NCBI RefSeq assembly: GCF_002982315.1
Contig: NZ_MWZD01000016.1
Coordinates: 62,001-126,000, forward strand
Source: Leucobacter massiliensis
GTDB taxonomy: Bacteria; Actinomycetota; Actinomycetes; Actinomycetales; Microbacteriaceae
Direction of reading: 5' to 3'
DNA length: 64,000 nt
Of this stretch, positions 1 to 64,000 are shown piece by piece (the first letter of the stretch is position 1; each line of letters begins with the position of its first letter). The notes under the pieces were generated by a model. The model saw only the letters and a program-made list of their open reading frames with translations. It did not search any database and was not told where the DNA came from. Made by a program: the position numbers and the translations under genes.

Positions 1-81
1 CACCGCGCCGGGGACCCAGCGGTCCTCCTCGATCACGGCGCTGAGGCCGGAGCTCAGCGTGATCGGATCCGGCAGTCTCAC
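1..81 (-). CDS. 5' end of an unidentified protein, cut by the window edge
   Basis: A minus-strand frame opens at a GTG (79-81) with GGAG eight bases upstream and runs off the left edge. Only 27 codons are visible, beginning VRLPDPITLSSG and ending DRWVPGAV. The start lies 58 bases after the stop of the PAP2 phosphatase gene on the same strand, so the two could be co-transcribed. Too little is visible for a family assignment. Confidence 0.4.
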   Translation of the reverse strand, partial: MRLPDPITLSSGLSAVIEEDRWVPGAV

Positions 82-139
82 GCCCGCCACTCCGTAACGC
101 GGGGCCGGGCGCCGCTCTTCGAGATCATGGCACCCGACT

Positions 140-835
140 CTACGCCATGCGGGCGGGGGCGGAGGGCGCCCGCCGGTACCACAGCCACCGGGCGATCACC
201 GCGGCGCAGGCGCCGAGCACCGCGCCCGCCAGCACGTCGCTCGCCCAGTGCACGTGCAGGGCGGTGCGGCTCCACATCATGAGCAGGATCCAGCACGCGG
301 CGGCGACCGCGGCTCCCCGGGCGGCGCGCCCGCCGAGCTCACGCCAGCCGGCGACGATCAGTGCGAGCGAGACGGCGAGGGCGGCCGCCCCCATCGAGTG
401 CCCCGAGGGGTAGGAGGAGCCGTGGGAGTCGTACAGCTGATCCCAGGGACGCGTGCGCAGCACGGTCGCCTTGAGCGTCTCGGAGAGGAGCACGCCGAGG
501 AGCATCGCGGTCGCCAGCGCTGCGGCGTCGCGTGCACGCCGCAGCGCGAGCAGCAGCGCGCACGCGATGGCCGCGCAGGCGGCGGCGCCGGCGGAGCCGC
601 CGACCTGCGCCATGAACACGGCCACCGCGGACGCTGCGCCGCCCGGCGTCACCGCAGCGCTCGCGTGCCACCACTCGTCGAGGCCGAGGGGGCCGGAGTG
701 CGCGAAGCGCAGGAAGAGGCCGAAGCCCGCGACGGCGACGATCCCGAGCACCGCCCAGGGCACGGCGCCGCGCAGTGCGGCGCCTCCCGGCTGGCGGCTG
801 CCGGCGCCGGGACGCTGGTGCGGGTTCGGCGGCAT
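140..835 (-). CDS. PAP2-superfamily membrane phosphatase
   Basis: This 231-residue protein carries the three PAP2 phosphatase signatures in order: K-x6-RP in KATVLRTRP, PSGH in YPSGHSMG, and the SR...H...D block in SRTALHVHWASDVLAG. Between and around them lie about five or six hydrophobic segments, so it is an integral membrane enzyme with the active site near the outer face. Family members dephosphorylate lipid phosphates such as undecaprenyl pyrophosphate or phosphatidic acid; the sequence does not decide which. It is divergent from rpoB, so its promoter and that of rpoB share the 836-1078 interval. The ATG at 833-835 has a purine-rich GGGGGA directly upstream, which is close for a ribosome site, so a slightly different start is possible. 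Confidence 0.85.
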   Translation of the reverse strand: MPPNPHQRPGAGSRQPGGAALRGAVPWAVLGIVAVAGFGLFLRFAHSGPLGLDEWWHASAAVTPGGAASAVAVFMAQVGGSAGAAACAAIACALLLALRRARDAAALATAMLLGVLLSETLKATVLRTRPWDQLYDSHGSSYPSGHSMGAAALAVSLALIVAGWRELGGRAARGAAVAAACWILLMMWSRTALHVHWASDVLAGAVLGACAAVIARWLWYRRAPSAPARMA

Positions 836-896
836 TCCCCCAAGCTACCCGGATCGTCCCTGGGAAAGCCCGTGCCGTCCGGCTCTCGCACCATGC

Positions 897-925
897 TGGA
901 CATCCCATAACGATGGTGTTACAGT
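897..925 (+). promoter_or_regulatory. rpoB promoter, sigma-70-like
   Basis: TGGACA (897-902) and TACAGT (920-925) are separated by 17 bases and sit about 150 bases upstream of the rpoB start. The bases following the -10, TGATAGTTG, resemble the sequence at the same position of the rpsL, infA and rplM promoters in this window. The leader from about 932 to 1078 shows no clear terminator. Confidence 0.6.
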
Positions 926-1078
926 TGATAGTTGCACTACGGACACCACCATGCCTGCAAATAGCGGTAGGCCACGGGAGCTGGCGCGCAAGCGCAGATG
1001 AGCCTCGACCGCGTGATCCGATGCAATTCTCGCAAGACCAGGTCAACCGGCCCGACGGGGCCCACGGAGGTAGTTTCC

Positions 1079-4576
<3,498 letters not shown>

Positions 4577-4584
4577 TCCCGTGA

Positions 4585-4606
4585 GATCTCATGCGCGCAT
4601 GAGATC
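4585..4606. repeat. 22-bp perfect palindrome between rpoB and rpoC
   Basis: The arm GATCTCATGC is followed immediately by its exact complement, centred between 4595 and 4596. As RNA it forms a tight hairpin just after the rpoB stop. A second GC-rich hairpin, CCCGCC (4623-4628) with GGCGGG (4632-4637), follows. Neither has a T run, so they look more like processing or mRNA stability structures than terminators. Confidence 0.75.
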
Positions 4607-4691
4607 CGAGCCGATCGGCCGCCCCGCCTGAGGCGGGCGGGGCGCACGCCGATCCCGCAGACATACTTTTCAGATTCTCAAGGAGAACATT

Positions 4692-8585
<3,894 letters not shown>

Positions 8586-8604
8586 TTTCCCGGGCCCGAC
8601 CGGG

Positions 8605-8645
8605 AACGGGCGCTCGCACTCAGGTGCGGGCGCCCGTTCTTTTTT
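8605..8645 (+). terminator. rho-independent terminator after rpoC
   Basis: AACGGGCGC (8605-8613) pairs with GCGCCCGTT (8630-8638), the stem is extended inward by CGCAC/GTGCG, and a T-rich tail TTCTTTTTT follows. It lies 20 bases after the rpoC stop codon. Confidence 0.9.
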
Positions 8646-8754
8646 GCGCCGTGCCGAGCGCGCCAGGCGCGATTGGCGGGACCGGCTTGTAATGTGTCGA
8701 TGAAGTGTTGGTGTCCGGAAGCGGGCACCCGGGGCGGCGACGAGAGGTGAGGCC

Positions 8755-9834
8755 ATGAGCGAGGACCGCGAGACTCCCGCATCGAGGGCGGCGGAGACCC
8801 CCGACACCCCGAGCAACCCGGGTGCGCCCGTCGAGGAGTCCGAGGCGAGCCGCACGGAGGTGCTGCGCGCGGTCGAGCGCTCGCGCGCGAGCGGCGGCGA
8901 CGGCTCGGCGCCGCTCGGCGAGCCCGCGGCGGCCGAGGGGGCGGCGGGCTCCGAGACGGCGGGCGGCGCTGCGGCAGAGGTTCCTGCGAAGGGCGCAGCG
9001 GGCGCAGAGGGCGCGGTGCTCGCGGCCCCGGTGGCGACGGCGGATGCCGACGCGGATGAGGCGGCGCGACGCCGCGCGCTCTCCGAGGTCGACACCGAGC
9101 TCGACATGGACGTGAAGGATCGTCCGGCCCGTACCGCGCTCGACGCCCGGATCGCGGAGCTCGAAGAGCTGCCGAGCGCCGCGGGGGAGCCGGCGACGCC
9201 GGTGCGCGACGGCGAGATCCGGATCAGCGCCGACCACCCGATGGCGGCGCTGTACATGCAGACGCCCATGCCCCCGGAGATCCGCGGGAACCGCGGCGCC
9301 GGGGTGCTGATCGCGCTGCTCGGCACGGTGGGCTTCGCGCTGGTGTACGCGGGGGTCCTGGCGCTCTGGCTGGCGCCGAGCTTCGCCCCGTCCCAGTTCG
9401 TCGCGAACGGGCTGGTGCCGTGGCTGACCTCGTGGGTGTTCATTGCGGCCGTTGCGGCGTTCTTCGTGGGGCTCACGGTGCTGGTGCTGATCCTGGGACG
9501 CGCGGGCTGGTGGGCCTACGTGCTCGGGGGCTTCTTCGTGGCCGTGCTGGTGTGGTTCGCCGCGGCGATCGCCGGCGCGCTGACGGGCGGTCCGTGGAGC
9601 GTCGACGGCGAGCCGGTGCCGCCGATCACCTTCGACGTTGACGGGCTGCGGGTGCTGTTCCAGTGGATCGGCTCCTCGGTGCCGGTGCTGGGCGCGGCGG
9701 TCGTGGCCCGTGAGGCGACGGTCTGGTTCGGCGCGTGGATCGGCGCGCGGGGCCGCCGCATGAAGCGCCGCAACGCCGAGGCGCTCGCCGAGTACGAGGC
9801 GGCGCTGGCCGAGGTGCAGGCGCAGCGGCCATGA
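8755..9834 (+). CDS. Unidentified membrane protein with long acidic, alanine-rich N-terminus
   Basis: A 359-residue protein of unknown function. Residues 1 to about 150 are hydrophilic, rich in Ala, Glu, Gly and Ser, and likely disordered and cytoplasmic. From about residue 180 there are four hydrophobic segments, for example VLIALLGTVGFALVYAGVLA and WVFIAAVAAFFVGLTVLVLI, and the C-terminus is basic, then helical (MKRRNAEALAEYEAALAEV). A GAGAGGTGAGG ribosome site precedes the ATG. It is the first gene of a three-gene set with 4-nt overlaps. It starts about 110 bases after the rpoC terminator, so it has its own promoter, not identified here. Confidence 0.85.
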   Translation: MSEDRETPASRAAETPDTPSNPGAPVEESEASRTEVLRAVERSRASGGDGSAPLGEPAAAEGAAGSETAGGAAAEVPAKGAAGAEGAVLAAPVATADADADEAARRRALSEVDTELDMDVKDRPARTALDARIAELEELPSAAGEPATPVRDGEIRISADHPMAALYMQTPMPPEIRGNRGAGVLIALLGTVGFALVYAGVLALWLAPSFAPSQFVANGLVPWLTSWVFIAAVAAFFVGLTVLVLILGRAGWWAYVLGGFFVAVLVWFAAAIAGALTGGPWSVDGEPVPPITFDVDGLRVLFQWIGSSVPVLGAAVVAREATVWFGAWIGARGRRMKRRNAEALAEYEAALAEVQAQRP

Positions 9835-10391
9835 CCGAGGGCTCCCGCCGCGGCGTGACGCGAGGCTACGTCGGGGGCCTGGTCGCGGCCGCCGTCGTGG
9901 TGGCGATCGCGCTGGTCGTCGCCGCGTGGGGCTTGATCGCGCTGGCGCTGCTGCGGGATCCGGTGACGAGCGCGGGGGTGCCGCTGTGGGCGGCGCCGGT
10001 GATCCTGCTCTGCATCCTCGCGCTGCTGGCGTGGGGGCTGTGGCGCCAGGCCATCGTGCTGCTCCGGGGGCGCCGCGGACCGGCGTGGGGCATCGTGACG
10101 GCGCTCGCGGTGGGCGCGTACCTGCTGTGGTGCCTGGGCGGCGTGCTCGCGCGGATGTCGATCGGCGAGACGTGGCTGAGCCCGTTCTCGGCGGTGCTGA
10201 TCCCGATCTGCGCGCTGGCCTCGCTCGTCTTCTGGGCGGTGCTGGCGAGGCGCGTGTACACGGACCGGCCGCCGCCCCGCTGGCCGTGGGAGCGGGACGA
10301 GGGCGAGGGTCCTGCGACGGTCGACGACATCGACTGGGGCGGCGACGGTCCGCGGCCGGACGACGCCGGCGGTGAGGGCCGGGGGCGTTGA
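9831..10391 (+). CDS. Unidentified four-helix membrane protein
   Basis: A 186-residue protein starting at an ATG that overlaps the stop of the preceding gene (ATGA). It has four hydrophobic segments between residues 15 and 135 and an acidic, Pro/Gly-rich C-terminal tail with WPWERDEGEGP and DDIDWGGDGP. The overlap suggests translational coupling, and the two membrane proteins may form one complex. No family recognised. Confidence 0.85.
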   Translation: MTEGSRRGVTRGYVGGLVAAAVVVAIALVVAAWGLIALALLRDPVTSAGVPLWAAPVILLCILALLAWGLWRQAIVLLRGRRGPAWGIVTALAVGAYLLWCLGGVLARMSIGETWLSPFSAVLIPICALASLVFWAVLARRVYTDRPPPRWPWERDEGEGPATVDDIDWGGDGPRPDDAGGEGRGR

Positions 10392-11029
10392 TCGTGGCGC
10401 TGACGATCGAGGAGCGGGTGACGGGCGCGGTCGACGCGTGGCTGCGCTGGCTGCCGGGCTGGTCTCCGGGAACGCATCGCGGACGGGCGCGGCTGTGCCG
10501 GCGGTGCACGGGATCGCCGCTGCTGACGGCGGCCGGCATCGGCGCGGATGTGCCGCACCAGGTCACGCACGCGCTCGTGTCCCGGATGCAGCGCATCATC
10601 GATCGCCGCGTGGACGAGTTCACGGAGCGGGAGCTGCCCACGCTGCACGCCGAGCTCACCGGCGCGGAGCTGTGGCGGAGCGGCGGCTACGACCCGGCGG
10701 CCGGCCTCGCTCCCGAGTACGAGGGCCTGGATCCGGATCCCGAGCCGGTGGAGGGGGAACAGCCCTTCCTCTTCACGCTCGCCGGTCTCGCGGAGGAGAC
10801 GCGGCCGGAGCCGCCGCTGCCGCGACCGCCCTTGAGCGCCGAGGAGAAGCAGCGGCTGCGCCGGGAGATCGAGCTGGCGGATCGCTGCGCCGAGGAGGCC
10901 GGTCGCGCGGTGTGCTTCGCGCTGGTGTCGCATCGTCCCCGGATCCAGACCGCGATCACCCGTTTCGTGGAGCCGCAGGTCCAGGCGCTCCTCGATGAGC
11001 TGAGCCGGCACCTCGAACCGCCGCAGTAG
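10388..11029 (+). CDS. Unidentified soluble protein, third gene of the post-rpoC set
   Basis: A 213-residue protein with no membrane segment or signal peptide. The start is either TTG 10388, which overlaps the preceding stop, or GTG 10394. Residues 70-90 are basic and helical (VSRMQRIIDRRVDEFTEREL), the middle is proline-rich (DPDPEPVEGEQPF), and the C-terminal third is charged and helical (SAEEKQRLRREIELADRCAEE). A CRRC pair occurs near residue 38 without partner cysteines for a zinc site. No family recognised; its position next to rpsL suggests a lineage-specific conserved gene. Confidence 0.75.
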   Translation: MIVALTIEERVTGAVDAWLRWLPGWSPGTHRGRARLCRRCTGSPLLTAAGIGADVPHQVTHALVSRMQRIIDRRVDEFTERELPTLHAELTGAELWRSGGYDPAAGLAPEYEGLDPDPEPVEGEQPFLFTLAGLAEETRPEPPLPRPPLSAEEKQRLRREIELADRCAEEAGRAVCFALVSHRPRIQTAITRFVEPQVQALLDELSRHLEPPQ

Positions 11030-11091
11030 CCCACGTGTCCGGAGGCGGGCGGCCCGGGATGGGCGGCCACGGCGGGCCAGGACGCTCGCTA

Positions 11092-11121
11092 TTGCGCGGC
11101 GGGCCCAGCAGCGCCTATAGT
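11092..11121 (+). promoter_or_regulatory. rpsL promoter
   Basis: TTGCGC (11092-11097) and TATAGT (11116-11121) with an 18-base spacer. The -10 is followed by TGATGTTTGGTG, the start-region sequence shared with infA and rplM. The 11030-11360 interval contains this promoter and a GC-rich untranslated leader of about 235 bases in which no terminator with a T run was found. Confidence 0.7.
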
Positions 11122-11360
11122 TGATGTTTGGTGTGTTCCACCTCCCGTTTGCCGTGCCTCGGTGCGACGGGTCGGAGGGGGAGCGGGCCAAGGGTCACTC
11201 GCCCGCCACGGGCGATACCCCCACGGCATAGCTGCACTCGGTCGCCGGCTCCACGCTCGCGCGGGGCGGGGGACAGCAGCTCCGCGGCCTCGCAAGCGGT
11301 CGCACATGCTTGATCACAGAAAGCATTCCTGTCACCGTGCAGGACGAATGAGGAGAATCA

Positions 11361-11735
11361 GTGCCTACTATTCAGCAGCTGGTTCGCAAGGGCCGGACGC
11401 CGAAGGTCTCCAAGACCAAGGCGCCCGCCCTGAAGGCGAACCCGCAGCAGGCCGGGGTCTGCACCCGTGTCTACACCACCACGCCCAAGAAGCCGAACTC
11501 GGCGATGCGCAAGGTCGCTCGTGTGAAGCTCCGCAACGGCACCGAGGTCACCGCCTACATCCCGGGCGAGGGCCACAACCTGCAGGAGCACTCGCTGGTG
11601 CTCGTGCGCGGTGGTCGTGTCAAGGACCTCCCCGGTGTCCGCTACAAGATCGTGCGCGGCGCGCTCGACACGCAGGCGGTCAAGGATCGCCAGCAGGCTC
11701 GTAGCCGCTACGGTGCCAAGAAGGAGAAGAAGTAA
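11361..11735 (+). CDS. rpsL: 30S ribosomal protein S12
   Basis: S12, 124 residues, at the decoding centre of the small subunit. The GTG start lies behind AATGAGGAGAATCA. The loops at which streptomycin resistance mutations occur are unchanged: [13 protein letters not shown] and [13 protein letters not shown] both keep their lysines. The stop overlaps the rpsG start by one base (TAATG). Confidence 0.98.
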
Positions 11736-12205
11736 TGCCTCGTAAGGGTCCTGCTCCGAAGCGCCCCGTTGTCGCCGATCCCGTCTACGGCTCTCCCGTG
11801 GTGAGCCAGCTCGTCAACAAGATCCTGCTGGACGGCAAGAAGGGCCTCGCGGAGCGCATCGTCTACGGCGCGCTCGAGAACGTGGCCGAGAAGTCCGGCC
11901 AGGATGCCGTGACGGTCCTCAAGAAGGCGCTCGACAACGTGCGCCCCACCCTCGAGGTCCGCTCGCGTCGCGTCGGCGGCAGCACCTACCAGGTGCCCGT
12001 CGAGGTGAAGCCGCACCGGGCCAACACGCTCGCGCTGCGCTGGCTGACCAGCTACGCCAAGGCTCGTCGTGAGAACACGATGACCGACCGCCTCACCAAC
12101 GAGATCCTCGACGCCTCCAACGGCCTCGGCGCCGCCGTGAAGCGCCGTGAGGACACGCACAAGATGGCCGAGTCGAACCGCGCGTTCGCTCACTACCGCT
12201 GGTAA
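11735..12205 (+). CDS. rpsG: 30S ribosomal protein S7
   Basis: S7, 156 residues, binds the 3' major domain of 16S rRNA and nucleates head assembly. The N-terminus [10 protein letters not shown] and the motif [20 protein letters not shown] are typical. It follows rpsL with a one-base overlap and precedes fusA by about 150 bases, giving the classical str order rpsL-rpsG-fusA-tuf. Confidence 0.98.
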
Positions 12206-12354
12206 GCCAGTCCGGTAGACCCGGGAACCGGGTCGGATCCCTCTCGGGATCCGGCCCGGCTCCTGCGGGGCGCGAGCCCCGCGGCTCCGGCTGATCACCA
12301 CGCAGCCGTGCCGACACCACCCGAACTTCCATCCCCACACCGGAGGAGACCCCT

Positions 12355-14469
12355 GTGGCACAAGACGTGCTCACCGACCTGAGCAAGGTCCGCAACATCG
12401 GCATCATGGCGCACATCGATGCCGGCAAGACCACCACGACCGAGCGCATCCTGTTCTACACGGGTGTCAACCACAAGCTGGGCGAGACCCACGACGGCGC
12501 CTCGACGACCGACTGGATGGAGCAGGAGAAGGAGCGCGGCATCACGATCACGTCCGCCGCCGTGACCTGCTTCTGGAACAAGAACCAGATCAACATCATC
12601 GACACCCCCGGCCACGTCGACTTCACCGTCGAGGTGGAGCGCTCGCTGCGCGTGCTCGACGGCGCCGTCGCCGTGTTCGACGGCAAGGAGGGCGTCGAGC
12701 CCCAGTCCGAGACCGTCTGGCGTCAGGCCGACAAGTACGGGGTGCCCCGCATCTGCTTCGTCAACAAGATGGACAAGATGGGCGCCGACTTCTACTTCAC
12801 GGTCGACACCATCGTCAGCCGTCTCGGCGCGAAGCCGCTCGTGATGCAGCTGCCCATCGGCGCGGAGAACGACTTCATCGGCGTCGTGGACCTCCTCTCC
12901 ATGAAGGCCTTCGTGTGGGAGGGCGACTCGAAGGGCGATGTGACCCTGGGCGCCGCGTACGAGACCCAGGAGATCCCTGCGGATCTGCAGGCGAAGGCGG
13001 AGGAGTACCGCGCGCAGCTCGTCGAGACCGTCGCCGAGAGCGACGACGAGCTCCTCGAGAAGTTCTTCGGCGGCGAGGAGCTGTCGATCGACGAGCTCAA
13101 GGCGGGCATCCGCAAGCTGGTCGTGAACAACGAGATCTACCCCGTGTACTGCGGCTCGGCGTTCAAGAACCGCGGCATCCAGCCCATGCTCGACGCGGTG
13201 GTGGACTTCCTGCCGAACCCGCTCGACATCGGCGCCATCCAGGCACACGATCCGCGCGACGAAGAGATCATCATCGAGCGCAAGCCGAACCGCGACGAGC
13301 CCTTCTCGGCGCTGGCCTTCAAGATCGCCGTGCACCCCTTCTTCGGCCGCCTCACCTACGTGCGCGTCTACTCGGGTCACGTGCCCTCGGGCGCCCAGGT
13401 CGTCAACTCGACGAAGGGCAAGAAGGAGCGCATCGGCAAGATCTTCCAGATGCACGCCAACAAGGAGAACCCGGTCGACGAGCTCACCGCGGGCAACATC
13501 TACGCGGTGATCGGCCTCAAGGACACCACCACCGGTGACACCCTGAGCGATCCGGACAAGCAGGTCGTGCTCGAGTCGATGACCTTCCCGGAGCCCGTGA
13601 TCGAGGTGGCCATCGAGCCCAAGACCAAGGGCGACCAGGAGAAGCTGGGCGTCGCGATCCAGAAGCTCGCCGAAGAGGATCCCACCTTCCGGGTGAGCCT
13701 CAACGCCGAGACCGGTCAGACCGTCATCGCCGGCATGGGCGAGCTGCACCTCGACATCCTCGTGGACCGCATGAAGCGCGAGTTCAAGGTCGAGGCGAAC
13801 GTGGGCAAGCCCCAGGTGGCCTACCGCGAGACGATCCGCCGCGCGGTCGAGAAGTACGACTACACGCACAAGAAGCAGACCGGTGGCTCCGGCCAGTTCG
13901 CGAAGGTGCAGATCGCGCTCGCCCCGCTCGAGGCCGACTCCGAGAAGACCTACGAGTTCGAGGACAAGGTCACCGGCGGCCGCGTGCCGCGCGAGTACAT
14001 CCCCTCGGTCGACGCCGGCATCCAGGACGCCATGCAGTACGGCATCCTCGCAGGCTTCCCCGTGGTGAACGTCAAGGCGACCCTGCTCGACGGCCAGTAC
14101 CACGACGTCGACTCCTCGGAGATGGCGTTCAAGATCGCCGGCTCGATGGCCTTCAAGGAGGCCGCCCGCCTCGCGCAGCCCGTGCTGCTCGAGCCGATGA
14201 TGGCCGTTGAGGTGCGCACGCCCGAGGAGTACATGGGCGACGTCATCGGCGACCTGAACTCGCGTCGCGGCCAGATCCAGGCGATGGAGGATGCGAGCGG
14301 CGTCAAGGTCGTGCGTGCCCTCGTGCCGCTCTCCGAGATGTTCGGGTACATCGGCGATCTGCGGTCGAAGACCAGCGGCCGCGCGGTGTTCTCGATGACC
14401 TTCGACTCCTACGCCGAGGTGCCGAAGGCCGTGGCCGACGAGATCGTCCAGAAGGCAAAGGGCGAGTAA
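12355..14469 (+). CDS. fusA: Elongation factor G
   Basis: Translocation GTPase, 704 residues, full length. G1 is [13 protein letters not shown], the switch II region contains DTPGHVDF, and [10 protein letters not shown] is the guanine-specificity motif. Domains II to V follow without gaps. The GTG start sits behind CGGAGGAGACCCCT. It is followed by a hairpin and then tuf. Confidence 0.98.
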
Positions 14470-14479
14470 CGCCGCCCTC

Positions 14480-14514
14480 GGGCCGGTGGCTGGCCGACCG
14501 TCAGCCGCCGGCCC
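14480..14514 (+). terminator. Stem-loop between fusA and tuf, without T run
   Basis: GGGCCGG (14480-14486) pairs with CCGGCCC (14508-14514), and GGCTG/CAGCC extends the stem with single mismatched bases. There is no T tract, so it may attenuate or process the message rather than stop it. A possible tuf -10, TAACAT (14549-14554), follows with only a weak -35 match. Confidence 0.5.
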
Positions 14515-14629
14515 ACCCGCTCAGGTCGCGATCGCACTCCTGAGCTTGTAACATAAGTACACACCCCGTACTCGTGCCCTTCGAAACCGTCGAAGGGGGA
14601 GGGTACTCAACGTCCTGAGGAGGACCATA

Positions 14630-15823
14630 GTGGCGAAGGCCAAGTTCGAGCGGACCAAGCCGCACGTGAACATCGGAACGATCGGTCACGTCGACCACGG
14701 TAAGACGACCCTTACCGCGGCGATCTCGAAGACGCTTGCCGACAAGTACCCGTCGGACACCAATGTCCAGCGCGACTTCGACACGATCGACTCGGCTCCG
14801 GAGGAGCGCCAGCGCGGCATCACCATCAACATCTCGCACGTCGAGTACGAGACCCCCAAGCGCCACTACGCGCACGTTGATGCCCCCGGTCACGCCGACT
14901 ACATCAAGAACATGATCACCGGCGCCGCCCAGATGGACGGCGCGATCCTCGTGGTCGCCGCCACCGACGGCATGATGGCACAGACCAAGGAGCACATCCT
15001 GCTCGCCAAGCAGGTCGGCGTGCCCTACCTGCTCGTCGCCCTCAACAAGAGCGACATGGTCGACGACGAGGAGATCCTCGAGCTCGTCGAGATGGAGGTC
15101 CGCGAGGAGCTCTCCAAGCACGGCTACCCGGGCGATGACGTTCCCGTGGTCCGCGTCTCGGGCTACGAGGCACTGCAGGGCAACGAGAAGTGGGTCAACG
15201 CCGTTCTCGAGCTCATGGAGGCCGTGGACGAGTCGATCCCGGATCCGGTGCGCGACAAGGACAAGCCGTTCCTCATGCCCGTCGAGGACGTCTTCACGAT
15301 CACCGGCCGCGGCACCGTGGTCACCGGCCGCGCCGAGCGTGGCACGCTGAAGATCAACTCCGAGGTCGAGATCGTGGGTCTGCGCCCGACGCAGAAGACC
15401 ACCGTCACCGGCATCGAGATGTTCCACAAGCAGCTCGACGAGGCCTGGGCCGGCGAGAACTGTGGTCTGCTCCTCCGCGGCACCAAGCGCGAGGACGTGG
15501 AGCGCGGTCAGGTCGTCGTCGAGCCCGGCTCGATCACCCCGCACACCAAGTTCGAGGGCACCGCCTACATCCTGAAGAAGGAAGAGGGCGGCCGTCACAA
15601 CCCGTTCGAGACGAACTACCGTCCGCAGTTCTACTTCCGTACGACTGACGTGACCGGTGTCATCACCCTTCCCGAGGACAAGCCGATGGTCATGCCCGGC
15701 GACACCACCGACATGACGGTCGAGCTGATCCAGCCGATCGCCATGGAGGAGGGCCTCGGCTTCGCGATCCGTGAGGGCGGCCGCACCGTCGGCGCCGGCA
15801 CGGTGACCAAGGTCATCGAGTAA
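14630..15823 (+). CDS. tuf: Elongation factor Tu
   Basis: EF-Tu, 397 residues, delivers aminoacyl-tRNA. [14 protein letters not shown] is the P loop, [12 protein letters not shown] the switch II motif and NKSDMVDD the guanine-specificity motif. The GTG start follows TGAGGAGGACCATA. The gene has a possible promoter of its own and a strong terminator, so it can be expressed apart from fusA. Confidence 0.98.
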
Positions 15824-15863
15824 GCGAGTCGCTCTGAGCGACGCTCGCTGAGGCGAACGCAGC

Positions 15864-15895
15864 AAGAACCCCCGGGGACATCCCCGGGGGTTCTT
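15864..15895. terminator. Palindromic terminator after tuf
   Basis: A perfect 15-bp inverted repeat, AAGAACCCCCGGGGA, separated from its complement by two bases. The T-rich distal arm (GGGTTCTT) gives a short U tract in RNA, and the symmetry lets it act on both strands. Confidence 0.85.
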
Positions 15896-16038
15896 CGCGT
15901 TCCGAGGGAGGGCGATCGCGGGCGGCGCCGCCGTCCCTCAGGCGCGCGGCGCGGCCGTTCGGCAGCCGCGGGGCGGTATCCTCGGAGGTGATCCCGCCCG
16001 GGGATCGGTTCCCCCGCCCGAGGAGAGAGGGAGGCCGA

Positions 16039-17838
16039 GTGCCGCAGACCGTCGGAGCGCGCCTGGCGCACTTCATTCGCCAGTACGGGCTGCTCTTCCT
16101 GCTCGACGCCCTCGCCTGGGCGATCGCGATCCTCGCGGCGCTCGTCCTCCGCTTCGACTTCAATCTCGCGCGCATCCACCCCGGCTGGACGGCCGCGGTC
16201 ATCGGGGTCACGATCGTGCTCCAGCTGCTCGGCGGGTGGGTGTTCTGGCTCTACCGCAACCGCTACGAGCTGGGCAGCTTCGACGAGGTCCGCTCGCTCG
16301 TCCTCGACATCACCGCGGTGATGGTCGCCGCCTGGCTCTTCGCCTATCTGGTCGGCTACGGCAACGGGATCCCGCGCAGCACCCTCATCATCGCGGCCCC
16401 CATCGCCTTCAGCCTGATGGGCGTCGCCCGGTATCTCGTCCGGCTCTCCAACGAGCGGCAGCTCAAGCCCGGGGAGGAGGCCGAGCGGACCCTGCTCTAC
16501 GGCGCCGGCTATCTCGGCGTGCAGACGGCGAAGCGTCTCCTCACCGATGCGAAGGGCTCCGCCCTGCCGGTCGGCTTCATCGACGACGACCCCGCGAAGC
16601 GTCACCAGGAGGTGCGCGGGGTGCGCGTGCTGGGCTCCCTCGACGATCTTCCCCGGATCGGGCGGATGACGCGCGCCACGAAGCTGATCGTCTGCATCGG
16701 CGACGCCGACGCCACGCTGATGCGCAGGGTCGACGAGCTCGCCGACCGCTGCGGCATGACCGCCATGGTGCTGCCCCCGCTCGAGCAGATCCTGCTCAAC
16801 GCCTCCGTCATCTCGAATGTGCGCGAGCTCGCGATCGAGGATCTCATCGGCAGGCACCCGGTCCGCCTGGAGACGGAGTCGATCGCCGAGTACCTGCAGG
16901 GCAAGCGCGTGCTCGTGACGGGCGCTGGCGGATCGATCGGCTCCGAGCTCTGCCGGCAGCTCGCCCGCTTCGCCCCCAGCGAGCTCATCATGCTCGACCG
17001 CGACGAGACCGCGCTGCAGGAGACGCAGCTGTCGATCAGCGGGCACGGCCTGCTCGACACGAACGACGTGGTGCTCGCCGACATCCGCGACCCGGAGACG
17101 CTGAACCGGATCTTCGCCGAGCGCAGGCCCGAGGTCGTCTTCCACGCGGCCGCACTGAAGCACCTGCCCATGCTCGAGCAGTACCCCGACGAGGCGTGGA
17201 AGACGAATGTGCTCGGCACCCTCAACGTGCTCCGCGCCGCCGCCTCCGTGGGGGTGGGCACCTTCGTGAACATCTCCACCGACAAGGCCGCGAACCCGAC
17301 GAGCGTGCTCGGCCACTCGAAGCGGGTGGCCGAGAAGCTGACGGCGTGGATGGCGGAGCACACGGGCGAGCGCTACCTCTCGGTGCGGTTCGGCAATGTG
17401 ATCGGCAGCCGTGGCTCGATGCTGCCCACGTTCCGCAAGCTCATCGATGCCGGCGGGCCGGTCACGGTCACGCACCCCGAGGTGACGCGCTACTTCATGA
17501 CGATCCCGGAGGCCTGCCAGCTCGTGGTGCAGGCAGGCGGCATCGGGCGCCGCGGCGAGGTCCTGATCCTCGACATGGGGGAGCCCGTCCGCATCCTCGA
17601 CGTCGCGAAGCGCATGATCGCGCAGTCGGGGAAGGACATCGAGATCATCTTCACCGGGCTGCGGCACGGTGAGAAGCTGCACGAGGAACTGGTGGGCGAG
17701 GGCGAGGGCGACGAGCGCCCGTTCCACCCGAAGATCGCGCACGCGCACGTCGACACGATCTCGCCGGAGGTGCTCGATCACGAGGGGTGGGTCGCGCGCA
17801 TGGACCTGACCGAGGCGGCAGAGGAGCGGGTGCAGTGA
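16039..17838 (+). CDS. Membrane-bound nucleotide-sugar 4,6-dehydratase, PglF/CapD type
   Basis: A 599-residue enzyme of the PglF/WbpM/CapD family, which converts UDP-GlcNAc-type sugars to 4-keto-6-deoxy intermediates for surface glycans. Four membrane helices fill about residues 15-130, a first Rossmann-like domain starts at LLYGAGYLGVQTAKRLL, and the catalytic domain has the NAD-binding glycine motif TGAGGSIGSELCRQL. The GTG at 16039 was chosen because GAGAGAGGGAGG lies just upstream; an earlier in-frame GTG at 15988 would add 17 residues. Its last four bases overlap the downstream glycosyltransferase gene. Its place between tuf and rpsJ, where the str and S10 clusters usually adjoin, is unexpected. 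Confidence 0.85.
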   Translation: MPQTVGARLAHFIRQYGLLFLLDALAWAIAILAALVLRFDFNLARIHPGWTAAVIGVTIVLQLLGGWVFWLYRNRYELGSFDEVRSLVLDITAVMVAAWLFAYLVGYGNGIPRSTLIIAAPIAFSLMGVARYLVRLSNERQLKPGEEAERTLLYGAGYLGVQTAKRLLTDAKGSALPVGFIDDDPAKRHQEVRGVRVLGSLDDLPRIGRMTRATKLIVCIGDADATLMRRVDELADRCGMTAMVLPPLEQILLNASVISNVRELAIEDLIGRHPVRLETESIAEYLQGKRVLVTGAGGSIGSELCRQLARFAPSELIMLDRDETALQETQLSISGHGLLDTNDVVLADIRDPETLNRIFAERRPEVVFHAAALKHLPMLEQYPDEAWKTNVLGTLNVLRAAASVGVGTFVNISTDKAANPTSVLGHSKRVAEKLTAWMAEHTGERYLSVRFGNVIGSRGSMLPTFRKLIDAGGPVTVTHPEVTRYFMTIPEACQLVVQAGGIGRRGEVLILDMGEPVRILDVAKRMIAQSGKDIEIIFTGLRHGEKLHEELVGEGEGDERPFHPKIAHAHVDTISPEVLDHEGWVARMDLTEAAEERVQ

Positions 17839-18950
17839 GCGGAGGAACCGTCGCCGTTCTGGCCGCTAGCATCGCCCTGATGCTCAGCCTGGTGCTGCCG
17901 TTCGCGGTCCGTCCCCTGCTGGTGCGGCTCGGGATCATGGACGTGCCGAACGAGCGCTCCTCGCATCAGCGCCCGGTGCTGCGCGGCCTGGGGCTCGCGG
18001 TGCTGATCGCGCTGGTGATCGCGGAGGGCGCGGCGACGCTCGCCCTGCTGGCGGGCCAGCCGATGCCGCTGCCCGGCGGCGCGGTGCTGCTGGTGGTGCT
18101 GCTCGGCTCGCTGTGCGCGGGCCTGCTGGGGCTCGCGGAGGATCTGCGCGGGCTCAGCGTGGGGGTGCGCAGTGCCCTGCTGCTCGGGATCGCGGCGGCG
18201 TCGGCGACGGCGCTGCTGTGGCTCGGGAACACCTCCGAGGCCTTCGCGCCGTATGTCGGGGAGTTCGGAGCCGCATCGTTCGGATGGGCGGCCTGGGCGC
18301 ACGTGCAGCTGCCGCTGTGGGGGCTCATCCTGCTGGGCGTCTACGCGGTGCTGTTCATCTCGAGCTACATCAACGTGGCGAACTTCATGGACGGGCTGAA
18401 CGGCATCAGCGGCTTCCACGGCGTGATCGCCGGGCTTGCCTTCGCCGCTTCGGGGGCCATCCTCTCGATGCCGTGGCTGCTGACGGCGGGGCTTGTGCTG
18501 GCGGCGGCCTTCGCGGGGTTCCTGCCGTGGAACCTGACGAAGCCGGGTGCCTTCCTGGGCGATGTGGGCAGCTACCTGCTCGGCGGCGCCGTGGCGATCA
18601 CGAGCTTCGCCGCGCTCGTCGGCGGGGTGCCGCTGCTGGCCACGATCGGCCCGATGGTGATCTACTTCGGCGACGTGGGGGTGACCCTGGTGAAGCGGCT
18701 GCGCGCTGGGCACCGCTGGGACGAGCCGCACAAGGAGCACACCTATCAGCGGATCCAGCAGCTCGGCTACTCGCATGTGGCGGCGTCCGGGATGACGGCC
18801 GCGGCGACCCTGGCGGCCTCCCTGCTCGGTCTCGGCTCGATCTTCACGAACCTGCTCGGCACCCTCGGGCTGCTGCTCTCGGGCCTTGCCGTGCTCGTCA
18901 TCTACCTCCTCCTCCCGAGCCTCCTCCCGGCTCGTTCCCCCCGCCCCTAA
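17835..18950 (+). CDS. Polyprenyl-phosphate sugar-1-phosphate transferase, WecA/MraY-like
   Basis: A 371-residue multi-pass membrane protein of glycosyltransferase family 4. Hallmarks are DVPNERSSHQRPVLRG near the N-terminus, NFMDGLNG, FLGDVGS and the C-terminal cytoplasmic loop HKEHTYQRIQQLG. Such enzymes load a sugar phosphate onto undecaprenyl phosphate, the first membrane step of glycan synthesis. The GTG start overlaps the stop of the dehydratase gene (GTGA), which suggests translational coupling and a shared pathway: the dehydratase supplies the modified sugar and this enzyme attaches it to the lipid carrier. The pattern fits the WbpL/WecA group better than MraY. Confidence 0.85.
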   Translation: MSGGTVAVLAASIALMLSLVLPFAVRPLLVRLGIMDVPNERSSHQRPVLRGLGLAVLIALVIAEGAATLALLAGQPMPLPGGAVLLVVLLGSLCAGLLGLAEDLRGLSVGVRSALLLGIAAASATALLWLGNTSEAFAPYVGEFGAASFGWAAWAHVQLPLWGLILLGVYAVLFISSYINVANFMDGLNGISGFHGVIAGLAFAASGAILSMPWLLTAGLVLAAAFAGFLPWNLTKPGAFLGDVGSYLLGGAVAITSFAALVGGVPLLATIGPMVIYFGDVGVTLVKRLRAGHRWDEPHKEHTYQRIQQLGYSHVAASGMTAAATLAASLLGLGSIFTNLLGTLGLLLSGLAVLVIYLLLPSLLPARSPRP

Positions 18951-19301
18951 CACCCGCGACACGCCCGGGTTGCATCGATCCGGGGCGCCGTGCGAGAATA
19001 GACAGGTTCAGTACTCCGCGCTTCGGGGCGGGTCACTGCCAGGCTGTGCATAGCCGCTCCGGTTTCCGGGGCCCGGGCTAGGCCGCGGGTAGCGAACAAC
19101 ACCCGCACGCCGTTCGGCGGCCAGACGAGAGTCCGGCCGTCTTCGTGTGTGTGGGGCGCGCGCGAGCGCGTTTTGACAGGTGAACAGAGACCCAGCATGC
19201 GGTGTCAGCAGACACGCGGGTGCCAGGGCGCTGGTACGCAAGACGTCCAATGCCGAGATCCCCGGATCCCGGTACGACGCAAGTAGAAAGTAGAGAGTCA
19301 C
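18951..19301 (+). promoter_or_regulatory. S10 operon promoter and structured leader
   Basis: No gene is seen in these 351 bases. A possible promoter is TTGCAT (18970-18975) and GAGAAT (18994-18999), 18 bases apart. The leader of about 290 bases can form a hairpin at 19118-19139 (CGGCC.GAC/GTC.GGCCG) and another at 19157-19170 (CGCGC/GCGCG) that is followed by TTTT. The second resembles an attenuator. Autoregulation of S10 operons by L4 is known in E. coli; whether this unrelated leader works similarly cannot be read from sequence. Confidence 0.5.
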
Positions 19302-19610
19302 ATGGCGGGACAGAAGATCCGCATCCGACTGAAGTCGTATGACCACGAGGTCATCGACAGCTCCGCACGCAAGATCGTCGACACGGTGACCCGCGCGGGT
19401 GCGACCGTGATCGGCCCCGTGCCGCTCCCCACGGAGAAGAACGTGATCGCCGTGATCCGTTCGCCCCACAAGTACAAGGACAGCCGCGAGCACTTCGAGA
19501 AGCGCACGCACAAGCGCCTGATCGACATCGTCGATCCCACTCCGAAGGCCGTCGATTCGCTCATGCGACTCGATCTGCCTGCCGACGTCAACATCGAGAT
19601 CAAGCTCTAA
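19302..19610 (+). CDS. rpsJ: 30S ribosomal protein S10
   Basis: S10, 102 residues ([19 protein letters not shown]), in the head of the small subunit and also the NusE transcription antitermination partner in bacteria generally. The loop [20 protein letters not shown] is intact. First gene of the S10 cluster, behind a long leader and an AGAGAG ribosome site. Confidence 0.98.
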
Positions 19611-19624
19611 GGGGGGATCCGAAC

Positions 19625-20278
19625 ATGTCTGTTGCACGCAATGTGAAGGGTCTCCTGGGCACCAAGCTCGGCATGACGCAGGTCTGGGACGAGGACGGCA
19701 AGGTCGTTCCCGTCACGGTCATCGAGGTGGCTCCCAACGTGGTCACGCAGATCCGCACCCCCGAGGTCGACGGCTACAGCGCCGTGCAGATCGCCGCGGG
19801 TCAGATCGACCCCCGCAAGGTGAACAAGCCCACCGCCGGCCACTTCGAGAAGGCCGGGGTCACCCCGCGTCGTCACCTCACCGAGGTGCGCACGGCCGAT
19901 GCCGGCGAGTACGCGCTGGGCCAGGAGCTCACCGTCGACGGCACCTTCGAGGCCGGTCAGAAGATCGACGTCGTCGGCACCTCGAAGGGCAAGGGCTTCG
20001 CGGGCACCATGAAGCGTCACAACTTCAAGGGCGTCTCCGCCTCGCACGGTGCGCACCGCAACCACCGCAAGCCGGGCTCGATCGGCGGCGCCGCGACCCC
20101 CGGTCGCGTGTTCAAGGGCCAGCGCATGGCCGGTCGCATGGGTGGCGAGCGCGTCACCGTGCAGAACCTGACCGTGCAGGCGATCGACGCCGAGAAGGGT
20201 CTCATCCTGGTCAAGGGTGCGGTTCCCGGTGCTCGCGGTCGTCTCGTTTTCGTTCGCAACGCAGTGAAGGGGGCGTAG
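19625..20278 (+). CDS. rplC: 50S ribosomal protein L3
   Basis: L3, 217 residues, reaches the peptidyl transferase centre. [10 protein letters not shown] near the N-terminus and the central loop [20 protein letters not shown] are typical. The start lies 14 bases after rpsJ, behind AAGGGGGGATCCGAAC. Confidence 0.98.
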
Positions 20279-20281
20279 TTC

Positions 20282-20950
20282 ATGGCTACCGCTACCAAGC
20301 TCGAGGTGCTCGACGCCCAGGGTAAGAAGGCCGGTTCGGTCGAGCTTCCCGAGTCGATCTTCGCCGTCGAGACCAACGTCCCGCTGATCCACCAGGTGGT
20401 GACCGCGCAGCTCGCCGCTGCCCGCCAGGGGACGCACAAGACCAAGAACCGCGGCGAGGTCTCCGGTTCGGGCGTCAAGCCGTTCAAGCAGAAGGGCACC
20501 GGCCGTTCCCGTCAGGGTTCGGTGCGTGCTCCCGAGCACCGCGGCGGCGGCGTCGTGCACGGCCCGGTGCCGCGCGACTACGCGCAGCGCACCCCCAAGA
20601 AGATGATCGCTGCGGCTCTGCGCGGCCTGCTCTCGGATCGCGCTCGCGCGAACCGCCTGCACGTCGTCGAGTCCTTCGGCATCGGGGACAAGCCCAGCAC
20701 CAAGACCGCGCGCGAGTTCCTCGCCTCGGTGGCGCCGGGCAAGCGCGTGCTCGTTGTCGTGGAGCGCGAGGACGAGGTCACCACGCTGAGCGTGCGCAAC
20801 CTGCCTCACGTCCACGTGCTGTTCCAGGATCAGCTCAACGCCTACGACGTGGTCGTCAGCGACGATCTCGTCTTCACCAAGGCAGCCTTCGACGCCTTCG
20901 TCGGCGGCCGCACGGCTGAGGCACACACCGCTAAGGAGGGCACGAAGTGA
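20282..20950 (+). CDS. rplD: 50S ribosomal protein L4
   Basis: L4, 222 residues. The extended loop that lines the exit tunnel is visible as [19 protein letters not shown], with no change suggesting macrolide resistance that can be judged by eye. In E. coli L4 represses its own operon; here that is only a possibility. Overlaps rplW by four bases. Confidence 0.97.
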
Positions 20951-21246
20951 GCCTGCCCAAGTCTGCACACGACGTCATCATCCGCCCCATCGTCTCCGAG
21001 AAGAGCTACAACCTCATCGACGCGAACGGCCAGTACACCTTCGAGGTGCAGCCGAACGCTTCGAAGACGGAGATCAAGCTCGCGATCGAGGAGGTGTTCA
21101 ACGTGAAGGTCGGCAAGATCAACACGCTGAACCGCAAGGGCAAGACCCGCCGCACTCGCAACGGCCTCGGCAAGCGCAAGGACACCAAGCGCGCCATCGT
21201 CACGCTGAAGTCGGGCTCCATCGACATCTTCACGGCTGCGCTGTAG
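20947..21246 (+). CDS. rplW: 50S ribosomal protein L23
   Basis: L23, 99 residues, at the tunnel exit where trigger factor and the signal recognition particle dock in bacteria. The GTG start is embedded in the end of rplD (GTGA overlap). [12 protein letters not shown] is the conserved N-terminal motif. Confidence 0.97.
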
Positions 21247-21268
21247 AAGGGGCGAAGAGGAACACAAC

Positions 21269-22105
<837 letters not shown>

Positions 22106-22129
22106 TCGGCAGGTAGGAGAGAGTAGAAG

Positions 22130-22411
22130 ATGCCTCGTAGTCTCAAGAAGGGCCCCTTCGTCGACAACCACCTGCTGAACAAGGTGGTTGCCCAGAACGA
22201 AGCCGGCACCAAGAACGTGATCAAGACCTGGTCGCGCCGCTCGATGATCATCCCCGCCATGCTGGGGCACACGATCGCGGTGCACGACGGTCGCAAGCAC
22301 ATCCCGGTGTTCGTCACCGAGACCATGGTCGGTCACAAGCTGGGCGAGTTCGCGCCCACGCGCACCTTCCGTGGTCACGTGAAGGACGACAAGAAGGGCC
22401 GTCGCCGCTGA
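22130..22411 (+). CDS. rpsS: 30S ribosomal protein S19
   Basis: S19, 93 residues ([16 protein letters not shown]), in the head of the small subunit contacting S13. The motif [20 protein letters not shown] is canonical. Preceded by TAGGAGAGAGTAGAAG. Confidence 0.98.
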
Positions 22412-22437
22412 CGCGGGGACGTGAAGGAGGAAGAGAA

Positions 22438-22818
22438 ATGGTGGAGTCGATCGCACGCGTGCGTCATATCCGCATCACCCCCCAGAAGGCCCGTCGCGTC
22501 GTTGACCTGATCCGCGGCAAGAACGCCCAGGAGGCCCTGGCCATCCTGAAGTTCGCCCCGCAGGCCGCCTCGGAGCCGATCTTCAAGCTGGTCGCGTCGG
22601 CAATCGCCAACGCCCGCGTGAAGGCCGACAAGGAGAACCTGCGTCTCAACGAGGACGAGCTGGTCATCGCTCGCGCCTTCGTGGACGAGGGCGCGACGCT
22701 CAAGCGCTTCCGCCCCCGCGCACAGGGACGCGCATTCCGCATCAACAAGCGCACGAGCCACATCACGGTCGTTCTGCAGACCGCCGATGAGCTCGCGGCC
22801 GCGAAGAAGGGAGCCTAA
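22438..22818 (+). CDS. rplV: 50S ribosomal protein L22
   Basis: L22, 126 residues, lines the exit tunnel. The beta-hairpin loop includes [20 protein letters not shown]. The ATG follows GAAGGAGGAAGAGAA. Confidence 0.97.
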
Positions 22819-22822
22819 CGGT

Positions 22823-23581
22823 ATGGGCCAGAAGATTCATCCCTACGGCTTCCGCCTCGGGATCACCACCGACCACGTGTCGCGCTGGTTCTCGGACTCG
22901 ACCAAGAAGGGTCAGCGTTACGCCGACTACCTGGCCGAGGACATCAAGATCCGCCAGCACCTGACGAAGCAGCTCGATCGCGCCGGCGTCTCGCGCGTCG
23001 AGATCGAGCGCACCCGTGATCGCGTTCGCGTGGACATCCACTCGGCGCGTCCGGGCATCGTCATCGGCCGCCGCGGCGCCGAGGCCGAGCGCATCCGCGC
23101 CGACCTCGAGAAGCTCACCGGCAAGCAGATCCAGCTGAACATCCTCGAGGTGAAGAACCCCGAGGCCGACGCTCAGCTGGTCGCCCAGGGCATCGCCGAG
23201 CAGCTCGCTGCTCGCGTGGCGTTCCGCCGCGCGATGCGCAAGGGCCTGCAGGGCGCGCAGCGCGCCGGTGCCAAGGGCATCCGCATCCAGGTCTCCGGCC
23301 GCCTCGGCGGCGCCGAGATGAGCCGCTCCGAGTTCTACCGCGAGGGGCGCGTGCCGCTGCACACCCTGCGCGCGAACATCGACTACGGCTTCTACGAGGC
23401 GAAGACCACCTTCGGCCGCATCGGCGTGAAGGTCTGGATCTACAAGGGCGACCTGACCAACAAGGAACTCGCTCGCGAGCAGGCGGCCCAGAAGCCGTCG
23501 CGCGATCGCGGCGATCGTCGCCGCGCGCCCCGTGGCGCGCAGGCCGAGGCTGCACCCGCTGCAGCAGGAGCGGAGAAGTAA
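22823..23581 (+). CDS. rpsC: 30S ribosomal protein S3
   Basis: S3, 252 residues, at the mRNA entry site. The start was set at ATG 22823 ([15 protein letters not shown]) behind GGGAG; an in-frame ATG at 22787 lies inside rplV and would add 12 unlikely residues. The KH-domain motif [13 protein letters not shown] is present. The last 40 residues are basic then Ala/Glu-rich ([12 protein letters not shown]), a tail common in actinobacterial S3. Confidence 0.97.
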
Positions 23582-23583
23582 GC

Positions 23584-24003
23584 ATGCTGATTCCCCGTCG
23601 AGTCAAGTACCGCAAACAGCACCACCCCAGCCGCAGCGGCCAGTCGAAGGGCGGCAACACGGTCGCCTTCGGTGAGTTCGGGATCCAGGCGCTGACCCCC
23701 GCGTACGTGACGAACCGTCAGATCGAGTCCGCTCGTATCGCGATGACCCGTCACATCAAGCGCGGCGGCAAGGTGTGGATCAACATCTACCCGGACCGTC
23801 CCCTCACCAAGAAGCCCGCGGAAACCCGCATGGGCTCCGGTAAGGGCTCGCCCGAGTGGTGGGTGGCCAATGTCAAGCCGGGCCGCGTCCTCTTCGAGGT
23901 CGCCGGTGTCAACGAGGAGCTCGCTCGTGAGGCGCTCACCCGCGCCATCCACAAGCTGCCCCTGAAGGCCCGCATTATCAAGCGCGAGGAGGGCGACGCG
24001 TAA
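23584..24003 (+). CDS. rplP: 50S ribosomal protein L16
   Basis: L16, 139 residues, positions tRNA in the A site. [19 protein letters not shown] and [15 protein letters not shown] are diagnostic. Its stop overlaps the start of rpmC by one base (TAATG). Confidence 0.98.
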
Positions 24004-24326
24004 TGGCGATCGGCACGAAAGAACTGGCCATCACTGAACTCGATTCCTTCGAGAACGAGCGTCTGGCCGAGGAGCTCAAGAAGGCGAAGGCCGAGCTCTT
24101 CAACCTTCGCTTCCAGTCGGCCACCGGCCAGCTGGAGAGCCACGGCCGGGTCCGTCAGGTGAAGCGCGACATCGCCCGCATCTACACGGTGCTGCGCGAG
24201 CGCGAGCTGGGCATCCGGGTCACCCCGGCCGCCGCCCCGGCTCCCGCGAAGAAGAAGAGCAGCAAGAAGGCCGAGCAGGCGGCTGAGCCCGCCGAGTCGG
24301 CCAGCACCGAGACGAAGGAGGCCTGA
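24003..24326 (+). CDS. rpmC: 50S ribosomal protein L29 with C-terminal extension
   Basis: L29, 107 residues against about 65-80 in most bacteria. The core ([20 protein letters not shown] through [18 protein letters not shown]) is normal. About 40 extra residues follow, rich in Ala, Pro, Lys and Glu ([20 protein letters not shown]). The tail is low complexity and probably disordered near the tunnel exit. Confidence 0.95.
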
Positions 24327-24328
24327 CC

Positions 24329-24604
24329 GTGGCTGCTGAGGTCGAGAAGGAACAGCGCGGCTACCGCAAGGCCCGCCGCGGCTACGTCGTCAGCGACAAG
24401 ATGGACAAGACCATCGTCGTCGAGGTCGAGGATCGCGTGAAGCACCCGCTGTACGGCAAGGTCATGCGCCGTTCGTCGAAGGTGAAGGCCCACGACGAGC
24501 AGAACACCGCCGGCATCGGCGATCTCGTGCTCATCCATGAGACCCGCCCGCTGAGCGCCACCAAGCGCTGGCGTCTGGTCGAGATCCTCGAGAAGGCGAA
24601 GTAA
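24329..24604 (+). CDS. rpsQ: 30S ribosomal protein S17
   Basis: S17, 91 residues, early-binding protein of the 16S 5' domain. Motifs [18 protein letters not shown] and [18 protein letters not shown] are typical. GTG start three bases after rpmC. Confidence 0.97.
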
Positions 24605-24635
24605 GCCTCGCGCTTACTGAGTGAAGGAGTAACTA

Positions 24636-25004
24636 GTGATTCAGCAGGAATCCCGGCTCAAGGTCGCCGATAACACCGGCGCCAAGGAGCTGCTCACCAT
24701 CCGCGTGCTCGGGGGTTCGAAGCGTCGGTACGCCGGTCTCGGCGACACCATCGTCGCGACCGTCAAGGACGCGATCCCCGGCGGCAACGTGAAGAAGGGC
24801 GACGTGGTCAAGGCCGTCGTCGTCCGGACGCGCAAGTCGACCCGTCGCGCCGATGGCTCGTACATCAGCTTCGACGAGAACGCCGCCGTCATTCTCAAGG
24901 CCGACGGGGAGCCCCGCGGCACCCGTATCTTCGGGCCGGTCGGCCGTGAGCTGCGCGACAAGCGGTTCATGAAGATCGTCTCGCTCGCACCGGAGGTGAT
25001 CTAG
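24636..25004 (+). CDS. rplN: 50S ribosomal protein L14
   Basis: L14, 122 residues, part of inter-subunit bridges. [20 protein letters not shown] and [20 protein letters not shown] match the family. The GTG start sits behind GTGAAGGAGTAACTA. Confidence 0.98.
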
Positions 25005-25008
25005 TCCT

Positions 25009-25371
25009 ATGGGCGCAAAGATCAAGAAGGGTGACCTCGTCGAGGTCATCTCGGGACCGTCGCAGGAGCGCGGCGGCTACAAGGGCAAGCAGGGGCGCGT
25101 CATCGAGGTGCTGTCCGAGAGCGATCGCGTGATCGTCGAGGGCGTCAACTTCGTGACGAAGCACGTGCGCGTCGGCCAGTCGGATCGTGGCACCCGCGAG
25201 GGTGGCATCGAGACCGTCGAGGCCCCGATCCACGTCTCGAACGTGGCCGTCGTCGACCCGGAGACGAAGAAGCCGACCCGCGTCGGCTTCCGCGTCGAAG
25301 AGGTGGAGCGCGACGGCAAGAAGAAGACCGTGCGCGTCCGCTACGCCAAGTCGTCTGGGAAGGACCTCTAA
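25009..25371 (+). CDS. rplX: 50S ribosomal protein L24
   Basis: L24, 120 residues, an assembly initiator. The KOW motif is visible in [21 protein letters not shown] 12-residue charged insertion near the middle ([15 protein letters not shown]) is usual for actinobacteria. It ends directly before the rplE start. Confidence 0.97.
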
Positions 25372-25932
25372 ATGACTGAGACCAAGGTTCAGCCCCGTCT
25401 CAAGCAGAAGTACCGGAGCGACATCGTTCCGCAGCTGCGCGAGGAGTTCGGCTACCCGAACATCATGCAGGTTCCCGGCGTCGTGAAGGTCGTCGTGAAC
25501 ACGGGCGTCGGCGACGCCGCTCGCGACAGCAAGGTGATCGAGGGCGCGATCGCGGATCTCACCAAGATCACCGGTCAGAAGCCCATGGTCACCAAGGCCC
25601 GCAAGTCGATCGCGCAGTTCAAGCTGCGCGAGGGCCAGGCGATCGGCGCGCACGTCACCCTCCGCGGTGACCGCGCCTGGGAGTTCCTCGACCGCCTGGT
25701 CAATCTCGCCCTGCCGCGTATCCGCGATTTCCGCGGGCTCTCGCCGAAGCAGTTCGACGGGAACGGCAACTACACCTTCGGTCTGACCGAGCAGAGTGTG
25801 TTCCACGAGATCGATCAGGATAAGATTGATCGGGTGCGCGGTTTCGACATCACCGTCGTGACCACCGCGAAGACCGACGACGAGGGACGGGCGCTGCTTC
25901 GCGCGCTCGGCTTCCCGTTCAAGGCCGAATAA
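25372..25932 (+). CDS. rplE: 50S ribosomal protein L5
   Basis: L5, 186 residues, binds 5S rRNA. Motifs [20 protein letters not shown] and the C-terminal [14 protein letters not shown] are canonical. The ATG abuts the rplX stop. In many bacteria rpsN follows, but here the next gene is rpsH after 117 bases that hold no S14 reading frame. Confidence 0.97.
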
Positions 25933-25952
25933 CTGAATAGTCCAAGCGGCGA

Positions 25953-25979
25953 GGGTGCCCGGGAGTTTCCCGGGCACCC
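25953..25979 (+). terminator. Strong stem-loop between rplE and rpsH
   Basis: GGGTGCCCGGGA (25953-25964) pairs perfectly with TCCCGGGCACCC (25968-25979) around a three-base loop. No T run follows. It sits where rpsN would usually be, so it may divide S10-type transcription from the spc set or stabilise upstream mRNA. Confidence 0.65.
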
Positions 25980-26049
25980 GATCCGTGTGTCACCCAGGTC
26001 GTACTCCGTGTAACGGGGTGCGATACCAGGCGAGAAAGAAGAGTCACTC

Positions 26050-26448
26050 ATGACGATGACTGATCCGGTCGCAGATATGCTGACCCGGCTGCGCAATGCG
26101 AACTCTGCGCATCATGACGACGTTTCGCTTCCCGGCTCGAAGCTGAAGGAGCGGATCGCTGAGATCCTCAAGCGAGAGGGCTACATCAAGGACTGGAAGG
26201 TCGAGGACGCGCGCGTCGGCACGACCCTCACCATGTCCCTGAAGTACGGCCCCAACCGCGAGCGCTCGATCGAGGGCATCAAGCGGGTGTCGAAGCCCGG
26301 CCTTCGCGTGTACGCGCGCTCCACCGAGATCCCGAGCGTGCTCGGCGGCCTCGGCATCGCGATCCTGTCCACCTCCTCGGGGCTCCTCACCGACCGCGAG
26401 GCCGAGCAGAAGGGCGTCGGCGGGGAAGTCCTCGCCTACGTGTGGTAA
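26050..26448 (+). CDS. rpsH: 30S ribosomal protein S8
   Basis: S8, 132 residues, binds the central domain of 16S rRNA and represses the spc operon in E. coli. [20 protein letters not shown] and [20 protein letters not shown] are typical. The start follows AGAAAGAAGAGTCACTC and comes after a hairpin and a 70-base gap that may hold a promoter; none was convincing. Confidence 0.97.
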
Positions 26449-26454
26449 GCCGTC

Positions 26455-26991
26455 ATGTCACGTATTGGTAAGCTTCCCATCACCGTTCCCGGTGGTGTCG
26501 ACGTCAAGATCGAGGGCCAGAAGGTCACGGTCAAGGGTTCGAAGGGCGAGCTCTCGCTCGTCGTCTCCGAGCCCATCCGCGTTGCAGTCGAGGACGGACA
26601 GGTGCTGGTCACCCGTCCCGACGACGAGCGCGATTCCCGAGCGCTGCACGGCCTGACCCGCACGCTCATCAACAACAACATCATCGGTGTCACCGAGGGC
26701 TACACGAAGCAGCTCGAGGTCGTCGGCACGGGCTACCGCGTGCAGCAGAAGGGTTCGGGCCTGGAGCTCGCGCTCGGCTTCTCGCACCCGGTGAGCTTCG
26801 ATGCGCCGGAGGGCATCACCCTTGCGGTCGAGGGCAACACGAAGATCACCGTCAGCGGCATCTCGAAGCAGGCGGTCGGCGAAGTCGCTGCCAACATCCG
26901 CAAGCTGAAGAAGCCGGAGCCGTACAAGGGCAAGGGCATCCGCTACGCGGGCGAGGTCGTCCGTCGCAAGGCAGGAAAGGCTGGTAAGTAA
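26455..26991 (+). CDS. rplF: 50S ribosomal protein L6
   Basis: L6, 178 residues, two related domains near the factor-binding site. [15 protein letters not shown] and [19 protein letters not shown] are signatures. Six bases after rpsH. Confidence 0.98.
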
Positions 26992-26993
26992 CG

Positions 26994-27368
26994 ATGGCCG
27001 CATCAGGAATCCGCGCCAAGGGGCGCTCGGCCGCACGTGTGCGCCGCCACACCCGCCTGCGCAAGAAGATCGTCGGCACGGAGCAGCGCCCCCGTCTCGT
27101 CGTGAACCGCTCCGCGCGTCACGTGTTCGTGCAGGTCGTGGACGATTCGAAGGGTCTCACCCTCGCTTCGGCTTCGACCATGGAAGCGGATCTGCGCTCC
27201 TTCGAGGGTGACAAGACCGCCAAGGCCCGCAAGGTCGGCGAGCTCGTCGCCGAGCGCGCCAAGAGCGCCGGAATCGAGGCCGTCGTGTTCGACCGCGGCG
27301 GCAGCAAGTACGCGGGTCGAGTCGCTGCGATCGCCGACGGCGCTCGCGAAGGGGGGCTGACCCTGTGA
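26994..27368 (+). CDS. rplR: 50S ribosomal protein L18
   Basis: L18, 124 residues, binds 5S rRNA with L5. [19 protein letters not shown] and the C-terminal [20 protein letters not shown] motif are clear. The stop overlaps the GTG start of rpsE (four bases). Confidence 0.98.
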
Positions 27369-28069
27369 GCAACGAAACGAAGGAGCAGGAAGTGTCTGCA
27401 CAGGCGACTGAGACCACGGAGGCTTCGGCCCCGGCTCAGGATCACCGCAACGAGCCCCGCGAGCAGCGTCGCGGCAGCCGCGATCGCGGCACCCGCGGTG
27501 AGCGCGGCGGACGCGACCGCAGCGAGAGCCAGTTCCTCGAGCGCGTGGTGACCATCAACCGCGTCTCGAAGGTCGTCAAGGGCGGCCGTCGCTTCAGCTT
27601 CACCGCGCTCGTCGTGGTGGGCGATGGCAACGGCACCGTCGGCGTCGGCTACGGCAAGGCCAAGGAGGTGCCCCTCGCGATCTCGAAGGGCGTCGAGGAG
27701 GCGAAGAAGAACTTCTTCCGCGTCCCCCGCGTCGGCAGCACCATCCCGCACCCCGTGCAGGGCGAGGCCGCAGCCGGCGTCGTGCTGCTGCGTCCGGCTG
27801 CGGCCGGTACCGGCGTCATCGCCGGTGGCCCGGTTCGCGCCGTGCTCGAGTGCGCCGGCATCCACGATGTGCTGAGCAAGTCGCTCGGTTCGTCGAACAC
27901 CCTGAACATCGTGCACGCGACCGTCGAGGCGCTGCAGCAGCTCGAGGAGCCCCGCTCCGTCGCAGCCCGCCGCGGTCTCGACTTCGACCGCGTCGCCCCG
28001 GCCCGCATCGTGCGCGCCGAGGCGAAGGCCGCGGCCGACGCTGCCGCGAAGGCAAAGGCAGGTGCGTAA
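27365..28069 (+). CDS. rpsE: 30S ribosomal protein S5 with charged N-terminal extension
   Basis: S5, 234 residues against about 165 in E. coli. The first 55 residues are polar and highly charged ([20 protein letters not shown]); the core starts at [20 protein letters not shown]. The GTG at 27365 overlaps rplR; an ATG-free first segment makes a later start unlikely. A shorter Ala/Lys tail ends the protein. The loop [20 protein letters not shown], site of spectinomycin resistance changes elsewhere, is intact. Confidence 0.95.
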
Positions 28070-28257
28070 TGGCGAAGAGCCTCAAGATTACGCAGACGAA
28101 GTCCGTTATCAGTGAGAAGCAGAACCAGCGCGACACCCTGCGCAGCCTCGGCCTCAAGAAGATCGGCCAGTCGGTCGTTCGCGAGGACACCCAGGCCAAC
28201 CGCGGGTACGTGCGCGCCGTTGCTCACCTTGTAGAGGTTGAGGAGATCGACGCATGA
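28069..28257 (+). CDS. rpmD: 50S ribosomal protein L30
   Basis: L30, 62 residues ([20 protein letters not shown]), with the conserved [20 protein letters not shown] motif. Its ATG overlaps the rpsE stop by one base (TAATG) and its stop overlaps the rplO start (ATGA), so translation is coupled on both sides. Confidence 0.97.
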
Positions 28258-28715
28258 GCGAGAACAACGAGGAGCGCGAGCAGGTGCTCAAGGCGCACCA
28301 CCTCCGTCCTGCTCCGGGCGCCAAGAAGGCCAAGACCCGCGTGGGTCGCGGCGAGGCGTCCAAGGGCAAGACGGCGGGCCGCGGCACCAAGGGCACGAAG
28401 GCCCGCTACCAGGTGAAGGCCGGCTTCGAGGGCGGGCAGATGCCGCTGCACATGCGCACGCCGAAGCTGCGCGGCTTCAAGAACCCGTTCCGCACCGAGT
28501 ACCAGGTGGTGAACGTCGCCAAGCTCGCGGAGCTGTACCCGCAGGGCGGCGAGGTGACCGTCGCGGATCTCGTGGCGAAGGGCGCCGTGCGCAAGAACCA
28601 GCCCGTCAAGGTGCTCGGTGACGGCGATCTGCAGGTCAAGCTCACCGTCTCGGTGGACAAGGTCTCCGGCTCGGCAGAGCAGAAGATCGTGGCCGCCGGC
28701 GGCGAGATCAAGTAG
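28254..28715 (+). CDS. rplO: 50S ribosomal protein L15
   Basis: L15, 153 residues, a late assembly protein. [20 protein letters not shown] and [20 protein letters not shown] are typical. It ends the ribosomal part of the spc set and is followed by a terminator before secY. Confidence 0.97.
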
Positions 28716-28755
28716 GGATCCCGCAGGATCCGATCGTCCGGGCCTCGCCCGGGCC

Positions 28756-28808
28756 GCGGGGGAGTGGGGAGCAGGCATCCGTGCCGCTTCCCGCGCCCCC
28801 GCTTTTTT
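28756..28808 (+). terminator. rho-independent terminator between rplO and secY
   Basis: GCGGGGG (28756-28762) pairs with CCCCCGC (28796-28802), with inner pairing of GGGAGCAGGCA and TGCCGCTTCCC, followed by six T (28803-28808). It separates secY from the ribosomal genes, so secY needs its own promoter; two overlapping TAGGCT sequences (28852-28862) are weak -10 candidates. Confidence 0.85.
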
Positions 28809-28917
28809 CTTCACGCCGCGTCCCCGCTGTGGTGCGGCCCCGCCCGCCGTGTAGGCTAGGCTCATTGGTTTCTCGTCGTCAGGCGAAGGCCCTCACGACG
28901 TTCCCAGGAGGCAGATT

Positions 28918-30239
<1,322 letters not shown>

Positions 30240-30243
<4 letters not shown>

Positions 30244-30839
30244 CCGAGAACACCACTGCTCGCCTGCTCATCATCGGCCCTCCCGGCGCCGGCAAGGGCA
30301 CGCAGGCCTCGCGGATCGCGGAGCGCTACGGCGTCCCCGCCATCTCTACCGGCGACATCTTCCGCGCCAACATCACGGGCGGCACGGAGCTGGGCCAGCG
30401 CGTGCAGGCGATCATCGAGCGCGGTGAGCTCGTCCCGGACGAGCTCACCAACGAGATCGTCGCCGACCGGCTCTCACAGGAGGACGCGCGCGGCGGCTTC
30501 CTGCTCGACGGCTACCCCCGCACCGTCGACCAGGTGCACGCGCTCGACGGCATGCTCGACGGCGCCGCTCTCGACGCGGTGATCCTGCTCGAGGCCGACA
30601 CCGACGAGGTCGTCGCCCGGCTGCTGAAGCGCGCCGAGCTGGAGGGGCGAGCGGATGACACGGAAGAGGTCATCCGCCACCGCCAGGAGGTGTACGCCGA
30701 GCAGACCGCTCCGCTCATCGCGCTCTTCTCGGAGCGCGGGATTCTCGTCGCCGTGGACGGCCTCGGCTCCGTCGACGAGGTCGCCGAGCGGATCGCCACG
30801 GGTCTCGACGCCCGGCTCGCAGCCACCGCGGGGCGCTAG
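30240..30839 (+). CDS. adk: Adenylate kinase
   Basis: Converts ATP + AMP to two ADP. 199 residues, the short form without the zinc-type lid, as in other actinobacteria. The P loop is [10 protein letters not shown], the AMP-binding motif DGYPRT, and the lid region [10 protein letters not shown]. The GTG start overlaps the secY stop, so it is translated with secY; map follows two bases after its stop. Confidence 0.97.
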
Positions 30840-30841
30840 GC

Positions 30842-31684
30842 GTGGCCCGTCGGGGGATGCTGCGTCGTTCGATCTACAAGTCTCCGGCTCAGCTGCGGCT
30901 GATGGTCGAGCCGGGTCTGGCGACCGCCGCGGCGCTCGCGGCGATGCGTGCGGCGGTGCGCCCGGGGATCAGCACCCTTGAGCTGGACGCCATCGCCGAG
31001 GAGGCGATCCGCTCCCGCGGCGGCGCGCCCAACTTCATGCTGGAGCCCGGCTATCGCCACACGATCTGCGCGAACGTGAACCAGCACGTGGTGCACGCGA
31101 TCCCCACCGAGCGCCCCCTGCAGGACGGTGACATCGTCGCGCTCGACGCGGGAGCCGTGGTGGGCGGCTGGCACGGGGACGCTGCCTTCACGGCCGTGCT
31201 GCCCGATCCGGCCGATCCGGAGCGCACCGCGGCGAATGAGAAGCTGAGCGCGGTGACCGAGCAGGCGATGTGGCGCGGGATCGCGCGTCTGGCGACCGCC
31301 TCGCACCTCAACGAGGTGGGGGAGGCGGTGTCCGCGTACGTGCGGGCGAACAGCGATTTCGGCGTGTTGGAGGACTACATCGGCCACGGCATCGGCCGCA
31401 GCATGCACGAGGATCCTCCGGTGTTCAACGTGCCGGTGCGCCGGCGCGGGCCGGAGGTGAAGCCCGGGCTGGTCGTCGCGATCGAGCCGATCATCTCGGC
31501 GGGCGGCATCGACACGGTGGTCGAGGATGACGACTGGACGGTGACGATCGCCGACGGTTCGATGAGCGCGCAGTGGGAGCACTCCGTCGCGGTGCACCGG
31601 GACGGCATTTGGGTGCTCACTGCCGAGGACGGCGGCGCCGCGGGCCTCGCGCCGCTCGGGATCACCCCGGTCCCGATCCCCTGA
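30842..31684 (+). CDS. map: Methionine aminopeptidase, type I
   Basis: Removes N-terminal methionine from nascent proteins. 280 residues. The five metal ligands are recognisable in ALDAGAVV..GWHGDAAF (two Asp), GHGIGRSMHEDP (His), IEPII (Glu) and WEHSVAVH (Glu). The substrate-side histidine lies in NQHVVHAIP. GTG start two bases after adk, third gene of the secY-adk-map unit. Confidence 0.96.
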   Translation: MARRGMLRRSIYKSPAQLRLMVEPGLATAAALAAMRAAVRPGISTLELDAIAEEAIRSRGGAPNFMLEPGYRHTICANVNQHVVHAIPTERPLQDGDIVALDAGAVVGGWHGDAAFTAVLPDPADPERTAANEKLSAVTEQAMWRGIARLATASHLNEVGEAVSAYVRANSDFGVLEDYIGHGIGRSMHEDPPVFNVPVRRRGPEVKPGLVVAIEPIISAGGIDTVVEDDDWTVTIADGSMSAQWEHSVAVHRDGIWVLTAEDGGAAGLAPLGITPVPIP

Positions 31685-31703
31685 GCGCGACACACGCTTC
31701 GGC

Positions 31704-31732
31704 TTTACAAAGCGGACTCGCCCGGGTACGAT
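31704..31732 (+). promoter_or_regulatory. infA promoter
   Basis: TTTACA (31704-31709) and TACGAT (31727-31732), 17 bases apart, followed by TGATCTTTGGTGC, nearly identical to the start regions of the rplM and rpsL transcripts. The leader to infA is about 90 bases. Confidence 0.75.
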
Positions 31733-31828
31733 TGATCTTTGGTGCTTTGCGCCTGCTTTCGCGTTGGCGAAATCGAGCGCCCGGCATTCGCAAGACCAGC
31801 ACACACCTACGCAAGCGATAGTGAGGCT

Positions 31829-32050
31829 ATGGCGAAAAAAGACGGCGTCATCGAGATCGAGGGACAGGTTGTCGAGGCACTGCCGAACGCGATGTTCCGC
31901 GTCGAGCTGAGCAACGGCCACAAGGTGCTCGCCCACATCTCCGGGAAGATGCGGCAGCACTACATCCGTATTCTGCCCGAGGATCGTGTGATCGTGGAGC
32001 TCACGCCCTACGATCTGACCCGCGGCCGCATCGTCTACCGCTACAAGTAG
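31829..32050 (+). CDS. infA: Translation initiation factor IF-1
   Basis: IF-1, 73 residues, a single OB fold that occupies the A site during initiation. [20 protein letters not shown] and [20 protein letters not shown] are near invariant. It has its own promoter and is followed after 67 bases by rpmJ. Confidence 0.98.
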
Positions 32051-32117
32051 GTCGCTGGAAAGTAACGGCTCGCGGCATCCCGCGAGTACGAGGACAGCGA
32101 ACAACGAAGGAACCATC

Positions 32118-32234
32118 ATGAAGGTCAAGCCCAGCGTCAAGCCGATCTGCGATCACTGCAAGGTCATCCGCCGCCACGGGCGCGTCATGGTGATCTGCAA
32201 GAGCAACCCGCGCCACAAGCAGCGGCAGGGCTAG
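32118..32234 (+). CDS. rpmJ: 50S ribosomal protein L36 (zinc-binding form)
   Basis: A 38-residue protein, [20 protein letters not shown] and then [18 protein letters not shown]. It keeps the zinc ligands Cys11, Cys14, Cys27 and His32 and so is the metal-binding paralogue type. ATG behind ACGAAGGAACCATC. It sits in the usual infA-rpmJ-rpsM order. Confidence 0.97.
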
Positions 32235-32549
32235 CGCGCCTCCCGCTTCGGGCCCCTGGGCCCGCGGCGGGGAGCATCCGCGTCGAGCTCGCGGGGGATC
32301 CGTCCCCCGGAACTCCTGCAGGCCGGCCGAGCGCCTCCCGCGCACGTCCGGCAGCGCATCACACACGCAACTGAATACCGCACACAGCGCATCGAAGAAC
32401 CTGCGCGAGTCTCCACGGGCGCGAAGCGTCCGGCGGGGAGTCGCGGTGAGCTCACCGGCTCGCCTCCCATCGGAGCAGGGGACACCTCGGGACGGAGGCC
32501 CGAACCCCCGATACGCACCAAACCTCCACTACCGCCAAGGAGAGCCAGC
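32235..32549 (+). other. rpmJ-rpsM intergenic region, no gene seen
   Basis: These 315 bases are GC-rich and carry no convincing reading frame. Short inverted repeats such as GGGCCCCTGGGCCC (about 32250) and GGGGGATCC/GGATCCGTCCCCC-like pairing near 32292-32307 could form hairpins, but none has a T run. A long leader for rpsM-rpsK is likely; I could not place a promoter with confidence. Confidence 0.4.
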
Positions 32550-32918
32550 ATGGCACGTCTTGCAGGAGTCGACATCCCGCGCGACAAGCGCGTCGAGATC
32601 GCACTCACGTACATCTACGGGGTCGGCCGCACCAGCGCGCTGAAGACCCTCGCCGACACCGGGATCGACGGCAACATCCGCGTCAAGGATCTCACCGACG
32701 ATCAGCTCGTCGCCCTCCGCGACTACATCGAGGGCAACTTCAAGGTCGAGGGCGATCTCCGCCGCGAGGTCGCCGCCGACATCCGCCGCAAGGTCGAGAT
32801 CGGCAGCTACCAGGGGCTCCGCCACCGCAAGGGCCTGCCTGTGCATGGTCAGCGCACCAAGACGAACGCTCGTACCCGCAAGGGCCCGAAGCGCACCGTC
32901 GCCGGCAAGAAGAAGTAA
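32550..32918 (+). CDS. rpsM: 30S ribosomal protein S13
   Basis: S13, 122 residues, in the head contacting the P-site tRNA and S19. [20 protein letters not shown] and the basic C-terminus [19 protein letters not shown]-like tail are typical. Ribosome site CCAAGGAGAGCCAGC precedes the ATG. Confidence 0.98.
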
Positions 32919-32966
32919 CCGCCGGTCCACTCGACCATCACACAGAGCTTTTCAGGAGAACACTCA

Positions 32967-33365
32967 ATGGCTGCACCAAAGACGGCGGCTCGCAAGCCGC
33001 GTCGCAAGGACAAGAAGAACGTGGTCGTGGGCCAGGCCCACATCAAGTCGACGTTCAACAACACGATCGTCTCGATCACCGACACCACCGGTGCCGTGAT
33101 CAGCTGGGCATCCTCCGGCGGGGTCGGCTTCAAGGGCTCGCGCAAGTCGACGCCCTTCGCCGCGCAGCTCGCCGCCGAGTCTGCCGCTCGCAAGGCGCAG
33201 GAGCACGGCATGAAGAAGGTCGACGTCTTCGTGAAGGGCCCCGGATCGGGCCGCGAGACCGCGATCCGCTCCCTGCAGGCCGCGGGCCTCGAGGTCGGTT
33301 CGATCACCGACGTCACCCCGCAGACGCACAACGGCTGCCGTCCGCCGAAGCGTCGCCGCGTCTGA
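32967..33365 (+). CDS. rpsK: 30S ribosomal protein S11
   Basis: S11, 132 residues, on the platform near the Shine-Dalgarno helix. The motif [16 protein letters not shown] and the C-terminal [13 protein letters not shown] are diagnostic. Follows rpsM by 48 bases. rpsD, which lies between rpsK and rpoA in some bacteria, is absent here. Confidence 0.98.
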
Positions 33366-33544
33366 ACTCATGGCCTCGCCGCGTGCGCGCGGCGAGCGCT
33401 GGCGGCCTCCGGCCGCGCGCGGGTTCCGCTCCGGGACCCGCGCACGACCGGGGGCAACCGCTCAGGACGCCACCCTGCACCCTGGGCCCCTTTCCACATC
33501 ACGCACGAGTCATATAGCGGACTCCAGCGAAAGGACCACACACA

Positions 33545-34531
33545 GTGCTCATTGCACAGCGACCCACTCTGACTGAAGAATCGATCTCCGAGTACCGTTC
33601 GCGCTTCGCCATCGAGCCGCTCGAGCCCGGCTTCGGCTACACGCTCGGCAACTCGCTGCGTCGCACCCTGCTCTCCTCGATCCCGGGCGCTGCCGTCACC
33701 AGCGTGCGCTTCGAGGGTGTCGCCCACGAGTTCACCACGATCCCCGGCGTGACCGAGGACGTCACGGAGATCATCCTCAACATCAAGGGTCTCGTCGTCT
33801 CCAGCGAGCACGACGAGCCGATCACCGCCTACCTGCGGAAGACCGGTGCGGGCGAAGTGACCGCGGCCGACATCTCCGCTCCGGCGGGCGTCGAGGTGCA
33901 CAACCCCGAGCTGGTGATCGCCACGCTCAGCGACTCGGCTCAGTTCGAGCTCGAACTGACCATCGAGCGCGGCCGCGGCTACGTCTCCGCCGTGCAGAAC
34001 CGCAACGAGGACGCCGAGGTGGGCCGCATCCCGGTCGACTCGATCTACTCGCCGGTGCTGAAGGTCACCTACCGCGTGGAGGCCACGCGAGCGGGCGAGC
34101 GCACCGACTTCGACCGCCTCGTGGTCGATGTCGAGACGAAGCCCGCGATCAGCCCCCGCGACGCGATCGCCTCGGCCGGTTCGACGCTGGTGGAGCTCTT
34201 CGGGCTCGCGCGCGAGCTGAACACCGCCGCCGAGGGCGTCGAGATCGGCCCCGCGCCGGTCGAGGTGGCCGCCGAGGGTGAGCTCTCGATCCCGATCGAG
34301 GATCTCGACCTGTCGGTGCGCAGCTACAACTGCCTGAAGCGGGAGGGGATCAACACGGTGAGCGAGCTCGTGGCGCTCTCCGAGGCGCAGCTCATGAACA
34401 TCCGCAACTTCGGCCAGAAGTCGGTGTTCGAGGTGCGCGACAAGCTCACCGAGATGGGTCTGTCGCTGAAGGACGCCGTGCCCGGCTTCGACGGTGCGCA
34501 GTTCTACAGCTACGAAGACGACAACAACTAA
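33545..34531 (+). CDS. rpoA: DNA-directed RNA polymerase subunit alpha
   Basis: Alpha subunit, 328 residues. The N-terminal dimerisation domain includes [20 protein letters not shown], and the C-terminal DNA-binding domain [20 protein letters not shown]. The GTG start follows AGCGAAAGGACCACACACA. The 180-base gap after rpsK contains a CATATAGC stretch near 33511 that could be a weak -10. Confidence 0.98.
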
Positions 34532-34577
34532 CGATCCGGCATCGTCCCGCCCGATCGCACACTTACTGGAGTAAACA

Positions 34578-35117
34578 ATGCCCAAGCCCACCAAGGGCCC
34601 CCGCCTCGGAGGCGGCCCCGCACACGAGCGCCTCATGCTGAACCAGATGGCTGCGCAGCTCTTCGAGCACAAGCGCATCCAGACCACGGAGACGAAGGCC
34701 AAGCGCCTGCAGCCCGTGGCCGAGCGCCTGGTCACCTTCGCCAAGCGCGGCGACCTGCACGCGCGCCGTCGCGTGATGCGCCAGATCCTCGACAAGTCGG
34801 TCGTGCACGAGCTCTTCACCGAGATCGCGCCGCTGGTCGAGAACCGCGAGGGCGGCTACACCCGCATCATCAAGACCGGGTTCCGCAAGGGCGACAACGC
34901 GCCCCTCGCGGTGATCGAGCTGGTGCTGGAGCCCGTCAACCCGAAGCCGAAGGCCAAGAAGGCCGCCGCTGCCGAGGCCCCCGCCGAGGAGCCCCAGGCG
35001 GAGGAGGCCGCGGTCGATGAGACCGAGGCGCCCGCCGAGGAGAGCACCGAGGCTGCCGCTGAGGAGAGCACCGAGGCTGCCGCCGAGGAGAACACCGCGG
35101 AGCAGGACAAGGCCTGA
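34578..35117 (+). CDS. rplQ: 50S ribosomal protein L17 with repetitive acidic tail
   Basis: L17, 179 residues. The core, about 120 residues ([20 protein letters not shown] through [20 protein letters not shown]), is normal. The last 60 are Ala/Glu-rich and include a tandem repeat of EESTEAAA encoded by two 24-bp units (35037-35084) plus a partial third. The tail length could vary between strains. A terminator follows. Confidence 0.96.
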
Positions 35118-35137
35118 GCCTGCTCGCGCAGCTGCGC

Positions 35138-35175
35138 GAAGCGCCCCGGGATCCGAGAGGACCCCGGGGCGCTTC
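35138..35175 (+). terminator. Stem-loop terminator after rplQ
   Basis: GAAGCGCCCCGGG (35138-35150) pairs with CCCGGGGCGCTTC (35163-35175), 13 perfect pairs. Only a short pyrimidine tail follows (GCTGTCTG), as is common for terminators in high-GC actinobacteria. Confidence 0.75.
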
Positions 35176-35352
35176 GCTGTCTGCGCCGCAGCGGAGCGCC
35201 GAGCGCGCGCACGGGGCGCGGCGGCGTGCAGCAGGGTGCCGCCGTGCGCCGACCGTGTCGCGAGACGCGGCCCGAAAGTCAAGCGCCTTGCCGGGAATCC
35301 GGGGAGCGCGTTGGGTGGAAGCACCAGATGCGCCGACACGAGAGGACCCGTC

Positions 35353-37020
35353 ATGAGTGATGTCGCGAGCCAGCCGCCCGAGCCGAGCGAGCGCAGCCGT
35401 CCCGAGCTGACCAACCGCCAAGGGCATCCCGTCTCCGACAACCAGAACTCCCGCACCATCGGAGCCCGGGGTCCCGCCACCCTGGAGAACTACCAGTTCC
35501 TGGAGAAGATCAGCCACTTCGACCGGGAGCGCATTCCCGAGCGCGTGGTGCACGCGCGCGGCGCCGTGGCCTTCGGACACTTCGAGGCGACGGGGAAGTG
35601 GGGTGACGAGCCCATCGCCCGGTACACCCGCGCGAAGCTCTTCGCCGAGGCGGGCAAGAAGACGGATCTCGCGATCCGCTTCTCCACGGTGATCGGCGGC
35701 CGAGACTCCTCGGAGGCGGCGCGCGACCCGCGCGGATTCGCGGTGAAGTTCTACACCGAGGACGGCAACTGGGATCTCGTCGGGAACAACCTCGCCGTGT
35801 TCTTCATCCGGGACGCGATCAAGTTCCCCGATGTGATCCACTCGCTGAAGCCGGATCCGATCACGTTCCGGCAGGAGCCGGCGCGCATCTTCGACTTCAT
35901 GTCGCAGACGCCGGAGTCGATGCACATGCTCGTGAACCTGTTCAGCCCGCGGGGGATCCCGGCGAACTACCGCACCATGCAGGGCTTCGGGGTGAACACC
36001 TACAAGTGGGTGAACGCGGACGGCGACACCCACCTGGTGAAGTACCACTGGATTCCGCGCGCCGGGGTGAAGAGCCTCACCGAGGCGGACGCCGCGAACA
36101 TCCAGGCGACCGAGCTGGGGCACGCCTCGAAGGATCTCTACGAGGCGATCGAGGCGGGCGACTTCCCGCAGTGGGACCTGTACGTGCAGCTGATGAGCGA
36201 CGACGAGCACCCCGAGCTCGACTTCGATCCGCTCGACGACACGAAGGTGTGGCCGGAGAACGACTTCGAGCCGAAGCTGGTGGGCACGATGACCCTCACC
36301 GCCAACGTCTCCGACCACCACAACGAGAACGAGCAGATCTCCTTCGGCACGGGCGTGCTGGTGGACGGGCTCGACTTCTCCGACGACAAGATGCTCGTCG
36401 GCCGCACCTTCTCCTACTCCGACACGCAGCGCTACCGGGTCGGACCGAACTACCTGCAGCTGCCGGTGAACCGCCCCAAGAACGCGCGCGTGGCCACCAA
36501 TCAGCGCGGCGGCCAGATGTCGTACGGCGTCGACCTGGACGGGCAGAACCCGCACGTCAACTACGAGCCCTCGATCATGGGCGGGCTGCGCGAGGCGGAG
36601 TACCCCACCCGCGACGAGCAGGGGCCGGTCATCGAGGGGCGCCTCACCCGCGCCCGGATCCCGCGCACCGACGACTACACCCAGGCCGGGCAGCGCTACC
36701 AGCTGATGGAGCAGTGGGAGAAGGACGATCTGGTGCGGAACCTCGTCGAACTGATCGGGCAGGCCGTCCCGGAGGTGCAGCAGCGGATGGTGTGGCACTT
36801 CCTGATGTGCGACGACGAGCTGGGGCTGCGCGTCGGCGAAGGCCTGGGCATCGCTGTCGAAGACGTTGCGGATCTGCCTCCGCTGCAGTCGCAGACCCTG
36901 AGCGAGGCCGAGCTGCGCCGGCTGGAGCGGCTCGGACGCAACGGCCCCCGTGACGTCAGCGGCCTGAGGATGACGCACGTCGTCCCGAACGAGCGGGTCG
37001 TGGTCGAGCGCACCTCCTGA
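35353..37020 (+). CDS. Monofunctional haem catalase
   Basis: Breaks hydrogen peroxide down to water and oxygen. 555 residues from ATG 35353, behind GAGAGGACCCGTC; longer in-frame starts upstream run through the intergenic region. The distal histidine is His67 in [16 protein letters not shown], the catalytic Asn lies in [13 protein letters not shown] (Asn139), and the haem-ligand tyrosine in [17 protein letters not shown]. About 60 extra residues follow the core and lack a flavodoxin-like domain, so it is a small-subunit type. No regulatory site was recognised upstream. It converges on the acyltransferase gene with five bases between the stops. Confidence 0.93.
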
Positions 37021-37025
37021 GGGGC

Positions 37026-38968
37026 TCACCGCCGGGGGGTCGCGAAGCCGACCGCCTCCTCGGGGGTCTGGAGCTCCTGGAGCGCCCGCTGCACGGTGGA
37101 GGCGTAGATCTCGCCGCCGCTCGGATTGGGGTGGATGTCGTCACCGGCGAGGGCACCCGGCACACCGCTGACCGAGCCGCTCCAGTCTGCGACGACCACC
37201 CCGCGGTGCGCGTCGGCGAAGCTCGTGAGCACCTCGTTGACCCCCGGGATCCACTCGCGATCCGCGTGGGCGTTGACGAGGACCACGGGGCGGTCGCCGG
37301 CGATGCGGCAGATCTCGGAGAGCTCCTCGGCGCGCACGGGGCCGTTCGTCCCGAGACCGACCACCAGGACCGAGCGCAGGGCGCCCTGCTCTGAGAGATC
37401 GGAGACGACGCCGATGCCCGCGCCCATGCCGCGCGATACCGCCGCGTCGACCGAGATGCCGGGGAGTGCCTCCTGTAGTTCGGGGAGGCTCGCCAGCATC
37501 ACCGAGTCGCCCACCGCGCTGATGTCGCGGCCCTCGGGCGCCGTCGGCTCCGAGCGCTCGGCGCCGCCGGCCCCCGGCTCTCCGGCAGGGGCATCCGCCC
37601 CGGAGTCCGCATCGGCCCCGGCGTCCGCATCGGCCCCGGCGTCCGCATCCGCCCCGGCGTCCGCATCCGCTCCGGCATCCGCGTCCGCCGCGTCGAGCGC
37701 CGCCTGCCCGCGCGCGATCGCATCGGAGGCGGTGCTCTGGGCGGGCGCGGTGGCGATCGCGATGGCGGACATGGGAACGGTGACGAGCAGGGTCGCGCCG
37801 ACTCCGGCGGCCACCGCTCGCCGCCGGGGCGAGTGCTCGCGGATGCTGAACAGCAGGCGCAGGGAACGGATGAAGCCGATGCGGCGCACCGGCTGCTCGA
37901 CGAAGCGGTGCGAGAGCTCCGCGAGCAGCAGCGTGGTGGCGAGGGTGAGCAGGGGCACGAGGGGCGCGGGCGCCGCGGGGAGCGCCGCGGAGAGGATCAG
38001 CAGCAGTGGCCAGTGCCACAGGTAGATGCCGTAGGAGCGCTCGCCCACCCAGCGCAGCGGGCGCACGTCGAGGGCGGAGCCGGCCCACGCGCCCGGACGG
38101 GTCGCGCCCCAGACCAGCGCCAGGGACGCCGCGGTCGCGAGCTGGAAGCCCCAGGCGAAGCTCTGCGGGCTGCCCTCGGGGAGGGTGAGCGCCAGCCAGG
38201 CCAGCACGGTCCCGCCGGCGGCCACGGCGGCGTTCGCGAGCAGCTGGGTGCGCAGTCCCGGCCGTGCGCCGGCGCCGTCCCGAGCGGGCGCGCCGTCCCG
38301 GTGCAGCAGCATCGCCATGGCCGCCCCGCCGAAGAGCCCGAAGGTGTGCGTGTCGGAGCCGAAGTAGACGCGGGTCGGCTCGGCGCCCGCCCGCGCGAGC
38401 TCGAACATGAGCACTGCCGAGAGCAGCGCGAGCGCCAGCAGCGGCACGGCGCGGGTGACGCGCCCGCGCATCCGGACGAGCGCGAGCAGCAGCAGCGGCA
38501 GCAGGATGTAGAACTGCTCCTCGATCGAGAGCGACCAGGTGTTGCGGAACAGCTCGGGGGTGTCGCGGGCGAAGTAGTCGGCGCCGTTCGCGATGAACAC
38601 CCAGTTGCTCACGAAGAGCGCCGCCCCGGCGACCTGCTCGTGGGGCCGCCGACGAGCAGCGCGGCCGCGGTGCAGACCAGCAGCACGAGGCCGAGGGCGG
38701 GGAACAGCCGCCGGGCCCGGCGACGCCAGAACGCGGCAAGCCGGATCCTGCCGCTCGCGTCGATCTCGCGCAGCAGCAGCGAGGTGATGAGGAAGCCGCT
38801 GATCGCGAAGAACACGTCGACGCCGAGGAAGCCCCCGGGCAGCGCCGCCGGGAAGAGGTGGTAGACGAGGACGAGGCCCACCGCGACCGCGCGCAGCCCG
38901 TCGAGGCCGGCGAAACGCGCAGCGCGGAGCGGCGAGCGTGCCGGGGAGGAAGCGGGTGATGGTGCCAT
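37026..38968 (-). pseudogene. Frameshifted acyltransferase-3/SGNH fusion (OafA-like)
   Basis: Read with one restored base this is a 647-residue membrane O-acyltransferase. The N-terminal part (ATG at 38966-38968; GLDGLRAVAVGLVLVYHLFP, then GFLGVDVFFAISGFLITSLL) is in one frame and ends falsely at a stop near 38609. The rest (HEQVAGAALFVSNWVFIANG, SLSIEEQFYILLPL, YGIYLWHWPLLLIL, then SGNH motifs GDSVML and DDIHPNPSGG) is in the next frame. The break falls at a GGGG run (38642-38645 on the plus strand); a fifth G rejoins the frames as VGGPHEQVAG. Between the membrane and SGNH domains is a DADAGA repeat linker. Such proteins acylate cell-surface glycans. The shift may be a sequencing error or a real mutation. 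Confidence 0.8.
37591..37680. repeat. Five 18-bp tandem repeats in the acyltransferase gene
   Basis: Units of the form GCATCSGCCCCGGCGTCC repeat five times with few changes; two adjacent units (37609-37644) are identical. On the minus strand they encode repeated DADAGA, a flexible acidic linker between the membrane and SGNH domains. Since 18 is a multiple of three, copy-number change would not shift the frame. Confidence 0.9.
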
Positions 38969-39137
38969 AGGGGAGTCTTTCGCGGCGCGGGCGTGCGCCG
39001 CCGCGCCGGTCCCCCAGTGTACGCGGGTGCCCGGGAAGGACGGTGGGCGGCGGGGCAGGGAGCAGCGCCCTGCGGTGCGGCGCCGGGCAGGGAGCAGCGC
39101 CGTGCGGTGCTGCGGCGGAGTCTGGCAGGATCGAAGC

Positions 39138-40055
39138 GTGAACGCCCCTTCCGTGCCCGAGCCTCCGGAGGCCGCGGCCACCGCGCCTTCCGGGCCCGCC
39201 GACCGCGGCGTGCGCCTGCGCCTCGACCTCGCCTACGACGGCACGGACTTCCACGGCTGGGCGGCGCAGCCGGGCCTGCGCACCGTGCAGGGCGAGCTGG
39301 AGGGCGCGCTCGCGCTGCTGCTGCGGGTGCCCGCCGTGAAGCTCACCGTGGGGGGACGCACCGACGCGGGCGTCCATGCGCGCGGCCAGGTCGCCCACCT
39401 GGACATTCCGCCCGAGGCGCTGGCGAAGTGGGACGGGAGGCCCTCGCCCGCACCGGTCGAGCAGCTCCGCGCACGCCGCGTGAACGGGGTGCTGCAGCGC
39501 CGCGCGCCGGACATCGCGGTGCACGCCGCGCGGGTGGTCCCGCACGACTTCGATGCGCGCTTCTCGGCGTTGCGGCGGCGTTACGAGTACCGGCTGCGCG
39601 GCGAGGGCGCACGGCGGGATCCCCTCACCGCCCGCTTCACCGCCGAGCTGCCGCGCCGCCTCGACCTCGCAGTGATGCAGCGGGCGAGCGACGAGCTGCT
39701 GGGGCTCAACGACTTCACCGCCTTCTGCAAGGCGCGCGAGGGGGCCACCGCCGTGCGCGATCTGCTGTGCTTCGAGTGGCGCGAGACCGATGACGGAGCC
39801 TTCGCGGCGCGGATCGAGGCGGACGCCTTCTGCCACTCGATGGTGCGCGCGCTGGTGGGCGCTGTCGTGGCGGTGGGGAGCGGGCGGATCGGGCACGAGG
39901 AGCTGATTGCGCTGCGCGAGGCGCGCGAGCGCACGAGCCGTTTCTCCGTGATGCCGGCGCACGGGCTGTCGCTGGAGGAGATCGCCTATCCCGCCGAGGG
40001 GGAGCTCGCCGCGCGCGCGGAGCAGACGCGCGCACGCCGGGATCCGCTGGACTGA
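39138..40055 (+). CDS. truA: tRNA pseudouridine(38-40) synthase
   Basis: Modifies uridines 38-40 in the tRNA anticodon stem. 305 residues from GTG 39138, chosen because AGGA lies seven bases upstream. LRLDLAYDGTDFHGWAAQPG opens the fold, and the catalytic aspartate is in VGGRTDAGVHARGQV. FDARFSALRRRYEYRL and FCHSMVRALVGAVVAVGSGR are also typical. It is the gene before rplM, as in many actinobacteria, and is divergent from the acyltransferase gene. Confidence 0.94.
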   Translation: MNAPSVPEPPEAAATAPSGPADRGVRLRLDLAYDGTDFHGWAAQPGLRTVQGELEGALALLLRVPAVKLTVGGRTDAGVHARGQVAHLDIPPEALAKWDGRPSPAPVEQLRARRVNGVLQRRAPDIAVHAARVVPHDFDARFSALRRRYEYRLRGEGARRDPLTARFTAELPRRLDLAVMQRASDELLGLNDFTAFCKAREGATAVRDLLCFEWRETDDGAFAARIEADAFCHSMVRALVGAVVAVGSGRIGHEELIALREARERTSRFSVMPAHGLSLEEIAYPAEGELAARAEQTRARRDPLD

Positions 40056-40105
40056 GCGCGACGGAGCTCCGGCGCCGATCTGACGGGACTGCGGCGCCCA
40101 TCCTG

Positions 40106-40114
40106 TGCTATCGT
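40106..40114 (+). promoter_or_regulatory. rplM promoter, extended -10
   Basis: TGC directly before TATCGT (40109-40114) forms an extended -10; no good -35 lies 16-18 bases upstream. It is followed by TGATCCTTGGTGC, the start region shared with infA and rpsL. The leader to rplM is about 115 bases. Confidence 0.6.
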
Positions 40115-40234
40115 TGATCCTTGGTGCGTCAGCACCCGATTTGTTGAGCCCTCCATCGCTCGCGCACCCGCAGGGGACCGGGCAACGGAGCGGGATCCGC
40201 GAACACCTCCATTTCGACAGAAAGCAGCACTCTC

Positions 40235-40681
40235 GTGACTCGCACTTACTCGCCGAAGGCCGCCGACCAGAAGCACGACTGGCTCGTCATCGACGCCACC
40301 GACGTCGTGCTCGGCCGTCTCGCCTCGCACGCCGCGGCCCTGCTCCGCGGCAAGCACAAGCCGACCTTCGCCCCCCACATGGACATGGGCGACTACGTCA
40401 TCATCATCAACGCCGACAAGGTCGTGCTGACCGCAGGCAAGGCGGCCAAGAAGCTCGCCTACCGCCACTCGGGTTACCCGGGCGGCCTGCGCTCCGTCAG
40501 CTACACCGAGCTGCTCGAGAAGAACCCCGAGCGCGCCGTCGAGAAGGCGATCCGCGGCATGCTCCCCAAGAACTCCCTCGGCCGCGACCAGTTCCGCAAG
40601 CTGAAGGTCTACGCGGGCGCCGAGCACCCGCACGCGGCTCAGCAGCCCACCCCCTACACCTTCGGCCAGGTCGCGCAGTAG
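40235..40681 (+). CDS. rplM: 50S ribosomal protein L13
   Basis: L13, 148 residues, an early assembly protein. [20 protein letters not shown] and [15 protein letters not shown] are signatures. GTG start behind ACAGAAAGCAGCACTCTC. First gene of the rplM-rpsI-glmM set. Confidence 0.97.
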
Positions 40682-40716
40682 TCGCGACGACGAGACATTC
40701 AGAGAGAGACTTCACA

Positions 40717-41196
40717 GTGACTGAAGAGCAGACCGTGGCCACCGAGAGCTACACCACCGAGACCCCCGCGTCGCAGGCGACCGTGTCGAGCCCGCGTCCC
40801 GCGCTCACCGTCCCCGGTGCGGCCGTCGGCCGCCGCAAGCAGGCCATCGCCCGCGTGCGCCTCGTCCCCGGCTCGGGCACCATGACCGTCAACGGCCGTG
40901 AGCTCGCGGAGTACTTCCCCAACAAGCTGCACCAGCAGCTCATCACCGATCCCTTCACGGTGCTCGAGCTGAACGGCTCCTACGACGTGATCGCCCGCAT
41001 CGTCGGCGGCGGCCCCTCGGGCCAGGCCGGTGCGCTGCGTCTCGCGATCGCTCGCGCGCTGAACGAGATCGACGCCGAGCACAACCGCCCGACGCTCAAG
41101 AAGGCCGGCTTCCTCAGCCGCGACGCCCGCATCAAGGAGCGCAAGAAGGCCGGTCTCAAGAAGGCCCGCAAGGCGCCCCAGTACTCGAAGCGCTAA
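40717..41196 (+). CDS. rpsI: 30S ribosomal protein S9
   Basis: S9, 159 residues, whose C-terminal tail ([11 protein letters not shown]) reaches the P-site tRNA. The start is GTG 40717 behind AGAGAGAGAC. The first 30 residues ([20 protein letters not shown]) are an acidic, Thr-rich extension before the core at [18 protein letters not shown]. Confidence 0.96.
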
Positions 41197-41213
41197 TCGG
41201 GACTTCCCCCATC

Positions 41214-42563
41214 ATGGGACGCCTCTTCGGCACCGATGGGGTCCGGGGCCTGGCCGGGGTCGATGTGACCGCCGGCCTGGCCCTCGACCTCGCGCACGCT
41301 GCGGCTCTCGTTCTCGGGCGCGATGCCCGGAGCGAGAGCCGTCGCGCTACCGCCGTGATCGCCCGCGATCCGCGCGTGTCCGGTGAGTTCATCTCGGCTG
41401 CGGTGGCCGCCGGGCTCGCCTCCGCCGGGGTCGATGTGCTCGACGCGGGAGTGATCCCGACGCCCGCGGCCGCGTATCTGGTGGCCGACACGGGGGCCGA
41501 CTTCGGCGTGATGGTCTCGGCCTCGCACAATCCGGCGCCGGACAACGGCATCAAGTTCTTCGCGCAGGGCGGGCGCAAGCTCCCCGACGAGGTCGAGGAT
41601 GCGATCCAGGAGGCCATGAGCGGCTCTCCGATCGCGGTCACCGGACGCGAGGTGGGCCGGATCCGCCGCTTCGCCGACGCCGAGGACCGCTATCTCGTGC
41701 ACCTGCTGGGCACGCTCGAGGGCCTGCGCCTGGACGGCCTGCACGTCGTCCTCGACTGCGCGCACGGCGCGGCCGCGGGCATCTCGCCGGATGTCTTCAG
41801 CGATGCCGGGGCGCGCGTGACGGTGATCGGCAACGATCCCGACGGCTTCAACATCAACGACGGGGTGGGGTCCACCCACCTCGGGCCCCTCATCGACGCG
41901 GTGCGCGAGCACGGCGCGGATCTGGGCATCGCGCACGACGGCGACGCCGATCGCTGTCTCGCAGTCGACGGAGACGGCAACGTCGTCGACGGGGATCGGA
42001 TCATGGCGATCCTGGCGCTGTCGATGTCGGCCCGGGGGCGCCTGGAGCGGAACACGCTGGTCACGACCGTCATGTCGAACCTGGGTTTGAAGCTCGCGAT
42101 GGCGGATAATGGCATCGGGATCGTCGAGACGGGCGTCGGCGACCGATACGTGCTCGAGGCGATCAACCGCGAGGGGTATTCGCTGGGCGGGGAGCAGTCG
42201 GGCCACGTGATCATGAGCGACTACGCGACCACGGGCGACGGGATCCTCACCGGCCTGCATCTCGCGGCCGAGGTGGTCCGGACCGGGAAGACGCTCGCGG
42301 AGCTCGCGCAGTGCATGCGCGTGTACCCGCAGGTGCTCGTCAATGTGCGCGGCGTGGATCGTGCCGGCGTGACGGGCGATGCGGTGCTGCAGCAGGCCGT
42401 GCACCAGGCTGAGCTCGCCCTGGGGGGCAAGGGCCGCGTGCTGCTGCGCCCCTCCGGCACCGAGCCGGTGGTGCGCGTGATGGTGGAGGCCGAGCACGAG
42501 GAGCAGGCGCAGCGCCTCGCCGACGACCTCGCCGCGATCGTCAAGGACCGCCTCGCGGTCTGA
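41214..42563 (+). CDS. glmM: Phosphoglucosamine mutase
   Basis: Converts glucosamine-6-phosphate to glucosamine-1-phosphate for UDP-GlcNAc, the precursor of peptidoglycan. 449 residues. The phosphoserine loop is [16 protein letters not shown] (Ser104), the metal loop DGDADRC and the sugar loop GGEQSGH, with [14 protein letters not shown] at the C-terminus. It follows rpsI after 17 bases. glmS, which makes its substrate, lies 3.6 kb downstream. Confidence 0.97.
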
Positions 42564-42673
42564 GCCCGCGGGTCGCATAGGCCGGGCGGTCGAAGCGTGC
42601 AGCCTCGCGGGCCCGGATTTCGCGTTTCTGCAGGTGCGGTCGTTGGCTCGAGCGCGCCGCGAAGACCGGTGGC

Positions 42674-43237
42674 CTATGAGGAGTCGCTGAGAGAGTTTCG
42701 GACGAGTGCTGCGGCATGAGGGGCGTCGATGGCGAGCCGGTCGACCACCTCCAGCGGTGCGGCGCCGTCGGACCAGGCGCGCGCGATGGCGCTGGCGATA
42801 GCGCCGAGTGCGTCCGGGTGATCCGAGTGGAGCTCGCAGAGGAAGTCGTCGGGGTGCTGGGCGGTGACGCCCCAGGGCCTCAGATGATTCTCGGGGAAGT
42901 CGCGCAGGTTGCGGGTGACGATCGTGCTCGCTCTGGCATGCAGGGCGGCGGCCAGGACGTGCCGGTCGTCGGGGTCCGGCAACTCGAGTCCGGCGAGCAG
43001 CGGCTCATATCCGCTCACGCTTGCATCGCGGATCGCGTCGTTCATGAGGCGCCTGGTGCGGTTCAGCCGTGTGGCTTCAAGGTCGGGGCGATTCTCGCGG
43101 AGGTTCCGAAACACCTCATCCAGAATCTGCTCCGTCCATTTCGGCTGTACGAGCCGTGCGAGCCCGACGCGGATCAGCACGTCGCGCAGCGTTGACGGAT
43201 ACAGCACGTTGGCGTCGTAGACGACGACACGGGGCAT
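42674..43237 (-). CDS. PIN-domain protein, probable toxin of a type II pair
   Basis: A 187-residue PIN-domain protein. The predicted acidic metal site is seen as VYDANVLYP (Asp8), LDEVFRNL (Glu) and LPDPDDRHVLAAAL (Asp pair). PIN toxins such as VapC are ribonucleases that cut tRNA or rRNA; the target here is unknown. The start overlaps the stop of the upstream HTH gene by one base (TGATG), the arrangement of antitoxin-toxin pairs. It is longer than a typical VapC of about 130 residues and has a C-terminal extension. Confidence 0.8.
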   Translation of the reverse strand: MPRVVVYDANVLYPSTLRDVLIRVGLARLVQPKWTEQILDEVFRNLRENRPDLEATRLNRTRRLMNDAIRDASVSGYEPLLAGLELPDPDDRHVLAAALHARASTIVTRNLRDFPENHLRPWGVTAQHPDDFLCELHSDHPDALGAIASAIARAWSDGAAPLEVVDRLAIDAPHAAALVRNSLSDSS

Positions 43238-43677
43238 CAGGCGAGTCCGAGTTCTCGGGCCTCCCGTGCGAGCGCATCGGCGGCAGAACGGCGACGCTCG
43301 TCATCGTCGCGCAAGTATCGGGCCAGCGATGTCGCCTTCACGCGGCGGTGCGTGCCCACGGTGCGGTGCTCGATCTCGCCCGACTCGAGCAGGCCGATCA
43401 GGAACGGCCGGGAGACTTGGAGGGCTTCGGCAGCCTGCTGGGTGGTGAGTTCTGCCTCATTCGGGATCACGGTGACGCCTTCGCCCTGGGCAAAGCTATC
43501 CAGCACCGTTGCGAGTGCGGCGAGTGCGGCCCGGGGGAGTTCGACTTCCCCGGGCTGGCCGCTGATCCGGAGGCTCACTGGTCCCTCCGCGCCGAGCACC
43601 TCGTCGAAGCCGTGGAGGGCCGATGAGGCAAGCGCAGTATCGGCGGGCTCGGGAAGGAGTGTGGCGATCTCGCGCAT
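43237..43677 (-). CDS. HTH (excisionase-type) DNA-binding protein, probable antitoxin
   Basis: A 146-residue protein. The start was set at ATG 43675-43677 (MREIATLLPE) because GAAGGGGG lies four bases upstream; a TTG six codons earlier is in frame. The middle has a winged-helix motif of excisionase/MerR type (LTTQQAAEALQVSRPFLIGL, then HRTVGTHRRV), and the C-terminus is charged and helical (DDDERRRSAADALAREAREL), probably contacting the toxin. The AT-rich 43680-43730 upstream has TACACT as a possible -10. Confidence 0.8.
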   Translation of the reverse strand: MREIATLLPEPADTALASSALHGFDEVLGAEGPVSLRISGQPGEVELPRAALAALATVLDSFAQGEGVTVIPNEAELTTQQAAEALQVSRPFLIGLLESGEIEHRTVGTHRRVKATSLARYLRDDDERRRSAADALAREARELGLA

Positions 43678-43783
43678 TGCGCCCCCTTCAATCAAAACAA
43701 ACGCAGTATTCGCAATAAGTGTAACCGTTCGGGGCGCGCATTGCCGCTTCGTCTGACGCGTCCGGGCATGCGGCCGCCGAGGG

Positions 43784-45048
43784 TCAGTACCAGTGGGGGT
43801 TGCGCGACTGCCACATCGCCCACGCGTTGCACGGTGAGCCGTAGGCCGCGCTGATGTAGGCGAGGCCCCACGAGATCTGCGTGGCGGCGTTGGTGCGCCA
43901 GTCCGGTCCCGCGGCCGCCATCTTCTCGGCGGGCAGTGACTGGGGGATTCCGTAGGCCCCGCTCCACGGGTTCAGCGCATCCGCCCGCCAGCCCGACTCG
44001 CCGTTCCACAGCGACACCAGGCATGAGAACTGGTCGTTGCCCCAGCCGTACGCGGGCAGCATCCCCGCGGCGATGGCCTGCGCGGCGGCCGGGTCGACGT
44101 CGACGCCGCCCACCCCGATGTTGCCCCCTCCCGGGCCGCTCTCCTGCTGCCGCCGCCGAGCCCGGGAGATGTGTAAAAGAGACGGTGTAAAAGAGACGGC
44201 CCCCCCCCTCCCGGGCCGCTCTCCTGCTGCCGCCGCCGAGCCTCCTCCGCCTGCCGCTGCCGCTCGGCATCGGCCGCGCGCTCCTGTTCCGCGACCTGCA
44301 GGCCCACTTGGTACTGGCGTTCCACCTCGGCCGTGGTGCCGCGCAGGGAGGCGAGCTGCGCGGTGACGGTGTCGGCGTTGTCGCTCGCGGTCTCGACGGC
44401 CGCGTCGGCGGCTCGCTGCGCCTCGGCGGCCGCCTCGGCCGCGGTTCGCGCCTCCGCGGCGAGCCGCTGACGCTCCTCACGGGCCGTCGCCGCCTGCTTC
44501 TCCAGATCGGACTCGGCGTTCACGGACTCGGCGGCGCGCGCCGCCAGGGCCTCCCACGTGCCGGAGACCTGCGTGGCGGTGCCGTACTTGGCCATGAAGT
44601 CGCCGGGGTCGTCGGAGAGGATCAGCTGACTCGTGCTGGCGAGGCCCGTTCCGTCGCGGTACATCCATGCCACCACCCGCGCGACCGTGTCGCTGTTCTC
44701 CTCGAGCTCGCGGCGGTCGGCGTCGAGCCGCTCGCTCAGCTGCTGCTCGCGTTCGCGCGCCGCGGCCAGCGACTGTTCGGCCTGGTGGCTGTCGAGCAGC
44801 GCCTGCACCGCGCGAGTCGACGCCGCCGCCGACTCGGACTGGGCGCGCTGCAGCGCCGCCTGCAGCTTCTCCAGCTCCGCCGCCTTCGCGCTCTCCGAGG
44901 CGCGCGCGGCGTTCACCTCGTCCCAGCTGGGGTAGCCGTTGGCCGTGTCTCCCTCGCCGACCGCGATCGCGGGCAGAGCGCCACCCATCACGAGCGTCGC
45001 CGCGAGAGCGGCGACCACGACACGGGACGTCAGGCGTGGTACTGCCAT
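43784..45048 (-). pseudogene. Secreted coiled-coil protein with lytic transglycosylase-like domain, split by an insertion
   Basis: The N-terminal piece begins MAVPRLTSRVVVAALAATLV, a signal peptide, followed by a long Ala/Glu/Arg coiled coil (about residues 45-120 and 175-270). The C-terminal piece is a transglycosylase/aggregation-promoting-factor type domain: WNGESGWRADALNPWSGAYG, IPQSLPAEKM and NAATQISWGLAYISAAYG. An 80-base insertion (about 44124-44203) puts them in different frames. Removing it gives one frame reading ESGPGGGNIGVGGVDVDP and a protein of 394 residues. The inserted bases resemble sequencing adapter, so the living gene is probably intact. The protein likely acts on peptidoglycan outside the cell. 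Confidence 0.85.
44124..44242. other. Adapter-like insertion with 39-bp direct repeats (likely assembly artefact)
   Basis: A 39-base segment at 44124-44162 is repeated exactly at 44204-44242. Between them 44167-44185 reads AGATGTGTAAAAGAGACGG, matching the Tn5/Nextera mosaic end AGATGTGTATAAGAGACAG at 17 of 19 positions, and a second copy of its last 14 bases follows directly (44186-44199). A run of nine C follows. Removing 80 bases restores the host gene exactly. Confidence 0.85.
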
Positions 45049-45105
45049 GTCATGCAGTCTACGGGGACCGAATCCGTGCCGTGGCGGAGTCGCAGCCGCG
45101 GCGTC

Positions 45106-46086
45106 TCACATCTTGCGCAGCAGGACCTTCTGCACGCGGTGGTCCGACTCCTTGCGCAGCACGAGCGTGGCGCGTGCGCGAGTGGGGCGGATGTTCTCGA
45201 TGAGGTTCGGCTCGTTGATGTTGGTCCAGAACTCGTCGGCGAGCGCCACGGCGGCGTCGTCGTCGAGCGTGGCGAAGCGCCGGAAGTAGGAGCTCGGGTC
45301 GGAGAAGGCGCTCTGCCGCAGCTTGAGGAAGCGGTTGCGGTACCAGCCGTGGATGTCGCTCGTGCGCGCGTCGACGTAGACGGAGAAGTCGAAGAGGTCG
45401 CTCACGGCGAGCGGATGCTGCATGGAAGGGGGCTGCAGCACGTTGAGGCCCTCGACGATGAGGATGTCGGGCCGCCGCACCACCGTGAACTCGCCCGGGA
45501 CGATGTCGTACACGAGGTGGCTGTAGTGGGGCGCCCGGACCTCCTCCACCCCCGCCTTCACCTGCGAGACGAAGCGCAGCAGCGCGCGCCGGTCGTAGGA
45601 CTCGGGGAAGCCCTTGCGCGCCGAGATGCCGCGCCGCTGCAGCTCGGCGTTCGGGTAGAGGAATCCGTCTGTGGTGACGAGTTCGACGTGCGGCGTCTCC
45701 GGCCAGCGCGCCAGCAGGTCGCGGAGGATGCGCGCCACCGTCGACTTGCCCACCGCCACGGATCCGGCGATCCCGATCACGAAGGGGCTCTGCCGCTCCG
45801 CACGCCGGTGCAGGAAGCCGCGGGTGCGGCGGTGCATCTCGCGGGCGGCGATGGCGTACTGGTTGATGAGCCGGCTCAGCGGCCGGTACACCTCGGACAC
45901 CTCGGCGAGGTCGAGCGGCTCGCCGAGACCGCGGAAGGCGGCCACTTCCCGCTCGTTGAGGGGCATGGGGGTCTCACCGGCCAGCCGGGACCACTCCTCT
46001 CGGCCGATCTCCGTGAACGGCGAGGTGAACTCGGGGCGCACGAGCGCCTGAGTGTCTGTGCTGGGGTCGCTGCTGTACTCGGCCAT
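45106..46086 (-). CDS. coaA: Type I pantothenate kinase
   Basis: Phosphorylates pantothenate, the first step to coenzyme A. 326 residues. The Walker A motif is GIAGSVAVGKSTVA; LVTTDGFLYPNAEL and RAPHYSHLVYDIVPGE are typical of the CoaA type. Divergent from glmS with 32 bases between the start codons. On its strand GGGTGG precedes the ATG. Confidence 0.96.
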   Translation of the reverse strand: MAEYSSDPSTDTQALVRPEFTSPFTEIGREEWSRLAGETPMPLNEREVAAFRGLGEPLDLAEVSEVYRPLSRLINQYAIAAREMHRRTRGFLHRRAERQSPFVIGIAGSVAVGKSTVARILRDLLARWPETPHVELVTTDGFLYPNAELQRRGISARKGFPESYDRRALLRFVSQVKAGVEEVRAPHYSHLVYDIVPGEFTVVRRPDILIVEGLNVLQPPSMQHPLAVSDLFDFSVYVDARTSDIHGWYRNRFLKLRQSAFSDPSSYFRRFATLDDDAAVALADEFWTNINEPNLIENIRPTRARATLVLRKESDHRVQKVLLRKM

Positions 46087-46105
46087 CGTCCACCCATGGT
46101 GCCAC

Positions 46106-46118
46106 TAAACTCGTACCC
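46106..46118 (+). promoter_or_regulatory. Candidate -10 for leaderless glmS transcript
   Basis: TAAACT (46106-46111) ends seven bases before the glmS ATG, so a transcript from it would begin at or next to the start codon. No ribosome site is present before the ATG. A -35 would lie in the coaA 5' end; none matches well. Confidence 0.45.
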
Positions 46119-47969
46119 ATGTGTGGAATCGTCGGATATGTCGGCCCCAATGACACGGTCGAAGTGCTCCTGAACGGCCTGCGGCGCCTCGAGTACCGCG
46201 GCTACGACTCGGCCGGCATCGCCGTGATCGATGAGGCGGATCAGGTGTCGGTGCGCAAGCGCTCCGGCAAGCTCGCCCGGCTGGAGGAACTGCTGGAGGC
46301 GAATCCGGTCGCCGCGAAGGGGACGGGGATCGGGCACACCCGGTGGGCCACGCACGGCGGCCCCACCGACGTGAACGCGCACCCGCACCTCGGCGACGGC
46401 GGCAAGCTGGCGCTCATCCACAACGGCATCGTCGAGAACTTCGCGGAGCTCCGCGGCGAGGTCGAGGCGGCCGGCGTGGAGCTGCTGAGCGAGACCGACA
46501 CGGAAGTGGTCGCCGCCCTCGTGGGCGTGGCGATGGCGGAGCACGGCGATCTCGAGTCCGCCTTCCGCTCGGTGGTCACCCGCCTGCACGGCACCTTCAC
46601 CCTGCTGGCCATGCACCGCGACGAGCCGGGCAAGGTGGTCGCGGCCCGCCACCACTCGCCGCTCGTCGTCGGCATCGGCGACGGCGAGAACTTCCTCGGC
46701 TCCGACGTCGCGGCCTTCGTGTCCTCGACGCGCCGCGCGGTCGCGGTCGACGAGGACAACATCGCGGTCATCACCCCGCTTGAGGTGCGCATCACGGACT
46801 TCGCCGGCAACCCGGTGGAGTTCGAGGAGTACGAGGTGCAGTGGGATGCGGACGCCGCCGACAAGGGCGGCTGGTCCTCGTTCATGGCGAAGGAGATCAA
46901 CGACCAGCCCGACGCCGTCGAGAACACGGTGCGCGGCCGGGTCTCGGAGCGCGGAGTGGAGATCCCGGAGCTGACCGCGCTCGGCGATGAGCGCCTCGCC
47001 GGCATCGACCGCGTCATCATCATCGCCTGCGGCACGGCGGCGTACGCGGGCCAGGTGGGCGCCTACGCGATCGAGCAGTGGGCTCGCGTCCCGGTGGACG
47101 TGCAGCTGAGCCACGAGTTCCGCTACCGCGATCCCGTGCTCTCCGAGCGCACCATGGTGATCTCCGTGAGCCAGTCCGGCGAGACGATGGACACCCTCAT
47201 GGCGGTGAAGTACGCGCTCGAGCGCGGCGTCACCACGGTCTCCGTCTGCAACACGCAGAGCGCCACGATCCCGCGCGAGTCGGATGCGGCCGTGTACACG
47301 CACGCCGGGCCGGAGGTGGCGGTCGCCTCGACGAAGGCCTTCGTCGCGCAGATCACGGCGCTCTACCTGATCGGTCTCCACCTCGGGCGCGTGCGCGGCA
47401 CCCTCTCCGCGGAGGATCAGGCGCGGGCGGTGGAGCAGTTCGAGACGCTGCCGGCGAAGGTCCGCGAGGCGGTCGACACGCACGATCAGATCGCGCAGCT
47501 GGCGCACTGGATGGCGGACAGCCGCTCGGTGCTGTTCCTGGGCCGCCACGTCGGCTTCCCGATCGCCCTGGAGGGCGCGCTGAAGCTGAAGGAGATCGCG
47601 TACATCCACGCGGAGGGCTTCGCCGCGGGCGAGCTGAAGCACGGGCCGATCGCCCTGATCGACCACGGCCAGCCGGTGTTCGTGCTCGTGCCGAGCCCGC
47701 GCACCTCGCCGCTCATGCACTCGAAGGTCGTCTCCAACATCCAGGAGATCCGCGCCCGCGGCGCCCGCGTCATCGCGATCGTCGAGGTGGGCGACACCGC
47801 GGTGCTGCCTTTCGCGGACGACGTGATCCGCCTGCCCCTGGCCGACCCCTTCTTCGAGCCCCTGCTGCAGGTCATCCCGCTGCAGTGGTTCGCGCTGGAG
47901 CTGTCGACGGCTAAGGGCCTCGACGTCGACCAGCCCCGCAACCTCGCGAAGTCGGTGACGGTCGAGTAG
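46119..47969 (+). CDS. glmS: Glutamine-fructose-6-phosphate aminotransferase (isomerizing)
   Basis: Makes glucosamine-6-phosphate from fructose-6-phosphate and glutamine. 616 residues: glutaminase domain with Cys2 nucleophile (MCGIVGYVG), then two SIS domains (IIACGTAAYAG and SQSGETMDTLMAVKYA), ending in the conserved DQPRNLAKSVTVE. No glmS ribozyme space exists, since the gene starts 32 bases from coaA. It supplies GlmM encoded upstream. Confidence 0.97.
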   Translation: MCGIVGYVGPNDTVEVLLNGLRRLEYRGYDSAGIAVIDEADQVSVRKRSGKLARLEELLEANPVAAKGTGIGHTRWATHGGPTDVNAHPHLGDGGKLALIHNGIVENFAELRGEVEAAGVELLSETDTEVVAALVGVAMAEHGDLESAFRSVVTRLHGTFTLLAMHRDEPGKVVAARHHSPLVVGIGDGENFLGSDVAAFVSSTRRAVAVDEDNIAVITPLEVRITDFAGNPVEFEEYEVQWDADAADKGGWSSFMAKEINDQPDAVENTVRGRVSERGVEIPELTALGDERLAGIDRVIIIACGTAAYAGQVGAYAIEQWARVPVDVQLSHEFRYRDPVLSERTMVISVSQSGETMDTLMAVKYALERGVTTVSVCNTQSATIPRESDAAVYTHAGPEVAVASTKAFVAQITALYLIGLHLGRVRGTLSAEDQARAVEQFETLPAKVREAVDTHDQIAQLAHWMADSRSVLFLGRHVGFPIALEGALKLKEIAYIHAEGFAAGELKHGPIALIDHGQPVFVLVPSPRTSPLMHSKVVSNIQEIRARGARVIAIVEVGDTAVLPFADDVIRLPLADPFFEPLLQVIPLQWFALELSTAKGLDVDQPRNLAKSVTVE

Positions 47970-48028
47970 GCCGCAGCGGGCGGGGTGGCGGGGGCCTGAA
48001 GGGCTTCCCGCCGGAACGGGAGGACGCG

Positions 48029-48397
48029 ATGATCATGGGCATCGGGGTCGACACGGTCGACATCGAGCGCTTCACGCGCCAGCTCGGCCGCACCCCGCGC
48101 CTGCGTGAGCGGCTGTTCTCCGCCGCGGAGGCGGAGCTTCCGGCGCACTCGCTCGCGGCCCGCTTCGCCGCGAAGGAGGCCCTGATCAAGGCGCTCGGGG
48201 GGTCCGGCGCGCTGCGGTGGCACGACATGCAGGTGGTGCGGGATCGGGATCGCGCCCCCGCCTTCGTGGAGACCCCGGGGCTGGCGGCGGCGCTCGCGGC
48301 GCGCGCGGCCGACCGGGTGCACCTGTCGATGACGCACGACGGGGGAGTGGCGACCGCGTTCGTGGTCGTCGAATCGAGTGGAACGGGGCGGGCATGA
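48029..48397 (+). CDS. acpS: Holo-[acyl-carrier-protein] synthase
   Basis: Transfers 4'-phosphopantetheine from CoA to acyl carrier protein. 122 residues with GIGVDTVDIERF (metal-binding Asp) and RFAAKEALIKALG (Glu). The start may be ATG 48029 or ATG 48035, both behind GGGAGGA. The stop overlaps the alr start. Confidence 0.93.
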   Translation: MIMGIGVDTVDIERFTRQLGRTPRLRERLFSAAEAELPAHSLAARFAAKEALIKALGGSGALRWHDMQVVRDRDRAPAFVETPGLAAALAARAADRVHLSMTHDGGVATAFVVVESSGTGRA

Positions 48398-49563
48398 GAA
48401 CGGGTTCGATGCGGGTCGCCGAGATCTCGCTGCCCGCGATCCGGCACAATGTGCAGCGGGTGCGCGAGCTCACCGGCGGCAGGGTGATCGTGGTCGTGAA
48501 GGCGGACGGATACGGCCACGGTGCCCGGATCGCCGCGCAGGCGGCGCTCGCGGGCGGCGCGTCGATGGTGGCGACCGCGGACATCGAGGAGGCGCTGGCG
48601 CTGCGGGAAGCGGGGATCGAGGCGCCGATCCTGTGCTGGCTGCACGGCGTGGGCGCGGACTTCGGGCAGGCGGTCGCGGCGCGGATCGAGGTCGGCGTGA
48701 GCCACGCCCAGCAGCTGGAGGCGCTCGCCGCCGCGGCGCGCGAGCAGGGGACGACGGCGACGGCGCAGCTGAAGCTCGACACCGGCCTGAGCCGCAACGG
48801 CGCCGCCCCGGAGGAGTGGCCTGCGCTCTTCGCGCGCGCGGCCGAGCTGCAGCGGGCGGGGCTCGTGCGGGTGAGCGGCGTGTTCAGTCACCTCGCGAAC
48901 GCGGGCGACGCGCACGACCGGGCGCAGGCCGCGCGCTTCGACGAGGGCGTCGCCCTGCTGCGGGCGAGCGGGATCGAACCCGAGATGATCCATCTCGCCG
49001 CGAGCGCGGCCACGCTCACCTCCCCGCACCTCCACTACAACACGGTGCGCGTGGGCGTGATCGCCTACGGCCTGAGCCCCCTCGCCGACCGCAGCTCGGC
49101 GCAGCTGGGCCTGATCCCGGCGATGACGCTGCGCTCCGAGATCGTCGCGTTGCGCGGCGTGCCGGCGGGCACGGGCGTCTCCTACGGCTTCAACCACGTC
49201 TGCGAGACCGCCACGACGCTCGCGCTCGTGCCGATGGGCTACGCGGACGGCATGCCGCGCGCCCTGAACGGCGCGGGCGCCTGGGTGACGGTCGCCGGGG
49301 AGCACCGGCCGATCGTGGGGCGCATCGGCATGGATCAGTTCATCGTCGACGTCGGCCCGCTGGCGGGCCGCCTCGAACTGGGCGAGCGGGTGGTGCTCTT
49401 CGGGGATCCCGAGCGCGGGCATCCGCCCGTGGAGATCTGGGCGGGGCTGATGCGCACCATCAACTACGAGATCGTCGCGGGGATCGGGCCGCGGGTGCTG
49501 CGAGTGCCCGCGGAGGCGCCCGCGGGCGGGGACGCGGACCGGGGCGCGGAGGCCGGGCAGTGA
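48394..49563 (+). CDS. alr: Alanine racemase
   Basis: Makes D-alanine for peptidoglycan. 389 residues from the ATG that overlaps acpS (ATGA). The PLP lysine lies in VVKADGYGHG, and the catalytic tyrosine region is YNTVRVGVIAYGLSP. RIGMDQFIVDVG and the C-terminal GLMRTINYEIVAGIGPRV are typical. First of a chain of overlapping genes to tsaD. Confidence 0.96.
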   Translation: MRTGSMRVAEISLPAIRHNVQRVRELTGGRVIVVVKADGYGHGARIAAQAALAGGASMVATADIEEALALREAGIEAPILCWLHGVGADFGQAVAARIEVGVSHAQQLEALAAAAREQGTTATAQLKLDTGLSRNGAAPEEWPALFARAAELQRAGLVRVSGVFSHLANAGDAHDRAQAARFDEGVALLRASGIEPEMIHLAASAATLTSPHLHYNTVRVGVIAYGLSPLADRSSAQLGLIPAMTLRSEIVALRGVPAGTGVSYGFNHVCETATTLALVPMGYADGMPRALNGAGAWVTVAGEHRPIVGRIGMDQFIVDVGPLAGRLELGERVVLFGDPERGHPPVEIWAGLMRTINYEIVAGIGPRVLRVPAEAPAGGDADRGAEAGQ

Positions 49564-50093
49564 GCGTGGAGCGCAGCTGGGAGCTGCCGGATCCCGAGGC
49601 CATGCACGCCCTCGGCGTCGCGCTCGGCCGCGAGCTGCGGGCGGGGGACCTGCTGCTGCTGACCGGCCCGCTCGGCGCGGGCAAGACGACCCTCACGCGG
49701 GGGATCGGCGAGGGGCTGGGCGTGCGCGGCCCCGTGCAGAGCCCGACCTTCGTGCTCGCCCGCACCCACCCCTCGCTGGTGGGAGGCGCGCCGCTCGTGC
49801 ACCTCGACGCCTACCGGCTTGCGGGACCGGAGGAGCTCGACGACCTCGACATCGATTTCGCGGGCTCCGTGGTGGTCGCGGAGTGGGGCGCGGGCGTGGT
49901 CGAGACGCCGGAGTCGTGGCTGGAGATCGTGATCGAGCGGCCCCGCGGCGGCGGTGAGCCCGGCACCGGCGCCTCACCGGCGGATCCGGCCTCCGCGGAC
50001 CCGGAGCCAGACTGGTCGGAGGCTCCCGTCGAACCGCGCCTGGTCACCCTGAGCGGCTACGGCCCCCGCTGGGCGGAAGGAGTGCTGCCGTGA
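49560..50093 (+). CDS. tsaE: tRNA threonylcarbamoyladenosine biosynthesis ATPase TsaE
   Basis: ATPase of the t6A tRNA modification complex with TsaB and TsaD. 177 residues with Walker A GPLGAGKTTLTRG and SPTFVLARTH, then HLDAYRL. The GTG overlaps the alr stop. A C-terminal Pro/Ala/Asp-rich insertion (ASPADPASADPEPDWSEAP) lengthens it slightly. Confidence 0.94.
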   Translation: MSVERSWELPDPEAMHALGVALGRELRAGDLLLLTGPLGAGKTTLTRGIGEGLGVRGPVQSPTFVLARTHPSLVGGAPLVHLDAYRLAGPEELDDLDIDFAGSVVVAEWGAGVVETPESWLEIVIERPRGGGEPGTGASPADPASADPEPDWSEAPVEPRLVTLSGYGPRWAEGVLP

Positions 50094-50734
50094 GCGAAGC
50101 GGTCCCGGAGCTGGGCGGGGGCGTGCTGCTCGCGATCGACACCTCCGTCGGCACGAGCGTCGCGCTCGGTGCGGGCGGTGCGGTGTTCGAGGCCGTCAGC
50201 GACGATCCGCGCAGCCACGCGGAGGCCATCGGCCCGCTGCTCGACGAGGTCTTCCGGGAGAGCGGGGCGGCGCCCGCCGAGGTGACGGGGGTGGTGTGCG
50301 GGATCGGGCCGGGACCCTTCACGGGGCTACGGGTCGGGATCGCGGCCGCGCAGGCATTCGCCCTGGCGCGCGGGCTGCCGCTGCTCCCGCTGCACGGGCA
50401 CGAGGCCGTGGCGCTCGACGTCCTGGACCGTTCGGCGGTGGCGCGGCTGCGGGTGGTGCAGGACGCGAAGCGCCGGGAGCTGTTCGTCACGGAGTACGAC
50501 GGGCTCGACTGGGCTGGGGTTCCGCAGCGGGTCGCGGGGCCGTCGATCGTCGCCCGTGAGGGGTACGAGCCGATCGTGAACGAGCTGTGGCCGGAGCGGG
50601 TGCCCGGCGCCGGGCTGGTGCGGCTCGCCGCGCGCCGGCTCGCGAGCGGGCGCGGCTTCGAGCCGGAGCGCGCCGTATACCTGCGGGCACCCGATGTGGC
50701 GCAGCCCGGGGCGCCGAAGCGGGTGTCCCGGTGA
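50090..50734 (+). CDS. tsaB: tRNA threonylcarbamoyladenosine biosynthesis protein TsaB
   Basis: Non-catalytic partner of TsaD in t6A synthesis. 214 residues. The ASKHA-type N-terminus [15 protein letters not shown] and the motif [20 protein letters not shown] are diagnostic. The GTG start overlaps tsaE by four bases and the stop overlaps rimI by three. Confidence 0.94.
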
Positions 50735-51198
50735 GCGAGGGTGCGTACGCGCTGCGCGAGGCCTCGGCCTCGGACCTCGACGCGATCTGGGCGATCGAGA
50801 GCGACGTCTTCGGCGCGGAGGCGTGGAGCCGGGAGATGATGCGCGAGGAGCTGAGCGCCGAGCACCGGCACTACCTCGCGCTCGTCGACGGCGCGGGGGC
50901 GGTGCGCGGCTACGCCGGGCTGCTGTGCCTCGGCGCGGAGGCCGATGTGCAGACCATCGCCGTCGAGGCGGGCGCGCGCGGCGGCGGACACGGCCGCAGG
51001 CTCATGGAGGCGCTGCTCGACGAGGCGGAGCGGCGCGGCGTGCGGGAGGTGTTCCTGGAGGTGCGGGCCGACAACCCGGTGGCGCAGGCGCTCTACCGCG
51101 CGCTCGGCTTCGCCGAGATCGGGGTGCGGCCGCGCTACTACCAGCCCGGCGACGTCGACGCCGTGGTCATGCGACTGGAGATGAGGGACCGCCGATGA
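50731..51198 (+). CDS. rimI: Ribosomal protein S18 alanine N-acetyltransferase, GNAT family
   Basis: 155 residues with the GNAT fold; the acetyl-CoA loop is [15 protein letters not shown], and [20 protein letters not shown] is the typical C-terminal half. Position between tsaB and tsaD supports the RimI assignment. The true substrate could be another N-terminus. Confidence 0.9.
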
Positions 51199-52292
51199 GT
51201 GCTGCCGAACCGCTCGTGCTCGGCATCGAGACGAGCTGCGACGAGACCGGCGTGGGCGTGGTGCGCGGCCGCACCCTGCTCGCCAACGCCATCGCCTCCT
51301 CCATGGACGAGCACGCCCGCTTCGGGGGAGTGGTGCCCGAGGTGGCGGCCCGAGCCCATCTGGAGGCGATGCGCCCCACCATCGAGCGGGCGCTCGCCGA
51401 CGCGGGGGTGACGCTCGACGAGCTCGACGCGCTCGCCGTGACCGCGGGGCCCGGCCTCGCGGGTGCGCTGATGGTCGGCGTCTCCGCGGCGAAGGCGCTC
51501 GCGGTGGCGCTCGGCAAGCCGCTCTACGGGGTGAACCATCTCGTGGGGCACGTCGGCGCCGATCTGCTCTCGGGCGAGGGGCTGCGCGAGGCGGTGGGCG
51601 CCGTGGGCGAGCTCGAGCTGCCCACCGTGGCGCTCCTCGTCTCCGGCGGGCACACCTCGCTGCTGCTCGTGCGCGATCTCGTGGGCGATGTGGAGATGCT
51701 GGGCGAGACCATCGACGACGCGGCCGGAGAGGCCTTCGACAAGGTCGCGCGGCTGCTCGGGCTGCCCTACCCGGGCGGCCCGCAGATCGACCGGGTGGCC
51801 GCCGAGGGCGATCCGCAGGCGATCCGCTTCCCCCGCGGACTCACCCGGCCGAAGGACCTGGAGCGGCACCGCTACGATTTCTCCTTCTCCGGTCTGAAGA
51901 CCTCCGTGGCGCGCTGGGTCGAGAAGTTCGAGTCGGAGCACGGCGGCGATCCCGAGCATCCGCTGCCGGTGGCGGATGTGGCCGCGAGCTTCCGCGAGGC
52001 CGTGGCGGATGTGCTGCTGACGAAGGCGCTCGCCGCCTGCCGCGATCTCGGCGTGCCGCGCCTGCTGCTGGGCGGGGGCGTGGTGGCGAACGCCCGCGTG
52101 CGCGAGCTGGCCCGGGAGCGCTGCGCCGCTGCGGGCGTCGAGCTCCGGGTGCCGCCGCTGTCCCTGTGCACCGACAACGGGGCGATGATCGCCTCGATCG
52201 GCGCGCAGCTGGTGATGGCGGGGCACGCGCCATCGGGCCTCGCCTTCGGCGCGGACTCGACGCTGCCCGTCACCGAGGTGCAGCTGCGCTGA
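51195..52292 (+). CDS. tsaD: tRNA N6-adenosine threonylcarbamoyltransferase TsaD
   Basis: Catalyses the last step of t6A formation at A37 of ANN-decoding tRNAs. 365 residues. [14 protein letters not shown] opens the ASKHA fold, the metal histidines lie in [11 protein letters not shown], and [11 protein letters not shown] and [14 protein letters not shown] are conserved. ATG overlaps the rimI stop (ATGA). End of the alr-tsaD chain. Confidence 0.97.
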
Positions 52293-52417
52293 GCCGCAGG
52301 GGCAAGAGATTCTGGAAAACCCGGGGGATGGCGGGACACGGAGCCTTCCTGAACGTTATCTTTGAGTGCAAGGGGAGAGGGTGGCTTCTCCTCGCGACGC
52401 CAAACACAAGGAGAATC

Positions 52418-52840
52418 ATGTCTGAGAATCTGCCCGGCGAGCAGCCGGCCTCGAACCCCGTTCCCCCTGCGGCGCCCGTCCCGCCCGCGACCCCCGGTTA
52501 CGGCGCCGCAGCGGCGCAGCCCAAGAAGGGCCTCGCCATCACCGGCATGGCGCTCGGCATCGCCGGCCTCGTCCTGAGCTGGGTGCCGATCCTCGGCGTG
52601 GTCCTCGCGCTGGTCGGCCTGGTGCTGAGCATCGTCGCGCTCGTCAAGAAGCAGCCGAAGGGCTTCGCGCTGACCGGCCTCATCACGGGCGCGATCGGCC
52701 TCATCATCGGTGCCTTCGTGACCATCGCCTTCTTCGCGGTGCTCGGCCTGGGCGTCGACGCGGCGCAGGCCTGCCTCGACGGCGCGGCGACCGTGGAGAT
52801 CGGCGGTCAGGTCATCGACTGCTCGACGGTCACCGGCTGA
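52418..52840 (+). CDS. Small Pro-rich membrane protein, DUF4190-like
   Basis: 140 residues: a Pro/Ala-rich N-terminus of about 35 residues, then hydrophobic segments (GLAITGMALGIAGLVLSWVP, ILGVVLALVGLVLSIVALVK, GFALTGLITGAIGLIIGAFV) and a short C-terminal domain with two cysteines (QACLDGAA, VIDCSTVTG) that may form a disulfide outside the membrane. ATG behind AAGGAG. Function unknown. A strong terminator follows. Confidence 0.8.
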   Translation: MSENLPGEQPASNPVPPAAPVPPATPGYGAAAAQPKKGLAITGMALGIAGLVLSWVPILGVVLALVGLVLSIVALVKKQPKGFALTGLITGAIGLIIGAFVTIAFFAVLGLGVDAAQACLDGAATVEIGGQVIDCSTVTG

Positions 52841-52856
52841 GACCCGCGTTCGCGAG

Positions 52857-52895
52857 CAGCGGCCCGGCGAGACGATCGGTCTCTCCGGGCCGCTG
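52857..52895. terminator. Terminator between convergent genes
   Basis: CAGCGGCCCGG (52857-52867) pairs with CCGGGCCGCTG (52885-52895), extended inward by GAGAC/GTCTC. TTCTGTGT follows on the plus strand. It lies between two converging genes and can serve both. Confidence 0.8.
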
Positions 52896-52977
52896 TTCTG
52901 TGTGGCCGCCGCGTCCTCGCCGGATCCTGCCGCCCGCCCGCGTGCGCCCGTGCGCCCGCCCGCTCCTGCCCGCCCGT

Positions 52978-54249
52978 TCAGCAGCGCTCGGCGAGCAGCG
53001 CCACGTGGCGCCCCGCGACGCGGGTGAGGATGAGGCTCGCCCGTCCCTCGCCGCGCAGCTTGAGGCGCCGCCGCAGCTCGGCGGGGTCCACGTCGCTGCC
53101 GCGCTTCTTGATCTCGAGGCTCCCGATGCCGCGCTGCTGCAGGGCGCGCCGCAGCTCCCGCTCGCGTGCGGGGAGCTCCTCCATGATGCGGAATGCACTC
53201 GCGAAGGGGGTCTCGACGAGCCGCGCCCCGCTCAGGTAGGCGATCCCCTCGCTCAGCATCCCGGCGCCGAGCCGTTCGGCCAGCAGGCCGATGAGGCGCG
53301 CGCGGATCACGGCGCCATCGGGCTCGTAGAGGTATTCTCCGAGCGCCGTCGCGGGCGCGTCCGCCGCGTCCGCCGCGGCGCTCAGCTCGGCTGCCGGGGC
53401 CTCGCCGCGCAGCACCAGCGCCGCGCGGCGGATCCCGGGGCGGGCCGCCGCGCCGAACCACAGCCCGGTCTCGACGAGCTGGCCGTCGACCGACACCCAC
53501 TGCGCCTCTGCGCGCTCGGGGATCAGCTCGCGGTCGAAGCCCGGACCGAGCTTGATGCCCGCGGGGAGCCGCTCGGCGAGGCCGAAGGCGGTGCGCAGAC
53601 TCGGGGAGTAGTCCTCGGAGGAGGCGATCCGGCGCGTGTCGCTGTGACCGGCGGTGCGGCGTGCGGGGTCGAGGAAGACGCCGTCGGCGTCGCCGGGGCC
53701 GATCTGCTCGGCGTCGCCCACGCGCACCTCGGGTGCGGCGACGCCGCGGGCGGCGGCGAGGACGGCGAGGTTGTGCCGGGCGAAGCCGGCGGTGAGCGGG
53801 TCGATCTCGACGGGCCGCGGCTCGATGCCGGCTGCGAGCAGCGCGAGCGATTCGGCGCCGATCCCGCAGCCGAGATCCGCCACGGAGCGGCAGCCCGCGG
53901 CCACGAAGCGCGCGGCGTGCAGCGCGGCGACGGGCGCCCGGGTGGCCTGTTCGAGGCCGGCGCGCGTGAAGAGCAGCCCGGCCGACAGCGGCCCGAACTT
54001 GCGGAGGGCGGCGGCGCGGAGCTCGCTCTGCGTGAGCGCGGCGGCGGCGAGGGCCGGGTCCGCGCCCGCGGAACGGAGCCTCCGCGAGATCGCGTCGGAG
54101 CCGAGCCCGTCCGCGCGCATCCGCTCGACCTCCGCGAGCAGTCGCGCGCCGCTCGGCTGCGTCAGCTCCTGCCAGCCGGGGAGCGCGGATACGGCACGGG
54201 GCGCGGGGGTCGCCCCCCGCGCCCCGGCGCCGTCTGATCCGTCCGTCAC
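52978..54249 (-). CDS. SAM-dependent methyltransferase with THUMP-like C-terminal domain
   Basis: 423 residues. The SAM-binding motif is VADLGCGIGAESLALLAAG, followed by the acidic IDPLTAGFARHNL and FLDPARRT. The C-terminal part (IGSLEIKKRGSDVDPAELRR) matches the THUMP-like domain of this actinobacterial family. The fold suggests RNA as substrate, but no substrate is known to me. Convergent with the preceding gene; 16 bases downstream of the DUF4190-like gene on the same strand. Confidence 0.85.
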   Translation of the reverse strand: MTDGSDGAGARGATPAPRAVSALPGWQELTQPSGARLLAEVERMRADGLGSDAISRRLRSAGADPALAAAALTQSELRAAALRKFGPLSAGLLFTRAGLEQATRAPVAALHAARFVAAGCRSVADLGCGIGAESLALLAAGIEPRPVEIDPLTAGFARHNLAVLAAARGVAAPEVRVGDAEQIGPGDADGVFLDPARRTAGHSDTRRIASSEDYSPSLRTAFGLAERLPAGIKLGPGFDRELIPERAEAQWVSVDGQLVETGLWFGAAARPGIRRAALVLRGEAPAAELSAAADAADAPATALGEYLYEPDGAVIRARLIGLLAERLGAGMLSEGIAYLSGARLVETPFASAFRIMEELPARERELRRALQQRGIGSLEIKKRGSDVDPAELRRRLKLRGEGRASLILTRVAGRHVALLAERC

Positions 54250-54265
54250 GCGGGTGCCCGGCGGC

Positions 54266-54730
54266 TCAGGAGTACGATGCCACGCTGAAGAGGGCGCCGA
54301 TGAAGATCACGTAGATGAGGATCACGACGACCCACACGGCGAGGTGGACGTAGCCGATGATGAGGCCGGCGAGCGCGAGGCCGCGGCCGCCCTCGCCGGT
54401 GCGGGCGATCTGCTTGAGGGCGATGTGCCCGCAGATCACGCCGACGAGCGCGACGAAGAAGGATCCGACGAGCGCGATGATCGCGAGGGTGTTGGTCGGA
54501 GGAGCGGCCGCGTAGGCGGGCTGCTGGGCGTAGCCGGCGGGCTGGGCCGCGTAGCTCTGCTGTGCGGCGCCGTACTGCTGCGGGGCGCCGTACTGCGGCA
54601 CGGGCGGCTGCGGCGGCACGGGCGGCTGCGGCGGGGCGGGCGGCTGCGGCGCCGCGAACTGGGGGGCCTGGCCCTGCGCGGGCGCCTGCGGGCCGGTGCT
54701 GCCGTTGACCGGCGGCTGGTTCTCGGACAC
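54266..54730 (-). CDS. Pro/Gln-rich membrane protein, DUF4190-like
   Basis: 154 residues from GTG 54728-54730 behind AAGGAAG. The first 85 residues are rich in Pro, Gln, Ala and Tyr with PPQPPVP repeats. The rest has two membrane helices (NTLAIIALVGSFFVALVGVI and HLAVWVVVILIYVIFIGALF) joined by GHIALKQIARTGEGGRGLAL, the family's hallmark loop. A similar but broken gene lies directly upstream, so this is a tandem pair. Function unknown. Confidence 0.85.
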   Translation of the reverse strand: MSENQPPVNGSTGPQAPAQGQAPQFAAPQPPAPPQPPVPPQPPVPQYGAPQQYGAAQQSYAAQPAGYAQQPAYAAAPPTNTLAIIALVGSFFVALVGVICGHIALKQIARTGEGGRGLALAGLIIGYVHLAVWVVVILIYVIFIGALFSVASYS

Positions 54731-54840
54731 GGGGTCTTCCTTTCGTGGTGGGACGGCGGTCCCACCGGGTTCGTGCTGCGGCTCGGTGCGTGCGGCGCTT
54801 CGCGACCGCGAGGATTCGCGCCGCTCGGGATCCGGCTCGC

Positions 54841-55354
54841 TCAGTAGGAGCTGTAGCTGGAGCTGAGGGAGGCGAAGGTGCCGATCATCGTGATGATGAA
54901 GCCCACGTAGACGATGATGAAGAGGGCCAGGAACACGAAGTAGGCGTAGCTGATGATGAGCCCGGTGAGCGCGATGCCGCGGCCGGCGTCCCCGGTGCGC
55001 TTGATCTGGCTCAGCCCCATGTGGCCGAAGACGATGCCGGCGATGGGCGACAGGAAGGCGAAGATGATCGCGAGGAAGGCGAAGGTGTTCGTCTGGCCCA
55101 GCGTCGTGGCGGGCGCGGGGCCGGCGGGCCTCGTGTAGGCGGCAGGGGACTGGCCGTAGCCGGCCGGGGCGGCCGGGGGCTGCTGCCCCTGCTGCGCCTG
55201 CTGCGCCTGCTGCTGGGTGGGCTGCTGCCCGGCGTTCGCGTAACCCGGCTGCCCGCCGCCCTGAGGCGCGCCGTAGCCGCCCGGCTGGCCGGGGAGCGGC
55301 GTGGTGGGCTGGGTGGGGTGTTCGCGTACTCAATGGTGTGCGTGGCGTACTCAT
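54841..55354 (-). pseudogene. Second DUF4190-like gene, frameshifted at its 5' end
   Basis: A frame ending at the TGA complement 54841-54843 encodes a Gln/Pro-rich segment, then TNTFAFLAIIFAFLSPIAGI, GHMGLSQIKRTGDAGRGIAL and AYFVFLALFIIVYVGFII, parallel to the neighbouring gene. No start codon exists in this frame before a TGA at about 55331. An ATG at 55352-55354 (ATGAGTACGC, with a repeat of TTGAGTACGC 20 bases on) is in another frame; removing one C from the CCCC run just after the repeat would join them as MST...RTPTQPTTPLPGQ. Either a real lesion or a base-call error. Confidence 0.7.
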
Positions 55355-55409
55355 TGGGGATGTGCTGGAGGCTTGGGGCGGTGCGGGCGGCAGGAGACTT
55401 CAAGGGTGA

Positions 55410-55428
55410 GGCCGGATCTCTTCCGGCC
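55410..55428 (+). promoter_or_regulatory. Hairpin upstream of the pilus tip gene
   Basis: GGCCGGA (55410-55416) pairs with TCCGGCC (55422-55428) around a five-base loop, 33 bases before the start codon. It could be a terminator for upstream readthrough or part of the leader. No clear -10/-35 pair was found in 55355-55460. Confidence 0.45.
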
Positions 55429-55460
55429 CTTCGTGGTCTACGAGCCTTGGGAGTTCAGGT

Positions 55461-58400
55461 ATGCGCGGGGTGGCCAGGCGTGGTGTTGCGGGCGTGTTTC
55501 GGGCGCGGAGGCGCGGCGTGCTCCGGGGGCGTGTGCCCGCGGTGGTGGCGGCTGTCGCCGCGGGGGCGCTGGTGGTGGGGGTGCTGCCGGCGCTCTCGGG
55601 TTCGGGCCTGACCTCGGCGGCGGATGGCGCGGATGCGGCGGCGAGCTGGCAGCCGGGTGATGCGGCGGTGTCGGGTCCCTTGGCGTCGGGCACGCTGCCG
55701 GGTGTGGCGTCCGCGGTGGAGTACGCGTACGGCGTGGACTACGCGGGCGGCACGGAGGGTGCGGGAGCTGCGATCGCGGGTGCGGGTGAGACGGTGACGA
55801 TTCTGCAGGGCGACACCCTGACGGGTTCTGCGGCTGCGTGGAACACCGGGGACGATGCGTCCGCCTCTGTGAGCGTTGCCCCGGTTTCGGGCGAAGAAAT
55901 CTCGGGGGGGGGGGCTTCTCTAGCTGACGTTCTGCAGACCGCCCCCCTGCCCGATACGGGTGCGGGTGCGGCGCAGTTGCGCTGGGAGATTCCCGCCGCG
56001 GATGCGGCGGTCGTGAACACGGGAGCCCAGCCGACCGGGCTTGCGGTGACGGGGCCGGAGGGTGCCTCCGCGCAGACGAGCGTGTTCGTCGCCCAGCCGC
56101 AGCTGGAGGCGAGCCTGGAGGTGTCGGCCGACGGCGGCACGACGTGGGCGGGCGAGGTGGCTGCGCCCGAGGGGGCCGAGGTGGTGTGGCGGGTGACGGC
56201 CACGAACACCGGCAATGTGGACCTGACGGACGTGAAGGTCGCGACCGCGACGGCCAACGAGACGGACACCCTGGATGCCGGGGTGGGTGCCGAGATCGGC
56301 GCGCTCCCCGTGGGTGGGACGGGTTCTGCGACTTTCACGACCGAGGCGGGCGAAATCTCCGCGGGGGTGAGCGTGTCGGGGGTCTTCGATGCGGAGGGCC
56401 CGGACGGCAAGCCGCTCGTGGATCGCTTCACGGATGCCGCGGGCACCGCGGGGCGGGTGCCCTCGAACACCGCCAAAGCCGTCCTCGCTGTGGCTGATGA
56501 AACGCCCGAGGAAGGAACGGGCGCGCCGATCAGTGTCGCCCCTCTGAGTTCGGCCATCGCAGGGGGTACGCGCCTGACCTCTTCGATGAACGGGAGCACT
56601 GAAAACGCGGGTACAGGCGAGTTGATCTCGATCAAGACTGAATTCTTCGCCTATGTGCCGAAGGGGGGAAGCCTCCAGCTTGATCTGAACCTCGCCCTGA
56701 TCGCAGAAGATCCTGGTGCCGGTGTGCCTGGTACGTGGGACGGATTGAAGCTCTACGTGCAGTCTCCTTCGGGTGTAAAGACCCTCGCGTATCAGGGTCT
56801 ACCTGCCACTGCCACGAACAGCACCTTGGACCTGGGGGTGATGACCTTCAGTGATACGAACCCGAGTGAGACGGGTGGTGTGTGGCGAATCTGGTGGCAG
56901 GACACGAGCGTGTCCCCTGCCCGGGACCTAACCTTCGGGAGATGGGATAACGGGTCCCGAACGGACGGCAGAGGTGTCCTGTATTTTCCCGACAGCACCA
57001 TCGCTCCGCGGAACTCCTCGGGAGTGACGCTGACTGGCCAGGTTTGGACAGATGAGATCTCGTCATACGGCCTCTCCGCGCCCAACGCCGAGACTGTTCT
57101 GAAGGCTGGGCAGGTTCCAAGGTGGATTGAACTGGCACGAAGCTATGACCGTACCCTGTATAACCTGAGTGAGGACGGGGCCTTGTACCGAAACGTGGAG
57201 CGAGGCTTCAACGGTGTGACCTCCATGACGAGGACCGACAACTACGGTCTTGTCGGTGCGGCTCCCGCGGACGTTTGCGTTCGCGTGAACCGTTCCGGCA
57301 CTACGAACCCGGGAGAGCCCCCCGCTGGTAATGTCACCCGCTGGGGTGTTTCCGGAGCATGTCCTGACTTTATGCAGTACAAGCTGTTCTTCCAGCAGCC
57401 GAATACGGCGATGCCAGCGAGTGCGAAGTGGTTTGACGGGTCGACTCGACCTCTCTTGCCTGCGTACGTGTCTGCAACGGCGGATGTGTCTTACACGCAG
57501 ACGACGCCGGTCTCGAACGGGACCTACGGTGGGAACTTCACTGTGAGCCTGGGCGGCGACAGCAGCACCAGAGGTACGGCGAGGCTCGAGATCGACGTCG
57601 ACGCGAACGGCACGGTGGATCGGACTATCACCTTGCCAAACGCGGGGAACACGCCTAGCGGTACGCAGGTCATTCCCTGGGATGGACTGGCGGGTGCGGC
57701 TACGCCGGTCGAACTGTCGCATAAGCTTCGGGTCCGGTTGGTCTGGTACGTCCCCGCGTATGTCTACTTCGTCAACTCCGACACTGAGGCACGCACGGGA
57801 GGGATCACATCAACCATGTTGCGGGGGCCGGCGAGTTATGTGGGTTCCCACAACCTGATCTGGGATGACAGCATTTTCGTCGGCCAGCCCAACTACATGG
57901 GCACTGCCCTAGTGGGCCTCACCCCCAACCCAACGGTCACCACCGGGATGGATTCTTCTGCCGGTGTCCACAAGTGGGGCGAGTTCCGGGCTCTTCCGAA
58001 CAACACGCCTCTTGAGGGCAACTGGGGGGACAACCGTTTTATTCAGGATCGCACGGACTTCGCGGACGAGGCGGTCGATGTTCTGGAGCTTGATCCGCCT
58101 GCTCCAGTGATTCGAGTGGCGAAGTCGATTCCGAATGGTCGCTGGGACGACACGGATCAGTTCACGGTGTCGTTGCGGGAGGGGAGCGTGTCTGGGGCGA
58201 CGCGCACCTCGGTGACGACCGCGGGGACAGCGACCTTGGCGGTCTCGGCCCCATATACCGCGACGGCGGGGACGGCGTACTACGTGACGGAGGCCGGGAG
58301 TGGTGGTGCGGATCTCGCCAACTACGTGAAGAGGATTGTGTGTGTCGACGCGAACAACGTGCAGACGGGTCTGCCCGAGGGCGTGACGTTCGATCCCGTG

Positions 58401-59441
58401 GCGGGGCTGAGGATCGTCCCGGTGTGGGGTTCCGACATCACTTGCACGATCACGAACTCGGTGGTTCCCACTGGCGGGGTGCTGCAGGTCGACAAGAAGT
58501 TTGTGGAGGCTGACGGCTGGGCTGTGGGCGACACCCTCACCTGGCAGGTGACGGTGAAAAACAGCGACGAGTTGAAGGCCCGGGACGTCGTGGTCGAAGA
58601 AATCCCCGGTGCGGGCTTGTCCGAAGACCCTGATGACGTGTCGTGGGGCACGCCACCCGCGCCTACCACCGTAGATGGCACGCAGTGGCTTGTGGGAGAC
58701 CTGAATCCGGGCCAGTCGCGCACGATCACGGTGTACACCACGATTGGGGCGGTTCCGCCGCCGGAGAACCATTTCCGCAACTACGTTACGGTCTCCAACC
58801 CGGCGAACCCGTATGATCCGGAGCGTCCACTGAGCGAGATAGTGCAGAACGAGACGGTCGGTGGAGACACGGATCAGGCGGACTTCGACGAAGTTCCACT
58901 TCCGTTGGGTAAGTTCCAGGTCCTCAAGACGGGTGAGAACGCTGGCGGGACGTGGGTGCCCATGGCGGGTTCCCGGTGGGGTCTGTTCGTGGATGATGGG
59001 GCGCCGCCGATGGATCACTCGGCTCCTGGCGTGGTGATCACCCCGGTGGATCCGGTGGGTGGCCAGGCGCCCCGGTTCGTGGTTGATCAGGTTCCTCCGG
59101 GCTCTTATCTCCTCGTTGAGCTTGAGGCTCCGGCTGGGTTCAGTCTGCTGGCGGCCCCGTTGCGGGTGACGGTGTCGAACACGGGCGTGGTGTCGGTCGA
59201 TTCCGGGGACGTTGCTTCGGGCACGGTGGTGTTCACTCCCGCTTCGGGAGAGACGGCGGCGCAGATTGAAGTGCGCGACGTGCCTGCGGTGGTGTTGCCG
59301 AAGTCGGGAGGTCCTGGCGTGTGGTGGGTGTATGGCCTGGGTGGTGTGCTTGCGGCTGCCGGGATGGCGGGTTCGGTGGTGTCGTGGCGGTTGCGCCGTC
59401 GGGGCACGGATATGGCGGGGAGGGTGGCGATGCTCTCATGA
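55461..59441 (+). CDS. Large sortase-anchored surface protein, probable pilus tip adhesin
   Basis: 1326 residues. The start follows GGGAG at seven bases. A basic N-terminus and hydrophobic stretch (VVAAVAAGALVVGVLPALSG) form a long signal peptide. Residues 60-330 contain beta-rich repeats of DUF11/CARDB style (WRVTATNTGNVDLTDVKVAT). A unique middle part, about 350-880, has weaker codon bias than its surroundings. Then come a domain with ITCTITNS, a DUF11-like domain (TLTWQVTVKNSDELKARDVV) and a SpaA-type prealbumin domain with the E-box-like YLLVELEAPAGF. It ends with LPKSGG, a membrane helix and a basic tail, a sortase signal. Order before a pilin and class C sortase suggests the tip of a pilus. 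Confidence 0.88.
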   Translation: MRGVARRGVAGVFRARRRGVLRGRVPAVVAAVAAGALVVGVLPALSGSGLTSAADGADAAASWQPGDAAVSGPLASGTLPGVASAVEYAYGVDYAGGTEGAGAAIAGAGETVTILQGDTLTGSAAAWNTGDDASASVSVAPVSGEEISGGGASLADVLQTAPLPDTGAGAAQLRWEIPAADAAVVNTGAQPTGLAVTGPEGASAQTSVFVAQPQLEASLEVSADGGTTWAGEVAAPEGAEVVWRVTATNTGNVDLTDVKVATATANETDTLDAGVGAEIGALPVGGTGSATFTTEAGEISAGVSVSGVFDAEGPDGKPLVDRFTDAAGTAGRVPSNTAKAVLAVADETPEEGTGAPISVAPLSSAIAGGTRLTSSMNGSTENAGTGELISIKTEFFAYVPKGGSLQLDLNLALIAEDPGAGVPGTWDGLKLYVQSPSGVKTLAYQGLPATATNSTLDLGVMTFSDTNPSETGGVWRIWWQDTSVSPARDLTFGRWDNGSRTDGRGVLYFPDSTIAPRNSSGVTLTGQVWTDEISSYGLSAPNAETVLKAGQVPRWIELARSYDRTLYNLSEDGALYRNVERGFNGVTSMTRTDNYGLVGAAPADVCVRVNRSGTTNPGEPPAGNVTRWGVSGACPDFMQYKLFFQQPNTAMPASAKWFDGSTRPLLPAYVSATADVSYTQTTPVSNGTYGGNFTVSLGGDSSTRGTARLEIDVDANGTVDRTITLPNAGNTPSGTQVIPWDGLAGAATPVELSHKLRVRLVWYVPAYVYFVNSDTEARTGGITSTMLRGPASYVGSHNLIWDDSIFVGQPNYMGTALVGLTPNPTVTTGMDSSAGVHKWGEFRALPNNTPLEGNWGDNRFIQDRTDFADEAVDVLELDPPAPVIRVAKSIPNGRWDDTDQFTVSLREGSVSGATRTSVTTAGTATLAVSAPYTATAGTAYYVTEAGSGGADLANYVKRIVCVDANNVQTGLPEGVTFDPVAGLRIVPVWGSDITCTITNSVVPTGGVLQVDKKFVEADGWAVGDTLTWQVTVKNSDELKARDVVVEEIPGAGLSEDPDDVSWGTPPAPTTVDGTQWLVGDLNPGQSRTITVYTTIGAVPPPENHFRNYVTVSNPANPYDPERPLSEIVQNETVGGDTDQADFDEVPLPLGKFQVLKTGENAGGTWVPMAGSRWGLFVDDGAPPMDHSAPGVVITPVDPVGGQAPRFVVDQVPPGSYLLVELEAPAGFSLLAAPLRVTVSNTGVVSVDSGDVASGTVVFTPASGETAAQIEVRDVPAVVLPKSGGPGVWWVYGLGGVLAAAGMAGSVVSWRLRRRGTDMAGRVAMLS
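55904..55914. repeat. Run of 11 G in the tip adhesin coding sequence
   Basis: Eleven consecutive G at codons for SGGGA, about 150 codons into the gene. With 11 the frame is open to the end; a change by one base would end translation early. Such runs can slip during replication. Confidence 0.9.
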
Positions 59442-59591
59442 CTCCTCGGTTCCATGCGCCTCGCGGCAGTGCAGCGCCTGCCTCTGCTTACGGGCCGGGA
59501 GCTTCTTCGACGGGAGGGCGCATGTAGGTGCTGGTGTCCCGGTGTTAGTGAGTGTTTTCAAGTTGTTGTACCAGTGAGTTTAAGGAGAATC

Positions 59592-59799
59592 ATGAGCGTG
59601 GTACGTAGGAAGCGGTTGGGTGCGGCGGTTGCCGTGCTGGCTGCGGTGGGCCTGGTGCTTTCGGGTCCGGTGGCGGCGAATGCACTGGTGGAGGAGCCGC
59701 CTCTGTCGCCGATTGTGACGCCGGACGCGGGCCAGAGGGCGTCGCTGACGATTCATAAGCGCGACACCTCGGATGGGGTGGGGGAGCCCGGAACGGGTA
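59592..59799 (+). pseudogene. 5' part of major pilin gene, interrupted by an IS element
   Basis: Signal peptide MSVVRRKRLGAAVAVLAAVG then LVLSGPVAANALVEEPPLSP and the start of a pilin domain (ASLTIHKRDTSDGVGEPGTG). ATG behind AAGGAGAATC. The frame is cut at 59799 by the IS3-family insertion; the rest of the gene resumes at 61187. Without the element and one GGTA copy the two parts make one open frame of 553 codons. As read, a 84-residue secreted fragment ending in IS-derived residues would be made. Confidence 0.93.
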
Positions 59800-59851
59800 T
59801 GAAGCGCCCCGGGTCTGATGGAGGCTCTCAATCCAGTGAAGGATGAGAGTC

Positions 59852-60172
59852 ATGGCAGCACCACGGAAGTACAGCGAGGAGCTCAAGGAGCGCGCGACGC
59901 GGATGGCGCTGGACGCGCGCCAGAACCCCGCGACGAAGACCGGAGCGATCAAACGGATCGCCGACCAGCTCGATATCCATCCCGAGGCCTTGCGCACCTG
60001 GGTGAGGCAGGCCGAGATCGACGCCGGCGACGCGCCAGGCACCACGACCGCGGACACGCAGAAGATCGCCGACCTCGAACGAGAGGTCCGTGAGCTGCGG
60101 CGGGCGAACGAGATCTTGAAGACCGCGTCGGCTTTTTTCGCGGCCGCGGAGCTCGACCGCAAGCTGAGGTAA
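59852..60172 (+). CDS. IS3-family transposase OrfA
   Basis: 106 residues from ATG 59852, behind GAAGGA at eight bases (an ATG at 59843 overlaps that site). Helix-turn-helix of the transposase-8 type: KYSEELKERATRMALDAR, IADQLDIHPEALRTWVRQAE. The C-terminal leucine zipper is IADLEREVRELRRANEILKT. Near the end it contains T TTT TTC (60133-60139), a slippery site that would shift ribosomes to the -1 frame of OrfB. Confidence 0.93.
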   Translation: MAAPRKYSEELKERATRMALDARQNPATKTGAIKRIADQLDIHPEALRTWVRQAEIDAGDAPGTTTADTQKIADLEREVRELRRANEILKTASAFFAAAELDRKLR

Positions 60173-60177
60173 CCGGG

Positions 60178-61152
60178 GTGCCGGTCGCGGTGCTCGTCGA
60201 CTACATCGATGAGCACCGCGACCGGTTCGGGGTCGAGCCGATCTGCCATGTCCTGCGTGATGCGGGCCTGAAGATCGCCCCGAGCACCTACTACGCCGCC
60301 AAGACGCGCCCGCCCTCGGCCAGAGCGGTCAGAGACGAGCAACTGAAAGCGGACATCGCGGCTGTCCATGCCGACAATCTCGGCGTCTACGGGGCGCGGA
60401 AGGTCCACGCCGAGCTGAATCGAGAGGGCGTCTCGGTTGCCCGTTGCACCGTCGAGCGACTGATGCGCGAGCTCGAGCTGCAGGGGCTCCGGCGCGATAA
60501 GACGATCAAGACCACCTCGGGTGATACTGCGGAGACGGAGCGGCCAGCGGATCTCGTCGAACGAGCGTTCACCGCGACAGCACCGAATCAGCTCTGGGTC
60601 GCGGATCTGACCTACATCCGCACCCATGCCGGATGGGTCTACGCGGCGTTCGTGATCGACGTGTTCAGCAGGCTCGTCGTCGGCTGGCAGGTGTCCACGA
60701 GCCTACGCACGGAACTCGCGCTCGACGCGCTCGATATGGGGCTCTGGCAGCGCCGCAGAAACGGGCAGGACACGACCGGGCTCATCCACCACAGCGACCG
60801 AGGAGTCCAGTATCGCGCCATTCGCTACACCGAGCGCCTCGCCGAAGCCGATGCCGTTGCTTCCGTTGGAAGCAAAGGCGATTCGTATGACAACGCGATG
60901 GCCGAGGCGTTCAACTCGCTGTTCAAGGGCGAGTGCATCCGCAACCCAGCGATGCGTCCGAAGGGCGGCTGGGCATCCATCGGCGACGTCGAGATCGCCG
61001 TCGCCGAATACGTCGACTGGTTCAACCAGCGGCGTCTCCACGGCGAGATCGGGCACGTCCCGCCGGCCGAGTTCGAGCAGTCGCATTGGGCATCGCACGA
61101 CGCGGCCCGCTACGCTCACGAGCAGGTTCCGATCGGAGCCGGTTCCAGATAA
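60178..61152 (+). CDS. IS3-family transposase OrfB, DDE integrase core
   Basis: 324 residues from the nominal GTG; in practice probably made as an OrfAB fusion, since its frame is open back to the slippery site at 60133-60139. Catalytic residues are Asp143 (WVADLTYI), Asp207 (HHSDRGVQY) and Glu243 (AEAFNSLFKGE), giving the expected D-35-E spacing. The N-terminal helical domain (VYGARKVHAELNREGVSVAR) is also typical. Confidence 0.95.
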   Translation: MPVAVLVDYIDEHRDRFGVEPICHVLRDAGLKIAPSTYYAAKTRPPSARAVRDEQLKADIAAVHADNLGVYGARKVHAELNREGVSVARCTVERLMRELELQGLRRDKTIKTTSGDTAETERPADLVERAFTATAPNQLWVADLTYIRTHAGWVYAAFVIDVFSRLVVGWQVSTSLRTELALDALDMGLWQRRRNGQDTTGLIHHSDRGVQYRAIRYTERLAEADAVASVGSKGDSYDNAMAEAFNSLFKGECIRNPAMRPKGGWASIGDVEIAVAEYVDWFNQRRLHGEIGHVPPAEFEQSHWASHDAARYAHEQVPIGAGSR

Positions 61153-61186
61153 CCGAGCCTCCACAAAACCCGGGGCGCTTCAGGTA

Positions 61187-62640
61187 TGGAGCTCGATTCG
61201 GCGCCGGGCGACCCGGTTGAGGATGTCGTATTCGAGGTGAGGCGAGTGTCGCATAGCGGCACTCCTATCGATATGCGGACGATTGCGGGGCAGCAGCTTG
61301 CTGCGCAGGTGCTGGGTTCGTGGGATGGGGTGTCGCTTTCGGCTCCGTTTTCGGTGCCGTCCACAGGGGTGGAAGAGACGACCGATGAGGACGGCCTGGC
61401 GGTGTTCGACAATCTGGAGCTGGGTCTGTACCTGGTGGAAGAGGTGTCGGCCCCTGCTGGGGTGACGCCTGCTGGCCCGTTCCTGGTGACGCTGCCCCTG
61501 TCGCAGCCCGGCCCGCACCCGGAGACCACGAGTTGGACGGGTGACTGGTGGCTGTACAACGTGCACGTGTACCCGAAGAATGCGGTGACCCCGGCACCGG
61601 TGAAAACGGTTGAGGACTCTGAGATCCACCACAGGGGCCAGGTCACGACGTGGACGATCACGACGACGCTTCAGGGTGCGCCTCATGATCTGAATGGTGA
61701 TTCGACGATCACTGGTGACGAGGTGCACTCGTTCACCGGGTTCGCGGTGCGGGATGATCTGGATTCCCGGCTCGTGTACCTGGCTGACAGCTTGAAGCTG
61801 AAGGTGGATGGTGTGGATCTGGTCCCGGCGGACTACACGGTGACGTGGGATCCGGCGCCGGACGAGGAGGGCGTTGTTCCTGCGGGTGCGGTGATGCTGA
61901 TCCAGTTCACCGAGCAGGGTCTGGCGAAACTGAACGCTGCCGGTGACGGGGGCGAGCTGGCGGTGTCGTTTGACACGGTCGCGAACGCGAGCGGTGTGAT
62001 TCCGAACACTGCGCAGGTGTACACGAACGGGTACGACACTGAGCTGGGTCCGGACGAGCAGGATGTGCCGCCGACGGTGACGCCGACCGTGGAGCAGAAG
62101 TTCGGTGGGATCACCTTGGTGAAGACCGCGTCGGATACGAATGCCGCTCAGCCGGGTGCGAAGTTCCAGGTGTGGGTGGATGTCAACGGGAACGGCAAGC
62201 TCGATGAGGGCACCGACACGGCAGTGGACCAGGACGGGACTGCGGGCCCTGATGTGTGGACCACGGGCAATGACGGCAAGGTCGTGATCGACGGTCTGCG
62301 GTACTCGAACTGGGCTGATGGCAAGGCTGTGACCGAGACGGATCCGGAGTACAACAAGTATCTGCTGGTCGAAGTGGATGCGCCTGAGGGGTACTCGCTG
62401 CTCGCTGCTGCGGTGCCGTTCGTGGTGACGACGCCTGCTTCGGGTGAGGGCGCGACGCAGGTTCCGGTGGTGAACAAGCCGTTCAATAGCGGTCCTGAGC
62501 TGCCCCTGACGGGCGGTGCGGGCCTGGGTCTGCTGATCGGTACCGGTGCGGTGCTGATGGGTGGTGGCGCGTTGCTGCTGGGTCTGCATGTGGCGCGTCG
62601 TCGCCGTGAGCAGGCGGCTGCGGCTGCGGCCCTGCTGTAA
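61187..62640 (+). pseudogene. 3' part of major pilin gene, downstream of the IS element
   Basis: Carries most of the pilin. The pilin motif WLYNVHVYPK supplies the lysine used for polymerisation by class C sortases. A SpaA-like domain with E box YLVEEVSAPAGV, a middle domain with TWTITTTLQGAP and VIPNTAQVYTNGY, and a C-terminal prealbumin domain with YLLVEVDAPEGYSLL follow. It ends in LPLTGG, a hydrophobic helix and RRRREQ, the sorting signal. The fragment has its own ATG at 61186-61188 but no signal peptide, so export is unlikely while the element is present. Confidence 0.93.
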
Positions 62641-62848
62641 AGGAGCGGGGCGGGTCGCTGTCACACGTGGTGTGGCGGTGAACCGCCCCCACTCCTGGGG
62701 CCGCACGGTTGCCCTGGGTGGGGCGGGGAGGGAGTCGGTGCGTCGGCTTCCTCCTTCCGCTAATCCCCCCGCGGTGTGCGGTGCTGATGCGTGGTCGCGG
62801 GCGTCGGGGCGGGTAGTGCGGGTGCGGGATAACTGGGGGAGGTGACAG

Positions 62849-62977
62849 ATGAGCATGGTGACGATACAGGACACCGCGGGTCCTGGTACGCGTACGGGTG
62901 CCGCCGTGAGCGGCGCCGGGGATGCTGGAGGTGGGGGTTCGGTGCGGGCTGGGCGGCGGGAATCTCGTTGGTGTTAA
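62849..62977 (+). pseudogene. Probable 5' end of the class C sortase gene, cut short
   Basis: ATG 62849 follows a very strong GGGGGAGGTGACAG site, 208 bases after the pilin. The 42 codons (MSMVTIQDTAGPGTRTGAAV, then GSVRAGRRESR) look like the cytoplasmic N-terminus of an actinobacterial sortase, and then meet a TAA inside an AT-richer segment. The membrane segment that should follow appears 900 bases later (63853 on). The interruption coincides with adapter-like sequence, so the break is probably artificial. 62641-62848 holds no gene. Confidence 0.55.
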
Positions 62978-62993
62978 CCTGGATGTTACTTAA

Positions 62994-63034
62994 ACAACCG
63001 TTGGTCGGCAAAGTCAGATGTTTAGAATAGGCTG
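62994..63034. other. Degraded Nextera read-1 adapter-like sequence
   Basis: 63002-63034 matches the 33-base Nextera read-1 adapter at 25 of 33 positions, including TCGGCA and GTCAGATGT. The eight preceding bases would be the index, and the AT-richer stretch 62965-62993 loosely resembles the P5 end. Suggests an artificial junction. Confidence 0.6.
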
Positions 63035-63080
63035 CCCTGGAGCGGTCCCCTCCGGGGGTGGGCGCCCGACGGTGTCGGTC

Positions 63081-63593
63081 ATGTGGCGTCCGTCCGGGTC
63101 GGGGGAGCTGCGGGCGTGGGAACAGCACCGGACGCGTGTCCTCGGCCGTGACCGTCGCATTCTCGCCGACGCGCCGCTGCTCACCGGGGGCGGGGCTGCG
63201 GTGGGGAAGATCACGCGCCGCAGCGGGGGCGCGCACACCTGGAGTCTGCTCCTCGGGGGCACCCTGGTCGGGGTGTCCGCCCATGCCTACGCCACCCCGG
63301 AGGCCGCCCTCCAGGACGCGCACGCTGCGCAGGCCGGGCGGGTGATGGTGGGGGTGCGCACCCGGCGGGGGCGCGTGTTCTGGGTCCTCGGCGTCGACCA
63401 CACCCCCGTCCTCATCGCTGCGACCCCGCACCCCGATCCCGCGGCGGCCACCCAGGCCGGGTGGGAGGCGGCCCGGGCCCTCGCCCACGCCCAGCTCCCC
63501 GACGGCTCCGGCACCCCCGGTGTTCCTGACAGCTCCGGTGTTCCTGGTGGCTCTGACGGCTCGGGTGCTTCCGATAGTGCGGGGGTGGGGTGA
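63081..63593 (+). CDS. Unidentified protein with Gly/Ser/Pro-rich tail
   Basis: 170 residues from ATG 63081 (MWRPSGSGELRAWEQHRTRV); the frame is open further left but that part overlaps adapter-like sequence. Codon use is high-GC and gene-like. No membrane segment. Residues 55-120 alternate beta-like and helical stretches (HTWSLLLGGTLVGVSAHAYA; VFWVLGVDHTPVLIAATP), and the tail has GVPDSSGVPGGSDGSG. A further ATG overlaps the stop (TGATG) but is lost after 18 codons. It lies between two adapter-like segments, so it may belong elsewhere in the genome. No family recognised. Confidence 0.4.
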   Translation: MWRPSGSGELRAWEQHRTRVLGRDRRILADAPLLTGGGAAVGKITRRSGGAHTWSLLLGGTLVGVSAHAYATPEAALQDAHAAQAGRVMVGVRTRRGRVFWVLGVDHTPVLIAATPHPDPAAATQAGWEAARALAHAQLPDGSGTPGVPDSSGVPGGSDGSGASDSAGVG

Positions 63594-63611
63594 TGGTGCG
63601 GCGTGTGGCGG

Positions 63612-63852
63612 CTGTTTCTTTCTCTCATACGCAGCTGCCGCCGCCATGGAGGGCGTAGGTGTTGGTGGTGGGGGTATGTGTTAACATCAAAAAAATATTT
63701 AGATAGGGCATGCGGGTCGCGTCACGTGAGGGTGAATTGTAGTATCGACAGTTAATGAGGATACTAGAGGTTATGTGGAGTAATTTTTTTTTTGTGTGCA
63801 GGCAGAAGACGGCGTACGGGGTCAGGGTGGGTCTGGTGGGCTGGGAGATGTG
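63612..63852. other. Adapter-derived junction: P5-side read-through, A run, T run, P7-index-read-2 adapter
   Basis: 63799-63822 matches the 24-base Illumina P7 sequence at 20 positions, all four differences being A to G (CAGGCAGAAGACGGCGTACG). Eight index bases follow (CAGGGTGG), then 63831-63852 matches the Nextera read-2 adapter at 20 of 22 (GTCTGGTGGGCTGGGAGATG). Ten T precede P7 (63784-63793). On the left, 63612-63644 and 63653-63681, eight bases apart, match the reversed read-1 adapter (22/33) and reversed P5 (about 19/29), then an A-rich run. This is the layout of two reads that ran through their adapters, joined tail to tail. Confidence 0.85.
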
Positions 63853-64000
63853 ACGGTGCTGGCGATGGTGGCGGGGGTGGGGGTGTTCACGTATCCGGCG
63901 GCGGCGAACTGGTACAACGACCGCTTGCATGCCTCGCAGGTGCACAGTTATGTGGGTGCGGTGACCCGCTTGCCGGATGCCGAGCTGGAGGCGGCGGTGC
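63853..64000 (+). CDS. Class C sortase, fragment cut by window edge
   Basis: The frame reads TVLAMVAGVGVFTYPAAANW then YNDRLHASQVHSYVGAVTRL and runs off the right edge. A membrane helix followed by YPxxANWYND is characteristic of the N-terminal region of pilus-specific class C sortases, which polymerise pilins through the YPK lysine and LPxTG threonine. Start codons at 63796 or 63850 lie inside adapter-like sequence and are not credible; the real start is probably ATG 62849. Catalytic Cys/His/Arg lie beyond the window. Confidence 0.8.

Follow-up and report, generated by a model that had tools for sequence, protein, structure and literature searches.

The sortase gene (Sortase, PF04203) at the right edge of the window, by which is meant the whole 64,000-nucleotide stretch of Leucobacter massiliensis contig C8 that was analysed, raises the question of whether the sequence to its left is its native neighbour. 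A first-pass annotation had placed a full Illumina adapter at 63784-63852 and had held that the sequence left of 63853 does not belong before the sortase. Judged from its letters, the string at 63784-63852 is well supported as an Illumina library adapter, and the foreign block begins well left of 63784. Positions 63612-63852 read as a mirror-image scar in which two read-through ends stand tail to tail (Table 1), in the order insert, reverse complement of Read 1 (Read1rc), i5 index, reverse complement of P5 (P5rc), poly-A, tail, poly-T, P7, i7 index, Read 2 and insert. This arrangement, taken from sequence alone, argues that the scar is very probably an assembly artefact that joins two assembly pieces.

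Table 1. Features of the scar, of its surroundings and of the contig ends. Positions are those of the window unless a contig is named.
Feature	Position	Strand	Basis or remark
Degenerate Nextera Read 1 adapter end	63002-63034	+	25/33; left border of the putatively displaced piece
Genome-like piece, 185-aa stretch of open frame	63036-63611	+	homologue at C7:46376-46942
Degenerate Nextera Read 1 adapter, reverse complement	63612-63644	-	read-through orientation; gapped alignment
i5 index slot CATGGAGG	63645-63652	-	S506 reverse complement TATGCAGT fits 5/8
Degenerate P5, reverse complement	63653-63681	-	19/29, adjoining the index slot
Run of seven A after P5rc	63689-63695	.	sequence reading
AT-rich tail between the adapter halves, about 90 bases	63696-63783	.	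composition and no DNA match
Run of ten T	63784-63793	.	mirrors the poly-A of the left half
P7	63799-63822	+	20/24, all four differences A to G
i7 index slot CAGGGTGG, 8 bases	63823-63830	+	best fit N710
Nextera Read 2 up to ...AGATGTG, 22 bases	63831-63852	+	20/22, both differences C to G
Sortase coding sequence (PF04203)	63853-64000	+	runs beyond the window to about C8:126479
Outward-pointing contig-end remnants	C8:161, C10:78, C12:5179, C18:4814		

The two halves of the scar

In the right half, P7, an 8-base index and Read 2 follow one another at 63799-63852 in the order and with the spacing of the Nextera adapter. The P7 count with its A-to-G changes, the gap of index size, the Read 2 count and the correct order and spacing given by the first-pass annotation were all borne out when the letters were re-read, and the gap, besides being of the right length, matches N710 (CAGCCTCG) at five of eight bases, with three C-to-G changes, the runner-up catalogue index reaching 4/8. 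Two of its statements hold in part. The ten T and P7 are both present but do not abut, as five extra bases that went unmentioned (GTGTG, 63794-63798) lie between them, and the adapter is there but is not full: of the 19-base mosaic end, only the first seven bases (AGATGTG, 63846-63852) are present and the following 12 match at 2/12, and no complete mosaic end adjoins the insert at 63853. The missing bases leave the identity of the string intact, since this rests on its other parts. Compared with P7, N710 and Read 2 written as one string, the scar agrees at 45 of 54 positions, and every one of the nine differences is a change to G.

The claim that chance cannot explain this match withstands the controls. 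P7 matches at 20 bases in the scar, whereas the best of 20 shuffles of the window that preserve local composition gives 17. A gapped Read2-index-P7-polyA template reaches 63, where the best of 20 null runs (5 shuffles, each scanned with 4 templates) is 30. With the N710 index written in, the template scores 80 at the scar, whereas nothing in the window scores above 32 with the reversed templates. With two TruSeq read adapters as controls, no match rose above the shuffle maxima, either in the window or in two further stretches. A genome-wide search for P7 at up to 3 mismatches returned 0 sites, and since the copy in the scar carries four, the genome holds no cleaner one.

The left half is more degenerate in its single parts. 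Read1rc also has another, ungapped register at 63618, with 24/33 matches against a shuffle maximum of 21. P5rc by itself equals the shuffle maximum (19), and what makes it evidence is its place, exactly one index length beyond Read1rc; taken together, 63612-63693 score 52 against a Read1rc-index-P5rc template, the reversed control giving at most 32. A run of A follows, and poly-A is expected where a sequencing read passes the end of the adapter. The GC content falls to 0.415 over 63694-63787, compared with 0.764 in the piece on the left and 0.682 in the sortase DNA. As DNA, 63600-63849 matches nothing in 99 relatives and no other place in the same genome, and 63600-64000 has no match in plasmids.

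Several other places in the window were considered. Those at 26691 and 29863 are not claimed as adapter (gapped score 26, below the null maximum of 30), nor are 57468 and 57570, whose scores equal the shuffle maxima. The match at 40726 is also left unclaimed: P5 reaches 21/29 there against a shuffle maximum of 19, yet the gapped score is 27; the matches at 57058 (34) and 20959 (32) are likewise unclaimed, the reversed control itself reaching 32. Separately, a short Read 2 or mosaic-end remnant lies at 44152-44185 (24/34 against a shuffle maximum of 22), and a second mosaic-end copy adjoins it.

Adapter sites and barcodes across the genome

Adapter screening, proposed in the first-pass annotation, was carried out genome-wide with 19 bases of Read 1 (TACACATCTGACGCTGCCG) as a core, searched at up to 3 mismatches with the reversed pattern as control. 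The genome holds 33 Read 1 core sites, four of them exact (reversed control, 1), and seven Read 2 core sites, one of them exact (control, 0); the exact cores mean that trimming left some clean copies behind.

For the i5 index, the eight bases that follow the Read 1 core were compared with 18 known i5 indices, and for the i7 index, those next to the Read 2 core were compared with 26 known i7 indices; the letters of the N710 primer and of S506 are printed in PMC8225968 and PMC7589761, respectively. Counted without a shuffle control, and over sites of which some have a junction or a tail in common and are hence not independent, S506 is the single best index at 21 of the 30 Read 1 sites with loci (of 33), and N710 is the best at six of the seven Read 2 sites, the scar included. 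S506 is exact at 5 sites, and of the nine at which it is not the single best, five are ties and four favour another index. N710 is exact at one site, fits 7/8 at four and 5/8 at the scar itself, and the seventh site is a tie of other indices. A catalogue index is thus common to most of the remnants, as in a single library, and N710 had been proposed from the scar alone, before the other six Read 2 sites were read. One barcode pair, N710/S506, recurring across the genome is the mark of a sequencing library and hence of an artefact. In two distant Read 2 remnants, C9:825196 and C9:49602 (L120 and L124), the same 28 bases follow the poly-A, which means that the tails are not all independent noise.

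Convergent adapter pairs, 17-111 bases apart, form five distinct junctions, including the one at 63612-63852, and a single adapter half is found in 23 of 37 loci. Four of the 30 Read 1 sites that were read lie 200 bases or less from a contig end, and all four point outward, which is the orientation that read-through predicts. Over 37 sites, the 317 substitutions comprise 83 to G and 132 to C, and the balance between these errors tracks that of G and C in the 60 bases that precede the adapter in the read (Spearman 0.59, n=37, p=1e-4) in a test that was ungapped and that slips could bias. This lean might reflect sequencing error, and a reason that can be offered for the changes at the scar reading G on the plus strand is that, followed in the direction of the read, the insert is rich in C.

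Sequences on either side of the scar

On the right, DNA homology to the paralogous sortase on C7 starts at 63850, where the adapter ends, and homology therefore stops at the scar, as at a false join. By itself this is modest evidence, since sortase N-termini diverge. With a protein query cut at 63853, all but eight of the matches listed start within the first six residues, which shows only that the sortase sequence reaches the border, as the query itself was cut there. Together, the scar, the barcodes and the homology start support the first-pass view that the sortase does not natively have the sequence left of 63853 as its 5' neighbour. A scan of contigs with the sortase, used as a listing, returned as its best 80 of 518 loci sequences at most 48% identical, with this genome absent. 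The closest-matching sortase loci within the genome, C8:125853, C7:45557 and C10:158716, each have an adapter core site no more than 1.5 kb away, and its two other sortase matches, C2:1894 and C4:138954, do not.

On the left, the search with the piece 63036-63611 gave one good homologue, at C7:46376-46942 (38%, E 2.5e-18), and a further weak match in the relative G013 (2.2e-4, 54 residues). The homologue shares an open frame with the C7 sortase (45557-46177) and follows it directly; neither a Read 1 nor a Read 2 core site separates the two, and among the matches listed none lies near the third sortase, on C10. Because the homologue follows the paralogous sortase instead of preceding it, the piece is probably misplaced on C8, on the basis of this one paralogous locus. 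Its left side is closed by the Read 1 remnant at 63002-63034, and the piece thus has adapter on both sides. This remnant exceeds the ungapped shuffle maximum of 22 and contains, at C8:125006-125024, a 3-mismatch copy of the 19-base Read 1 core; it is weak in the gapped scans, with 29 against a null maximum of 30 and 34 against a reversed control of 32, and the score of 34 is also that of the unclaimed match at 57058.

Origin of the scar and adapters in other drafts

Adapter identity and order, the barcode pair found genome-wide, the five convergent junctions and the DNA homology boundary are seen in the sequence itself, whereas the short inserts, the incomplete trimming and the joining step are inferred. 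Read-through of a short-insert N710/S506 Nextera library followed by a tail-to-tail join by the assembler almost certainly accounts for the scar. In a dual-indexed library of this kind, some inserts would have been shorter than the read, and such reads would pass from the insert into the complement of Read 1 or Read 2, the index, the complement of P5 or P7, poly-A and finally noise. Misread copies of the adapter were probably trimmed less often and would stay at the ends of read sets, where the assembler could join two adapter-bearing ends tail to tail. At this locus, the right end of 63036-63611, with its Read 1, i5, P5 and poly-A tail, would have met the left end of the sortase piece, with its poly-T, P7, i7 and Read 2 tail. 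Points that speak against read-through and joining include the absent last 12 bases of the mosaic end at 63853, the five bases between the ten T and P7, the low scores of some flanking parts taken singly, the nine Read 1 sites at which S506 is not the single best index, the loci with a single adapter half and the exact core copies.

That the region is native coding sequence, the N-terminus of the sortase resembling P7 plus Read 2 by chance, is next to impossible. The frame is open from a GTG at 63796 into the sortase, with a predicted product of 288 aa, as native coding would have it; this predicted start lies inside the scar, just before P7, and the product would open with adapter-coded residues. 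Against this reading, the score of the scar far exceeds those of shuffles and reversed controls, the same adapters with the same barcodes are found repeatedly across the genome, which contradicts chance, and the homology to the sortase paralogue stops at the adapter border. It is likewise very improbable that whole library molecules were ligated end to end into physical concatemers and then sequenced. Ligation would give the order insert-Read1rc-i5-P5rc followed by P7-i7-Read2-insert, but the AT-rich tail of about 90 bases, with poly-A and poly-T, between P5rc and P7 is not expected in a ligated molecule, and the remnants at contig ends point outward, in agreement with read-through.

Like dual-indexed Nextera adapters carrying N710 and S506, the scar has P7, i7 and Read 2 in order and with the right spacing, and by the index letters in the papers cited above, exact i5 and i7 barcodes occur at other sites of the genome. 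Unlike an intact adapter, it carries nine substitutions over 54 bases and lacks the end of the mosaic end. Read 1 core sites are absent from 66 of the 99 relatives, and the others mostly have 1-5, in comparison with a reversed control that reaches 4 in one of them (G037). The draft G042 has 34 Read 1 core sites, 32 of them exact, and 14 of the exact ones are on the minus strand, no more than 40 bases from the start of a contig; G040 has two exact cores and G080 one. The drafts G042, G040, G080, G023 and G021 contain exact or near-exact Read 1 adapter. The untrimmed adapter at contig ends of G042 belongs to the same oligo family as the remnants in the L. massiliensis genome (G000). In contrast to G042, 35 of the 40 core sites in the latter are inexact, and 32 of the 37 core sites with loci are 1.5 kb or more away from either contig end, and these remnants can hide false joins because they are mostly inexact and far from contig ends.

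The genome, a public one of species level, passes quality checks, with a completeness of 99.26% and a contamination of 1.83%. Of its roughly 40 adapter sites, mostly degenerate and mostly contig-internal, a good number are likely to be false joins that escape exact screens, where misread copies survived trimming. If true, the genome would contain chimeric proteins and genes out of order, among other places around its three closest-matching sortase loci. Titles and abstract openings in the literature on adapter contamination of assemblies, misjoins and read-through or poly-A contained no title on scars of this kind, and none turned up for the adapter peptide CLLYTSDAAD. Gene order and protein ends near the scar are unreliable, and the scar, although of low biological interest, is useful as a quality warning. 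The error-tolerant templates Read1rc-S506-P5rc and Read2rc-N710-P7rc could flag other joins and similar degenerate scars in drafts.

Two further oddities lie nearby. At 59843-61152, two transposase-like frames of 109 aa and 324 aa, the latter with rve and HTH_21 domains and the two IS3-like in domains and layout, follow a short frame with a signal-like start (59454-59846) and precede a SpaA-type pilin frame (61186-62640); they are probably an insertion that split one pilin gene. About 490 bases to the right of the window, at positions 4489-4586 of the C8 locus L003, a 44-base inverted repeat (93%, 10 bases between the arms) stands at the end of the sortase domain. Beyond it the sortase-like sequence stops, and a Glu/Arg-rich protein without a Pfam match follows in another frame; the repeat may be a fold-back artefact.
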